Assembly: GCA_947167835.1 (NCBI GenBank) | Contig: CAMVJO010000002.1 | Coordinates: 1-51,738 of the forward strand | DNA from: an uncultured Prevotellaceae bacterium | Lineage (GTDB): Bacteria; Bacteroidota; Bacteroidia; Bacteroidales; Bacteroidaceae | Length of the DNA stretch: 51,738 nt | Direction: 5' to 3' | Shown: piece after piece, positions 1-51,738 of the stretch | Layout of the letters: every line of letters begins with the position of its first letter | Numbering within the stretch: the stretch's first letter is position 1 | Program-made: the position numbers and the translations under genes | The notes under the pieces: generated by a model | What the model saw: the letters and a program-made list of their open reading frames with translations, nothing else | Databases searched by the model: none | What the model was told of the DNA's origin: nothing

Positions 1-83
1 CAATGGCGCCAAAAAGATTGAAAAAGCATACAGACCAAAAAAAGCTTCACAAAAATTTTAAAACCTAATTTTTAGAACTACCC
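1..83 (+). repeat. MITE-like element, copy A (cut by window start)
   Basis: The right part of the dispersed MITE-like repeat, from the CAATGGCGCC segment to the terminal CCTAATTTTTAGAACTACCC. It matches the same segment of the copy at 28734-28920 almost base for base. The sequence directly after it is TATA, which would be the right target duplication; the left end lies outside the window. Confidence 0.85.
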
Positions 84-130
84 TATAGGGAAACCCATAA
101 TAAACCAAAGGAGAAAAAAAGGCTGGAAAT

Positions 131-400
131 TAAGTCCGAGCAAATTTTAATTATCTTGGAGATAATTCTGTTTATCTCCCAATTAGTACTTGAAAACTTA
201 AAGTTTTACATATCTATGCACCCTTTATTATTCGATATTTTCGGGGTTTTTCGGGATAAAAAAAATGCGTACGGAATAGGAACAAATAGCTCCGAGCAAA
301 TTATTTTTATCTCGGAGATAATTTTTGGTATCTCCAAGCCATTAACCCCATATCCTCGGGATGCCCGAAAAAAGGGGAATAAGATTTTTTTTCGAGCGTG
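131..400 (-). repeat. 21-bp-phased intergenic array, related-repeat copy 1
   Basis: AT-rich gap filled with CGGAG-type cores (TCCGAG, TCTTGGAG, TCTCGGAG, TCTCCAAG) at about 135, 156, 177, 251, 271, 291, 312, 333 and 355, that is every 20-21 bp. It contains the segment CCCTTTATTATTCGATATTT shared with the copies near 7.4, 16.3 and 24.6 kb, here in reverse orientation relative to the 7.3-kb copy. The small ORFs called here are products of this repeat. Confidence 0.75.
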
Positions 401-419
401 AATAATCCACATTCTTTTC

Positions 420-520
420 CAATCTTTTTGGCGTCTTCGGCTTTATGCCTTCGAAGCATAGACCACTATGCTTTTTCGTCCTTAAAACCAAATCCACTCA
501 ACAAGATTGAAAAATAAAAG
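420..520. repeat. diverged relic of the MITE-like element
   Basis: The segment starting CAATCTTTTTGGCG and ending near AAATCCACTCAACAAGATTG follows the internal order of the intact MITE copies but with many changes and without recognisable terminal repeats. The internal hairpin is kept with a different sequence (AAGCATAG-ACCA-CTATGCTT here; CATAGC-AA-GCTATG in intact copies). The rest of the gap to the tRNA terminator (520-628) holds nothing I can name. Confidence 0.5.
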
Positions 521-628
521 TGGCCCCTTTTATCGGGCAACCCGTGCAAATCGCCTATTTTCCCCAGAAAAGTATTCGCAAAAGCTCGTAATAACGTAAT
601 ACCGTCTACCGTTATAAAGAAAACTCAC

Positions 629-667
629 AAAAAAAGACCGACAGAAGTAAGTTCTTCTATCGGTCTT
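629..667 (-). terminator. rho-independent terminator of tRNA-Phe
   Basis: On the minus strand the sequence AAGACCGATAGAAG-loop-CTTCTGTCGGTCTT forms a 14-bp stem with one mismatch, followed by a run of T. It begins about 14 bases after the tRNA-Phe 3' end. Confidence 0.8.
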
Positions 668-680
668 GCTCGTTAATTTG

Positions 681-753
<73 letters not shown>

Positions 754-799
754 AACGTTTTTTGCAATCTCTGAGAACCATTGTTCTCGTTTGCGGATG

Positions 800-807
800 C
801 AAAAGTA
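800..807 (-). promoter_or_regulatory. -7 box for tRNA-Phe (TACTTTTG)
   Basis: TACTTTTG on the minus strand fits the Bacteroidota -7 consensus TAnnTTTG and sits 47 bases upstream of tRNA-Phe, just past the 3' end of tatD. The same TTTACTTTTGCA-type sequence precedes tRNA-Ser (21104-21111). I see no well-spaced -33 element. Confidence 0.6.
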
Positions 808-818
808 CGTATTGTTTT

Positions 819-1613
819 TCAATCGGCCAAATTATTCTGTAATTTTTTGAAAATTTCTTTGGTATTGGCCATTGTCTGCCGTTCTATTTGCTCTTTCGGC
901 ATGTCATAAACCTCTGCAAGCCTGTCAATGATGAGCGGCACGTAGCAACTTTCGTTTCGCTTGCCGCGATAGGGCGTTGGTGCGAGGTATGGCGAATCTG
1001 TCTCGACCACAATACGCGATAGGGGTACACATTGTTTCAATACCTCGGGCAACGTAGATTTTTTGAACGTCACCACACCGCCTATGCCCAGATAGAATCC
1101 CTCGAACTCCAGTAATTCCCTGGCTTCCTCGGCCGTACCTCCGAAACAATGGAAGATACCGCCCTGTAGGTCGTGGCGAAATGGCTGCAACGTGTCGATA
1201 ATCTCGCGTTGTGCCTTGCGCGAATGGATTACGAGCGGCAATTCGTGTTCTATGCTCCACACTATTTGGCGGCGGAAGGCAGCTATCTGATCTTCTCTAC
1301 GACTGTCATCCCAATAAAGGTCGATTCCCACCTCGCCAATGGCGATAAACGGATGATTACTCTGCAGCATCGCCTCCATTCGCGCCAGAGTGTCTTCGTA
1401 ATGCTCCGGCAATTCGGTGGGGTGCAGACCTATCATCGGAAAGCACAACCCTGCATAATCCTTGCACATACGTAGCATGGGATTGATGCTGGCTTCGTCA
1501 ATGTTAGGCAGCAATAAAGCCTTCGCGCCCGCATCTACGGCACGTTTCACCGCCTCTGCGCGGTCGTTGTCGAACTCTTCTGTGTAAAGATGCGTATGTG
1601 TGTCGATGAACAT
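819..1613 (-). CDS. tatD: TatD family metal-dependent hydrolase / DNase
   Basis: A cytoplasmic metal-dependent phosphoesterase of the TatD family (3'-5' exonuclease/DNase activity in characterised members). At 264 residues it has the normal family length. Visible metal-ligand motifs in order are D-THTH (H6, H8), the GEVGID motif with E94, IHSR (H130), FHCF (H155) and ETDSPYL with D206. The start gives the usual MFIDTHTHL N-terminus. A MITE copy (1706-1892) separates it from the upstream prenyl synthase gene on the same strand, so any former operon link has been interrupted by the insertion. The substrate in the cell is not known from the sequence. Confidence 0.92.
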   Translation of the reverse strand: MFIDTHTHLYTEEFDNDRAEAVKRAVDAGAKALLLPNIDEASINPMLRMCKDYAGLCFPMIGLHPTELPEHYEDTLARMEAMLQSNHPFIAIGEVGIDLYWDDSRREDQIAAFRRQIVWSIEHELPLVIHSRKAQREIIDTLQPFRHDLQGGIFHCFGGTAEEARELLEFEGFYLGIGGVVTFKKSTLPEVLKQCVPLSRIVVETDSPYLAPTPYRGKRNESCYVPLIIDRLAEVYDMPKEQIERQTMANTKEIFKKLQNNLAD

Positions 1614-1705
1614 CTGCTATGGGAAAGAATAGGGTGGGGAAGAAAGCCTGTTCTGTCAGGAAACGAGGTGATTGCTCCGCGTGAATCAGGTTTTACTATG
1701 CATTA

Positions 1706-1892
1706 GGGTAGTTCTAAAAATTAGGTTTTAAAATTTTGTGAAGCTTTTTTTGGTCTGTATGCTTTTTCAATCTTTTTGGCGCCATTGTCTTTAATTCCTT
1801 GAACCATAGCTTGCTATGCTTCTGCGGCATTAAAAACAAAATCACTCAAAAATCTTTGAAAAATCAAAACAGCCTAATTTTTAGAACAACCC
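1706..1892. repeat. MITE-like element, copy B
   Basis: 187 bp starting GGGTAGTTCTAAAAATTAGG and ending CCTAATTTTTAGAACAACCC, so the ends are inverted repeats of about 20 bp. It is flanked by ATTA on both sides (1702-1705 and 1893-1896), a 4-bp target duplication. The right duplication contains the TAA stop codon of the neighbouring prenyl synthase gene. No ORF of note and no transposase inside. Confidence 0.88.
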
Positions 1893-1893
1893 A

Positions 1894-2859
1894 TTAGTAA
1901 TTACGACCGAGCAAGTCTATGGCCCATTGCCAAAGCGGTTCTTTCACATGTTCGGGCAACGGCAACGTTTCGTAGATATTTCGTGCATCATCGTAGTAGG
2001 CCGAAATCATTTCGTTGCTTATTTCCGGAATATGCAGGTCGTTGTAGATTTTCGTGACGCCCGCAATTTTTTCTGCATCGGGTATGTCTTTGCTTTCTAT
2101 CAGGCGATGCAATTCGTTGCGCTGCTTTTCGTTGGAAAGGTTGAAGGCATTGATCAGGAGTAAGGTCTTTTTCCCGCAAAGTATGTCACCGCCGATTTTT
2201 TTGCCGAAAACCAAGGGATCGCCATAGACATCCAGATAATCGTCTTGGAGCTGGAATGCCAAACCTACCTTTTCTGCAAAACTATACAGCATCTCACATT
2301 CCACTTCGGGCGCATTGGCTATCATACCTCCCATCTTCGCGGCACAAGCTACGAGTACGGCCGTTTTAAGGCGTATCATTTCAATATATTCGTCGATGCT
2401 TACGTCCGTACGGCTCTCGAAATTCATATCATATTGCTGCCCTTCGCACACTTCGCGACAGGTTTTCAGGAAAAGTTCCATCACCTCGTCTTTTCTCGGG
2501 CACTGACATTCGTTTACCTTCGTCACAGCCTGGATGAGCATCGTGTCGCCCGAAAGTATCGCCGTGTTAGCATTCCATTTGCGGTGCACAGTGGGCATTC
2601 CTCGGCGCACTTCGGCCGAATCCATCAGGTCATCGTGCAGTAGTGTGTGGTTATGATATGTTTCCAACCCGATAGCAGCCGGTAATACGGTATCAAAATC
2701 CGTTTTGTAGAGGCTATAGCACAAAAGCATCAGGCTGGGGCGCAATCGCTTGCCACCACCTGAGAGTGTGTAGGCAATAGGTTCGTAAAGTCCCCGAGGC
2801 TGTTTCGGATAAACCTGGGAATCGAGTGTTTTGTTGATAAGAGAAGCAAATTGGTTCAT
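1894..2859 (-). CDS. ispA: polyprenyl diphosphate synthase (farnesyl/geranylgeranyl type)
   Basis: Class I trans-prenyltransferase that condenses isopentenyl diphosphate with allylic diphosphates in isoprenoid synthesis. At 321 residues it shows GGGKRLRP at 34-41, the first Asp-rich motif DDLMD at 76-80 followed by RRGMPTVH, and the second motif QDDYLD at 205-210 followed by GDPLVFGKKIGGD. Chain length cannot be set from motifs alone, so a longer-chain product is possible. The stop codon TAA lies inside the ATTA target duplication of MITE copy B. The gene may work with ispH at 6282, the last step of the MEP pathway. Confidence 0.88.
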   Translation of the reverse strand: MNQFASLINKTLDSQVYPKQPRGLYEPIAYTLSGGGKRLRPSLMLLCYSLYKTDFDTVLPAAIGLETYHNHTLLHDDLMDSAEVRRGMPTVHRKWNANTAILSGDTMLIQAVTKVNECQCPRKDEVMELFLKTCREVCEGQQYDMNFESRTDVSIDEYIEMIRLKTAVLVACAAKMGGMIANAPEVECEMLYSFAEKVGLAFQLQDDYLDVYGDPLVFGKKIGGDILCGKKTLLLINAFNLSNEKQRNELHRLIESKDIPDAEKIAGVTKIYNDLHIPEISNEMISAYYDDARNIYETLPLPEHVKEPLWQWAIDLLGRNY

Positions 2860-2867
2860 AGTGTTTT

Positions 2868-3050
2868 TCTGTATATGTGTGGTTTATTTCTTTATACTTG
2901 AGATTTCTTACTTTATATGCGAAATAGCTTATTCTATACGTGAGAATCTTTTTTGTAAGTGAAGGGTTCTTCACTTTATGTGTGAGGCTTTTTTCTGTAT
3001 ATGCGAGTTTCTCCCTTGTATATCCAAGCCCCTTTCCTATATATATTATA
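2868..3050. repeat. degenerate ~21-bp tandem array upstream of the prenyl synthase
   Basis: About eight units of the pattern TTCTGTATATGYGNG + T-rich tail, for example CTTTATACTTGAGATTTCTTA, CTTTATATGCGAAATAGCTTA and CTGTATATGCGAGTTTCTCCC, at 20-22 bp spacing. Sequence is unrelated to the CGGAG-type arrays but the period is the same. It ends directly at MITE copy C. Confidence 0.7.
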
Positions 3051-3320
3051 GGGTAGTTCTAAAAATTAGGTTTTAAAATTTTGTGAAGCTTTTTTGGTCT
3101 GTATGCTTTTTCAATCTTTTTGGCGCCATTGTCTTTAATACCTTGAACCATAGCTCGCTATGCTTCTGCGGCATTAAAAACAAAATCACTCAAAAATCTT
3201 TGAATTCTTCGCGCACACTCTGTTTGTTGTCTGCCCCGTAGGGTGAAGCTCTGCGGGTTGCAGGAACAAACGTATAGAGAGTGTAAGCAAATCAAAACAG
3301 CCTAATTTTTAGAACAACCC
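3051..3320. repeat. MITE-like element, copy C, with an 85-bp insert
   Basis: Same ends and body as copy B, with TATA target duplications (3047-3050 and 3321-3324). Relative to copies B and D it carries about 85 extra bases (about 3204-3288) after ATCTTTGA. The extra segment is itself an imperfect hairpin (CACTCT and GTTTGTT pair with AACAAAC and AGAGTG). Total 270 bp. The rest of this 535-bp gap, 3321-3394, holds nothing I can identify. Confidence 0.85.
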
Positions 3321-3394
3321 TATATAATAAGGAGTATCTTTCCGTTATTTTTCTGTTTTCGCGGCAGAATCAGGCTATCCTTCGCCGCAAAAAT

Positions 3395-4198
3395 TTATTC
3401 TACGTGGAAATCTACGGGAATAGTCACCTGTACCGGTTTTATTATCCCGTCTTGTCTTCCAGGTTTCCACTTTGGCATTCGGCGCACGGCATATAACACG
3501 CTGTTGTCCAGATCTGGGTGAAGATGCTTCGTAATTCGCGCATTTTCCACCATACCCTTTTCGTTAACAATGAAGACAACTTCAATTTCGCCTTCGATTT
3601 TGCTGTCGATACATCGCTGATGATAAATGATATTCTCGTCCAACCATTTCATCATGCCGACGGGACCGCCTGGAAACTGCGGCATCTGTTCTACTACCTC
3701 CGTTGGAGTCAGTTCTTCCTTCGTGATAGGAACCAATGTGTCGTTCTGTAAAACCGTATCTGTCGGATTTATATTGACAAAAGTCTTGCCTTTTATCGAA
3801 AACTCCTCCGGTCCGCGAAGACCGATCTCCTTGTTTTTTTCTTGTCCCTCCGTTATTTCCGGCGCATCCATACTTGCATCCGGTTTTCGGTTGGGTATGG
3901 CGCGACGTCCCGTAGCAATTTCCTTATATTCGTGATTGTCTTTTGCATCGAGTGGCTTTAATCTTGCCAACTGCTGCACTTCGTCATAACTTTTCAGGAG
4001 TATTGTGTAGTGCATGTACAGTCCTGCGGCAAGAGGTAGGATGAAAAAAACAAAGACAAAGAGCAAAACGCAAATGAAAGCGCGGCGATAGCGTTTTCCT
4101 ACGGTGGCACGCAATTGATATGCCCCGTATTCCTTGTTTCTGTTCTCAAAAACAAGTTCACACCACTTCTTTGAAAATAATAATCCTGCTTTCAGCAC
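3395..4198 (-). CDS. tonB: TonB family energy-transducing protein
   Basis: 267-residue inner-membrane protein expected to couple the proton-motive force to outer-membrane receptors through the periplasm. The N-terminus has the Bacteroidota TonB motif NKEYGAYQLR at 21-30, one membrane segment at about 41-63, a linker rich in Pro, Glu and Lys, and a TonB C-terminal domain from about 175 with MPQFPGG, VFIVNEKGMVENARI and the closing RRMPKWKPGRQDG..VPVDF pattern. No exbB or exbD lies beside it, so it is an orphan copy. Candidate clients include the large beta-barrel protein at 12891, but no direct link is visible. Confidence 0.9.
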   Translation of the reverse strand: MLKAGLLFSKKWCELVFENRNKEYGAYQLRATVGKRYRRAFICVLLFVFVFFILPLAAGLYMHYTILLKSYDEVQQLARLKPLDAKDNHEYKEIATGRRAIPNRKPDASMDAPEITEGQEKNKEIGLRGPEEFSIKGKTFVNINPTDTVLQNDTLVPITKEELTPTEVVEQMPQFPGGPVGMMKWLDENIIYHQRCIDSKIEGEIEVVFIVNEKGMVENARITKHLHPDLDNSVLYAVRRMPKWKPGRQDGIIKPVQVTIPVDFHVE

Positions 4199-4222
4199 GT
4201 TATATAATAAATAGGCTTTCTT

Positions 4223-4440
4223 TGTGTCGCAATAATTTTTGCTAATTCCGCAGTAGCTTAGACTAACTCCGAAGAAGCTTACGCTAATTCCACGGTAGCT
4301 TATACCAGCGTCGCAATAGATTTCCTTAGCTCGGCATCGTCATGCGTGAATGTCGCACAACGCAAAAACGATGCGTCACTTGGTGAAAATAGTGTGGGAC
4401 ACCGTAAAAACAGTGTCGAAACACGTAATTTTTGCGCCGT
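4223..4440. repeat. 21-bp-phased array between tonB and porQ
   Basis: Units such as GCTAATTCCGCAGTAGCTTAG, ACTAACTCCGAAGAAGCTTAC and GCTAATTCCACGGTAGCTTAT are exactly 21 bp. The TCCG/TCGC core recurs at about 4227, 4247, 4268, 4289, 4310, 4331 and 4353, then less regularly as GTCAC, GTGGG, GTCG and GCGCCG to about 4436. It fills most of the 329-bp intergenic gap. No coding potential. Confidence 0.75.
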
Positions 4441-4498
4441 AAAAGCGTTAAAAAGTTTTTTCACGCACAAAAGTAGTGCGAAAATATAAAATTCTATG

Positions 4499-4506
4499 TA
4501 CCTTTG
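4499..4506 (+). promoter_or_regulatory. -7 box for porQ-cmk-ispH (TACCTTTG)
   Basis: TACCTTTG matches the Bacteroidota TAnnTTTG -7 consensus 21 bases before the ATG of porQ, giving a very short leader. No clear -33 element is seen. It overlaps the TTG proposed as start in the ORF track, which argues for the internal ATG. Confidence 0.6.
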
Positions 4507-4527
4507 GGCACAATTTGTCTTAACATA

Positions 4528-5505
4528 ATGAAAAAAATCCTATATTTAATCATTTTTTTGCTCAGCACTTCTGTTTTGAAAGCTCAGGAGAGCACATCTT
4601 CATTTACGTTGCTACGTTTGCCTACCTCGTCACACGTAGCGGCTTTGGGCGGCGAAAATATCTCTATTGTCGATGATGCAATTGCTGTCGGCTGGAACAA
4701 TCCTGCGCTCTTCGCGAATGTTTCGGATAAGACCGTGGGAGTGAATTTTATGTCGCTTCCTGATGAGGGTATCATGCTGGGAATGCAATTTTCCAAGGCA
4801 TTCGGCGAACGTCATACGGCGGTATTCGGCGCTCAGATGCTGAATTATGGCGAACAAGCCGAGATAGATGCTTCTGGCGTGCAGGTTGGTAATTTTTCTC
4901 CCAAGGATTTTGTCTTTAGTGCCGGTTATAGTTATCTGCTTGCCGATATGCTTTCGGGTGGTGCGATGCTGAATTTTGTTCACAGCCGTTATGCGGAATA
5001 TACCAGCATGGCATTGTCTGTTAATCTGGGACTGAATTATTATGACGAGGAGCGCGATTTTTCTGCTTCCTTGGCATTGAAGAATCTCGGGCATCAAGTC
5101 AAGGCTTTCGACCAGGAAACCGAAAGTCTTCCCTTGTCATTGCAAGCCGGCTTCACGGTAGGTCTGGCTCATGCGCCGGTACGTTTTTCTGTCACGCTGA
5201 CAGATTTGAATCACTGGGGCAACCATTTTTATTACACCCGTCCAGGCGAGGAAATATCCTTTTCCCGCAAATGTATCAACCATCTTGTGCTGGGTATCGA
5301 CCTGCTACCAGTCGAAAGGTTCTACCTTTCTGCCGGTTTCAACGCACGTAGGGCTTACGAGCTCAAACAAGCCGGAAGCGCTCACGGAGCTGGGTTGAGT
5401 TTTGGTGGAGGTCTGCGTCTGGATAGGCTCAAAATCGGAGCTTCGTGGGCAAAATACAGTCTTTCTGCCAGCAATATTCTGGTAAACCTCTCCTATAGTT
5501 TATAA
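4528..5505 (+). CDS. porQ: type IX secretion system protein PorQ
   Basis: Outer-membrane beta-barrel protein of the PorV/PorQ family; in characterised species PorQ anchors PorZ at the cell surface as part of the type IX attachment machinery. I start at the ATG at 4528 rather than the TTG at 4504, because it gives a clean signal peptide ([20 protein letters not shown]) and the promoter box overlaps the TTG. The mature protein opens with the family-typical [19 protein letters not shown] and alternates short beta strands to the terminal [15 protein letters not shown]. The porQ-cmk-ispH order matches what is known in Porphyromonas. Older databases call this family penicillin-binding protein, which is wrong. 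Confidence 0.85.
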
Positions 5506-5545
5506 TTGTCCCTTTCCCTTTTCAGAAATATACAACATACACGAT

Positions 5546-6235
5546 ATGAAGAAGATTATAATTGCCATTGACGGCCACTCCTCGTGCGGTAAGAGCACGA
5601 TGGCCAAGGCTTTGGCGCGGCAATTGGGTTATATCTACGTTGATACGGGTGCAATGTACCGCACCGTAACGCTTTTTGCCTTGCGTAATGGTATTTTCAA
5701 GGGCGATAGTTTGGATGCTGCCCGATTAGAGGAAATGATGCCGCAGGTAAATGTGAGTTTCCGTCTGAATCCCGAAACAAACCTGCCCGAGGCTTGTCTG
5801 AATGGCGAATGTGTGGAAAGCGAAATCCGCACTATGGAAGTTTCGTCCCACGTCAGTCCGGTGGCAGCCCTGCCTTTCGTGCGAGAGGCCATGACTTTGC
5901 AACAGCAACGCATGGGTTTGGAAAAAGGCATCGTCATGGACGGACGCGACATCGGTACAGTCGTCTTTCCGCAGGCAGAACTCAAGATTTTTGTCACTGC
6001 TTCGGCCGAGGTTCGCGCCAAACGCCGTTTTGATGAGCTGAAAGCCAAGGGCGATGACGTCAATTTTGACGAGATACTCCGTAATGTGCAAGAACGCGAC
6101 TACATTGATTCACATCGCGAGGTAGCACCGCTCCGACAGGCCGACGATGCTGTGGTTTTGGACAATAGTTTTATGACGATTCCCGAACAAAACGAGTGGT
6201 TGCTGCAACAAGTCGAAAAGGCGGTGGCAGATTGA
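5546..6235 (+). CDS. cmk: cytidylate kinase
   Basis: Phosphorylates CMP and dCMP with ATP in the cytoplasm. The 229-residue protein has the P-loop GHSSCGKS at 10-17, the DTGAMYR nucleotide-binding segment at 33-39, and [12 protein letters not shown] at 131-142, all diagnostic of Cmk, plus the lid Arg-rich segment AKRRFDEL. Length is normal for the family. It sits 40 bases after porQ and 46 bases before ispH on the same strand, so the three are probably co-transcribed. Confidence 0.96.
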
Positions 6236-6281
6236 GACCGAAACTCATGTTCCGTGAATTTTTAAGTCAGATATAACGATT

Positions 6282-7145
6282 GTGAAGATAGAGATAGACA
6301 CTGGTTCCGGCTTTTGTTTTGGTGTTACTACGGCCATAAGCAAGGCTGAAGAGGAACTTGCAGGTTCGGGTTCCCTATATTGCTTGGGCGACATCGTGCA
6401 TAATAGTGCGGAGGTGGAACGTCTGCATCATTTGGGGCTGGAAACCATCGACCACCAGACATTTGGTAAACTTCGTGGCCGTAAAGTTTTACTGCGTGCC
6501 CACGGCGAACCGCCCGCTACCTACGAAACTGCCAAGGAGCGCGGCATAGAAATTATCGATGCCACATGTCCTGTGGTTTTGCAACTGCAAAGACGCATCA
6601 AAAAGGTATTCGATAACGAAAACCATCCGCAAATCGTGATTTACGGCAAACGTGGACATGCCGAAGTGCTGGGTCTTGTAGGCCAGTGTCGCGGCAATGC
6701 CCATGTGGTGGAAAATATTGAAGAAGCGCAGTCCCTGAAATTGGATTACAGTCGCGATATCTGCCTTTTCTCCCAGACTACGAAGTCGCTTGACGGCTTT
6801 CGCCAACTTTCTGCCTACTTTGAGCAGCAGATTCAGGCACCTGCCACATTCCGTGCCTATGATACCATCTGCCGTCAGGTAGCAAACCGCCAGCCTAACA
6901 TCGAAAAATTTGCGGTGAAGCACGATGTCATTATTTTCGTGAGCGGTAAGAAAAGCAGTAACGGACATGCCCTCTACGAAGCCTGCCTGCGTAAGAATCC
7001 GCGCAGTCATATGGTGGATTCGCCCGCCGTTCTCTGTCGCGAGTGGTTCGATAACGCAGAGTCTGTCGGCATTTGCGGTGCCACAAGTACGCCAACGTGG
7101 TTGATGGAAGACTGCAAACACGCCATTCAGCAGCTTTTTCAGTAG
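6282..7145 (+). CDS. ispH: 4-hydroxy-3-methylbut-2-enyl diphosphate reductase
   Basis: Last enzyme of the MEP isoprenoid pathway, reducing HMBPP to IPP and DMAPP with a [4Fe-4S] cluster. The three cluster cysteines are C12 (GFCFGV), C96 (DATCPVV) and C197 (DTICRQVANRQ). Substrate-binding histidines are H40 (DIVHN), H74 (RAHGEPP) and H126 (GKRGHAEV). The start codon is GTG, fixed by the conserved N-terminus MKIEIDTGSGFCFGV. Length of 287 is normal. It ends the porQ-cmk-ispH unit and is followed by a strong terminator at 7194-7232. Confidence 0.96.
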   Translation: MKIEIDTGSGFCFGVTTAISKAEEELAGSGSLYCLGDIVHNSAEVERLHHLGLETIDHQTFGKLRGRKVLLRAHGEPPATYETAKERGIEIIDATCPVVLQLQRRIKKVFDNENHPQIVIYGKRGHAEVLGLVGQCRGNAHVVENIEEAQSLKLDYSRDICLFSQTTKSLDGFRQLSAYFEQQIQAPATFRAYDTICRQVANRQPNIEKFAVKHDVIIFVSGKKSSNGHALYEACLRKNPRSHMVDSPAVLCREWFDNAESVGICGATSTPTWLMEDCKHAIQQLFQ

Positions 7146-7193
7146 TTTGCGGTGTGGAGCGATTTGATTCCGCCGCTGGAATAGACATTATTA

Positions 7194-7232
7194 TCGGAGT
7201 ATTCAGAGTTTTCTGAGTGCTCCGACTTTTTT
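7194..7232 (+). terminator. rho-independent terminator after ispH
   Basis: TCGGAGTATTCAGA and TCTGAGTGCTCCGA form a long stem around a short loop, followed by CTTTTTT. It lies 49 bases after the ispH stop. Confidence 0.8.
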
Positions 7233-7242
7233 GTGCGGGGTG

Positions 7243-7600
7243 TCGTTATAACGGTATAACGTTATGACGTTATTACGAAGGCTTTGCGAAGAATATTATT
7301 GGGAAAATGGGCATTATGGGCAATATGGGGTTAATGGGCGCCGAGATAAAGAAACTTATCTCCGAGCAAAAAAAATTAGCTCGACACTATTTGAAATTAT
7401 CTCGGAGATAAAAAAGAATTAGCTCCGAGCTATTTGCTCCTATTTCGTGGATATTTTTTTGTATTCCGAAAAACCCCGAAAATATCGAATAATAAAGGGC
7501 TCACGACTGTGGATATAATTCGAGTTCCAGAAACTAATCGAGAGATAAATAGAATTATCTCCGAGATAATTAAAATTTCCTTGGACTTATTTTTCAGAGC
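7243..7600 (+). repeat. 21-bp-phased intergenic array, related-repeat copy 2 (most complete)
   Basis: Module order: GTTATAACGGTATAACG-type block (7243-7278), GGG-tract block (7301-7338), CGGAG cores at about 7340, 7361, 7381, 7402, 7424, 7445 and 7465 (21-bp phase), the ATATCGAATAATAAAGGG segment, and more cores at 7538, 7560 and 7581. The palindrome TTATCTCCGAGATAA occurs near 7555. Together with the terminator and promoter this accounts for the 632-bp gap before the methyltransferase gene; 7601-7741 holds nothing else I can name. Confidence 0.75.
7301..7338 (+). other. putative G-quadruplex motif
   Basis: GGG-AAAAT-GGG-CATTAT-GGG-CAATAT-GGGG-TTAAT-GGG fits the G3N1-7 pattern with five tracts. 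Equivalent blocks lie at 32909-32948, 49639-49668 and, on the minus strand, 24809-24848. Folding is inferred only. Confidence 0.45.
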
Positions 7601-7741
7601 GTTTTTCGAGGTTCGGTAACAGAGGAAAGTGGATAACGGATATTGATTTCTACCATTACGTTTTTTGCAGGAAAACCTATGCCCCGAAATTTTATGTTGC
7701 AAAAAAAGATGTTACACAGAGTGTAAACACCGATTTTTTAC

Positions 7742-7749
7742 TAAATTTG
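7742..7749 (+). promoter_or_regulatory. -7 box for the rRNA methyltransferase gene (TAAATTTG)
   Basis: TAAATTTG matches TAnnTTTG 29 bases upstream of the ATG at 7778, after a long non-coding array. It supports this ATG as the start. The -33 element is not clear. Confidence 0.6.
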
Positions 7750-7777
7750 CCAAAGTTCTCCTGACAGGATACTGCGT

Positions 7778-9127
7778 ATGCTCCCACAAGGTTTCAAAAA
7801 TCAGATGCAAAAACTTCTTGGCGACAGTCAGGCGGCATCTTTGTGCGATGCCATTACAAATACCGAGCCGCAGGTAAGTATTCGCGTGAATCCCCTCAAG
7901 AATTGCCCTAACCCGTTGATAGAGAGCAGCGACTTAGTGCCTTGGTGCAGCACGGGAAAATATCTCGCCGCACGCCCTTCGTTCACACTCGACCCACTGT
8001 TTCATGCCGGAACGTACTATGTGCAGGAAGCCTCGTCGATGTTCATAGAATACCTCTATCGTAATCTTGCTGAAGTCCCCATGCGCGTACTGGATCTCTG
8101 CGCTGCTCCTGGCGGAAAGGCCACTCTCTGGCGTTCGCTCCTGCCCGACGGCGCATTGCTCGTAGCCAACGAACCTGTTCAGCAACGTGCCATGATATTG
8201 TGCGAGAATATGTTGAAATGGGGGCATCCTGATGTCGTGGTAACCAAGGCTATGCCTCGCGACTTCGGACGTATGGAAGGCTTCTTCGACCTAATTGCAG
8301 CCGATGTGCCGTGTTCAGGCGAGGGAATGTTCAGGAAAGATCCCGAAAGTGTGACACAATGGAGCGAATCCAACGTGCAAATGTGTGCAGCGCGGCAGTT
8401 TGAAATCATTTCCGACGTATGGCCTGCGTTAAAGGAGGGCGGCTATCTGGTTTACAGCACCTGCACCTATAATGCTCTGGAAAACGAGGAAAATGTGCAG
8501 CGCATCTGTAACGAACTGGGCGCAGAAGCGGTCAGTCTCTCGCCCGAAAAATCGTGGAATGTGCAGACAAACGGCATAGGCTGGCATTTCTATCCGCATC
8601 TCACGCGGGGCGAAGGTTTTTATGCCGTATTGCTCAGAAAGGTGTCGGAACAACGACCTAATAAGCGCAGGAAAGTTCGTTTGGAAGCCGTGAAAACCGA
8701 TGATTTATTGCGGAATCCAGCAGATTTCCAATACTATAAAAATCCTAAGAACCGTGTGGAAATCTTTGCCTTGAAGAAAACGCTGGGCGACGACGTAGCC
8801 ACGCTTTTTGACTGCGTAAACGTGATCAATGCCGGCGTGCCAATTGGCGAAATCGTAGGTAAAAAGACCGTTCCTCACCAGGGATTGGCGCTTAGTACTG
8901 CACTTTTCAGGGAAAACTGCCGCGAGTTTCCGCTGGATCTCGAACAAGCCATTGCATACCTGCGGCGCGAAAACATACAACTCCCCGTAGGCGAACAGAA
9001 AGGCTACGCCCTCGTCACCTATCACGACGTGCCGTTGGGATGGGTCAATTATCTGGGAAATCGCTGCAACAATATCTATCCGCAGGAATGGAGAATACGT
9101 CAGGCAAACGTAGGTAATATAAAATAG
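7778..9127 (+). CDS. RsmB/NOP family rRNA cytosine-C5 methyltransferase
   Basis: SAM-dependent m5C RNA methyltransferase of the RsmF/NOP2 type, 449 residues. Visible motifs: SAM loop DLCAAPGGK at 106-114, the cysteine motif PCSGEGMFRKD at 178-188 and the catalytic-Cys motif YSTCTYNALENEENV with C229. A C-terminal region with PUA/RsmF-like features (GEQKGYALVTYHDVPLGWVN, then GNRCNNIYPQEWRI) follows, as in RsmF. The target is likely 16S rRNA, but the exact position cannot be read from sequence. prmA begins 14 bases after its stop, suggesting co-transcription of two ribosome-modifying enzymes. Confidence 0.88.
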   Translation: MLPQGFKNQMQKLLGDSQAASLCDAITNTEPQVSIRVNPLKNCPNPLIESSDLVPWCSTGKYLAARPSFTLDPLFHAGTYYVQEASSMFIEYLYRNLAEVPMRVLDLCAAPGGKATLWRSLLPDGALLVANEPVQQRAMILCENMLKWGHPDVVVTKAMPRDFGRMEGFFDLIAADVPCSGEGMFRKDPESVTQWSESNVQMCAARQFEIISDVWPALKEGGYLVYSTCTYNALENEENVQRICNELGAEAVSLSPEKSWNVQTNGIGWHFYPHLTRGEGFYAVLLRKVSEQRPNKRRKVRLEAVKTDDLLRNPADFQYYKNPKNRVEIFALKKTLGDDVATLFDCVNVINAGVPIGEIVGKKTVPHQGLALSTALFRENCREFPLDLEQAIAYLRRENIQLPVGEQKGYALVTYHDVPLGWVNYLGNRCNNIYPQEWRIRQANVGNIK

Positions 9128-9141
9128 CACTTTATAAGAAA

Positions 9142-9993
9142 ATGAAATATCTGGAATACCGTTTCGATATCACGCCCGCAAATAGCGATATGCAGGACGT
9201 ATTGAGTGCCGTCTTGGGAGAAGTGGGATTTGAAAGCTTTGTACCGACCGAAGATGGCGAGAATCCGCTCTTTGCATACGTGCAATCCAAAAATCTGGAC
9301 AAGGAAATGCTGCGTGCAGCCATAGAAAACTTTCCTGTGCCTGATGTAACCATCGATTTTACCTATACCGAGGCCGAAGATAAGGACTGGAATAAAGTTT
9401 GGGAAGAGAATTATTTCAAACCCCTCGTCTTAGGCAGCGATTGCGTCGTGAGCGGAACCATGCATACCGATGTACCGAAAGCTAAGTACAACATCATTAT
9501 AAATCCTAAGATGTCTTTTGGCACCGGCCACCATGCAACGACCGCTCAGATGCTGCAAGAAATACTGAAAGCCGACATCAACGGACTTCGTGTGCTGGAT
9601 ATGGGCTGCGGCACCGGCATATTGGGCATTTTGGCCGCCATGCGGGGCGCAAGTAGCGTGGTAGGCGTGGATTTCGACGAGTGGTGTGTGGAAAACACTA
9701 AGGAAAACCTTGAAATCAACGGCATAAAGAACATGAGCGTCGTATTTGGCGATGCTTCCGCCCTGGAAAACCAAGGTATGTTCGACATCATTCTCGCTAA
9801 CATCAACAGAAATATCCTGATGGCCGATATGCCTGCATATATAGCACACCTCAATCGCGGTGGCAGGCTGTTTATGAGCGGTTTCTACGAAGAAGACGTT
9901 CCTATCCTGACAGAAAAAGCCGAAACTTTGGGCCTACGTCACGTGAGCACCCACAGTCAGGACCGTTGGGCCTGCATAGGCTTTGAATACTAA
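9142..9993 (+). CDS. prmA: ribosomal protein L11 methyltransferase
   Basis: Methylates lysines and the N-terminus of ribosomal protein L11 using SAM. The 283-residue protein has an N-terminal ferredoxin-like substrate domain (MKYLEYRFDI..), then the PrmA-specific NPKMSFGTGHHATT at 121-134 and the SAM motif VLDMGCGTGILG at 151-162, followed by NINRNIL. It follows the rRNA methyltransferase by 14 bases. Length and motif order are typical, so I see no real alternative. Confidence 0.95.
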   Translation: MKYLEYRFDITPANSDMQDVLSAVLGEVGFESFVPTEDGENPLFAYVQSKNLDKEMLRAAIENFPVPDVTIDFTYTEAEDKDWNKVWEENYFKPLVLGSDCVVSGTMHTDVPKAKYNIIINPKMSFGTGHHATTAQMLQEILKADINGLRVLDMGCGTGILGILAAMRGASSVVGVDFDEWCVENTKENLEINGIKNMSVVFGDASALENQGMFDIILANINRNILMADMPAYIAHLNRGGRLFMSGFYEEDVPILTEKAETLGLRHVSTHSQDRWACIGFEY

Positions 9994-10051
9994 CGAGATT
10001 TTTCAAAAGAATAAAACCTATTTATCTGAATAACCCATATAAAATAATACA

Positions 10052-10648
10052 ATGCATATCTTTCAAGAATCACCCCGTACCGAATTTATCAATCGTGGCC
10101 GAATAGAAGTAGTATGTGGCTCTATGTTCTCAGGAAAAACGGAGGAACTCATACGAAGACTGAAGCGCGCAAAAATTGCTCACCAGAAAGTCGAGATATT
10201 CAAGCCCGCCGTAGATACACGTTACAGCGAAGAAGACGTAGTGTCGCACGATTCAAATTCTATTGCCTCAACGCCGATAGAATCCAGCGCATCGCTTTTG
10301 TTAATGACCGACGATGCCGACGTAGTGGGCATAGACGAAGCGCAATTCTTTGACGACGGATTGGTAGAAGTGTGCAACGAACTCGCAAATCGCGGCAAAC
10401 GTGTCATTATCGCCGGACTTGACATGGATTTCAAGGGAGTACCTTTCGGTCCTATGCCGGCACTTTGCGCGATTGCCGAGGATGTGACAAAAGTCCACGC
10501 CATTTGCGTGAGATGTGGCAACCTTGCCTATATTTCGCATCGCACTATCAATGATGAGCGCCGCGTAGTTTTGGGCGAAAAGCAGGAATACGAACCGCTT
10601 TGCCGTCATTGCTACGAAGAAGAGTGCAAGAAAGAACAGGAAGGGTAG
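10052..10648 (+). CDS. tdk: thymidine kinase (type II)
   Basis: Phosphorylates thymidine and deoxyuridine in the salvage route to dTMP. The 198-residue protein shows the P-loop GSMFSGKT at 23-30, the DEAQFF motif at 95-100, the substrate loop and a zinc-binding set of cysteines (AICVRCGN and CRHCYEEEC). This is the tetrameric TK1-like family. It complements thyA at 23643 as the other dTMP source. The stop lies 41 bases before the ABC-type ATPase gene. Confidence 0.96.
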
Positions 10649-10689
10649 GGTATTCATCAAACAGTCCTAAAAAAGAAAATTTTCTCATC

Positions 10690-11517
10690 ATGTCGTTGGC
10701 AAAATACATAGAAAAAATAGAAATTAGCAGTCTGTGGAGCGGAAAAAAGCACATTGTATGGAAGCTGCGCCCCGACGTAAATGTGCTGAGCGGCAAGAAC
10801 GGCGCGGGTAAGAGCACCATACTCAATCGTATCGTGCAGTATCTGCACAGTATTCCGGCATCGGGCGAAATCAGTAAGGACATCACGCGCCATATCATCG
10901 TGGATTTCTATCCCGAAGGCAGCACAAGTGTTCGTTACGACATCATTCGCAGTTTTGATCGCCGACTTCTTGACAACGATAGGGCACAAACCATCACGGA
11001 TCAGCACATAGAAACAGAAATGGACTGGCAACTCTACCAGTTGCAACGACGTTATCTGGATTATCAGGTGAATATCGGAAATCGCATGATAAGTTTTCTG
11101 TCGTCTTCCGACGAAAATGCTAAGGAAAAGGCACAAATGGCTGCACAGCAGAAGCATATTTTCCTGGATATGGTGGATAAACTTTTTGCCGAGACAGGAA
11201 AAACCATAGATCGCAACTGTAACGAATTGCAGTTCATACAATACGGCGAACCGCTCTCACCTTATTTCCTGTCCAGTGGAGAAAAACAGATTTTAGTCAT
11301 ACTCCTCACAGCCCTGACCGAAGATATGCAACCGTATGTCTTCTTTATGGACGAACCCGAGGCAAGTTTACATTTTGAGTGGCAGAAAGATCTCATTGAC
11401 ATGGTGCGAAAATTAAATCCCAACGCGCAAATAATCCTTACCACCCATTCGCCCGCCGTTATCATGAACGGATGGGAAGATGCCGTCACGGAAGTGGGAG
11501 ATATCACGCAGGATTGA
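10690..11517 (+). CDS. ABC-type AAA ATPase, partner of DUF4435 protein (PARIS AriA-like)
   Basis: 275-residue stand-alone ATPase of the SMC/RecF/ABC type. I start at the ATG at 10690, not at 10600, because the longer ORF overlaps tdk and its added residues look like read-through of the tdk frame. Motifs: Walker A GKNGAGKS at 35-42, ABC signature LSSGEKQ at 194-200, Walker B VFFMDEPE at 217-224 and the H-loop TTHSP at 251-255. There is no clear coiled-coil or membrane segment. The next gene encodes a DUF4435 protein; ATPase then DUF4435 is the gene order of the anti-phage PARIS system (AriA-AriB). This ATPase is shorter than AriA as I know it, so the assignment is PARIS-like, and a housekeeping role is possible. 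Confidence 0.75.
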   Translation: MSLAKYIEKIEISSLWSGKKHIVWKLRPDVNVLSGKNGAGKSTILNRIVQYLHSIPASGEISKDITRHIIVDFYPEGSTSVRYDIIRSFDRRLLDNDRAQTITDQHIETEMDWQLYQLQRRYLDYQVNIGNRMISFLSSSDENAKEKAQMAAQQKHIFLDMVDKLFAETGKTIDRNCNELQFIQYGEPLSPYFLSSGEKQILVILLTALTEDMQPYVFFMDEPEASLHFEWQKDLIDMVRKLNPNAQIILTTHSPAVIMNGWEDAVTEVGDITQD

Positions 11518-11527
11518 TTCCTTTGCA

Positions 11528-11660
11528 CTCCTTATATAATATATAGCAGCGGAAAATACATTTATTCCTACTCCATATATAAGATATAGTCGGGGCAAAT
11601 ACATTTTTCTCTCTCCTTATATAACATTCAGGTGGGAGTAAATGAAAATCCCTACACCAT
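11528..11660. repeat. 21/42-bp-phased array between the ATPase and DUF4435 genes
   Basis: CTCC(T/A)TATATAA-type blocks at 11528, 11571 and 11613 recur every 42-43 bp, with GC cores between them (AGCGG, TCGGG, GTGGG) about halfway, giving a 21-bp phase. It occupies most of the 177-bp spacer inside the two-gene module, which is unusual for a tight two-component operon. Confidence 0.6.
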
Positions 11661-11694
11661 AAATAATATATACCGCCTTCAAAAAAGTTTTCTT

Positions 11695-12810
11695 ATGAAG
11701 AAACTTTCAGATTACGCCAACTCTTCGTACATTCAAGCCTACAATAGATTGAATGGCAGGAATGTACGCAGGAAAATCGTGGTGTATGTGGAAGGTTATG
11801 ACGACATTCATTTCTGGAGTTCGGTACTGAAACCTCTTGAAACCGAGGAATACTATTTTGAAGTCATGCTACCGTCGCGTAGCAGCCTGGGACACGGAAA
11901 GCGTGTCGTACTTTCCAACCAATTAGGCCGACGTCTGGGAAATTATATGATAGCCTGTGTTGATGCAGATTACGATTATTTGCTGAATGGCAGCACAAAT
12001 ATTTCGCAGTTCGTATGTAATAATCCGTATGTCTTTCATACTTATGCGTATGCCATAGAAAACCTGCAATGCTACGCACCTTCTTTGCAAGGAGTCTGCA
12101 CTATGGCGACTTTGAACGACCATAGGATTTTCGACTTCGAGGCTTTTCTTGCAGAATACTCACGGATTATTTTTCCGCTCTTCGTTTGGAATGTTTGGGC
12201 CTATCGTTACGGAGAATATAAGGGATTTACCCTTTCAGACTTCTTCGCTGTCATTCAAATGAACGACATTAATACCTATCATCCCGAAAGAAACCTGCAA
12301 AAAGTGCAGCACTTTGTAAACGCAAAGATTGCGAAACTTCAAAAAAGATACCAACAAGCCAGAAAAACATGGAAGCCTTTGCGCGATGAGTTGCTGGAAA
12401 AAGGTGTTTTGCCCGAAGAAACCTATCTTTATATCCGAGGTCACGACCTTTTTGACGGTATTGTCGCTCCTTTGCTCTCCAAAATCTGCGAACAACTGCG
12501 GCGTGAACGCGAAAATGATATACGAAAATTAGCAAAACATGACACGCAAATGCAAAATGAACTGGCAGGATATCAACATGCTACGGCTGCTTCTGTGGAA
12601 ATGCTGAGGAAACATACGGGATATGCCGCATCGCCCCATTATAAGCACATACAAAATGATGTTCAAGCCTTCCTGCATAATATTTCCATGACGAAAACGG
12701 AAGAGAACTCCAATTTTTCAGGTGATATAGGCACCGAAAGACATAATAACTTAGGCTTTTCCGATGGTAGTGCCACAAAAAGACACAATACCTCCGGCAC
12801 TTATTTTTAG
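11695..12810 (+). CDS. DUF4435 (TOPRIM-like) protein, PARIS AriB-like
   Basis: 371 residues from the ATG at 11695; the GTG at 11632 used in the ORF track lies in the array and adds no conserved sequence. The N-terminus has RRKIVVYVEGYDDIHFW (E33) and then ACVDADYDYLL (D90, D92, D94), the Glu and DxD arrangement of TOPRIM nucleases seen in DUF4435/AriB proteins. In PARIS the AriB nuclease is released by an ABC ATPase partner when triggered by phage; that is family knowledge and not shown here. The middle is helical and charged. The last 40 residues carry a short internal repeat (GTERHNN / ATKRHNT). A role in defence or in RNA/DNA processing is inferred. Confidence 0.7.
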   Translation: MKKLSDYANSSYIQAYNRLNGRNVRRKIVVYVEGYDDIHFWSSVLKPLETEEYYFEVMLPSRSSLGHGKRVVLSNQLGRRLGNYMIACVDADYDYLLNGSTNISQFVCNNPYVFHTYAYAIENLQCYAPSLQGVCTMATLNDHRIFDFEAFLAEYSRIIFPLFVWNVWAYRYGEYKGFTLSDFFAVIQMNDINTYHPERNLQKVQHFVNAKIAKLQKRYQQARKTWKPLRDELLEKGVLPEETYLYIRGHDLFDGIVAPLLSKICEQLRRERENDIRKLAKHDTQMQNELAGYQHATAASVEMLRKHTGYAASPHYKHIQNDVQAFLHNISMTKTEENSNFSGDIGTERHNNLGFSDGSATKRHNTSGTYF

Positions 12811-12890
12811 CACCCGCATTTAAACCTTATTTACCTCAAGGCATCTAAGAATATGTTTTACATCATTTGATTTATAACACCATAAACGAT

Positions 12891-15800
12891 ATGAAAAGAC
12901 TATCTGTCCTATCTTTACTCCTTATTATATTATTATTACCGGCCACGGCGCAGACTTTGCTCAAGGGTATTGTCATCAATAAACAGACTGATGAAGCCGT
13001 TCCCTTTGCTGTTATTTCTTTGCTCAACGATTCTGCAAGAATAGTCAGCAATGTTCAGACGAATGAGTACGGTAAATTCTCTTTTTCGGCAAAAAAGCCA
13101 GGAAAGTACACCTTCCGCGTTTCGTATATCGGATTCGGCACCTATTCCCAAGGCATTACCATATCCGAGGTGCCCGATACCATCGATTTTGGTGTCATCC
13201 GTATTGCTTCTCGTGAAAGTACTTTAAGCGCAGCCGAGGTTACCGTCACGGCAGCCCGAGTTGAGGAAAAAGGAGACACTACTATTTATAATGCATCCGC
13301 CTATCGTACTCCGACAGGTTCGACTTTGGAGGCATTAGTCAAGCAATTAAACGGAGTAGAGGTGAGCGATGATGGAACAATTAAGTGGAATGGACAGACC
13401 ATTGACGAGTTTTTGGTAAATGGTAAGGACTATTTCAAAGGAAATACGGACATTGCGATGAAAAACCTGCCCGTAGATCTTGTTAGTAAGATAAAAGCTT
13501 ACGAAAAGAAGAGCGATTATACCGAACAGACGGGAATTGACGACGGACAGCACACGGTAGTTTTGGATATTACCACGAAAAAAGAATTGAATGAGAGCTG
13601 GATTACAAATTTGGACGTAGCTGCCGGAACAGAGCGCCGATATAGCGGTCGTTTGTTCGTATCAAGATTTACGGATCTCAGCAATATTTCTCTTATCACC
13701 TCGGCTAATAATGTAAACGACAACAATTTCGGAAGTCCACGCGGATTTGGCGGAGGAAGTGGCCTGACTGCGAGAAAAGAAGCCAATCTTTCTCTCAGTT
13801 TCGAGAATGATAAGAAAAAAAATGAGGCAGGAAAATTGCGTTTCAACAGCGATATCAGTTTTTCTCACAGCAGTACGGATACGGAGAGCCGCAGTTCTTC
13901 CGAATACTTCATATCTACCGGAAGTTCGCGCTCATTTAGCAATAGCGTACGTAAGTCAATGGGTTCAAGAAGTCAGTTTGCTTTGAATTTAAACTTCCGC
14001 TGGACAATTGATACGCTGACAAATTTGAGTTTCCGTCCGCGCTTTTCTTATTCAGAAAACGAGAATAATCAGAATTCCCGCAATGCTACGTTTAATAGCG
14101 ACCCATATAAAACAAATACCACCGACCCGCTTGAAGATATCTTCGCTTCGGTGATAGATCCCGCGCTGCAATCCATTGCCGTAAACCGCAATTACAATCG
14201 TTCTGTCAGCGATAGCAAAAGCAGCAGCCTGAATGCTAGATTAAATGTCACACGTAAACTCAGTAAGGCCGGACGTAATCTTAATTTGTCCTTACAGGGC
14301 GGTTTGGGAGACGGCAAAAACAATTCTTATTCCCTTTCTGATATTAAATATTTCCAGAGTACGGCCACGACAAGCGGAACATTCCAGAATCGATACAACA
14401 CTACTCCATCGAAAAACTGGAATTACAGCGCACAGATAGGATATGTTGAGCCCATTGTCAAGAAACTTTTTGCAGAATTCCGCTACCAATATTCATTACG
14501 TTATACAGACAGCGAACGTACGCGCTACAATCTTGATTTACTGGCCGACGATGTGACCGATGCTGACGGAAATGGATGGAATAGTAACTACTATTCTGCT
14601 GATAAACTGGCACAACTCGGTGTTCTTCCCTCAGAAACAGATTTGCAAAGCGTAGTAGATAAGGAAAACTCGCGCTATGCCACTTATAAGTACTACGAAC
14701 ATCGTGCTAATGTCGGTGTTCGTCTCAATACAGACAAGATACGTTTCAATGCCAGCGTGCTTTTCAATCCTAAGCGCACACAACTGGATTATACCTACCG
14801 CACAATCGACACACTTGTCACGCAAAATGTATTTAATGTGTCGCCAGAGATGCGTTTCATCTACCAATTTTCACGTACCGACCGTTTAGAATTCAGTTAT
14901 CGGGGTTCTGCTTCACAACCTTCGATGACCGATTTGTTAGACGTGTGGGACGATTCAAATCCTCTGAATATTTCGGGCGGTAATCCGGGTTTGAAACCAT
15001 CGTGGACAGATAATTTGAATTTTAACTTCCGTACGTATGAGACAGTCAAACAACAGGCTTTCAATGTCGGACTTAATTTCTCCCGCACGCAGAACAGTAT
15101 TTCTTCCCGCGTAGTCTATGACGAAAAGACCGGTGTACGCTATTCACGTCCCGACAATATCAATGGTAACTGGAACGTAGGCGGAAATATCACGTTCAAT
15201 ACGGGTATCGGTGCGCAGAAACTGCTCACGTTGTCATCTTACACAATTACATCTTACTCAAATAGCGTGGGATATGTCAGCACTACAGATGCTACGGCCA
15301 GTTCGCGTGCTTTGATGGGCATCTTCTATACGCCACGTCTGCTTTCGGGTTCGGGAACTACGCTTACTCAATCAGAAATCTACAACAATCTGTATAAAAA
15401 TGCTACGAACCTGAGTAAAAAGAACACGACACGTTCGCTTAACCTCACGGAAGTTTTGAATCTCTCCTACAGAATGGGATATTTCGACTTCAATCTGAAT
15501 GGTACTGTGAACTATAGTCATGCTCGTGCCACACTTGTTGAAAGTAGCAAGTTGGATACGTGGCGTTTCAGCTATGGCGGAAGCGTTAATTACACTACAA
15601 ATTTCGGTCTCTCGGTTTCTACGAATATTCGCATGAATTCACGTCGCGGTTTCTCGGTGAGCGAATACAATACCAACGAACTTTTGTGGAATGTTCAGAT
15701 TGCGCAGAGTTTTCTTGCCAACAGAAATGCTGCCATCAGCCTGCAACTCTACGATATCCTGCGCCAACAGAGCAATGTCAGCCGCAGTGTGAGCGCTACT

Positions 15801-16043
15801 TCCCGTAGTGATACCTGGAGTAACTCTATAAACAGTTATGCGATGCTGCATTTCATCTACAAGTTCAACTTCTTTGGTGGAACTTCACGCGATAACCAGC
15901 GCAGCAACCGACGTTACAATCAGGACGACCGACGCGATGGCGAAATGCCCCAAGGTATGCCGATGGGTCCCCCTCCAAGTGGTGGGCAAGTCGGAGGTTT
16001 CAGAGGTGGCTTCGGCGGTGGTTTTGGCGGAGGCGGCAGATAA
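12891..16043 (+). CDS. outer-membrane beta-barrel protein with carboxypeptidase-regulatory-like domain (TonB-receptor family)
   Basis: 1050 residues from the ATG at 12891, chosen over the upstream TTG because it begins a signal peptide (MKRLSVLSLLLIILLLPATAQ). Order: carboxypeptidase-regulatory-like domain at about 22-105 (GIVINKQTDEAVPFAVI, then YIGFGTYSQ), a plug-like segment (EALVKQLNGVEVSDDGTIKWNGQ), then a long Tyr/Asn/Ser-rich barrel of alternating strands ending near FIYKFNFFGG. The C-terminal tail is Pro/Met/Gly-rich and ends FGGGFGGGGR after the barrel. Related proteins are called TonB-dependent receptors or OMP_b-brl_3. The cargo is unknown and no SusD partner lies beside it. Confidence 0.85.
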   Translation: MKRLSVLSLLLIILLLPATAQTLLKGIVINKQTDEAVPFAVISLLNDSARIVSNVQTNEYGKFSFSAKKPGKYTFRVSYIGFGTYSQGITISEVPDTIDFGVIRIASRESTLSAAEVTVTAARVEEKGDTTIYNASAYRTPTGSTLEALVKQLNGVEVSDDGTIKWNGQTIDEFLVNGKDYFKGNTDIAMKNLPVDLVSKIKAYEKKSDYTEQTGIDDGQHTVVLDITTKKELNESWITNLDVAAGTERRYSGRLFVSRFTDLSNISLITSANNVNDNNFGSPRGFGGGSGLTARKEANLSLSFENDKKKNEAGKLRFNSDISFSHSSTDTESRSSSEYFISTGSSRSFSNSVRKSMGSRSQFALNLNFRWTIDTLTNLSFRPRFSYSENENNQNSRNATFNSDPYKTNTTDPLEDIFASVIDPALQSIAVNRNYNRSVSDSKSSSLNARLNVTRKLSKAGRNLNLSLQGGLGDGKNNSYSLSDIKYFQSTATTSGTFQNRYNTTPSKNWNYSAQIGYVEPIVKKLFAEFRYQYSLRYTDSERTRYNLDLLADDVTDADGNGWNSNYYSADKLAQLGVLPSETDLQSVVDKENSRYATYKYYEHRANVGVRLNTDKIRFNASVLFNPKRTQLDYTYRTIDTLVTQNVFNVSPEMRFIYQFSRTDRLEFSYRGSASQPSMTDLLDVWDDSNPLNISGGNPGLKPSWTDNLNFNFRTYETVKQQAFNVGLNFSRTQNSISSRVVYDEKTGVRYSRPDNINGNWNVGGNITFNTGIGAQKLLTLSSYTITSYSNSVGYVSTTDATASSRALMGIFYTPRLLSGSGTTLTQSEIYNNLYKNATNLSKKNTTRSLNLTEVLNLSYRMGYFDFNLNGTVNYSHARATLVESSKLDTWRFSYGGSVNYTTNFGLSVSTNIRMNSRRGFSVSEYNTNELLWNVQIAQSFLANRNAAISLQLYDILRQQSNVSRSVSATSRSDTWSNSINSYAMLHFIYKFNFFGGTSRDNQRSNRRYNQDDRRDGEMPQGMPMGPPPSGGQVGGFRGGFGGGFGGGGR

Positions 16044-16178
16044 AGGAGTTATATCCTAAGTTGGTTTTTCTTATTCCCAATGTCGTAAAAATTGCTACGG
16101 AATTATATTGTAATTGCGGCAATAGAAAAAATCCTTCTTCACGAAAAATCAACGTTTCAACGAATTTACCCCCAATTA

Positions 16179-16412
16179 GCTTGGAGTTATCATTTTTTTG
16201 CTCCGAGCTAATTTTTTTTTGCTCGGCACTATTTGAAATTATCTCCGAGCTATTTGCCCTTTATTCCGGGATATTTTTCCGGACTTCAAAAATACCGTAT
16301 AATACCGATGAATAAAGGGTGCGTGGCTATGCGCGATTTTTCAGTTTCAAAGATTTCTTGGGAGATAACTAAAATTAGTTCCGAGATAATTGTTTTTTTC
16401 TCCGAACTATTT
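16179..16412 (+). repeat. 21-bp-phased intergenic array, related-repeat copy 3
   Basis: CGGAG-type cores at about 16202, 16223, 16244 and 16265, and again at 16359, 16380 and 16401, all 21 bp apart. It contains the GAATAAAGGGTGCG segment and the GGGAGATAACTAAAATTAG segment shared with other copies, but the GGG-tract block is missing. It fills most of the 516-bp gap after the barrel gene; 16044-16178 shows only weak spacing of similar cores, and 16413-16529 nothing. Confidence 0.7.
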
Positions 16413-16529
16413 TCCTTCCTTGTTTTTTCTTCTCCGCTTCATCATGGATTGTCTCGTAAGGAAAAGTTCTGTTTCCCCATAAATCTGAAAAAAGCGAGAG
16501 TAACGAAATCCTTATTCCTGCATTTTTAG

Positions 16530-16537
16530 TAAATTTG
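16530..16537 (+). promoter_or_regulatory. -7 box for the DNPH1-like gene (TAAATTTG)
   Basis: TAAATTTG fits TAnnTTTG 23 bases before the ATG at 16560. The two downstream genes follow at short spacing and could share this promoter. Confidence 0.6.
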
Positions 16538-16559
16538 CAGCATATTCAGAAAACGGCTT

Positions 16560-16979
16560 ATGAGTAAAAAGTTTTATTTCGCAGGTTCTATTCGCGGAGG
16601 GCGCGTTGATGCCGCCTTATACCGACGTATGATTGCGCGCATCAAGGAAAACGGCGTGGTGCTCACCGAGCATGTAGGCGACCTCGCGCTAAGTGAAAAG
16701 GAACAGGGACTTGCTGGCGATAGTGCCATATATCAACAAGATACCGGCTGGCTACGGCAGTCTGATGTGCTGATTGGTGAATGTACCTGCCCCTCGCTGG
16801 GCGTTGGCTACGAGTTGGCGTATGCTGAGGCGCACGAAATTCCGTGTTTCCTCTTTTATAATCGCAGCCGTTGCCAACTTTCGGCCATGCTCTCGGGCAA
16901 TCCATATTTTACCGTCCACTCTTACGAAACCGAAGCCGAACTCTTTGAGAAACTTGACAAGGTATTGAGCGCTTTGTAG
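16560..16979 (+). CDS. DNPH1/Rcl-like 2'-deoxynucleoside 5'-phosphate N-hydrolase
   Basis: 139-residue member of the nucleoside 2-deoxyribosyltransferase superfamily, most like mammalian DNPH1 (Rcl), which cleaves the N-glycosidic bond of deoxynucleoside monophosphates. Matching motifs: YFAGSIRGGR at 6-15, VVLTEHVG at 33-40, QQDTGWLRQSDVLIGE with D69, and PSLGVGYELAYAEA with the likely catalytic E85. Residues D69 and E85 align with catalytic residues known in Rcl. It may remove modified or surplus dNMPs, together with thyA, tdk and the nucleotidases in this window. A plain deoxyribosyltransferase activity is the alternative. Confidence 0.85.
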   Translation: MSKKFYFAGSIRGGRVDAALYRRMIARIKENGVVLTEHVGDLALSEKEQGLAGDSAIYQQDTGWLRQSDVLIGECTCPSLGVGYELAYAEAHEIPCFLFYNRSRCQLSAMLSGNPYFTVHSYETEAELFEKLDKVLSAL

Positions 16980-17014
16980 CACTCTTGTTTTTGTAATATT
17001 CAGAAAAAACGAAG

Positions 17015-17791
17015 ATGTCCACCGTTATTTATAATTCCCCCATATTCGGTCCCGTCCATAGTCGTCGTTTAGGCATTTCGCTCGGCATCAATCTGATGCC
17101 CGACGACGGAAAAATCTGCACTTTCGACTGTATCTACTGCGAATGTGGCTTTAATGCCGATTTCCCGCCGCGCCACCATCGTCCATCGCGACAGGATGTT
17201 TGCGAAGGTCTGGAGCAACAACTTAGAAAGATGCAGCAGGAAGGCCGTATGCCCGATGTAATCACTTTTGCCGGCAACGGAGAACCCACTGTCCACCCGG
17301 ATTTTTCTGGTATCATCGACGATACGATTCGTTTGCGCGACCTGTATTGTCCTGAAGCCAAGGTTGCCGTACTTAGCAACGCCACACGCATCACCAAGCC
17401 CGAGGTACACGCTGCGCTTGCGAAGGTGGACGACAATATCCAGAAGCTTGACACCGTTTCTGAGGGATATATCCGCCTGGTGGACCGACCTGTTGGTGCG
17501 TATGACCTACAGAAAATCATCGAAGCCCTATGTCGTTTCAATGGCCACGTCATTATTCAGACAATGTTCCTCACCGGTACTTTCGACGACCGCTCTGTGG
17601 ATAATACCAGCGAGGATTTCGTTCGCCCATGGCTGGAAACGATAGAAAAAATCCGACCTGAAAAAGTAATGATATATACTATCGACCGCGAAACGCCGGC
17701 TCACACACTCTCTAAGGCATCGCCAGAAAAATTGGACGCCATTGCCGAGCGTGTTCGCGCCCTTGGTGTGGAATGTTCCGTAGCCTATTGA
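17015..17791 (+). CDS. radical SAM protein
   Basis: 258 residues with the radical SAM cluster motif CTFDCIYC (C35, C39, C42) and the SAM-binding GNGEP at 87-91, followed by LSNATRITKPEV and a TIM-barrel-like pattern. The N-terminus (FGPVHSRRLGISLGINLMP) is typical of a small, widely distributed radical SAM group with no assigned reaction that I know. It lies between the DNPH1-like gene (35 bases away) and tilS (24 bases away) on the same strand, so it is probably co-transcribed with them. The substrate cannot be inferred. Confidence 0.85.
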   Translation: MSTVIYNSPIFGPVHSRRLGISLGINLMPDDGKICTFDCIYCECGFNADFPPRHHRPSRQDVCEGLEQQLRKMQQEGRMPDVITFAGNGEPTVHPDFSGIIDDTIRLRDLYCPEAKVAVLSNATRITKPEVHAALAKVDDNIQKLDTVSEGYIRLVDRPVGAYDLQKIIEALCRFNGHVIIQTMFLTGTFDDRSVDNTSEDFVRPWLETIEKIRPEKVMIYTIDRETPAHTLSKASPEKLDAIAERVRALGVECSVAY

Positions 17792-17815
17792 TTTCTGCTG
17801 CACGTTTTTCTCCCT

Positions 17816-19120
17816 ATGCTCAGCAATATCGTAAGACAATTCATAGATAACGAGTGCGATGCCCACGATGGCATTATCGTAGCCCTAAGCGGCGGAGCCG
17901 ACTCCGTGGCTTTGTTGTTGTGTCTCAGGGAAAGTGCTGAAAAAGTCTGCGCTGCGCATTGCAACTTCCACCTTCGCGGAGAAGAGAGCGACAGAGACGA
18001 GCGCTTTTGCCGCGACCTATGCCAACGTCTCGGCGTTCCCATTCACGTGTGCCACTTTAATACGTTGGAGGAGGCCGAAAAACGGGGAGTAAGTGTGGAA
18101 ATGGCAGCACGCGACCTGCGTTACGAATGGTTTGCCCGATTACGCAACGAATTAAACTACGGTATCGTGGCGTTAGCTCATCATCGCGACGATAATGTGG
18201 AGACTCTTTTGCAACACATCGCACGTGGATGCGGGATTCACGGACTTACGGGTATGCCGCAGCGACGTGATTGTTTCGTTCGCCCGCTTTTGAATGTCTC
18301 GCGCCGCGAGATTCTGGAATACCTCGAACAAAAAGGGCAGGATTTCGTTAATGATAGCACGAATACCGACACAGCATATCAGCGCAACCTCGTTCGCCAC
18401 GAATTGCTCCCGCTTCTGGAACGCCTGAACCCCAATATCCGGCAGACTCTCGCTGAAATGATGGAAAAGATGCGCGAGAGCCTGTCACTCTACGAAGAAA
18501 GTGTGGACGCGTGGCGCACAAAACTCACACGCCTCACCGCTGACGGGTTGGCAATCCGACTTGACGAACTGCGCCACATGGCTACGGCAAAAACCCTGCT
18601 GCACGAATTTCTTTTGCCCTTCGGTTTTACTCAGCAGGACGAAGTAAATATGCTGCAAGCCCGAACTGGTGCCGTCTTCTGCTCCGAGAATTATATGGCA
18701 ACCGTAGCAGGCGACCTCTTAGTTTGCGATAAAAAACCTGTAAGCGTACCTCTTACCGATTTAGTCGAAGAAGGCGAAACCTTTTTGGCCGATGGCACAT
18801 CCATAAGCCTGCATACTGCAAAAGATGTGAGCATAGAACGCGGAAATCCCCTGCGTGTTACGATAGACAAGGACAAAATCTGCGGAAAACTCTGCTGCCG
18901 CACCATAGAGCAGGGAGACCGTTTTCATCCCTTCGGAATGAAAGGTACAAAACTCGTCAGCGATTTCTTGACAGAGCGCCATATTCATCGCATAGCCAGG
19001 ATGAAAACCAAGGTTGTGACGGACGATTGCGGCATTATCTGGCTGGTAGGTCATCGTATCGACCAGCGAGTAGCCGTTACCGCTGACACCTTGCATGTTT
19101 CCGTGCTCGAAATTCGTTGA
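17816..19120 (+). CDS. tilS: tRNA(Ile)-lysidine synthase
   Basis: Converts C34 of the tRNA-Ile CAU anticodon to lysidine, so that the tRNA reads AUA; an essential ATP-dependent enzyme. The 434-residue protein carries the PP-loop SGGADS at 25-30, the CNFHLRGEESDRDERF motif, and LAHHRDDNVETLL with the conserved HHRDD. The C-terminal domain (CCRTIEQGDRFHPFGMKGTKLVSDFL) is complete, as in the longer TilS type. Start ATG at 17816 gives a good N-terminus. dnaA follows after a 237-bp gap. Confidence 0.95.
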   Translation: MLSNIVRQFIDNECDAHDGIIVALSGGADSVALLLCLRESAEKVCAAHCNFHLRGEESDRDERFCRDLCQRLGVPIHVCHFNTLEEAEKRGVSVEMAARDLRYEWFARLRNELNYGIVALAHHRDDNVETLLQHIARGCGIHGLTGMPQRRDCFVRPLLNVSRREILEYLEQKGQDFVNDSTNTDTAYQRNLVRHELLPLLERLNPNIRQTLAEMMEKMRESLSLYEESVDAWRTKLTRLTADGLAIRLDELRHMATAKTLLHEFLLPFGFTQQDEVNMLQARTGAVFCSENYMATVAGDLLVCDKKPVSVPLTDLVEEGETFLADGTSISLHTAKDVSIERGNPLRVTIDKDKICGKLCCRTIEQGDRFHPFGMKGTKLVSDFLTERHIHRIARMKTKVVTDDCGIIWLVGHRIDQRVAVTADTLHVSVLEIR

Positions 19121-19284
19121 AAATATGAAGTATCGCACAAATTTCATGCAAGAATCGCGAGAAGACGCGTAAATGCAGAGTTTTTCTTAAATCCAGTTTT
19201 CATTTGCTGCCTTCAAAAAATAAAATATTCTGCATGGATAGTATTTTTTGCTGATATAATAATAAGCAAGTGCAGGATTTTTAT

Positions 19285-19292
19285 TATTTTTG
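19285..19292 (+). promoter_or_regulatory. -7 box for dnaA (TATTTTTG)
   Basis: TATTTTTG fits TAnnTTTG and lies 65 bases before the dnaA ATG. A hairpin with a T-run follows at once (19303-19327). The rest of the 237-bp gap between tilS and dnaA holds no DnaA-box cluster. Confidence 0.55.
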
Positions 19293-19302
19293 CGTCTCCA
19301 AG

Positions 19303-19327
19303 TCCGTACATCTACGGGATTTTTTTT
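19303..19327 (+). terminator. terminator-like hairpin in the dnaA leader
   Basis: TCCGTA-CATC-TACGGG followed by A and eight T. It lies just downstream of the proposed dnaA -7 box, so it could be an attenuator of dnaA. It could instead end transcription arriving from tilS; the sequence does not separate the two. Confidence 0.5.
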
Positions 19328-19357
19328 GTTAAAAGGTTACAAATTTAAGAGATATTC

Positions 19358-20698
19358 ATGAGTGAATCCTCAGAAAGCAAGTGGCAAATTTGCTTAGAAA
19401 ACATTCGCGCAAATATTCCTGCGGCAATGTTCAGCACTTGGTTCGTTTCAGTGGCTTTTTCTTCCTGCCAAAATGACGAACTCACGCTGAGCGTGCCCAA
19501 TATGATTGTGCGAAATTTCATTGAGGAGCACTATAATGCTGTTTTGCGTCAGGCTGTAAACGAAGTGTTCGGCGAAAAGACAAAAATCTCCTTTGTTCAA
19601 CGTTCTGTTGCCGACAATACTCCAAAATCTGTCTTACCTGATCTCACGCAGCAGGAAAATATCCTTCCGCCGCTCGACCCTCAGCTCAATCATCGCTATA
19701 CTTTTGAGAATTTTGTCGAGGGACAGAGTAACAAACTCGCATTTACGGTTGCTACTGCCATAGCAAACAATCCTAATCAGGCCACTTTCAATCCACTCTT
19801 CATATATGGCCCGTCAGGAGTCGGAAAAACGCATTTGGCAAACGCCATTGGCATACGTGTCCGCGAGCGATTTCCTAAAAAGCGCGTTCTATTTGTTCCT
19901 ATCAACGTTTTCCAGACACAATATACGCACTCAGTGAAGCAAAACCGCTTCAATGATTTCATGGCCTTCTACCAATCTATAGAAGTCCTGATTATTGATG
20001 ATATTCAAGAGCTGACAACGCCGAAGACACAGCAGGTATTTTTCCATATCTTCAACAATCTGCAACAGAACAACCGGCATATTATCATTACCTCCGACCG
20101 CTCACCCGCACAACTCGAGGGAATGGACGAACGCATGCTTTCCCGTTTTAAATGGGGCATGACAGCCGAAATTGAACGCCCGGATATGCAACTTCGCAAG
20201 GGCATATTGATTTCAAAGAGCTACAAAGACGGACAAACCTTGAGCGAAGGTGTAATTGACTTCGTGGCACAGCACGTTACTGGCAGTGTACGCGAATTGG
20301 AGGGCGTGATAAATTCCATGATGGCGTATTCCATAGTAGATAACTGCGATATAGACATAAAGCTTGCCGCAAAAGTTATTGCCCGCACGGTTTCAATGAA
20401 CGAAAGTACGCTGACGGCTGATGATGTGATGCAGGCAACTGCAAAATACTACGGAGTAAAAACAAAAGACCTCGTTTCAAAAGCCAGAACAGCCCAGATA
20501 GCCAACGCACGCCAAGTGGCAATGTATCTTTGCAAGAAACATTTGGAAATGGCCTACACGCAAATCGGTAAGAAATTCGGCAAACGCGATCATTCCACTG
20601 TGCTACATAGTTGTAACCAAGTCACAGTACGAATGTCTGTCGATAAAGTTTTCCGCCACGAGGTAGAAGAAATCGAAACCAGCCTAAAGAAAAATTGA
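19358..20698 (+). CDS. dnaA: chromosomal replication initiator protein DnaA
   Basis: Binds DnaA boxes at oriC and opens the origin. 446 residues with the four usual domains: N-terminal DnaB/DiaA-interacting domain (WQICLENIRANIPAAMFSTWF), a short linker, the AAA+ domain with Walker A GPSGVGKT at 151-158 and Walker B VLIIDDIQ, and the C-terminal HTH with the signature GKKFGKRDHSTVLHS. Complete and unremarkable. No dnaN or gyrB lies next to it, unlike the layout in many other phyla, and I see no clear oriC in the flanks. Confidence 0.98.
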   Translation: MSESSESKWQICLENIRANIPAAMFSTWFVSVAFSSCQNDELTLSVPNMIVRNFIEEHYNAVLRQAVNEVFGEKTKISFVQRSVADNTPKSVLPDLTQQENILPPLDPQLNHRYTFENFVEGQSNKLAFTVATAIANNPNQATFNPLFIYGPSGVGKTHLANAIGIRVRERFPKKRVLFVPINVFQTQYTHSVKQNRFNDFMAFYQSIEVLIIDDIQELTTPKTQQVFFHIFNNLQQNNRHIIITSDRSPAQLEGMDERMLSRFKWGMTAEIERPDMQLRKGILISKSYKDGQTLSEGVIDFVAQHVTGSVRELEGVINSMMAYSIVDNCDIDIKLAAKVIARTVSMNESTLTADDVMQATAKYYGVKTKDLVSKARTAQIANARQVAMYLCKKHLEMAYTQIGKKFGKRDHSTVLHSCNQVTVRMSVDKVFRHEVEEIETSLKKN

Positions 20699-20722
20699 AT
20701 CCCCGATTAAGGCTTTTTCTTG

Positions 20723-20832
20723 TCAGGCATCAGAAACAAATCCCTGTGGTAAAAGGAAGGTTTGTCAGTTATAACGTTTTTTCTATCAGGTATTAGAAAC
20801 GATTTTCCGCTGCAAAAGGATTGAATCTTCGA
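20723..20832. repeat. 21-bp-phased array downstream of dnaA
   Basis: GC-containing cores (TCAGG, CTGTGG, TCAG, TCAGG, TCCGC, TCTTCG) at 20723, 20744, 20765, 20786, 20806 and 20826, that is 20-21 bp apart. A longer similarity (TATCAGGTATTAGAAACGA vs GTCAGGCATCAGAAACAA) recurs at 63 bp, three units. Weaker than the other arrays but in the same phase. Confidence 0.5.
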
Positions 20833-20847
20833 TTCAGTTCTTTTTTT
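20822..20847 (+). terminator. possible terminator of dnaA
   Basis: TGAATC-TTC-GATTCA followed by GTTCTTTTTTT. The loop is only three bases and the gap from the dnaA stop is 124 bases, so confidence is moderate. Confidence 0.5.
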
Positions 20848-20958
20848 GTACCCTCTTTTTGATTGTTATGCGGGATAAAGGTGATTTCCCTTGACGAAAA
20901 AAGTGAATATTGTGAGAGAAAAAACGATTATTTCGGCAACAAAAGTTATTATAACAAA

Positions 20959-20986
20959 GAAAGCAACCTGTTTCGGTTGCTTTTTT
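20959..20986. terminator. bidirectional terminator between dnaA and tRNA-Ser
   Basis: AAAGCAACC-TGTTTC-GGTTGCTTTTTT: stem AAGCAACC/GGTTGCTT with T-runs on both strands. On the minus strand it begins two bases after the tRNA-Ser 3' end; on the plus strand it is a second stop for transcripts from dnaA. Confidence 0.75.
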
Positions 20987-20987
20987 G

Positions 20988-21075
20988 CGGAGAGAGGGGG
21001 ATTCGAACCCCCGAAACGGTTTTGCCGTTTACACGCTTTCCAGGCGTGCCTCTTAAGCCACTCGAGCATCTCTCC
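20988..21075 (-). tRNA. tRNA-Ser (GGA)
   Basis: 88-nt minus-strand gene with a long variable arm, as expected for tRNA-Ser. The acceptor stem is GGAGAGA/TCTCTCC, discriminator G, anticodon GGA in the loop CTGGAAA, variable stem AAACGGC..CCGTTT, and T arm GGGGGTTCGAATCCCCC. The 3' CCA is not encoded. Confidence 0.95.
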
Positions 21076-21103
21076 AAGTCGGATGTAAATTCCGAATCGG
21101 CTG

Positions 21104-21111
21104 CAAAAGTA
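21104..21111 (-). promoter_or_regulatory. -7 box for tRNA-Ser (TACTTTTG)
   Basis: TTTACTTTTGCAG on the minus strand contains TACTTTTG, the same box as before tRNA-Phe, 28 bases upstream of the tRNA 5' end. Confidence 0.6.
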
Positions 21112-21143
21112 AACAATATTTTTGACATAGTTACTTTTTATGC

Positions 21144-21300
21144 CGATTTTTTGATTTTTATGGCCTTGAAATCTAAATCTATAGTCGTGCAATGCGATTA
21201 AATTTCTTTGAAATCTAATTCAATGGCCGTGCAATCCAATTAAAGAGTTGAGGTGTCCAATTAAATGTACGTGCAATCTAATTAAACAGCCGTGTTATCC
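21144..21300. repeat. 21-bp-phased array between tRNA-Ser and the nucleotidase gene
   Basis: The core CGTGCAATCYAATTAAA or its variants start at 21165 (CTTGAAATCT), 21186, 21207, 21228, 21249, 21270 and 21291, exactly 21 bp apart. Sequence is unlike the CGGAG arrays. It occupies most of the gap, after the tRNA promoter. Confidence 0.75.
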
Positions 21301-21342
21301 TCTTTTATATTCGCAGAAAGCTATCGGATATGTGCAGAATAA

Positions 21343-23079
21343 TCAGTTGTTTCCGAAGAGTATTTCCGTCTCTATGGGTTTGCGTTTTTCTACCCAGTCT
21401 TCTGGAATGAATTTCCATTGGTTAAGGGCTTTCGGTGCGACATTTCCATGTTGGCTTATGGCTTCTATCATGTAGAAACGGAGGTCTTTTTCCGTACTCC
21501 AGACAATGCGGTCTTTTAGTCGGTCAGGCGCGATGCCTGCTCCCTTTGTCAGCAGATTTCCTCCACCATTTCCGCGATAAGAGTTGAGTGCTACACGATA
21601 AATGGCGTCTAACTCGAAGGGACGTCCGTCTGCAAATGATTTAATGCTGACACGTTGTCCTTTTGCCTTTCGTAAATCGACGGTATATAGGAGTCCTGCT
21701 GCACTATCGAAGTTATACGATGGTGTAACGAGGCGCTGCCATGCTTCGGTGTACTGCTTTGGATTTTCTTTCATGAGCAACATATTGTCATCGGCGGACT
21801 TCATGGTGTTTACCCAGCCATCGTAGGAAAATTCCAAGTAGTCTTTGATTTCTTTTCCGCTTAGTTTCATCACATAGAGCATATTTTCAAATCTATACAG
21901 CCTGAACATTTCGCTCACGTGGATATCTCCGGCGGGAATGGCGGCATCGAAGGAGAGGGGTGCGGCAAACGATACGTCGGCACCGCTCAATTCCAATTGT
22001 AGTGTGTGAATAAAATCTACAAAGGCGGACGGACCGAAATAGGCTGGTTTTGTGTCAATGCCTGTGTCGAAGTGTCCGATTTTTTCGTGCGTAAATCTGT
22101 TTACGGTGCGGAACTGGCTCACGAAATGATTGACAAATTCGGTATGAGGCGTGATGTTTCGGATGTCGGCAAGGCTTACTTCTACTTTTTCGCACACCTT
22201 TTTCCTTTTGTTATAGACGATATCGCCAATTGCCACGTTCATACCGTTTGGTCCTGTGTTGGCAACGCATACTTTCCGGCCTTCAACGTTGGTGATGTCG
22301 CCATGAAATTCGCGATGGTCGTGGCCGCAGAAAATAAGGTCGAAGCCAGGCACATTTTTCGCCACTTGCAGGGTGGCTTGCTCGTTCAAAAGTCCTGTTT
22401 GGTCGGGATTACCCACTCCGGAGTGGAACAAACCGATGATGAGGTCGGGCTTTTCTGTTTCTTTCACGACTTTTATCCAATGTTTGGCCGTTTCTACCAT
22501 ATCGTCGAAGCGCAATCCGCTCCACAATACCTCGGCTAACCATTGCGGAATGGCAGGTGTAATCATACCAATGACGGCTATGCGAAGTCCCTTGCGCTCT
22601 AAAATGGTATAAGGCTTCCAATATGGTTTTTCTGTCCGTGTATCGATGGCATTAGCCGCCAGTATGGGGAAATTGCACTGGCGTGTCCATCGGTCATATA
22701 CGGGATGTCCGGTTTCTATATCGTGGTTTCCTATCGTTCCTACGTCATATCTCAGATAATTAAGGGCAGCGGCACAGAAATGTGTGGACACCGTGTCCAT
22801 ATAGTTGTAGTAATACGAAGTAGGTTGGCCTTGCAGGATATCGCCATTGTCAAAAAGCAAGACGGCGTCGTCTCCCAACGTTTCGCGTTGCTGCTGTACG
22901 AAGGTTGCTACGCGCGAAAGTCCGCCTTCCCAGGGCTGTCCTGCAATAAAGTCGTAGGGCAGGTAGTTGCCGTGCACATCGCTGGTGCAGAGGAAGCGTA
23001 AACTTACTTTTTGTTGGCTATTGGCGTTGAAAGTGGTTAGTAAACTCATAAGGAGCGAGAGAAACAATGACTTGTTCAT
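21343..23079 (-). CDS. secreted 5'-nucleotidase / bifunctional metallophosphatase (UshA-like)
   Basis: 578-residue periplasmic or surface enzyme expected to remove phosphate from nucleotides or related esters. Signal peptide MNKSLFLSLLMSLLTTFNANS. The calcineurin-like metal motifs are TSDVHGNY, DNGDILQG, GTIGNHDIE, FHSGVG and CGHDHREFHG, followed by a 5'-nucleotidase C-terminal domain containing NSYRGNGGGN. The gene begins 9 bases after the folA stop on the same strand, so it is probably the third gene of a thyA-folA unit. A different family member lies at 29192. The natural substrate is not known. Confidence 0.88.
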   Translation of the reverse strand: MNKSLFLSLLMSLLTTFNANSQQKVSLRFLCTSDVHGNYLPYDFIAGQPWEGGLSRVATFVQQQRETLGDDAVLLFDNGDILQGQPTSYYYNYMDTVSTHFCAAALNYLRYDVGTIGNHDIETGHPVYDRWTRQCNFPILAANAIDTRTEKPYWKPYTILERKGLRIAVIGMITPAIPQWLAEVLWSGLRFDDMVETAKHWIKVVKETEKPDLIIGLFHSGVGNPDQTGLLNEQATLQVAKNVPGFDLIFCGHDHREFHGDITNVEGRKVCVANTGPNGMNVAIGDIVYNKRKKVCEKVEVSLADIRNITPHTEFVNHFVSQFRTVNRFTHEKIGHFDTGIDTKPAYFGPSAFVDFIHTLQLELSGADVSFAAPLSFDAAIPAGDIHVSEMFRLYRFENMLYVMKLSGKEIKDYLEFSYDGWVNTMKSADDNMLLMKENPKQYTEAWQRLVTPSYNFDSAAGLLYTVDLRKAKGQRVSIKSFADGRPFELDAIYRVALNSYRGNGGGNLLTKGAGIAPDRLKDRIVWSTEKDLRFYMIEAISQHGNVAPKALNQWKFIPEDWVEKRKPIETEILFGNN

Positions 23080-23088
23080 GTATATTTT

Positions 23089-23580
23089 TTATTTTCGTCG
23101 GTATTCTGTGAAAGCGAAGGCGTGGGCGTGGCGCTCATCGGGCAGGTGTTGTTCACTTGCGGCCATTTCCCATTCTCCCTCGGGTATTTCGGGAAAGAAG
23201 GTGTCGGCATCTTTCGGAATATCATCGACCCACGTAAGGAAAAGTCGGTCGGCCAGCGGCAAAGCCTTGTCATAAACCGATGCACCTCCGATGATAAACA
23301 CGTTTTCGTCGGGAGCGCAGTGGGTTAGTGCGTCTTCTAACGACGGAAATGCCTCGGTATTTTCTGCTGCAAACGACTTTGAGCGCGACAGCACGATGTT
23401 ACGGCGATTGGGCAGGGCACCTTTCGGCAACGAATCGAAGGTGCGGCGTCCCATCACGATGGTATGTCCCTCGGTGAGGTGCTTAAAATGCTTCATGTCG
23501 TCGGGAAGTCGGTAAATCAACCTGTTTTCGTAGCCTATGGCGCGGTTTTTGGCTAATGCCGCTATGATATTGATCGTCAT
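23089..23580 (-). CDS. folA: dihydrofolate reductase
   Basis: Reduces dihydrofolate with NADPH, restoring the tetrahydrofolate that ThyA oxidises. 163 residues with INIIAALAKNRAIGYENRLIYRLPDDM at the N-terminus (the conserved acidic residue is in LPDDM), the NADPH motif IVMGRRTFDSLP and VFIIGGASVYDKAL. Length is normal for chromosomal DHFR. It lies between thyA and a nucleotidase gene in one apparent operon, which fits the linked reactions. Confidence 0.96.
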   Translation of the reverse strand: MTINIIAALAKNRAIGYENRLIYRLPDDMKHFKHLTEGHTIVMGRRTFDSLPKGALPNRRNIVLSRSKSFAAENTEAFPSLEDALTHCAPDENVFIIGGASVYDKALPLADRLFLTWVDDIPKDADTFFPEIPEGEWEMAASEQHLPDERHAHAFAFTEYRRK

Positions 23581-23642
23581 TCTACAGTTCTTTTTTTATT
23601 TTGTAGGAGTAACAAAGATGCTTTGTCCTTTTCTTTTGTTCT

Positions 23643-24437
23643 TCATACGCTTACCACACCTGCAATGTGGGGCCATGGATCGTAACCTTCGAGTTCAAAA
23701 TCCTCAAACCGGAACTTGAAGATGTCCTTTACGTCCGGATTGATTTTCATGCGGGGCAAAGGTCGCGGTGTGCGGGTGAGTTGCAGTTTTACCTGCTCAA
23801 AATGATTGGTATATACGTGGGTATCGCCTGTGGTATAGACGAAATCGCCGGCTTGCAGTCCGCAAACTTGCGCCATCATCTGCAAAAGCAAAGCGTAACT
23901 GGCTATATTGAATGGTACACCGAGGAAAGTGTCGGCGCTACGCTGGTAAAGTTGCAAAGAGAGGCGGCCATTGGCCACATAAAACTGGAAAAGTACGTGG
24001 CATGGCGGGAGATTCATATTTCCCAGGTCGGCAACGTTCCATGCGCTGACGATAATGCGGCGTGAATCGGGATTGTGTTTTATCATCTCCACGGCCTCGC
24101 TGATTTGGTCTATCGTAGTGCCGTCGTATGCCGGCCAAGAGCGCCATTGATAGCCGTAAATATGCCCCAGGTCGCCGTCTTCGTCAGCCCACTCGTTCCA
24201 AATTCTCACTCCGTGCTCTTGCAGGTATTTTACGTTCGTATCGCCTTGCAGGAACCACAGGAGTTCGTAGATAATCGACTTCAAATGCAGTTTTTTCGTA
24301 GTCAGAAGTGGAAATCCCTCATACATATCAAATCGCATTTGGTGACCGAAAATGCTGCGCGTGCCAGTCCCTGTACGGTCTGTCTTATCTGCGCCATCGG
24401 CCATGATATGTTGTAACAAATCAAGATATTGTTTCAT
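23643..24437 (-). CDS. thyA: thymidylate synthase
   Basis: Makes dTMP from dUMP with methylene-tetrahydrofolate. I start at the ATG ending at 24437, giving 264 residues, equal to the length of E. coli ThyA; the longer ORF adds eight residues that overlap the promoter region. Motifs: [11 protein letters not shown] at 21-31, the catalytic-Cys motif [12 protein letters not shown] with C146, [20 protein letters not shown] and the Asn/His/Tyr dUMP contacts in [11 protein letters not shown]. First gene of the thyA-folA-nucleotidase unit. Confidence 0.97.
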
Positions 24438-24458
24438 GTTCTTTGTGCTATTTCTGTG

Positions 24459-24466
24459 CAAATATA
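24459..24466 (-). promoter_or_regulatory. -7 box for thyA (TATATTTG)
   Basis: TATATTTG on the minus strand fits TAnnTTTG 22 bases before the chosen thyA ATG, and overlaps the start of the longer ORF, supporting the shorter protein. Confidence 0.6.
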
Positions 24467-24540
24467 CAAAATAAAACGCAGGTTAGTCCTATTCTTTCCG
24501 TTTTATTGAGTTATCTATGGTTTTTCGTGTCCGCAGTATG

Positions 24541-24925
24541 ATTTTTGCTTCGGAAAATAAGTCCGAGCAAAATTCAAGTATCTCGGAGCAAATTCTAATT
24601 ATCTCCCAATTAGTTTGTGATACTCGAATTTTATCCATATCCGTGCACCCTTTATTATTCGATATTTTCGGGGTTTTTCGGGATAAAAAAAATTGCACAC
24701 GGAATAGGAACAAATAGCTCCGAGCATAATTTTTTTATCTCGGAGTTAATTCTTAATAGTGTCGAGCTAATTTTATTTTGCTCGGAGCTAAATTTTTGTA
24801 GTTCCGAGCCCATTAACCCCAAATTGCCCAAATTGCCCATTTTCCCCCAAGGAAAAATATTACCAGCGGCCATAGTTTTTTCTTCTCCTTCGGTATATCG
24901 TGATAACGGTATAACGGTATTATGA
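24541..24925 (-). repeat. 21-bp-phased intergenic array, related-repeat copy 4
   Basis: CGGAG-type cores at about 24562, 24583, 24604 and 24624, then 24719, 24740, 24762, 24782 and 24803, at 20-22 bp. The order of shared segments is the reverse of copy 2: cores, CCCTTTATTATTCGATATTT, more cores, GGG-tract block on the minus strand (24809-24848), and the GATAACGGTATAACGG block near 24900. It lies between divergently transcribed thyA and the acyltransferase gene and fills the 624-bp gap. Confidence 0.75.
24809..24848 (-). other. putative G-quadruplex motif (minus strand)
   Basis: On the minus strand GGGGG-AAAAT-GGG-CAATTT-GGG-CAATTT-GGGG-TTAAT-GGG fits G3N1-7 with five tracts, in the same place in the repeat as at 7301-7338. 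Folding is inferred only. Confidence 0.45.
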
Positions 24926-25002
24926 AAGTGGGGTGGGGCTTGTTGATAATCCCCTCGAATATAAAATACTCCAAAATAAACAAATGAAAAGGTCGACATT
25001 AT

Positions 25003-25033
25003 TTTGTGATTTGAGCGATAAAATGTAAATTTG
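25003..25033 (+). promoter_or_regulatory. promoter of the acyltransferase gene (TTTG-N19-TAAATTTG)
   Basis: TTTG at 25003-25006 and TAAATTTG at 25026-25033 are separated by 19 bases, the spacing of the Bacteroidota -33/-7 consensus. The ATG follows 28 bases later. This is the best-formed promoter in the window and probably also serves fkp. Confidence 0.7.
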
Positions 25034-25061
25034 CACAGATTATATTTTAGAAGAAACGACT

Positions 25062-25766
25062 ATGAAATTTCTGTATCGCGTATATCAACTCTTTATCGCA
25101 GCCCCAGTTATTGTGATTTCCACAATTATCACCTCTCTCACCATAGCAATTGGTGCTTCCTTGGGCAGTGCACATTTTTGGGGCTATTGGCCCGGACGTT
25201 ACTGGAGCAAAGTGGTGTGTCGCATCCTGCTACTTCCCGTTCATGTGGAGGTAGATCCCGCTATTCGCAAAGATAAATCCTATGTGTTCGTAGCCAATCA
25301 TCAGGGCTCTATGGATATTTTTCTGATCTACGGATATATAGGACGAAACTTCAAATGGATGATGAAGAAATCGCTGCGCAAAATGCCGTTTATCGGACTA
25401 GCCTGCGAGAAAGCCCGCCACATCTTTGTGGATAAGTCGGGACCTAAAGCCATAGAAGCCACCTATAGACAGGCACGTGAGACACTACAGGGCGGTACGT
25501 CGCTCGTAGTTTTCCCGGAGGGCGCACGAACCTTCGACGGCAAGATGATACCGTTCCGTCGTGGCGCATACGCTTTGGCTCAAGAGATAGGACTTGAAAT
25601 TGTCCCCATCACAATCAAAGGTTGCTTCGAGGTGCTGCCGCGTACCAAAGGATTCAGTTTCGTAGAGTGGCATCCCTTGCATCTTATCATGCACGCACCA
25701 ATTCCTTCCAACGACATCAATAAGGCTATGGAGCAGTCGCGCGAGATTATCGAGAAAGATTTATAA
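25062..25766 (+). CDS. plsC: lysophospholipid acyltransferase (PlsC family)
   Basis: Expected to acylate lysophosphatidic acid to phosphatidic acid at the inner membrane. The 234-residue protein has hydrophobic N-terminal segments (about 10-35), the catalytic NHQGSMD at 79-85 (NHX4D), KWMMKKSLRKMPFIG, and FPEGART at 151-157. The ATG follows a good promoter by 28 bases. fkp starts 66 bases downstream on the same strand. Substrate specificity within the family (including ornithine-lipid acyltransferases) cannot be excluded from motifs. Confidence 0.88.
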   Translation: MKFLYRVYQLFIAAPVIVISTIITSLTIAIGASLGSAHFWGYWPGRYWSKVVCRILLLPVHVEVDPAIRKDKSYVFVANHQGSMDIFLIYGYIGRNFKWMMKKSLRKMPFIGLACEKARHIFVDKSGPKAIEATYRQARETLQGGTSLVVFPEGARTFDGKMIPFRRGAYALAQEIGLEIVPITIKGCFEVLPRTKGFSFVEWHPLHLIMHAPIPSNDINKAMEQSREIIEKDL

Positions 25767-25832
25767 ACTGCTGTTGAGATATTTCTGTCTTTCAGCATCA
25801 TATTATATTAAAAAGAAAGAATATCATATATT

Positions 25833-28685
25833 ATGCACTATCTACTTTCCCTTCCCCCTAATGTAGTCAGTCATTTCCACGCCATTACAGGACTTAGTCC
25901 CGAACAATGGTTCTGTACTCACGACCCCATAGGCCATAAGTTGGGCTCCGGAGGTGGTACCACGTGGCTGCTCGAAGCCTGCTGCCGTGCCGAAAAAGCC
26001 GATGCCGACTTCAACGAATGGATAGGCCGCGAAAAACGCGTTCTCCTCCATGCCGGAGGACAGAGCCGCAGACTGCCGTGCTATGCTCCGCAGGGAAAAG
26101 TACTTACCCCCATTCCGGTTTTCCGTTGGGAAAGCGGACAGCGCATTAACCAGACACTACTCGATTTGCAGACGCCGCTTTACGATGCTATCTTGGATCG
26201 TGCGCCCAAAAGTCTGAACACACTCATCGCCTCGGGCGATGTATATATCCGTGCTACGGAGCCATTGCAGAACATCCCCGATGCCGATGTGGTTTGCTAC
26301 GGCTTATGGGCAGAACCCGTGCAGGCATCGCATCATGGCGTGTTTATGATGAATCGCAATACGCCGGAAAAACTCGATTTCATGCTCCAAAAGCCCAGTA
26401 TAGAACAACAGGCCAAACTGATGCCCACACATTTCTCGCTTATGGACATAGGTATCTGGCTTTTGAGCGACAGAGCCGTAGAAATCCTGCGCAAGAAATC
26501 ATACGATAGCAACGGAAATCTTTGCGAATACGACCTTTATAGTGAGTTTGGTTGCGCATTGGGACAGCATCCGTCCGTTCCCGATTCCGACCTCGCCGAT
26601 CTTTCTGTTTGTGTCCTGCCTCTTCCGGGCGGAGAGTTCTATCATTTCGGAACAGCCCCCGAATTATTATCTTCGGCCATGGCTATTCAGAATTTAGTCA
26701 AGGACCAGCGCCATATTATCCAACTTCATGTGAAAAGTCACCCATCGCTTTTCACACAGAACGCCGTCATCCGTAGCAAGTTCAACGAGAAAAACCAATA
26801 TGTCTGGGTGGAAAATTCCTATGTGCCTGATACTTGGACATTGACCAGACAGAATATCGTAACTGGCGTACCTGAGAATAATTGGCACCTTACTCTTCCC
26901 GAAAATGTCTGCATAGACGTCGTGCCTATCGGCGAAAAACAATGGGCGCTCCGACCTTATGGATATAATGACGCCTTCCGCGGACCGGCAAGCGACGAAA
27001 AGACACAATACCTCGAACGCCCCTTGAAAAAATGGTTGGAGCAACATCTGATTACTGACAGCCAAATTGAAGGAGCGCAGACCGATTTGCAGAGAGCGCA
27101 GATATTCCCCGTAGTAGATACCACCGATGAACTGTTACATTGGTTCGAGTGGATGACAGGTACGACATCTACTCCCGAAGAGACGGAGAAATACCTGAAA
27201 CTGCCGAGACTTGCAGCCGAAGACCTGTCCAATCAAGCCAATCTGCCGAGAGTGGCAGCACAACGTACGAGGTATTGCGCGGAAAACATACAGAAAATAG
27301 CAAAGAACTGGCATAAAAGTGTGTTCTATCAGACTAATCTGAAGAATATGGCGGAGCAATTCCATCATGCTGCCATCGAATTGCCACAACCCCTGACAGA
27401 CGAAGCACCATTGATGACTAAAATTCACGATGCTATGTTCCGTTCGGAATTTCATCGGCTCGGTGGCAACGAAGATCAGGCAGAAAAGTTCCAAGCCGAG
27501 GCTTTTTCATTGCTACGTCAGGGATTGACACAGGAAGCCCTGGAACACAAGAGTAATCCTCGCCTCTCCGTTTATTCAGATCAGATAGTTTGGGGTAGAA
27601 GTCCCATTAGAATTGATGTTGCCGGCGGGTGGACAGACACGCCTCCGTACTCATTGAAAACGGGTGGCAACGTAGTGAATTTTGCCATAGAGTTAAATGG
27701 TCAGCCTCCCTTGCAAGTTTATGTGAAGCCCTGCAAAGAATTTGTTATCGTCTGCAGAAGCATTGATTTGGGCGCCATAGAAAGAATTGAGACCTACGAA
27801 GAATTAAAACAGTACAACAAAGTCGGTTCACCCTTCTCCATTCCTAAAGCTGCCCTGTCACTTGCTGGGTTTTTGCCCGGCTTCGGCGCAGAAAACTTCA
27901 GGACTTTGCGTGAACAACTCGAAGCCTTTGGTTGCGGTATTGAGATTACTTTGCTTTCTGCCATACCTGCTGGTTCGGGACTTGGCACAAGTTCTATTTT
28001 GGCCGCAACTGTTTTGGGAGCAGTCAGCGACTTCTGTTCGTTAGACTGGGATTCCAATGAAATATGTCACCGCACTTTGGTTTTAGAGCAGTTATTGACA
28101 ACAGGAGGTGGCTGGCAAGATCAATATGGTGGCGTATTACCAGGTGTTAAGTTGCTGCAAACGGGACAAGGCTTCCGGCAAGATCCGCTTACCCGCTGGC
28201 TACCCGATACTATCTTCACGAATGACGACACTAAAGGCCTGCATCTTTTGTATTACACGGGAGTAACGCGCACCGCCAAGCACATTTTGGCCGAGATAGT
28301 CCGAGGTATGTTCCTGAATAACACCACTCATTTGCAGTTGCTCGGCGAAATGAAACAACATGCCCTGCAAATGTTTGAAGCGCTCCAACGTAACGATCTC
28401 AACCTCTACGGAAAATTATTGCGGCGCACATGGCTGCAAAATCAGCGTTTAGATAGCGGTACGAATCCTCCCGTTATTCAGAAACTCTGCGGCGAAATCG
28501 ATGATTGGTGCGCAGGTTATAAACTTCCGGGCGCAGGTGGCGGCGGTTATCTCTACATGGTTGCTAAAGATGCCGAGGCTGCGAAGAAAATTCGCCAGCA
28601 TCTCAACGAAAACTCCCTCTCTAAAAATGCACGCTTCGTAGAAATGAGCGTTTCCAACCAGGGTTTACAAGTAAGTCGCAGCTAA
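25833..28685 (+). CDS. fkp: bifunctional fucokinase / L-fucose-1-phosphate guanylyltransferase (FKP)
   Basis: Turns free L-fucose into fucose-1-phosphate and then GDP-L-fucose, the donor for fucosylated capsule and glycoproteins in Bacteroides. 950 residues, almost the same as the Bacteroides fragilis enzyme. The N-terminal pyrophosphorylase half has GHKLGSGGGTTWLL and HAGGQSRRLPCYAPQGK near residues 35-90. The C-terminal GHMP kinase begins near 585 with WGRSPIRIDVAGGWTDTPPYS, has the PAGSGLGTSS loop and ends with LPGAGGGGYLY. Both active-site regions look intact. fucP at 42896 would supply the substrate. Confidence 0.94.
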   Translation: MHYLLSLPPNVVSHFHAITGLSPEQWFCTHDPIGHKLGSGGGTTWLLEACCRAEKADADFNEWIGREKRVLLHAGGQSRRLPCYAPQGKVLTPIPVFRWESGQRINQTLLDLQTPLYDAILDRAPKSLNTLIASGDVYIRATEPLQNIPDADVVCYGLWAEPVQASHHGVFMMNRNTPEKLDFMLQKPSIEQQAKLMPTHFSLMDIGIWLLSDRAVEILRKKSYDSNGNLCEYDLYSEFGCALGQHPSVPDSDLADLSVCVLPLPGGEFYHFGTAPELLSSAMAIQNLVKDQRHIIQLHVKSHPSLFTQNAVIRSKFNEKNQYVWVENSYVPDTWTLTRQNIVTGVPENNWHLTLPENVCIDVVPIGEKQWALRPYGYNDAFRGPASDEKTQYLERPLKKWLEQHLITDSQIEGAQTDLQRAQIFPVVDTTDELLHWFEWMTGTTSTPEETEKYLKLPRLAAEDLSNQANLPRVAAQRTRYCAENIQKIAKNWHKSVFYQTNLKNMAEQFHHAAIELPQPLTDEAPLMTKIHDAMFRSEFHRLGGNEDQAEKFQAEAFSLLRQGLTQEALEHKSNPRLSVYSDQIVWGRSPIRIDVAGGWTDTPPYSLKTGGNVVNFAIELNGQPPLQVYVKPCKEFVIVCRSIDLGAIERIETYEELKQYNKVGSPFSIPKAALSLAGFLPGFGAENFRTLREQLEAFGCGIEITLLSAIPAGSGLGTSSILAATVLGAVSDFCSLDWDSNEICHRTLVLEQLLTTGGGWQDQYGGVLPGVKLLQTGQGFRQDPLTRWLPDTIFTNDDTKGLHLLYYTGVTRTAKHILAEIVRGMFLNNTTHLQLLGEMKQHALQMFEALQRNDLNLYGKLLRRTWLQNQRLDSGTNPPVIQKLCGEIDDWCAGYKLPGAGGGGYLYMVAKDAEAAKKIRQHLNENSLSKNARFVEMSVSNQGLQVSRS

Positions 28686-28733
28686 AAAATAGGGTAGGGC
28701 GCCGATTTGATAAGATTCTTCGGATTCTTTTTA

Positions 28734-28920
28734 GGGTTGTTCTAAAAATTAGGCTGTTTTGATTTTTCAAAGATTTTTGAGTGATTTTGTTTTTAATGCC
28801 GCAGAAGCATAGCAAGCTATGGTTCAAGGAATTAAAGACAATGGCGCCAAAAAGATTGAAAAAGCATACAGACCAAAAAAAGCTTCACAAAATTTTAAAA
28901 CCTAATTTTTAGAACTACCC
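28734..28920. repeat. MITE-like element, copy D
   Basis: 187 bp, opposite in orientation to copy B, from GGGTTGTTCTAAAAATTAGG to CCTAATTTTTAGAACTACCC, flanked by TTTA on both sides (28730-28733 and 28921-28924). It begins 48 bases after the fkp stop codon. With copy B it differs at only a few positions, so transposition looks recent. Confidence 0.88.
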
Positions 28921-28929
28921 TTTAAGAAA

Positions 28930-29167
28930 TTCCAGCAATTAGAAAATAATAGTCTGGCTTTCTTTGAGAATATTCGGAATTGAGAAACAATAATTCTGGT
29001 TTTCTATAAATAGATACGGGACTTTGGAAAAATTGCTCGGCTTATCTTTGAAAAGATGTGGAACTATTTTTTGAAATGGTGGCACTTCTTGTATTTAGTT
29101 CAGCAAATAGAAAAGAAGAACCTGGTTTTCGGGAATAATAGTCCGAGGTGTAAAAATAGAAATCCGT
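28930..29167. repeat. 21-bp-phased array upstream of the 5'-nucleotidase gene
   Basis: GC-containing cores (TTCCAG, GTCTGG, TTCGGA, TTCTGG, TACGGG, CTCGG, TGTGG, GGTGG, TTCAGC, CCTGG, GTCCGAG, ATCCG) at about 28930, 28952, 28973, 28994, 29015, 29036, 29056, 29078, 29098, 29120, 29141 and 29162. Twelve units, each 20-22 bp. With MITE D it accounts for the 506-bp gap. Confidence 0.75.
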
Positions 29168-29191
29168 TTTGTAATAAAAAATACTATAAGA

Positions 29192-30766
29192 ATGATGAAG
29201 AAAAGTTTGATATTACTGCTGATGCTGCTGAGCTTTTTTGGTGCAGCGGCACAAAACGTGACAGTAGCTGTGTTTAGTCTGAATGATTTCCACGGCGCTT
29301 TTTTGCGCGACGACCGCAAAAATATAAAAGGTGCGGCTGCGGTGGCGCAAACGTTGAGAAACTTGCAGGAACTGTACCCTTATAATGTGACAGTGTCGGC
29401 TGGAGATAATTTCGGAGGCAGTTATTTCTATAATGTGACGAAGGGCCGGACTTTACCTCTGTTTTTTCAGACAGCAGGTATTGAACTTTCTGCCGTTGGC
29501 AACCATGAATTTGACGATGGCTTGGTGAAACTGGCCGATAAGTGGAGCAAATGGCGTCCTGAAGGCTGGAATCTGAAATATGTCTGCGCAAACGTGACAG
29601 AAAAGGCAACGGGAAAAATTCCTTCTTACTTCCAACCTACGGCTACTGTCAGCATACCGCTGTCGGAGACGAAGCAAATAAAAGTTGGCTTCGTGGGACT
29701 GGCAACTTCCAACACCCCATTTCAGGTTTCATCGGGCAAAGTCGATGCGCTCTCGTTCAACGGAGATTATACCTCGGTCGTCAATCAGTATAAGTCGGAG
29801 ATAGCCGATGCCGACATCCGACTTTTGCTCATGCACATCGGGACAAATATGAAAGACGGCGCACCAATCTGGGCAGACCGCGACTCTGCAAATATTTCCT
29901 CGTTCAACGATCGCGATTTCCACGGCCTACTGACAGGACACTCCCATGAAGCTGTCGTTGGCACGATAAATTCTAATGATTACCCCGTAGTTCAAGGACA
30001 TTGGCACGGCAATTATATCAATATCATCCGATTTACGGTCGATACTGTCGCCATGCGTGTGTTGAAAGCCGAACCTGAAATTATTTCCGTGAACGAAAAC
30101 ATTCGTTTGGACGACACTTGCAAACGTTTCGAGGCCGTCTGCGATTCATTAGTCCGCCATACGAAAGTGGGAGGCTACAATATGGATCAGGTAATCGGCA
30201 CTATCGAAGAAGAAATCATACATGATAGAAGCGATAAGTACAAAAAGACGAAAATTGGCGAGGCTGTTTGCCGTGCTTACGCCGAAACCGTTCGCGAAAA
30301 GGGTGGTTTCGGAAAGAATGAACCCATTATCGGATTAAGTCACTTCGGTAGTATTCGCAGTGGCTTCCCTAAAGGAACTTTGCGCGTTATTGATGCGGGC
30401 GAAACCTTGCCTTTCGAGAATACGCTCTGTCCTTTCTATATTTCCGGCCGCGTCCTGAAAGAATTAGTCAGTTATGGTTTTCACAATATGAAATATGGCT
30501 GGCTACAGACCGGATGGCTAAAAATAGAAACCGATGCAAATCAGAATGTCAAGCGACTTATCATCCAGACTCCCGGAGGTAAAAACATCAAAGTCAAGGA
30601 TAACGGGAAATACATCTTCGTTGTAGATAGTTATATGGCCGGTGGCGGCGATGGCTACGACAAGAAATATTTTGATCCCGAGAATAAACTGAAGATTGAC
30701 GGACTTCCCGTAACCACTGGCGCCTTTATCGATTACCTCATCCGCAATAAGGCAAAAATAGACTGA
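29192..30766 (+). CDS. secreted 5'-nucleotidase / metallophosphatase, shorter paralogue
   Basis: 524 residues with signal peptide (MMKKSLILLLMLLSFFGAAAQ). Metallophosphatase motifs in order: FSLNDFHGAF, SAGDNFGGSYF, AVGNHEFDDG, LLMHIGTN and LTGHSHEAVVG, then a 5'-nucleotidase C-terminal domain with SYMAGGGDGYD near the end. Same fold as the gene at 21343 but clearly diverged. The start could be either of two adjacent Met codons. It lies alone between a 21-bp array and the agmatine genes. The substrate is unknown; nucleotides, NAD or sugar phosphates are possible. Confidence 0.87.
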   Translation: MMKKSLILLLMLLSFFGAAAQNVTVAVFSLNDFHGAFLRDDRKNIKGAAAVAQTLRNLQELYPYNVTVSAGDNFGGSYFYNVTKGRTLPLFFQTAGIELSAVGNHEFDDGLVKLADKWSKWRPEGWNLKYVCANVTEKATGKIPSYFQPTATVSIPLSETKQIKVGFVGLATSNTPFQVSSGKVDALSFNGDYTSVVNQYKSEIADADIRLLLMHIGTNMKDGAPIWADRDSANISSFNDRDFHGLLTGHSHEAVVGTINSNDYPVVQGHWHGNYINIIRFTVDTVAMRVLKAEPEIISVNENIRLDDTCKRFEAVCDSLVRHTKVGGYNMDQVIGTIEEEIIHDRSDKYKKTKIGEAVCRAYAETVREKGGFGKNEPIIGLSHFGSIRSGFPKGTLRVIDAGETLPFENTLCPFYISGRVLKELVSYGFHNMKYGWLQTGWLKIETDANQNVKRLIIQTPGGKNIKVKDNGKYIFVVDSYMAGGGDGYDKKYFDPENKLKIDGLPVTTGAFIDYLIRNKAKID

Positions 30767-30843
30767 CATTCCTTTCTCGCTCACGCGCGTATTTATTTAA
30801 AAAGGAGTGTATGAAGAATTATTAGTCCACACTTTCAAAGAAT

Positions 30844-31971
30844 ATGTCACTGATAGCTTATCCTCCCAAGCTGCCGCATACCGATATCGACATGGATATG
30901 TTTTTGCAGTCGGGGCCAGACGATCCTATCCGTCGTTTCAAGCGCACGCTGCCCGCAGAATGGTTTCCGCAGAGCGGCATACAGCTCACTTGGCCGCACA
31001 AAGATACCGATTGGGCGTATATGCTGCAAGATATCACAGAGTGTTACATACGGATGGCCTACGAAATCGCTACGCGTGAGCGGCTTATCATCGTGACTCC
31101 CGACGTGAAATCCGTACAGTCCCTGCTTAACGAGCGTTTGCCACGACGTGCTACCGACAATATCGTTTATATGGAATGTCCTACCGACGATACCTGGGCG
31201 CGCGACCATGCTTTTCTGACGGTGGTGGGAGGTAGCGGAGCCGAACTGCTGGATTTCCGTTTCAATGGCTGGGGCGGTAAGTTTGAAGCCCGACAAGATA
31301 ATGCTATCAACCGACATTTGTATGAAAGCGGGCTGGTAAAAGGACAGTATGTCGATCTTAACGATTTTGAACTCGAAGGCGGCAGCATAGAGAGCGACGG
31401 TATGGGAACCATTCTCACTACTACCTCATGTGTGCTCAACGAAAACAGGAATAATGGCGATGCTATCGGCATCAGTACCCGACTTACGGAACTTTTGGGC
31501 GCAGAACAGATACTCTGGCTCCGACACGGGCATTTGGAGGGCGACGATACCGACGGACATATCGACACTCTGGCGCGTTTCTGTCCCGACAATCATATTG
31601 CCTACGTGAAATGTGAGGACCACTCCGACGAACATTACGAAGACCTCCGACTTATGGAAGAGGAACTCATGGCTTTCAGAACTTTGCGCGGAACGCCCTA
31701 TCAGTTAGTGCCGCTTCCCATGCCCGATGCCATATATGACGAAGAAGGGCAGCGACTTCCCGCTACTTATGCCAACTTCCTCATTATGAATCACGCCATT
31801 CTGTTGCCTACATACCGCCAAACCGAGAATGACGAGCGCGCAAAAAAGGCTTTGCAACGACTTTTCCCGAAATACGACGTGGTGGGAATAGATGCCGTCC
31901 CGCTTATTCAGCAACACGGCTCCATTCATTGCGCCACGATGCAATATCCCAAAACAGTAATCCCAACATAA
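30844..31971 (+). CDS. aguA: agmatine deiminase
   Basis: Hydrolyses agmatine to N-carbamoylputrescine and ammonia. The 375-residue protein shows QLTWPHKDTDWAYML, DDTWARDHAFL with the substrate-binding acidic residues, FRFNGWGGKF, FELEGGSIESDG, the H-x-E segment LRHGHLEGDDTDGHIDTLARF and the C-terminal catalytic-Cys motif HGSIHCATMQ. The gene for the next step begins 20 bases downstream, which supports the substrate as agmatine rather than peptidyl-arginine. No arginine decarboxylase gene is in the window. Confidence 0.92.
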   Translation: MSLIAYPPKLPHTDIDMDMFLQSGPDDPIRRFKRTLPAEWFPQSGIQLTWPHKDTDWAYMLQDITECYIRMAYEIATRERLIIVTPDVKSVQSLLNERLPRRATDNIVYMECPTDDTWARDHAFLTVVGGSGAELLDFRFNGWGGKFEARQDNAINRHLYESGLVKGQYVDLNDFELEGGSIESDGMGTILTTTSCVLNENRNNGDAIGISTRLTELLGAEQILWLRHGHLEGDDTDGHIDTLARFCPDNHIAYVKCEDHSDEHYEDLRLMEEELMAFRTLRGTPYQLVPLPMPDAIYDEEGQRLPATYANFLIMNHAILLPTYRQTENDERAKKALQRLFPKYDVVGIDAVPLIQQHGSIHCATMQYPKTVIPT

Positions 31972-31991
31972 GTTTTTTTCTGACACAGCAC

Positions 31992-32879
31992 ATGAAAATT
32001 GCAGTCATACAATATGCCCCTACGACCGATGCGCAGGAAAATCGCAGGCGTCTTGGTGAGAAAATAGGCGAGGCAGCCGCTAAAGGTGCCGAACTTGTAG
32101 TGTTACAAGAGCTACATGACACACCATATTTCTGCCAAACCGAAAATGTGGACCTGTTTAATCTGGCCACTCCCATACCTGGCGAAGCAACTGCCTATTA
32201 TAGTGAAGCAGCCCGCCGACATCATGTGGTTTTAGTCACCAGTCTGTTTGAAAAGCGCGCAGCTGGACTTTATCACAACACCGCCGTTGTGTTTGAAAAG
32301 GACGGTAGTGTGGCAGGGCAGTACAGAAAAATGCACATTCCCGACGATCCTGCCTATTATGAGAAGTTTTATTTCACTCCTGGCGACATAGGTTTCCGTC
32401 CCATCGACACCAGTGTAGGACGCCTCGGCGTTCAGGTTTGTTGGGACCAGTGGTATCCTGAGGGAGCGCGACTTATGGCTTTGGCCGGCGCCGATATCCT
32501 GATTTATCCCACCGCTATAGGTTATGCTGCCGAAGATACGCCCGAAGAGCAGGCACGTCAGCGACAGGCGTGGCAACTTGTACAACGTGGACACGCCGTT
32601 GCCAATGGTTTGCCCGTCGTAACGGTAAATCGCACAGGATTTGAACCCGACCCCAGCGGACAAACCGCAGGAATACGCTTTTGGGGCACAAGTTTTGTGT
32701 GCGGTCCGCAAGGAGAACTCCTATATGAAGCTCCGCAAGACGAGGAAACCGTAGAAATAGTGGAGGTCGATATGCAGCGCAGTGAACAAGTGCGTCGCTG
32801 GTGGCCATTTCTGCGCGACCGCCGCATAGAGAATTATGGAAACCTCACTTGTCGGTTTATTGACGAGGGAGAAGAGTAG
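31992..32879 (+). CDS. aguB: N-carbamoylputrescine amidohydrolase
   Basis: Nitrilase-superfamily enzyme that converts N-carbamoylputrescine to putrescine, CO2 and ammonia. From the ATG at 31992 (the longer ORF overlaps the aguA stop region) it has 295 residues. The Glu-Lys-Cys triad is E40 (VLQELHDTPYFCQ), K112 (YRKMHIPDDP) and C149 (GVQVCWDQWYPEGAR). The YEKFYFTPGD segment is typical of AguB. Co-transcribed with aguA by position. Confidence 0.94.
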   Translation: MKIAVIQYAPTTDAQENRRRLGEKIGEAAAKGAELVVLQELHDTPYFCQTENVDLFNLATPIPGEATAYYSEAARRHHVVLVTSLFEKRAAGLYHNTAVVFEKDGSVAGQYRKMHIPDDPAYYEKFYFTPGDIGFRPIDTSVGRLGVQVCWDQWYPEGARLMALAGADILIYPTAIGYAAEDTPEEQARQRQAWQLVQRGHAVANGLPVVTVNRTGFEPDPSGQTAGIRFWGTSFVCGPQGELLYEAPQDEETVEIVEVDMQRSEQVRRWWPFLRDRRIENYGNLTCRFIDEGEE

Positions 32880-32908
32880 ATTTTGCAGGGACTCTCAATG
32901 CGCTTTTT

Positions 32909-33000
32909 GGGGGGAAATGGGGAAAATGGGCAATTTGGGCAATATGGGCTCGGAGATACAAAAATTTATCTCCGAGCTATTTTTTTTCTTGTCTCGGGAG
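32909..33000 (+). repeat. partial related-repeat copy 5 with G-quadruplex-like block
   Basis: GGGGGG-AAAT-GGGG-AAAAT-GGG-CAATTT-GGG-CAATAT-GGG at 32909-32948 is followed by only three CGGAG cores (about 32950, 32971 and 32993, spacing 21-22 bp). The AATAAAGGG half is absent, so this copy is truncated. It sits just after the aguB stop. Confidence 0.65.
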
Positions 33001-33001
33001 T

Positions 33002-33036
33002 AAAAAAACGAAAGCCTAAATTGTCTTAGACTTTCG
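33002..33036 (-). terminator. rho-independent terminator of the WG-repeat gene
   Basis: On the minus strand CGAAAGTCTAA-loop-TTAGGCTTTCG followed by a run of seven T, 45 bases after the stop codon of the gene at 33081. Confidence 0.75.
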
Positions 33037-33080
33037 CTCTTAAATGATTTTTTGTCTGACTAAATGTCCGTATGTGCCGC

Positions 33081-34958
33081 TTATTCTGCAACTGCAACGG
33101 AGTCAGCAGTCGCTGCTTCGACGGGTTGTGCGTAATCTAAGTCGTAAGAGTCGTCAGATGCTCCGTCTTTCACATTTTCGAAAGACGAGATATCCACATC
33201 GTAGGGATCTCCTTTGAAAACATGGATTAAAACTCTGTTACCTGCGTTTGCAACGAAGATAGCCTTCTCATAGTCAAGTTGTGCTACGAAGGCATTTCTG
33301 TTTGACTTGACTTCGCTACCCAGATCTTCAGCTTTTTTCTTGACGGCTTGGTACAAATCCTTCATTTTGTCGCTAAGTTTGCCGCTGTTTCCGATTGTGA
33401 CGAAGATTTGTCTGGGAGTAATTGACTTGAATCGCTGTCCAACGGTCTTATCCCAGCTGTATGAATAGCCATAGTAGGATTCCGTGACGCGTTCCTTGAT
33501 ATCTTCCGTCATATCTTCGCTATATATCACTTCATATTCCACACCTGTGCCGTTACTTAGCTTCAAGTTACCCGTAATGTTGCTTCTATAGCGATATTCT
33601 TCGGCCTTCGGTTCGTAATCTATATCTACTTCGCCCAATTCCATCATGTGTTTAAGCGCAGCTGCGGGTTCTAAATCGAGAGTGAAGTCCAAAATGCCTT
33701 TATCCGTTATCTTCAGTTCGTTTACCAAGGTTTTGAAATCAACATAGTCGCTTTCTACCCACAAATTTCCGTAACCAAAACTTACTTCGTAGATATCCGG
33801 TGTTTTTTTCTTGATTTCCCCCTTTCTATCCATGAGCGAATATTCGTGATCGTCGTCCTTTACGAAGCAATAGTCGCTTCCTTCGAAGAAAGGAAGGATG
33901 TCTTTATATTCGTCGTCAATGATTTCGTTGCCATCCAAGTCGATAACGATATATCCGTCGTCATCTTTTTTCTTGGCAGCCAGCAAGTCATCATCAATGA
34001 AGAAGAGGTCTTCGTATTTTGCGCGCAAAACGATTTCACCTTCCAAGTCCATAACGCCTTTTTCGTAATCTTTGTTGGAAAAGGTGACATAATTTCCGCG
34101 CATACTCGTATTGGGATAGATATCGTCGTCATTTCCGATATTGATGTGGCGGAATTTGGTGGAAGGTCCGACAACCCATTCACCTTTTTCGTCTAATAGT
34201 CCGCAAGCCTCGTCTCCGTCTTTATCAACTGAGCCTGCCATAACGCCAGATGCGAAACAACCGCCGTATTTGGGGATTTTTGACAACTTAAATGAGCCCA
34301 ATTCCTTGCCTGCGGGCGTCATAATACTGGCTTCGCGCTTGTCTTCATACTTATCCTCGCTGCCAAAATCCTTCATGCTCTTCATTTTCTCTTTTTCGGC
34401 ACGGATGCCCACCGTTTTGCCATCGGAAACAAGATAGAGTGAGGCATATTCGGCAGGGATTGTCACTTTGCCGTCGGTATCTACCAGACCATATTTATTT
34501 CCTGCCTGAAAAACGGCATAACCGTTGTAGAAGACCGACATACCTGTGACGGGAACTCCATCAACCTCGTCGAAAGTGAATTTTACCTTGCCGTCTTTGT
34601 CAATAACGTCGATGGGTTTTCCGGGTTCTACGGCCGGTGTCACATCATCGTTGAACAAACCGATGGCTTTGTAGTCAGTTTTATTGACACGCGTAGGCTT
34701 TTTCTTCGTAGGTTCGTAGAGTTCGTAGAGACCGTCCTCGTTTTCCACCGTAAAGCGGTCATTAACGACAGCACTCGGCCTTTTGCTGAATTCTTCTTTG
34801 TACAAAACTTCGCCATCTATGCTAATCAGTCCCCAATCGCCGCCTTCTTCTTCCTGATAAGGGAGGTATTCAACCTTAGACTTGTTGAAAAACATGCAAC
34901 TGCTGAACATGGTTGAGGCAAGCAGGAGCAAAATGGAGAAGATACGAATATGTTTCAT
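33081..34958 (-). CDS. WG-repeat-containing lipoprotein
   Basis: 625 residues. The N-terminus is a lipoprotein signal peptide with the lipobox FSSC at about 18-21 (SILLLLASTMFSSC). Multiple WG-type repeats follow (GDWGLISIDGEVLY, KYGLVDTDGKVTIPAEY, ACGLLDEKGEWVVG, then KGVMDLEGEIVLRAKYED), a beta-rich repeat that may form a propeller or solenoid. The last third (about 390-600) is not of this type and I do not recognise it. The tail is acidic and Ala-rich. Function unknown; exposed lipoprotein in the envelope is the safest reading. No clear promoter is seen upstream. Confidence 0.8.
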   Translation of the reverse strand: MKHIRIFSILLLLASTMFSSCMFFNKSKVEYLPYQEEEGGDWGLISIDGEVLYKEEFSKRPSAVVNDRFTVENEDGLYELYEPTKKKPTRVNKTDYKAIGLFNDDVTPAVEPGKPIDVIDKDGKVKFTFDEVDGVPVTGMSVFYNGYAVFQAGNKYGLVDTDGKVTIPAEYASLYLVSDGKTVGIRAEKEKMKSMKDFGSEDKYEDKREASIMTPAGKELGSFKLSKIPKYGGCFASGVMAGSVDKDGDEACGLLDEKGEWVVGPSTKFRHINIGNDDDIYPNTSMRGNYVTFSNKDYEKGVMDLEGEIVLRAKYEDLFFIDDDLLAAKKKDDDGYIVIDLDGNEIIDDEYKDILPFFEGSDYCFVKDDDHEYSLMDRKGEIKKKTPDIYEVSFGYGNLWVESDYVDFKTLVNELKITDKGILDFTLDLEPAAALKHMMELGEVDIDYEPKAEEYRYRSNITGNLKLSNGTGVEYEVIYSEDMTEDIKERVTESYYGYSYSWDKTVGQRFKSITPRQIFVTIGNSGKLSDKMKDLYQAVKKKAEDLGSEVKSNRNAFVAQLDYEKAIFVANAGNRVLIHVFKGDPYDVDISSFENVKDGASDDSYDLDYAQPVEAATADSVAVAE

Positions 34959-35001
34959 GGTATTTCGGAGTAGATAATAAAAATGTGAGCAAGAAAGTTA
35001 A

Positions 35002-35187
35002 GGGTTGTTCTAATAATTAGGCTGTTTTGATTATTCAAAGATTTTTGAGTGATTTTGTTTTTAATTTTGCAGAAGCATAGCAAGCTATGGTTCAAGGAAT
35101 TAAAGACGAAAGCGCCAAAAAGATTGAAAAATCATACAGACCATAAAAGAACTTCCCAATATTTTAAACTAATTCTTAGAACAACCC
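35002..35187. repeat. MITE-like element, copy E (second subtype)
   Basis: 186 bp from GGGTTGTTCTAATAATTAGG to CTAATTCTTAGAACAACCC with TTAA duplications on both sides (34998-35001 and 35188-35191). One end differs from copies A-D (AGAACTTCCCAATATTTTAAACTAATTC) but matches copy F exactly. The right duplication contains the TAA stop codon of the glutathione peroxidase gene. Confidence 0.86.
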
Positions 35188-35796
35188 TTAAAGTAATCCC
35201 TCAACGGCTTCGCGCACTCGCTGCATATCTTCGGTAGGTTCGAAGCGTTGCACGGGATGTCCGTCTCGGTCGATAAGGAACTTGGTGAAATTCCATTTGA
35301 TGTCGGGATTCTTGTCGAAATCCGGGTTCTGTGCCCTGAACATCTGGTCTAAACGTTGTCCAAATGGGTTATTGAGATCGAAACCGCGGAAGGGCAGTTT
35401 GCTTTTCAGATAGGAAAAGAGCGGAGTGGCGTCCGGTCCGTTCACACATACCTTGTCAAATTGCGGAAAGGTGACTTGAAAATGCTCCGTGCAGAAGCTC
35501 TGAATGGTATGTATGTCACCAGGAGCCTGAGTGCCGAACTGATTGCACGGAAAGTCGAGAATGACGAATCCGCGTGCCTTGAACTTGTTGTAGAGTGCTT
35601 CCAACTCTTTGTATTGTGGCGTGAAACCGCAATGAGTGGCGGTATTTACCACAAGAATAACTTGTCCTTTGTAAGTATCCATGCACACTTCCTGGGCAGC
35701 GGCGTTGCGTGCCGTGAAACCGTAGATGTCACTCTGCGCTGCTGCCTTGAAAGAAATGAAAGTGAGCAGGAAAAATAAAATAGTCAGCCTCTTCAT
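35188..35796 (-). CDS. glutathione peroxidase family protein, exported
   Basis: 202-residue thiol peroxidase of the GPx family, expected to reduce hydroperoxides, probably with thioredoxin. Signal peptide MKRLTILFFLLTFISFKAAA suggests the periplasm. The catalytic motif is NTATHCGFTPQY with C56 in place of selenocysteine, then FPCNQFGTQAPG with the catalytic Gln, and IKWNFTKFLI with the catalytic Trp. The stop codon lies in the target duplication of MITE copy E. It is 10 bases from the thioredoxin-like gene upstream, which could supply electrons. Confidence 0.92.
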   Translation of the reverse strand: MKRLTILFFLLTFISFKAAAQSDIYGFTARNAAAQEVCMDTYKGQVILVVNTATHCGFTPQYKELEALYNKFKARGFVILDFPCNQFGTQAPGDIHTIQSFCTEHFQVTFPQFDKVCVNGPDATPLFSYLKSKLPFRGFDLNNPFGQRLDQMFRAQNPDFDKNPDIKWNFTKFLIDRDGHPVQRFEPTEDMQRVREAVEGLL

Positions 35797-35805
35797 AAGA
35801 AAACC

Positions 35806-36888
35806 TTATTTGAAAATTTCAGCAAGTCTGTCCAACATCGCTTCGCCACGCAGGTCTTTTGCAATAATCACGCCCTGCGGATCAACAAGTAAGGTAGCAG
35901 GAATGGATCTTATGCCATAAACCTGTCCGGCCAGGCAATCCCAACCTTTAAGGTCGCTCAAATGAATCCAATCCATCTGTTTGCGTTTGATAGCTCCTAC
36001 CCAATTTGCGCGATTGTTGTCAAAAGAAAGACCAACTATGTCGAAACCTTTGGAATGATAGAGCTCGTATGCTTTCTTTACGTTAGGAAGTTCAGCCATG
36101 CAGGGACCGCACCAACTTGCCCAGAAATCTATCAGGACATATCGGCCTTTTCCCACGTATTCGCTCAGCTTGTGAGATTTACCCAAGGTATCCGGCATCT
36201 CTAAGTCGGTAAACATTTTGCCAATTTCCGACTTCTTTTTCGTTTCCACCATTTCGATGATAGGTTTTACGTAGGAATGTTTGGTGTAAGCGGCATTAAG
36301 AGCCAAGATGTCGTCCAAATCTTTTTCTTCCATTTGGAGCGCGTATGCCCGAAGCACGAAAGCCGGATAGAGCATGGAGGTATCTTCTTTTAGCACCTTC
36401 TTTACGATTTTCAGCGAGGCATCCATCACATTTTGTGCCTTGGCCTGAAATGCTGCCACCTCTTCTTTTGGAAGTTCCTGCCCAGCCGCTCTTTTTTGCA
36501 TCAGGGCATCGTATTCTTTCATCAGAGGCGCTTCGATTTCGTCCAGAGATTTATTGAATTCGTTCAGCTTCTGCGTTTCTTTTCCGCCCGAAGCCGTTTT
36601 GTTAATCAGGTCAATTTTCACATTTCCCTCGCAGAAAAACGCAACGGTGCGGGGTTTCTGAGGAGTTTCCATGAAGTAAGCCGTCATAAATGGCTGATTG
36701 TTGGTCGTACCTGCGAACTGGAACTTACCGTCGCGGCTTACTTTTACGCTATCTACCTGCCGAGTTTCGAGATTTTGGAGATAAACGGTTTTTGTTCCGG
36801 CAGGAGCTAAGCCTTCTACCTTGTAACTCTGAGAATATCCCAGTTGTGTGAAAATAGCCAGGATTCCGATAAAAAATAATCTTTTCAT
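35806..36888 (-). CDS. TlpA/ResA-like thioredoxin with DUF4369-type N-terminal domain
   Basis: 360-residue exported thiol-disulfide protein. Signal peptide MKRLFFIGILAIFTQLGYSQ; an N-terminal beta domain of DUF4369 type (KVEGLAPAGTKTVYLQNLETRQVDSVKVSRDGKFQFAG); a helical linker at about 105-225; and a C-terminal AhpC/TSA-TlpA domain with WASWCGPC at 256-263, the redox CXXC. This layout is widespread in Bacteroidota. It is followed by the glutathione peroxidase gene in a likely operon for periplasmic redox homeostasis. Confidence 0.92.
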   Translation of the reverse strand: MKRLFFIGILAIFTQLGYSQSYKVEGLAPAGTKTVYLQNLETRQVDSVKVSRDGKFQFAGTTNNQPFMTAYFMETPQKPRTVAFFCEGNVKIDLINKTASGGKETQKLNEFNKSLDEIEAPLMKEYDALMQKRAAGQELPKEEVAAFQAKAQNVMDASLKIVKKVLKEDTSMLYPAFVLRAYALQMEEKDLDDILALNAAYTKHSYVKPIIEMVETKKKSEIGKMFTDLEMPDTLGKSHKLSEYVGKGRYVLIDFWASWCGPCMAELPNVKKAYELYHSKGFDIVGLSFDNNRANWVGAIKRKQMDWIHLSDLKGWDCLAGQVYGIRSIPATLLVDPQGVIIAKDLRGEAMLDRLAEIFK

Positions 36889-36927
36889 TTTTGTGTTTTA
36901 TTTCGTTTATAATCTTTTCATTCAGCG

Positions 36928-36958
36928 CGAAATTAGCAAAAAAAGCAGTTACGTACAA
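36928..36958 (-). promoter_or_regulatory. possible promoter of the thioredoxin-peroxidase operon
   Basis: On the minus strand TTTTTG, then about 20 bases, then TAATTTCG, one mismatch from TAnnTTTG, about 40 bases before the ATG. Confidence 0.4.
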
Positions 36959-36998
36959 AAAATAGCACGGAGAAATGGTTGTTTCGGCAAAAAATCAT

Positions 36999-37006
36999 TA
37001 CTTTTG
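36999..37006 (+). promoter_or_regulatory. -7 box of the glycosyltransferase gene (TACTTTTG)
   Basis: TACTTTTG fits TAnnTTTG, with TTG 17 bases upstream, and lies 29 bases before the ATG at 37036. It supports this start over 36979. Confidence 0.6.
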
Positions 37007-37035
37007 CTTGTGTAAAAACTAAAAACGCCGTATTC

Positions 37036-37782
37036 ATGGTAAAAAGTGACAGTTTGGTAATCATTCCAACCTATAACGAAAAAGAAAATATCGAGAGAAT
37101 TATCCGTGCCGTCTTTGCACTTGAAAAAAGTTTCCATATACTCATTATTGACGACGGATCTCCCGACGGTACTGCGCAGATTGTGAAAAATCTGATGCAG
37201 GAAGAATTTGCAGACCGCCTGTTTCTGGTAGAACGCTCGGGGAAATTAGGTCTGGGAACGGCATATATCCGCGGTTTCAAGTGGGCTTTGGAACGCGACT
37301 ACGAATATATCTTTGAAATGGATGCCGACTTCAGTCACGATCCCCATGATTTGCCGCGCCTATACGCCGCCGTTACTACGGAAGGCGGGGATGTCTCGGT
37401 GGGTTCCCGATATGTCACAGGAGTGAACGTAGTAAACTGGCCAATGGGTCGTGTTTTGATGAGTTACTTCGCTTCAAAATATGTTCGCCTCGTCACGGGT
37501 ATTCCTATTCACGACACTACGGCAGGATTTGTATGCTATAAACGCAAAGTGCTCGAGACTATCGACCTTGATGCCATACGTTTCAAGGGATATGCCTTCC
37601 AGATTGAAATGAAGTTCACCGCTTATACTTTAGGCTTCAAAGTAAAAGAAGTAAGTGTCATATTCGTTAATCGACAGGAAGGAACAAGCAAAATGTCCGG
37701 CGGCATTTTCAGCGAAGCGCTCTTTGGTGTGATGAAATTGAAGGCAGCAAAAATGTTCGGAAAGATAAAACCAAAAAAGTAA
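37036..37782 (+). CDS. polyprenol-phosphate mannosyltransferase-like glycosyltransferase (Dpm1-like, GT2)
   Basis: Cytoplasmic-face GT2 enzyme likely to transfer a sugar from a nucleotide donor to polyprenyl phosphate. 248 residues from the ATG at 37036; the longer ORF start precedes the promoter box. Motifs: VIIPTYNEKENIE at 8-20, DDGSPDGT at 39-46, MDADFSHDP at about 94-102, and the Dpm1-like RFKGYAFQIEMKF and NRQEGTSKMS segments. No C-terminal membrane helices. The sugar is uncertain. The CD225 gene begins 23 bases after its stop. Confidence 0.9.
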   Translation: MVKSDSLVIIPTYNEKENIERIIRAVFALEKSFHILIIDDGSPDGTAQIVKNLMQEEFADRLFLVERSGKLGLGTAYIRGFKWALERDYEYIFEMDADFSHDPHDLPRLYAAVTTEGGDVSVGSRYVTGVNVVNWPMGRVLMSYFASKYVRLVTGIPIHDTTAGFVCYKRKVLETIDLDAIRFKGYAFQIEMKFTAYTLGFKVKEVSVIFVNRQEGTSKMSGGIFSEALFGVMKLKAAKMFGKIKPKK

Positions 37783-37804
37783 CTCCCCACAAAAATCATA
37801 TATC

Positions 37805-38284
37805 ATGGACTACGAAAATAATAATACCGATTTCAATAACCAAAGTGCCCAACAACCCAACGAGAACGGGCAGCAGAATTGGCAACAAAACCAGCAAAAC
37901 TGGCAGCAAGGGCAGCAAAATCGCGTTTGCCCGTGTCAGTATTGCAATTACTCGCAGCAGAATTGGCAAGGCCAGCAACAAAATTGGCAGGGACCGCAGC
38001 AATCTTGGCAGCAGTCCCCACAAAATCATGCAGGCTCGGAGGAAAGACCGAGTACATACATGGTTTTGGCCATTCTAAGCACGGTATGCTGCTGTATCCC
38101 CTTCGGAATCGTTTCAATCGTCTATGCAAACAAAGTAGATACGCTTTGGTATCAAGGAATGTACGAGGAAGCCAGAAAGAGTTCCCGCAGAGCGCGTAAT
38201 TGGGCTTTGGCTTCAATTCTTACAACCATAGCATTTTACTTTTTGTATATTTTCTTTGCTATTATCATAGCAGCAATGAATTGA
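37805..38284 (+). CDS. CD225/dispanin family membrane protein with Gln/Trp-rich N-terminus
   Basis: 159 residues. Residues 1-78 are low complexity: repeats of QQNWQ/QQSWQ interrupted by a cysteine cluster CPCQYC. Residues about 80-158 are a CD225 domain: first membrane segment MVLAILSTVCCCIPFGIVSIVYANKVDTLW, a charged loop EARKSSRRARNWA, and a second membrane segment to the C-terminus. The same domain makes up the IFITM restriction factors of vertebrates. Bacterial function is unknown to me. Co-transcription with the preceding glycosyltransferase gene is likely (22-base gap). Confidence 0.85.
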   Translation: MDYENNNTDFNNQSAQQPNENGQQNWQQNQQNWQQGQQNRVCPCQYCNYSQQNWQGQQQNWQGPQQSWQQSPQNHAGSEERPSTYMVLAILSTVCCCIPFGIVSIVYANKVDTLWYQGMYEEARKSSRRARNWALASILTTIAFYFLYIFFAIIIAAMN

Positions 38285-38327
38285 AACAGCGGGGAAATCA
38301 GATTTAAATTCGACTTCCTGTAGAATA

Positions 38328-38560
38328 GTTCCGAGGTGCTCCCGGAGATGTCCGACATCTTTTCAGAGAAGTCCGTTATCTTTTTAGAGAAGTCCTACAT
38401 CTTTTGGGGATAGTCCGACAACTTCTTAGAAAAGTGAGGCATTCCTCTGAATAAGTCCGAGATAATTCAAAATAAGTCCGAGATAAAATAAAATAGTTCG
38501 GAGATAAAATAAAATAGTTCTGAGGTAATTTATAATAGCCCTGAGGTACGGAAAGATATA
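38328..38560. repeat. strict 21-bp array after the CD225 gene
   Basis: Units beginning GTCC/GTTC start at 38328, 38350, 38371, 38392, 38413, 38434, 38455, 38476, 38496, 38517 and 38538: eleven units, all but two exactly 21 bp. Consensus is GTCCGAGAT + AT-rich 12. Early units read GTCCGACATCTTTTCAGAGAA and later units GTCCGAGATAATTCAAAATAA. All three forward frames are closed by stops. It fills the 310-bp gap. Confidence 0.8.
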
Positions 38561-38594
38561 TCCGACTATTTTCACATTACTTTGCCATTAACGT

Positions 38595-39773
38595 ATGTTA
38601 CTTCGCATCCTTCCACTCATATTTCTGCTTTTCTCGTTGCCTACCTTCGTGATAGTGCGACGTTACTGGCGGCGGCGTCATCTGAAGTGGGCGAAATATC
38701 TGCTTTTATCGGTAAACGGACTGATTTTCCTTGCCGCAGCAATTCTGGCCTTCGACGAAGGATATACGCAGCGCGAGGCAATGCTGAAATCCTATGTGGT
38801 ATTTGCTTTTATGCTTGTTGCCATTCCACAGACATGGCTGGCCATATTTCTTTTCGTCGGCAAACGGTTTAAGCGCCGCCCGCAAATCAGGAAAATCATA
38901 GACAGAATGGGATGGATCACGATGCCGTTTATCGTTATCTTACTCCTACACTCCACATTCGTTGAGCCTTATGAAATTAAGGTGAAGGAAGTAACATTCC
39001 GCTCCAACAAATTACCGCGTTCCTTCGATGGATTCCGCATTGCCGTCGTTTCGGATTTACATGTCGGCAGTTATGATGGCGATACAACGTTCCTAAGTAA
39101 ACTTACCGACAGCATAAACAGTCTGGATGCCGACCTCATAGCCGTTGTGGGCGATGTGGTAAACTTTAGTGCTGACGAATGGGAACCGTATGCGGGGATT
39201 TTGTCTCGTCTAAGGGCGAAACACGGCGTGGTGTCGGTTATGGGAAATCACGACTACATGGGATATAGAAAATGGCCTACGCCTGCTGACAGCATCGCGC
39301 AGATCATGCAACTTTGCCGGCAGCAAGAAGAAGCCGGATGGCACCTGTTGCGTAATGCCTCGTATATCGTCCGTGAAACATCGGGCGACAGCATTGTTAT
39401 CTTGGGTTCTGAGAATTATAGCAGCCCGCCATTTCCACATACGGGCGACCTGAAAAAAGCACAACAGGGCATCAATGAAAATTCCTTCCAGATATTGCTC
39501 ACTCACGACCCATATCAATGGCATTATGACGTGGTGAATCATCCCGAAATCCCATTTACCATTTCAGGGCACACACATGGTGCACAAATGAACCTGTTTG
39601 GTTGGTCGCCAGCCGTCTTTAAAAGAAAAGAGTGGGGAGGTCTCTACGAACAAGACGGACATACGCTCTTTGTCACCCAAGGTACGGGAATGGGCTTCAT
39701 GCTTATGCGCATTCTGCTCCCACCCGAAATCGTTGTTGTCACGCTTCGCACTAGTGCGCAGCCCGCAAAATAG
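38595..39773 (+). CDS. membrane-anchored metallophosphoesterase
   Basis: 392 residues. Three or four hydrophobic segments lie at the N-terminus (about 2-20, 35-55, 65-90 and 110-122), then a calcineurin-like domain with VSDLHVGSYDGD, VVGDVVNFSADEW, VMGNHDYMGY, LTHDP and ISGHTHGAQMN. This is the YkuE/YaeI-type layout, related to enzymes acting on lipid-linked substrates such as UDP-diacylglucosamine, but the substrate cannot be assigned. The array upstream ends about 35 bases before the ATG; a TTACTTTG near 38577 is only a partial promoter match. Confidence 0.88.
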   Translation: MLLRILPLIFLLFSLPTFVIVRRYWRRRHLKWAKYLLLSVNGLIFLAAAILAFDEGYTQREAMLKSYVVFAFMLVAIPQTWLAIFLFVGKRFKRRPQIRKIIDRMGWITMPFIVILLLHSTFVEPYEIKVKEVTFRSNKLPRSFDGFRIAVVSDLHVGSYDGDTTFLSKLTDSINSLDADLIAVVGDVVNFSADEWEPYAGILSRLRAKHGVVSVMGNHDYMGYRKWPTPADSIAQIMQLCRQQEEAGWHLLRNASYIVRETSGDSIVILGSENYSSPPFPHTGDLKKAQQGINENSFQILLTHDPYQWHYDVVNHPEIPFTISGHTHGAQMNLFGWSPAVFKRKEWGGLYEQDGHTLFVTQGTGMGFMLMRILLPPEIVVVTLRTSAQPAK

Positions 39774-39840
39774 TGTGATTGGCGTTTTGTGAGAGGATAA
39801 TCCTGATTAAGAAATTGTTGATACCGACTAAAAATACGAT

Positions 39841-40794
39841 ATGTTAGACATTATATATATTATAATAGGAGTATGCATCGTTCTCTTCGGTGCAGACCGA
39901 CTTACCGACGGAGCCGTGAATATTGCTCGCCGAATGAATATGCCAGAAATCGTGATTGGACTTACTATCGTGGCGATAGGAACCTCTATGCCCGAGTTCT
40001 TTGTCAGTTTGATGTCGGCATTGAAAGGAACGTCCGACATGGCAATCGGTAATATCGTGGGCTCAAATCTTTTCAACACGCTACTAATCACAGGCGTCGC
40101 GGCTTGTGTGGCTTCCATGCAGATTGGCCACGCTACCGTCCGCAAAGATATTCCTTTTGCCGCAGCAGCCACGCTTTTGTTGGTGACTTTATGTTTTGAC
40201 CGCCACATCTCGCGGCTTGATGGCGTGATTATGATTTTCGGCCTGCTGTTTTTCTTCTTTTATACCCTTCGTTTAGGACGTAAGGGCAATATAGAAATGG
40301 CTACCCCCGAGGATTTAGAAGAAGGCTCGGGGAAAAAACAACAGGCTGTGTGGCTAAGTATATTTTGGACCGTCTGCGGACTATCTTGCCTCGTCTTCGG
40401 CAGCCATATCTTCGTTTCCGGTGCTGCCAATGTCGCGAAATCTCTCGGAGTGTCCGATGCCGTAGTTGGTTTGACGATACTTGCGGGCGGTACGTCGCTT
40501 CCCGAATTGGCTACCAGCGTAGTAGCTGCATATAAAGGGCAGAGCGGTATTGCTATCGGCAATGTAATTGGATCGAATGTGCTGAATATCCTGATGATAG
40601 TCGGCGTAACGGCCGTGATTCACCCACTTTATATCAATCACCTCAGCCTTGTTGATTTCGGCCTCATGCTTTTCAGCATTGTGTTGCTTTGGTTTTTCTG
40701 TTTCACCAAATATAAAGTGGAACGCTGGGAAGGTGCTGTACTGACAACCCTCTTTCTTGGATATTTGGGCTGGCTCGTATCACAGAATATCTGA
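39841..40794 (+). CDS. calcium/sodium antiporter (CaCA family, YrbG-like)
   Basis: 317-residue inner-membrane cation exchanger with about ten hydrophobic segments in two inverted halves. Each half has the alpha-repeat signature: GTSMPEFFVSLMSALKG with GNIVGSNLFNTLL in the first, GGTSLPELATSVVAAYKG with GNVIGSNVLNILM in the second, with the two key Glu residues. Normal family length. A hairpin GTCCGAA..TTTCGGAC with a short T-run lies 16 bases after the stop and may be a weak terminator. Confidence 0.93.
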   Translation: MLDIIYIIIGVCIVLFGADRLTDGAVNIARRMNMPEIVIGLTIVAIGTSMPEFFVSLMSALKGTSDMAIGNIVGSNLFNTLLITGVAACVASMQIGHATVRKDIPFAAAATLLLVTLCFDRHISRLDGVIMIFGLLFFFFYTLRLGRKGNIEMATPEDLEEGSGKKQQAVWLSIFWTVCGLSCLVFGSHIFVSGAANVAKSLGVSDAVVGLTILAGGTSLPELATSVVAAYKGQSGIAIGNVIGSNVLNILMIVGVTAVIHPLYINHLSLVDFGLMLFSIVLLWFFCFTKYKVERWEGAVLTTLFLGYLGWLVSQNI

Positions 40795-40939
40795 TTTCTG
40801 CAAGATGTAGTCCGAAGAAACTCCTGATAGTTTCGGACAGGTATCCTTTTTCCCTGTTTTATCATTTCAAAAAGTACGGTAAAAAGCCAGATTTCTCTTT
40901 CAATCATTTTATCCAGCCCAGCAAAAAGTCGGAATCCCT

Positions 40940-42400
40940 ATGCAAATTTCTGAACTCTTAGGTCAATCGTTCGGTATGTCGCTCACTCCGTCGCAGCAGT
41001 CGGCAGTAGCGAAAATTGGTGCGTTCTGCGAATCGAAAGACCAGATGAGCGCATTTATTTTGCGCGGTTATGCCGGAACGGGAAAGACGACATTGATAGG
41101 TACCTTGGTTAAAGTTTTCAATAGCCTGAAGCGCCCTGTCGTTTTGTTGGCGCCAACGGGTAGGGCAGCCAAGGTTTTGTCGCTTCATGCAGGGCAAATG
41201 GCTTTTACTATCCATAAAGTGATTTATAGGCAGGAGACCTTCAACGGAGAACAGACGCGATTTTCTCTTGGCTTCAACAAATTGCGCGACGCCTTGTTTA
41301 TTGTAGATGAAGCCTCGATGCTACAGATGGGCGGAATGGGGGAAACCAGTATTTTCGGGAGCGGAATGGTTATGGATGACCTCGTAAAATTTGTTTACCA
41401 AGGTTCTGGATGCCGTTTGATGCTGATTGGCGACGATGCCCAGCTGCCACCTGTAGGCGAGTCCGAAAGTCCTGCACTTAATAACCAGGTAATAGGCGCT
41501 TATGGCCTGCAAGTTTTTGAAAGTTGCCTGACAGATGTCGTTAGGCAGGAGGCCGCTTCCGGTGTCTTGAGTAATGCCACCCTTATCCGCCAGATGATTC
41601 AGACCGAAACCCTGCAACCGCCCATTATCACGGGGCGAAAAAAGGGCGAAGTGGAATTTGTTGATGGAAATGACTTAGTAGAAAAACTTGATGAGGCATA
41701 TAATGAATATGGAGTGGGCGAAACCATCGTCGTAACCCGTTCAAACAAACGCGCCAACCTATTTAACGAAGGAATACGCCGCATGATTTTCGATCGCGAG
41801 GAGGCTATCTGTCGCGGTGACTACATTATGGTGGTGAAAAACAACTATTTCTGGGCAGAAACCTTGGCAAAAACACTTCCGAAGGGCGAAACCTTGCCTT
41901 TTGCCTTTATTGCCAATGGTGATACGGCACGTGTTGTGAGAATATTCAACTTTCACGAAGCACACGGCTTCCATTTTGCCGATGCTGTGCTGGAATTTCC
42001 CGACTATGACGACTTTACGATGGAATGTCGCGTAATGATTGATACGTTGCTCTCCGAATCGCCATCGCTCTCGTCAGAAGAATCGCACCGCCTCTATGAA
42101 AGCGTACTTTCCGACTATGCTGATATTCCGAATAAGCGCGATCGCATGAAAAACCTGCGCGAAGATTCGTATTACAACGCCTTGCAGATAAAACATGCCT
42201 ACGCCGTTACCTGTCACAAGGCACAAGGCGGACAATGGTCGCAGGTATTTATTGATCAAGGTTATATATCACCTGAAATGATGGATATATCCTATTTTCG
42301 CTGGCTATATACTGCTTTTACCCGCGCCACCGAGAATGTTTACCTCGTGAATTGGCCCCGCGAACAACGTATTTTGGAAAAAGAAGCTGAGGAAGAATAG
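40940..42400 (+). CDS. RecD/Dda-like superfamily 1 DNA helicase
   Basis: 486 residues. Motif I (Walker A) LRGYAGTGKTTL at about 41-52, VLLAPTGRAAKVL (motif Ia), ALFIVDEASML (motif II), LIGDDAQLPPVGES (motif III) and the C-terminal UvrD_C_2 segment AYAVTCHKAQGGQWSQVFID with YTAFTRA (motifs V-VI). Shorter than RecD2 and without its N-terminal extension, so it is of the Dda/Pif1-like class. No RecBC genes are nearby. A stand-alone role in repair or restart is inferred. Confidence 0.9.
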   Translation: MQISELLGQSFGMSLTPSQQSAVAKIGAFCESKDQMSAFILRGYAGTGKTTLIGTLVKVFNSLKRPVVLLAPTGRAAKVLSLHAGQMAFTIHKVIYRQETFNGEQTRFSLGFNKLRDALFIVDEASMLQMGGMGETSIFGSGMVMDDLVKFVYQGSGCRLMLIGDDAQLPPVGESESPALNNQVIGAYGLQVFESCLTDVVRQEAASGVLSNATLIRQMIQTETLQPPIITGRKKGEVEFVDGNDLVEKLDEAYNEYGVGETIVVTRSNKRANLFNEGIRRMIFDREEAICRGDYIMVVKNNYFWAETLAKTLPKGETLPFAFIANGDTARVVRIFNFHEAHGFHFADAVLEFPDYDDFTMECRVMIDTLLSESPSLSSEESHRLYESVLSDYADIPNKRDRMKNLREDSYYNALQIKHAYAVTCHKAQGGQWSQVFIDQGYISPEMMDISYFRWLYTAFTRATENVYLVNWPREQRILEKEAEEE

Positions 42401-42482
42401 AATTTCGGAACAGCAATAAAAGGTTGATCTTGCCTTTTGTTTATTATCTGCCGGTTACAAGAATAGATTGACAAGCTAAATA

Positions 42483-42570
42483 TTTTCTCATCGCCATGAT
42501 AAAGTTTTCTCATCGCGTAGAGAAAATTTTCTCTTCGCGATGAGAATCTTTTCTCTACGCGAAGAGAATG
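42483..42570. repeat. four 22-bp palindromic iterons
   Basis: Four back-to-back 22-bp units, TTTTCTCATCGCCATGATAAAG, ..ATCGCGTAGAGAAAA, ..TTCGCGATGAGAATC and ..TACGCGAAGAGAATG, at 42483, 42505, 42527 and 42549. Each has a dyad centre at CGCG, and units 2 and 3 are near-perfect reverse complements (18 bp, one mismatch). They lie 326-413 bases upstream of fucP. The remaining gap 42571-42895 holds no gene; TATCTTCG at 42800 is a weak -7 candidate. Confidence 0.75.
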
Positions 42571-42895
42571 CATATTGGCTGGATTGATTCAGGTAATGTG
42601 GGCGTTGTTTGGAAAACTCCTTGTTGTGTTATTTGTAGTGCTTACTTAACGCTGAAAAGTGTCGTTTCTTTTAGAAAAGGTAGGGTGAATTTCTGAAATA
42701 GTAGGGTAGGAGTGGCAGATTTTGTAGGTTTTATCTCCGATATCTCCAATAATGAATTAAAAAAAGCGGGATAAGGCAGGAAAAGCCGTTTTTTATTTGT
42801 ATCTTCGCGAGGCAATATGAGCTCTTTTGTCGAGCCGTTATTGCAAAGAATAGAATTTATAGATTTTTTATCGGAATCCAGAAACAAAATACTTG

Positions 42896-44260
42896 ATGGA
42901 AAAAGAAAAACTCCATACGAACGAGGCCGTATTAACGGACGAAAATCCGTTAGGTCTGACTGAACGAGAGAAAAAGCAGTTGATACCGCGCAAATTATTG
43001 GTGCCTTTTATTTTGATTACGACACTTTTTGCACTTTGGGGCTTTGCAAACGACATTACCAACCCGATGGTGGCGGCTTTCCAGACAGTAATGGAAATTT
43101 CTGCGGCAAAAGCATCGCTTGTGCAGTTTGCATTTTATGGTGGCTATGCAACAATGGCCATTCCTGCCGCGCTGTTCATCCGTCGCTACTCGTATAAAAA
43201 AAGTATCTTACTGGGACTTGCACTTTATGCCCTAGGTGCTTTTCTTTTCATTCCGGCAGCATCTATGCAAGAGTTCTCTTTTTTCTGTATCTCCCTGTAT
43301 ATTCTCACTTTCGGCCTGGCATTTCTTGAAACCACGGCCAATCCGTTCATTCTCTCCCTGGGAAGTAAGGAAACCAGTACACGCCGTCTGAATATGGCGC
43401 AGGCTTTCAATCCTATTGGTTCGCTTTCGGGCATGGCTGTCGCATCACTTATTGTTTTGCCGCAGTTATGGAGCGATAGGCGCGATGCCACAGGTGAAAT
43501 CATCTTCTCAACACTTTCCGAGGCTGAGAAAGCCAATATTCGTCTGCATGATTTGGCCATTATTCGCGATCCTTATGTGGCTTTGGGACTTGTAGTTACC
43601 ATGATATTTGTGATAATAGCCCTTACCCGTATGCCGAATATTGGTATGAGCGCCGAAAAATCTGGTAAGCGCGAAACATTGAGCCGTTTGTGGCACAATT
43701 CGGAATATCGCTTCGGGGTAGTGGCTCAGGTGTTCTATGTAGCGGCGCAAATCATGGTGTGGACTTTTATTATCCACTACGCAAATCGTCTTGGCATCAA
43801 CAAAGCTACTGCGCAGAACTACAATATTTTTGCTATGTCCATGTTTTTGTGCGGTCGCTTCGTGAGTACGTTCCTGATGCACTATGTAAATTCGCGTAAG
43901 TTGCTATTCGTATTCGGTATCTGCGCCTCCATTTGTACTATAGGCACGATATTCTTTACGGACATAACGGGATTGTATTGTTTGATAGGCATTAGTGCAT
44001 TTATGTCGCTCATGTTCCCCACGATATACGGTATAGCTCTCGAAAATGTGGAGTCACGCGATACTACCCTCGGGGCTGCTTTTCTTGTCATGGCTATAGT
44101 TGGCGGTGCCTTGATGCCACCGTTGCAGGGTGCCGTGATAGATTTGAAAACTGTTGCGGGAATGCCTGCCGAGAACGTGAGTTTTGCACTTCCCTTGGTA
44201 TGTTTCATCGTTGTTGCCCTATATGGTTGGACTACGCGGCGAGTTTTGAAAAACGAATAA
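42896..44260 (+). CDS. fucP: L-fucose:proton symporter (FucP-like MFS permease)
   Basis: 454 residues from the ATG at 42896, one codon after the TTG of the ORF track. Twelve hydrophobic segments with MFS layout. The FucP-type signature is present: LFALWGFANDITNPM in TM1, GGYATMAIPAA, LETTANPFILSLG and NPIGSLSGM, and the TM10-11 segment SLMFPTIYGIALENV. Expected to import L-fucose for fkp at 25833, although a related hexose is possible. The amidase gene follows at short spacing. Confidence 0.9.
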   Translation: MEKEKLHTNEAVLTDENPLGLTEREKKQLIPRKLLVPFILITTLFALWGFANDITNPMVAAFQTVMEISAAKASLVQFAFYGGYATMAIPAALFIRRYSYKKSILLGLALYALGAFLFIPAASMQEFSFFCISLYILTFGLAFLETTANPFILSLGSKETSTRRLNMAQAFNPIGSLSGMAVASLIVLPQLWSDRRDATGEIIFSTLSEAEKANIRLHDLAIIRDPYVALGLVVTMIFVIIALTRMPNIGMSAEKSGKRETLSRLWHNSEYRFGVVAQVFYVAAQIMVWTFIIHYANRLGINKATAQNYNIFAMSMFLCGRFVSTFLMHYVNSRKLLFVFGICASICTIGTIFFTDITGLYCLIGISAFMSLMFPTIYGIALENVESRDTTLGAAFLVMAIVGGALMPPLQGAVIDLKTVAGMPAENVSFALPLVCFIVVALYGWTTRRVLKNE

Positions 44261-44317
44261 GTCTAAAGAATAAGAATGACGCACTCATTATTTAATATAC
44301 TTGATATACGTTTCACT

Positions 44318-45634
44318 ATGGGCAGGATTTTACTTTCTTTCTTGCTCATGCTTTGTGCTATTGCGGCACAAGCCGATGGAAAGAAGTTCATACTTGTAAT
44401 TGATGCCGGACATGGCGGTCACGATGCCGGAGCTGTGGGAATTTACTCGCGCGAAAAAGATATTAACCTGAAGGTAGCGCTGGAATTCGGCGCATTGGTT
44501 ACTCAGAACTGCCCCGATGTGAAAGTTATCTACACACGCTCTACGGATATCTTCATTCCCCTATATAAAAGGCCTGACATAGCCAACAAAGCCAAGGCTG
44601 ATTTATTTGTTTCCATCCATACCAATTCCGTTCCCAAGGATGCACCACGTACTGCTCGGGGAGTAGAAACTTTTACTAACGGTGTGGCGCAGACTAAGGC
44701 GAATATGGCCGTTGCCCGCAGGGAGAACTCCGTCATTCTCTTGGAGAGCGATTACAAAAAGCACTACCAAGGATTTGATAACTCGCCCGAAAGCTACATT
44801 ATCTTCGAGGTAATGCAGGACAAGTACATGGAAAAAAGCATAGAACTGGCACGTCTCATTCAAAAGCAGTTGAAAAATGGTGGAAGAGTCGATCGTGGCG
44901 TTCACCAGGCCAGTCTTGCCGTTCTCAGAATGTCGGCTATGCCCAGCGTTCTCGTAGAAGTAGGATTTATCAGCACACCTGCTGAAGAAGATTACCTCAA
45001 TACCAAAGCAGGTATCAGCACTATTGCGCGTTCTATCTACAATGGTTTTATAGACTACCGCAATAAGCACGACCGCGCGGCAGCAACCTTACCCGAAATC
45101 GATATTAACGCAGGTAATCAGGCAGAAGAAACCCCACAAACCGAACCTGTAAAAGCAAAGCAAGAAGATAAAAAAGAAAAGGACACGGTAAAACCTGAAA
45201 AGTCCGAAGAGAAGTCTGCAAAGTCCGAGGATAAATCCGATAAGGTTGGTGAAAAATCTGGAAAAGCCAGTGAAAAATCTGGAGGTGTCGTAGGTAACGC
45301 AGGTAAATCCAACGAAAAAGAAACACAGGTGCCGCAAAAGAAAGAAGAAACCGCAGAGGCTCCTGTCTTCAAGGTACAACTCTTCGTTTGCGAACGTAAA
45401 CTAAAACAAAATGACATCCGTCTAAAAGGTTTGGCCGATGCCGATTTCTATTTAGACGGAGGCGCCTATAAATATACCTACGGTAATACGACAGATTACG
45501 AGGAAATCAAGCGTTTGCAGAAGAGTATTTCTGACAAGTTCAAGGATACTTTTATCGTAGCCTTCAAAAACGGAAAACGTATCGACCTTCGCGAGGCTAT
45601 CAACGAAAGTAAAAAGACTAAAGGCCGGAAATAG
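44318..45634 (+). CDS. N-acetylmuramoyl-L-alanine amidase (Amidase_3)
   Basis: Cleaves the amide bond between MurNAc and L-Ala in peptidoglycan, in the periplasm. I start at 44318 because MGRILLSFLLMLCAIAAQA is a canonical signal peptide; the ORF start at 44276 would add 14 residues. The catalytic domain spans about 23-245 with IDAGHGGHDAGAVG (zinc His and Glu), VSIHTNS and VLVEVGFISTPAEE (catalytic Glu). A long Lys/Glu/Ser linker follows, then a C-terminal region of about 90 residues that may be a SPOR-like or cell-wall binding domain. The MCE gene follows. Confidence 0.92.
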   Translation: MGRILLSFLLMLCAIAAQADGKKFILVIDAGHGGHDAGAVGIYSREKDINLKVALEFGALVTQNCPDVKVIYTRSTDIFIPLYKRPDIANKAKADLFVSIHTNSVPKDAPRTARGVETFTNGVAQTKANMAVARRENSVILLESDYKKHYQGFDNSPESYIIFEVMQDKYMEKSIELARLIQKQLKNGGRVDRGVHQASLAVLRMSAMPSVLVEVGFISTPAEEDYLNTKAGISTIARSIYNGFIDYRNKHDRAAATLPEIDINAGNQAEETPQTEPVKAKQEDKKEKDTVKPEKSEEKSAKSEDKSDKVGEKSGKASEKSGGVVGNAGKSNEKETQVPQKKEETAEAPVFKVQLFVCERKLKQNDIRLKGLADADFYLDGGAYKYTYGNTTDYEEIKRLQKSISDKFKDTFIVAFKNGKRIDLREAINESKKTKGRK

Positions 45635-45663
45635 AGGAATTATCTCAGAGCTTGATTCGTATG

Positions 45664-45726
45664 TATCGGCACAAATAAATAGAATGTTCCCGCAAATAAG
45701 CAGAATCTTCTTATAGGCGGAAATAA
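45664..45726. repeat. three-unit 21-bp array before the MCE gene
   Basis: TATCGGCACAAATAAATAGAA, TGTTCCCGCAAATAAGCAGAA and TCTTCTTATAGGCGGAAATAA are consecutive 21-bp units with similar layout. It lies in the 121-bp gap between the amidase and MCE genes. Confidence 0.55.
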
Positions 45727-45755
45727 TCAAAGATATAGCAAAACATCAGTACCCT

Positions 45756-46682
45756 ATGAAATATTTTACAAAAGAAGTAAAAATTGCGCTCACGGCAATT
45801 GTTGCCATTGCATTGCTTTTCGTTATGATTAACTTCCTGAAAGGCGTCAATGTCTTCAAGTCATCAAACACTTACTACATAGTTTTTCACGATGTTGTGG
45901 GGTTAAGTGTATCTAACCACGTATATGCAAATGGTTATGCCGTAGGAATTGTTCGTGAAATCAATTATGATTATGAAAACACGGACAGAGTTGTTGTTGC
46001 CGTGGAGTTAGACGAAGATATGCGCGTTCCTGTGGGTACTATTGCCGAACTTGAAACGAGTTTGATGGGTTCTATAAAAATGAACCTCATACTTGGTAAA
46101 AATCCCTTGGAGGTAGTGGAAAAAGGCGACACGATACAAGGCGATTTGCACAAGGGAGCGATGGACGAAGTTGCGAAATTCATTCCTGTTGTGGCAGAAA
46201 TGTTGCCAAAGTTGGATTCCATTCTTACTAATGTGAACAATCTGACAGGTAATCCCGCACTGGTGCAGATTCTCTCGAACACAGCGCAGATTACTTCGGA
46301 GCTAAATGCCACTTCCCGCCAACTTAATGTGATGATGCAGCAGGATATTCCGAGTTTGCTCACCCATTTGAATGCCACAAGTCAGAACTTGCAGAAACTT
46401 TCGGGTAATTTGGCTGCGGTAGATGTGCAGAAAACCATGAAAGAGGTGGATGAAACAGTGGTGCAGATGCAACAATTTTCAAATAACCTGAACAATATCA
46501 GTCAAAGTCTGAATACAAAATTAAACAGCACCGACAATTCTCTCGGTCTCCTGCTGAATAGTCGTAATTTCTACGACAATCTGAATAATACGGTGCAGCA
46601 TACCGACAGTTTGGTGACAGATTTGAAAAATCACCCCAAGCGTTACGTTCATTTCTCCGTATTCGGTAAAAAAGACAAGTAA
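45756..46682 (+). CDS. MCE/MlaD family lipid-transport protein
   Basis: 308 residues. One N-terminal membrane anchor (about 10-28), then an MCE domain at about 38-118 (YIVFHDVVGLSVSNHVYANGYAVGIV; GTIAELETSLMGSIKMNLILG). The rest is a long helical region with NATSQNLQKLSGNL-type heptads, likely forming a periplasmic needle or bundle. MlaD relatives move phospholipids between membranes. The amidase-MCE order is common in Bacteroidota. No MlaE permease lies adjacent. The ABC gene downstream is not MlaF-like by motif. Confidence 0.88.
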   Translation: MKYFTKEVKIALTAIVAIALLFVMINFLKGVNVFKSSNTYYIVFHDVVGLSVSNHVYANGYAVGIVREINYDYENTDRVVVAVELDEDMRVPVGTIAELETSLMGSIKMNLILGKNPLEVVEKGDTIQGDLHKGAMDEVAKFIPVVAEMLPKLDSILTNVNNLTGNPALVQILSNTAQITSELNATSRQLNVMMQQDIPSLLTHLNATSQNLQKLSGNLAAVDVQKTMKEVDETVVQMQQFSNNLNNISQSLNTKLNSTDNSLGLLLNSRNFYDNLNNTVQHTDSLVTDLKNHPKRYVHFSVFGKKDK

Positions 46683-46756
46683 CCAAGCGTAACTTTCGGC
46701 TGGTCTTTTGATTTCAGTGTGCTGTTTCCATTGTTTTTCTCCGTCATCTTCTCTTC

Positions 46757-47410
46757 ATGTTACGACTTGTTGATCTGAATGTGGGATATGGCCGTCAGGA
46801 AGTCCTGTCTTCGCTCAATTATCACTTCGATAGTGGGAGCGTGACCGCCATTATCGGACGAAACGGCTGCGGAAAAAGTACATTGCTCCGTACTATAGTG
46901 GGTTTGCTCCCCCCAGTATCAGGGAAGGTGCTTTGGAACGATACAGATGTCAGAGAAATGAGTCTGCAAACCCTTGCAAAAAAAGTGGCTGCCGTATTTA
47001 CCACGCGATATGACGCAGGTATGCTCACGGTGCGCGAGGTTGTTGAAATGGGACGCCTGCCTTACGCATCTTTGACGGGACATCTTTCGGAGTATGACCG
47101 CCAAACTGTTGAGCAGAGCATGGAAATCATGCAGGTACTGCCACTTGGCGCGAAGCGCCTCGGTGCTATCAGCGATGGTGAGCGACAACGTGTGATGTTG
47201 GCCAGAGCTTTGGCGCAGAAGACCCCAGCTATTGTACTGGATGAGCCCACGGCTTTTCTTGACTACCGAGCTCGTCCCGAAATTCTCGGCATTCTGAAAC
47301 GTCTTGCCGAAGAAAACGGAAAAACCATCCTGCTTACCACCCATGATGTCGAACTTGCGCGTCATTTGTGCGATGCTGTTTGGAATTTAGACGAAGGTGA
47401 AACGAAATAG
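46757..47410 (+). CDS. ABC transporter ATP-binding protein, FecE/BtuD-like
   Basis: 217 residues with Walker A GRNGCGKS at 34-41, the Q-loop region shortened (AVFTTRYD), GRLPYASLTGHLSEYDR typical of FecE/FhuC/BtuD ATPases, ABC signature ISDGERQ instead of LSGGQ, Walker B AIVLDEPTAFLD and H-loop TTHDVELARH. It would energise iron-siderophore, heme or cobalamin uptake. No FecCD-type permease or binding protein lies beside it, so its partners are elsewhere, or it serves the preceding MCE protein; motifs favour the former. Confidence 0.85.
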   Translation: MLRLVDLNVGYGRQEVLSSLNYHFDSGSVTAIIGRNGCGKSTLLRTIVGLLPPVSGKVLWNDTDVREMSLQTLAKKVAAVFTTRYDAGMLTVREVVEMGRLPYASLTGHLSEYDRQTVEQSMEIMQVLPLGAKRLGAISDGERQRVMLARALAQKTPAIVLDEPTAFLDYRARPEILGILKRLAEENGKTILLTTHDVELARHLCDAVWNLDEGETK

Positions 47411-47491
47411 GTGGAAGCATCGCGCCAATAAATAGGAGCAGGTTCTTAATAAATCGTAGCGCTCAAAATATAATAAAGGAGTAGAAAACGC

Positions 47492-49558
47492 ATGATCGTA
47501 TGTATTGCAGAAAAGCCCAGTGTGGCGCGTGATATAGCCCAGATTCTCGGAGCCACGCAGCAACATAAAGGATATTTGGAGGGGAATGGTTATCAGGTGA
47601 CTTGGACTTTCGGTCATCTGTGCGAACTTAAAGCCCCCGAAGATTATTCTCCTGCGTGGAAGCGCTGGACTCTCGGTTCTTTGCCCATGATGCCAGAACG
47701 TTTCGGCATACGTCTGAAAAACGATAAGGGCGTAAAGGAGCAGTTCGACGTCATAAAGGAATTGATGCAGCACGCCGAAAAAATTATTAACTGCGGTGAT
47801 GCCGGACAGGAGGGAGAACTCATCCAACGGTGGGTAATGCAAAAAGCAGGAGCCCGATGTCCGGTGGAACGCCTCTGGATTTCTTCTCTTACCGAGGAGG
47901 CTATCCGCGAAGGGTTCCGCAGTCTGCAACCGCAGGACAATTATAAAGCACTTTATGAGGCAGGACTTTGTCGTGCCATCGGCGATTGGCTCTTAGGAAT
48001 GAACGCTACGCGCCTTTATACCTTGAAATATCGTCCGCAAGCCTACGGTCAGCCACCGTTGTCGGTAGGTAGGGTACAAACTCCCACACTTGCCCTTATT
48101 GTTCGCCGACAGCAAGAAATAGAGAACTTCAAACCCGAACCGTATTGGGTACTTACGACGAATTATCGCGACACCATTTTCAACGTGGTGCTACAAGACG
48201 AGGGCGATGACGAACAAAAAGAGGGAAATGCCCCAGACAATCAGAAAAAATCCGTCACAGCCCGCGGTTTCTCGACAGAGGAAGAGGGTAGGGCCGTACT
48301 TGAAAAGATAGAAAAGGAACCTTTCTTTGTAGATAGCGTACAAAAGAAAAACGGTACCGAGGCACCGCCGCGATTGTTCGACCTTACGAGCCTTCAGGTG
48401 GAGTGTAACCGTAAATTCGGCTTTAGTGCCGAGCAAACCCTCAACCTTATTCAGAGTTTGTACGAAAAGAAAGTGACGACCTACCCACGTGTTGATACCA
48501 CGTTCCTGAGTGATGATATCTATCCCAAGTGTAAGTCGATATTGAACGGCATCAGCAGTCATTATGGCGCCTTGCTGCAACCTTTGCGCGGCGAGAAGTT
48601 GCGTAAGAGCAAGAAAGTGTTCGACAGTTCAAAGGTAACGGATCACCATGCCATTATACCGACGGGGCAGACGGCGAATAACCTGACAGACATGGAGCGA
48701 AATGTATATGACCTCGTGGCACGCAGGTTTATTGCCGTGTTCTATCCCGATTGCCGCTTTGCAACGACCGTTGTGACGGGACATGCAGCCGATGTGCCCT
48801 TCAAAACCTCGGGTAAGTTGATACTTGATCCAGGTTGGCGCTATGTATTTGCCGGACAGGAGGACAACGCGGAAGATAAGCCCGAAAACGATGAAGAACG
48901 CACGCTCCCGACATTCACTGTGGGCGAGAACGGTCCGCATCGTCCCGACCTGGCTCAGAAAATGACACAGCCGCCCAAGTATTACACCGAGGCAACGTTG
49001 CTTCGTGCCATGGAAACGGCCGGTAAGTTGGTGGAAGACGAGGAATTGCGCGATGCCTTGAAAGAAAACGGCATAGGACGTCCCTCTACCCGTGCGGCAA
49101 TTATAGAAACCCTGTTCAGACGCGGATATATCCGCAAGCAACGCAAATCGCTCTTCGCGACACCTACGGGTATCGAACTGATAGGACTGATTCAGGAAGA
49201 ACTATTGAAGAGTGCTTCGCTCACAGGAATCTGGGAAAAGAAGCTACGTCAGATTGAGCACAACCAATATGAACCTCATCAGTTTATAGCGGAACTGAAA
49301 CAGATGGTAACGGATATTACTCTCCAGGTAATGGCTGATAATAGCAACCGACGTGTGGAAAACTCCGTGGCGGAGAAATCTCATGCGGCGGCAAAAGGCA
49401 CTGCCTCGGGTTCATCAGAAGACAAACCGAAGGAAAAGCGTATTCGTGTGGGAAGTAAATGCCCTGTGTGCGGACAAGGAAAGGTTATCAAGGGACATAC
49501 CGCCTACGGGTGCTCACGATGGAAAGAAGGGTGCAACTTCCGCAAACCTTTTAAGTAG
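47492..49558 (+). CDS. topB: DNA topoisomerase III
   Basis: Type IA topoisomerase that decatenates and relaxes DNA. 688 residues. TOPRIM at the N-terminus: IVCIAEKPSVARDIA with the catalytic Glu, and NCGDAGQEGELI with DxD-type acidic residues. The toroid has the active-site Tyr in KVTTYPRVDTTFLSDD near residue 331, and GRPSTRAAIIETLF. The C-terminus has one zinc-finger-like segment (CPVCGQGKVIKGHTAYGCSRWKEGC). Two acidic inserts (DDEQKEGNAPDNQ and QEDNAEDKPENDEE) are extra to the core. Start codon is ATG after a purine-rich stretch. Confidence 0.95.
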   Translation: MIVCIAEKPSVARDIAQILGATQQHKGYLEGNGYQVTWTFGHLCELKAPEDYSPAWKRWTLGSLPMMPERFGIRLKNDKGVKEQFDVIKELMQHAEKIINCGDAGQEGELIQRWVMQKAGARCPVERLWISSLTEEAIREGFRSLQPQDNYKALYEAGLCRAIGDWLLGMNATRLYTLKYRPQAYGQPPLSVGRVQTPTLALIVRRQQEIENFKPEPYWVLTTNYRDTIFNVVLQDEGDDEQKEGNAPDNQKKSVTARGFSTEEEGRAVLEKIEKEPFFVDSVQKKNGTEAPPRLFDLTSLQVECNRKFGFSAEQTLNLIQSLYEKKVTTYPRVDTTFLSDDIYPKCKSILNGISSHYGALLQPLRGEKLRKSKKVFDSSKVTDHHAIIPTGQTANNLTDMERNVYDLVARRFIAVFYPDCRFATTVVTGHAADVPFKTSGKLILDPGWRYVFAGQEDNAEDKPENDEERTLPTFTVGENGPHRPDLAQKMTQPPKYYTEATLLRAMETAGKLVEDEELRDALKENGIGRPSTRAAIIETLFRRGYIRKQRKSLFATPTGIELIGLIQEELLKSASLTGIWEKKLRQIEHNQYEPHQFIAELKQMVTDITLQVMADNSNRRVENSVAEKSHAAAKGTASGSSEDKPKEKRIRVGSKCPVCGQGKVIKGHTAYGCSRWKEGCNFRKPFK

Positions 49559-49581
49559 TTTTATATCGTTGGCGGTGTGTT

Positions 49582-49850
49582 TCGTTATGACGGGATGACG
49601 GTATAACGGAATAACGAGTTCTTTGCTAACATTTTCATGGGGTAAATGGGCGATTTGGGCAATATGGGTTAATTGGCTCGGAGCTATTTGCCCTTATTTC
49701 TGGGGTAAATATTTTGACTCCCAAACTATGAGAAACTACTGATGAACAAAGGCCGCATAGATGTGGGTAAATATAAGGTATCGAGAACTAATTGGGAGAT
49801 AAATGAAATTATCTCCGAGATAACTGAATTTTGCTCGGATTTATTTTTTT
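49582..49850 (+). repeat. 21-bp-phased intergenic array, related-repeat copy 6
   Basis: Same module order as copy 2: GACGGTATAACGGAATAACG block (49590s), GGG-tract block GGGG-TAAAT-GGG-CGATTT-GGG-CAATAT-GGG at 49639-49668, cores at about 49678, 49699 and 49719, and later cores at 49781, 49814 and 49835 with TTATCTCCGAGATAA. It occupies the 420-bp gap between topB and the glycosyltransferase gene. Confidence 0.72.
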
Positions 49851-49963
49851 GAGATTTGTCTTGAAGTGCCTGAAAAACGCAGGTAAATGTGCCGTAATCA
49901 CGGGTTTGTGCGTATATAAAGATGATTTCGGGCACGAAAATGATATTTTGCAGGATTTTTTTG

Positions 49964-49971
49964 TAATTTTG
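49964..49971 (+). promoter_or_regulatory. -7 box for the GT2-radC unit (TAATTTTG)
   Basis: TAATTTTG fits TAnnTTTG only 8 bases before the ATG at 49979, so the transcript would be nearly leaderless. A TTTG lies 13 bases upstream, closer than the usual -33 spacing. Confidence 0.5.
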
Positions 49972-49978
49972 CTCCGCT

Positions 49979-50968
49979 ATGAAATATTCTTTCATCATAC
50001 CGGTATATAATCGTCCCGACGAAGTGGACGAACTCCTGCAAAGTCTTTGCGAACAACGCGTGAAAGATTTTGAAGTCGTGGTGGTAGAAGACGGTTCGTC
50101 CCTGCCCTGCGAAGATATCGTGCAGAAATATTCCGGCCGTTTGGACGTAAAATATTTTTCCAAGCCCAATAGCGGTCCGGGACAGACACGTAATTACGGC
50201 GTGGAGCGTGCTATGGGCGACTATGTGCTGATACTCGACAGCGATGTCATCGTTCCCAGCAGCTACCTCGAAGCCATTGAAACGGAACTGGCTGCTGCCG
50301 ATTGCGATGCCTTTGGCGGTCCCGACAGAGCCCACCCATCTTTCACTCCTGTGCAGAAAGCCATCAATTATGCCATGACCTCGTTTTTTACAACGGGAGG
50401 CATACGCGGTGGCAAGAAGAAAATGGACAAGTTCTACCCACGCTCGTTCAATATGGGCGTTCGTCGTCAGGCTTATCAGGCACTCGGCGGATTCAGTCGT
50501 ATGCGATTTGGCGAAGACATCGACTTCAGCACTCGGATATTCAAGGCAAATATGCGATGCCGCCTGTTCCCCGAAGCATGGGTATGGCATAAACGCCGCG
50601 CAAACCTACGTCAGTTTTTCAAGCAGGTGCATAACTCCGGCATAGCCCGCATCAATTTAGCGAAGCGCCATCCCGGAACGCTGAAACTCGTACACCTGCT
50701 TCCCGCAGTCTTCACTATGGGATGCTTGCTGCTGCTCGTTCTGAGTTTGCTCTCGCCTTGGTTCTTGTTGCCCCTGGCTTTATTCTGCATAATCATCTTT
50801 ATTGATGCCTCGTTGCGCGAAAAAAGTGTGGGAGTGGGACTTCGCGCCGTCTTAGCCTCGTTTGTCCAGCTTTTCGGCTACGGCACAGGATTCTTGCGCG
50901 CCTGGTGGCGGCGAATAGTGCTGGGGCGCGATGAGTTTGAAGCCTTCAAGAAGAATTTCTATAAGTAG
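49979..50968 (+). CDS. family 2 glycosyltransferase with C-terminal membrane helices
   Basis: 329 residues. GT-A domain with SFIIPVYNRPDEVDELL, VVVEDGSSLP, GPGQTRNYG, LILDSDVIVP (DxD-type metal motif) and FNMGVRRQAYQALGGFSRMRFGEDIDFS (the ED of the acceptor-site motif), followed by two or three membrane segments from about 240 to 285. Acceptor and sugar unknown; surface polysaccharide synthesis is a reasonable inference. radC starts 24 bases downstream, which may be chance co-orientation. Confidence 0.88.
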   Translation: MKYSFIIPVYNRPDEVDELLQSLCEQRVKDFEVVVVEDGSSLPCEDIVQKYSGRLDVKYFSKPNSGPGQTRNYGVERAMGDYVLILDSDVIVPSSYLEAIETELAAADCDAFGGPDRAHPSFTPVQKAINYAMTSFFTTGGIRGGKKKMDKFYPRSFNMGVRRQAYQALGGFSRMRFGEDIDFSTRIFKANMRCRLFPEAWVWHKRRANLRQFFKQVHNSGIARINLAKRHPGTLKLVHLLPAVFTMGCLLLLVLSLLSPWFLLPLALFCIIIFIDASLREKSVGVGLRAVLASFVQLFGYGTGFLRAWWRRIVLGRDEFEAFKKNFYK

Positions 50969-50992
50969 TATTCATAGCAGAAAGGGACTGAA

Positions 50993-51682
50993 ATGAAAAC
51001 AAACCTGAACCAACTGCCGGAAAAAGACCGCCCGCGCGAAAAGCTGATGATGCACGGGGCTCAATCCCTGTCGGATGCAGAATTACTGGCCATCTTGATA
51101 GGCAGTGGTTCGGACGAAGAAACGGCAGTCGGCTTAATGCAGCGACTTTTGCGCGACTGCGGAGAAAATCTGAAGGAGCTTGGTAAACTTTCCATCGACG
51201 AACTTTGCACTTACAAGGGCATAGGACCTGCAAAAGCCGTTACCATCATAGCAGCCTCGGAGTTTGGCCGCCGCCGCGCCCTGTATTCCGGTAATAGCAG
51301 GCGGGAAATCAAGTCTGCCAACGACATAGCGGATTATTACAAGGAAGTAAATGCCCTTCACGAGCAGACGGTGGAAGAATTCCACGTGATGATGCTCAAT
51401 AACAACCTGCGACTGATTCGCAGCACGATGATAAGTCGCGGCGGCATCGTACAAACCTCCGTAGATCTCCGCGTTCTGATGCGCGAAGTCCTGCTTTCAA
51501 AAGCCACAGCCATAGCTGTTTGTCACAATCACCCCAGCGGGCAGGAAAAGCCCAGCAAAAACGATGACAACCTGACACAACGCATACAACAGGCTGCCAG
51601 TTATTTTGACATAAGACTGATAGATCATGTCATTATAGCCGACGAAACATTTTACAGCTACGCAGAAAACGGACGTTTGTAG
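50993..51682 (+). CDS. radC: RadC family protein (JAB/MPN domain)
   Basis: 229 residues. Helix-hairpin-helix-like N-terminal region (SDAELLAILIGSG; CTYKGIGPAKAVTI) and a C-terminal JAB domain with the metal motif CHNHPSGQEKPSKND (HxHPSG..D) and IDHVIIADETFYSYAENG. Complete to the TAG stop. RadC was once tied to DNA repair, but the biochemical role is not settled. The stop is 7 bases upstream of MITE copy F. Confidence 0.93.
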   Translation: MKTNLNQLPEKDRPREKLMMHGAQSLSDAELLAILIGSGSDEETAVGLMQRLLRDCGENLKELGKLSIDELCTYKGIGPAKAVTIIAASEFGRRRALYSGNSRREIKSANDIADYYKEVNALHEQTVEEFHVMMLNNNLRLIRSTMISRGGIVQTSVDLRVLMREVLLSKATAIAVCHNHPSGQEKPSKNDDNLTQRIQQAASYFDIRLIDHVIIADETFYSYAENGRL

Positions 51683-51689
51683 CATTAAA

Positions 51690-51738
51690 GGGTTGTTCTA
51701 AGAATTAGTTTAAAATATTGGGAAGTTCTTTTATGGTC
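51690..51738. repeat. MITE-like element, copy F (cut by window end)
   Basis: GGGTTGTTCTAAGAATTAG and on to TTCTTTTATGGTC match the reverse complement of the right end of copy E exactly. The left flank is TAAA. The rest lies outside the window, so the target duplication cannot be checked. Confidence 0.8.

Follow-up and report, generated by a model that had tools for sequence, protein, structure and literature searches.

A two-turn base-composition lattice with dyad-symmetric units runs through genes and spacers of an uncultured Prevotellaceae bacterium

The stretch of DNA analysed here (the window; 51,738 bp, positions 1 to 51,738 of contig CAMVJO010000002.1) carries on its forward strand a fucokinase/GDP-fucose pyrophosphorylase gene (fkp, 25833-28685) and, downstream of it, a 5'-nucleotidase/metallophosphatase gene (29192-30766), both assigned by Pfam. 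Between the two genes lie a MITE-like palindromic element of the forward strand with GGGTTGTTCTAAAAATTAG ends and a 4-bp target duplication (28734-28920) and, adjoining it, a row of twelve 21-bp units (28930-29167). The G+C content of this row has a power of 14.5 at a period of 21.0 bp, which is the top peak within 5-40 bp, whereas 5000 dinucleotide-preserving shuffles averaged 1.1 and did not exceed 9.2. The preliminary description had proposed a regular spacing of short G/C cores and a comparison with shuffled sequence of the same composition as the control; since none of the 5000 shuffles reached the observed power, this spacing is indeed regular far beyond chance. Moreover, the phase of the two flanking genes alone (28085-28685 and 29192-29791) predicts cores at 28933, 28954, 28975, 28996, 29017, 29038, 29059, 29080, 29101, 29122, 29143 and 29164, and the previously noted cores CTGG, CGGA, CTGG, CGGG, CTCGG, TGTGG and CCGAG are found at predicted positions.

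It had also been supposed that such a row escapes repeat finders based on identity, and this was confirmed: Tandem Repeats Finder (TRF) reported nothing at 28930-29167, and a repeat search grouped three of the twelve units at 73% identity, the units otherwise sharing almost no sequence. Accordingly, the units are not related by sequence identity as those of a tandem repeat are. What could not be upheld is the idea of a discrete twelve-unit element. The borders of the array are those of the non-coding spacer, and the same pattern continues into both adjacent genes, through the whole window and through most of the sampled chromosome, including coding DNA. The twelve units are this lattice as seen in non-coding DNA and no separate element.

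Within the window (1-51738), the continuous 21.04-bp lattice is apparent from the spectrum (10.52 bp at 11.8 times and 21.03 bp at 7.8 times background), from its coherence (0.61 at 210 bp and 0.38 at 3.4 kb) and from its phase, which can be traced through 51 kb with a slow drift and no lasting jump. Both genes flanking the array are coding stretches of the lattice; fkp shows a third-position power of 35 at 21.08 bp and 33 at 10.54 bp, and about 0.195 of the GC3 variance of the downstream gene is attributable to the lattice. Many other spacers are equally phased when printed in 21 columns, often with a palindromic core such as CTCGGAG or CTCCGAG. These include the spacers at 4199-4503 (with a 21-bp TRF row at 4242-4302) and 21139-21342 (TRF row at 21181-21294), the spacer at 24525-24818 with clear CTCGGAG/CTCCGAG cores each 21 bp, and the spacer at 38306-38578 with TCCGAGATAA-type cores at the same distance. 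The assembly of the window itself has 29 places with a close pair of cores of the CTCGGAG/CTCCGAG type, and three other genomes among 58 of the genus have two to three each; viral contigs that carry a pair of G000 cores showed no lattice. An Rfam search returned two tRNAs and nothing else.

The assembly is a metagenome-assembled genome (MAG) of 2.25 Mb in 157 contigs (89.6% complete), of which 450 kb were analysed, with genes called by a custom script based on open reading frames and codon usage. The best-fit period over these 450 kb is 21.04 bp, that is 2 x 10.52 bp or two helical turns. The autocorrelation of G+C peaks at 21, 42, 63 bp and so forth in spacers and coding sequence alike; in coding sequence it starts at 0.073 for lag 21 and has dropped only to 0.048 by lag 630, where the shift of the peaks indicates a period slightly above 21 bp. 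Spectra of 1024-bp windows show the 10.52-bp component at 7.2 times and the 21.03-bp component at 4.5 times background, with harmonics at 4.20, 3.50, 2.62 and 2.33. A power of at least 8 was found in 69% of 900-bp windows (null about 0.3%), and the phase differed by more than 5 bp between neighbouring strong windows in 1.5% of cases. The phase correlation of the 21.04-bp wave is 0.50 at 210 bp, has fallen to 0.41 by 1 kb and to 0.23 by 4 kb, and stands at 0.09 at 7.8 kb. By the same measures, E. coli K-12 yielded 1.58 times background at 11.03 bp and a coherence below 0.1 at 210 bp. The lattice is continuous between genes and spacers, as flanking genes, separated by spacers with a median of about 250 bp, have phases that match to within about 3 bp in 125 of 147 pairs, and same-strand and opposite-strand neighbours are both phase-locked (R = 0.64, null 0.09).

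About 30% of the windows are without signal, including some core genes on one contig (C6, or L013), namely those for an AcrB-type protein, an LpxA-type protein and a penicillin-binding protein, where the lack of a lattice was unexpected. Other lattice-free regions are a patch of BspA-type LRR genes and their neighbours (L021:6000-16500) and a MvaI/BcnI-type restriction endonuclease gene (L018:18823-19998).

In coding sequence the signal resides in the third codon positions, where its power is 7.6 and 5.0 against 0.8-1.0 in controls; it is weak at the first and nearly nil at the second position, the composition of both of which shifts slightly with lattice phase. When the phase is predicted only from DNA 50-600 bp away, the G+C content of fourfold sites runs through 0.81, 0.27, 0.52 and 0.30 around the unit, and that of spacers falls from 0.54 to 0.25. 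When synonymous codons were shuffled inside each gene with the protein sequences preserved, the coding peak at 21 bp fell from 5.5 to 1.3 and the one at 10.5 bp from 9.05 to 2.1. From this we conclude that the pattern exists at the level of DNA and is written by means of codon choice. Locking to start codons was ruled out, and so were coiled-coil heptads, the latter by the codon shuffle together with the non-integer period.

The lattice unit is dyad-symmetric. A 21-state cyclic hidden Markov model (HMM), trained on one half of the spacers and scored on the other, outperforms a first-order Markov model on the held-out spacers and describes the unit as the palindrome TCTCSGAGA with A/T flanks, the bicoherence angle is near zero, and the A/T and C/G profiles are mirrored. 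The 21.03-bp peak is independent and phase-locked to the 10.52-bp component, and the odd harmonic 5 of 21 (4.20 bp) is present. The A/T flanks are phased, as the A-tracts of curved DNA would be, but the pattern also appears to need the specific palindromic core and the two-turn repeat.

Fkp groups the window genome with Alloprevotella (64% identity to Fkp of A. rava DSM 22548, whose Fkp is identical to that of genus member G006). Two sister species, G017 and G023, have a period of 21.12-21.19 bp (about 21.13) and a waveform unlike that of the window genome, with G+C maxima at 0 and ±6 bp, a pronounced harmonic at 7.04 bp and the palindrome TCTGCAAGSCTTGCAGA; they place G/C where the window genome has A/T and keep the period. 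The second of them, taken to be the public MAG RGIG7311 (L052), originated independently of the window's assembly and has a related lattice. Kilobase coherence is weaker in G056, G041, G024 and G044, of which G041, the closest sampled relative, has a weak lattice only. G028 shows 10.53 bp only, and one-turn periods are the sole or main ones in G028, G056 and G263. A. rava and most other sampled members of the genus showed no kilobase coherence above noise, and most other sampled genera of the family as well as about 17 sampled genomes of the order showed no peak above noise at 21.05/h, with the exception of G263; relatives were mostly sampled by 6-100 kb, and about 20 genus members lay outside the 20-kb sampling. 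G263, from another genus of the family (L163, L193), has its peak at 10.64-10.67 bp; its 10.64-bp periodicity is coherent over kilobases (z = 7) and possibly a one-turn analogue outside the genus. A period of 10.89 bp was found in L162. Since the strong-lattice cases occupy three separate branches of the fkp tree, the lattice has been gained or lost repeatedly, with a changing base preference.

The two sister species allowed us to follow the register through evolution. Their orthologous genes, with about 91% protein identity and about 29% divergence at third positions, share the lattice phase (R = 0.82). Most changes at the diverged third positions are between S and W, in a comparison without outgroup that fits maintenance and decay of the lattice alike. 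Individual aligned indels in 39 orthologous spacers are of all sizes (R = 0.02 modulo 21.13), a list that leans on alignments of 70-90% identity, where spurious gaps are possible, whereas net lengths are unaffected. The net length difference is 0 in 15 of these spacers, 1-2 bp in 12 and larger in the remaining 12; nine of the larger differences fall within 2.1 bp of a multiple of 21.13 bp (expected 2.4; binomial 5.9e-5). In the control pair, Sinorhizobium meliloti and S. medicae pSymB, which belongs to another phylum and has a comparable protein identity and equally many spacers, none of the 22 larger differences lies on such a multiple (R = 0.06; Fisher p = 4.2e-6 versus the sister species). 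The comparison comprises one species pair and one control pair. Across three large indels between the sister species (12.4, 4.2 and 1.9 kb) the register is kept within about 5 bp, which is weak evidence. The tolerated changes of 1-2 bp can account for the slow drift of the phase in the window.

The MITE-like element next to the array provides a further record. Including its duplication, the copy at 28734-28920 measures 191 bp, i.e. nine lattice units plus 1.6 bp, and the register is intact on both sides. Further copies lie in the window at 1705-1892, 3046-3322 and 34998-35192, and dozens are dispersed over the 450 kb. With the 4-bp duplication they form two length classes about 84 bp (four lattice units) apart, of about 190-191 bp or 274-275 bp, which correspond to 9 or 13 units of 21.04 bp plus about 1 bp. 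The register is maintained within 3 bp across 20 of the 21 insertions with measurable flanks, and the mean shift of +1.19 bp matches the prediction from element length. Because copies are up to 100% identical, the register is kept by the length of the element and not by re-adaptation. By our own estimate the chance that both lengths fit so well is about 1%, which supports the spacer result and would be insufficient alone. Taken together, the conserved register, the quantised spacer lengths and the register-keeping insertions make selection on helical register likely.

This conserved step suggests an agent of fixed two-turn repeat by which the entire chromosome is coated or read. We regard it as evenly poised whether most of the chromosome is written to fit a once-per-two-turns contact by a dyad-symmetric, probably homodimeric protein that would form a cooperative nucleoid filament or array. 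Such a protein would contact DNA each 21.04 bp (2 x 10.52 bp), its units would align side by side, and each unit would prefer G/C at the dyad (TCTCSGAGA in the window genome) and, at a distance of about 5 bp, A/T. Within genes, adaptation would be confined largely to synonymous positions, hiding the pattern in third codon positions, and in spacers it would surface as arrays of low identity, with 28930-29167 among them. Length changes off a multiple of about 21 bp would dislocate the array and then be removed or compensated, with shifts of 1-2 bp being tolerated; contacts between neighbours would make dislocations costly, so that off-register indels would be lost. These purely local rules could produce both the slow phase drift and the kilobase coherence without a long-range ruler. 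The protein as the reader, the continuity of its array and selection on that continuity are what we infer. A common two-turn period with differing palindromes and waveforms in the sister species would follow from a fixed geometry combined with an evolving base preference. Neither of two protein families compared yielded a candidate for the reader. The number of HU paralogues in the genus genomes does not track lattice strength, and the histone fold PF00808 was absent from 58 genus genomes including the window's, with positives in three control archaea. One genus member (G056, 2.6 Mb) with a weak coherent 10.6-bp signal has 26 HU-family matches compared with the usual 3-10 in the genus.

Helix-phased composition linked to packaging or expression is known from nematode germline PATCs (periodic An/Tn clusters) and from nucleosome-positioning periodicity, which differ by their period of about 10 bp and their local, eukaryotic, non-coding clusters from a two-turn palindromic lattice in bacterial coding third positions. 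Iteron and partition-site arrays (19-22 bp repeats of plasmid replicons, ParR/TubR sites) also place protein sites about two turns apart and nucleate protein arrays; they are, however, short, local, near-identical direct repeats, whereas the lattice spans most of the sampled chromosome with almost no identity between units. The nucleoid protein H-NS is described as assembling into long structures, guided by how its binding sequences are arranged, and as preferring an AT-rich motif (PMC5418058). The putative reader would resemble it as a nucleoid protein building long assemblies, but a chromosome-wide base-level lattice is absent from the abstract of that paper.

The closest relation is to the helical periodicity of 10-11 bp in prokaryotic genomes (PMC3431218; cyanobacteria, PMC4132750; Atzinger and Lawrence, PMC7537859), which shares the genome-wide, helix-phased composition written partly through third-position codon choice. 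Atzinger and Lawrence make a case for selection and for a binding partner, propose compensatory indels without testing them, and report that the E. coli periodicity reaches at least 1 kb (PMC7537859). The window genome has the genome-wide peak of about one turn (10.52 bp, 7.2 times background over 450 kb), mostly encoded by codon choice. It differs in that the fundamental is two turns, with an independent 21.03-bp peak and a dyad-symmetric unit, in that the signal is 4-7 times background in 1-kb windows compared with 1.6 times in E. coli, in that the phase relation is still 0.41 at 1 kb and 0.23 at 4 kb rather than weak and decaying, and in that net differences in spacer length and the sizes of one MITE-like family match multiples of the lattice period. 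We therefore file the lattice as a variant of genomic helical periodicity and keep separate the categorically new reading, in which a near-continuous, chromatin-like lattice of dimeric sites, one per two turns, would run through genes and spacers, with its register selected, so that net changes of spacers and even the sizes of mobile elements would be held to whole steps of about 21 bp. This organisation, undescribed in bacteria, may well exist, but we rate it a little short of probable. A literature search of open PMC text, with subscription papers outside its scope, found no 21-bp lattice or conserved register described. The window genome makes it directly testable whether the helical periodicity of bacterial genomes serves a function and has a partner that binds: the signal is several times that of E. 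coli, is coherent over kilobases, predicts each contact position, leaves a measurable record in indels and varies among relatives. If the proposal is true, a physical lattice would govern codon choice, spacer evolution and transposon success in such bacteria, a level of chromosome organisation undescribed before.

Instead of a static coat, a processive machine (a translocase, or one serving segregation, DNA uptake or recombination) might follow a single helix face, two turns per step, and favour DNA whose bases repeat in time with it. To our knowledge, known directional trackers use asymmetric guides, whereas the unit here is dyad-symmetric, and the register is kept equally across spacers and opposite-strand genes. 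For these reasons we consider such a machine unlikely, even though the species-specific waveform on a common period would suit it, spread driven by uptake could account for rapid gain and loss between species, and it fits the suggestion of a processive partner reading genomic periodicity (PMC7537859).

Alternatively, a phased array may exist and leave a merely mutational imprint, bound and exposed positions mutating differently and the bases being without function. Mutation supplies a force acting at nearly each third position more readily than selection does, and recently acquired or repeat-rich genes, such as the LRR/BspA and MvaI/BcnI genes, are without lattice. The quantised spacer lengths, however, need selection on register beyond a base bias, the first and second codon positions shift slightly as well, and the amplitude is greater at fourfold sites (0.81-0.27) than in spacers (0.54-0.25), to which blurring by indels could contribute. 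We judge this unlikely, too. The intrinsic shape of DNA, with phased A/T and G/C tracts that curve or stiffen it in the absence of a sequence-specific partner, agrees with the strong 10.52-bp component and with the three relatives having only or mainly one-turn periods. We find it likewise unlikely in view of the two-turn fundamental and the specific palindrome at the core, and since the sister species have G/C in place of A/T at constant period; shape alone should not vary between species.

Ordinary causes, i.e. tandem 21-bp duplication, heptad (seven-codon) coiled-coil coding or an assembly artefact, hardly deserve credence, because despite the equivalence of 21 bp and seven codons, the TRF-detectable 21-bp repeats of some spacers and the dispersed repeat families, they are excluded as the sole explanation by the loss of the synonymous signal on codon shuffling, the period of 21.04 and not 21.00 bp, the single phase across unrelated genes on both strands and the related lattice of the independent MAG.

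A dispersed family with palindromic TTCTCATCGCGATGAGAA units is found at 42479-42576, at L019:15638-15734 and at many other places, with a typical match of 82-85 bp, or about four lattice units. Composite spacer repeats, likewise dispersed, at 7243-7618, 24542-24861, 32900-33000 and 49580-49850 combine CGTTATAACGG-type repeats of 8-9 bp, CCCAAATTG-type repeats of 9 bp and CTCCGAG cores.
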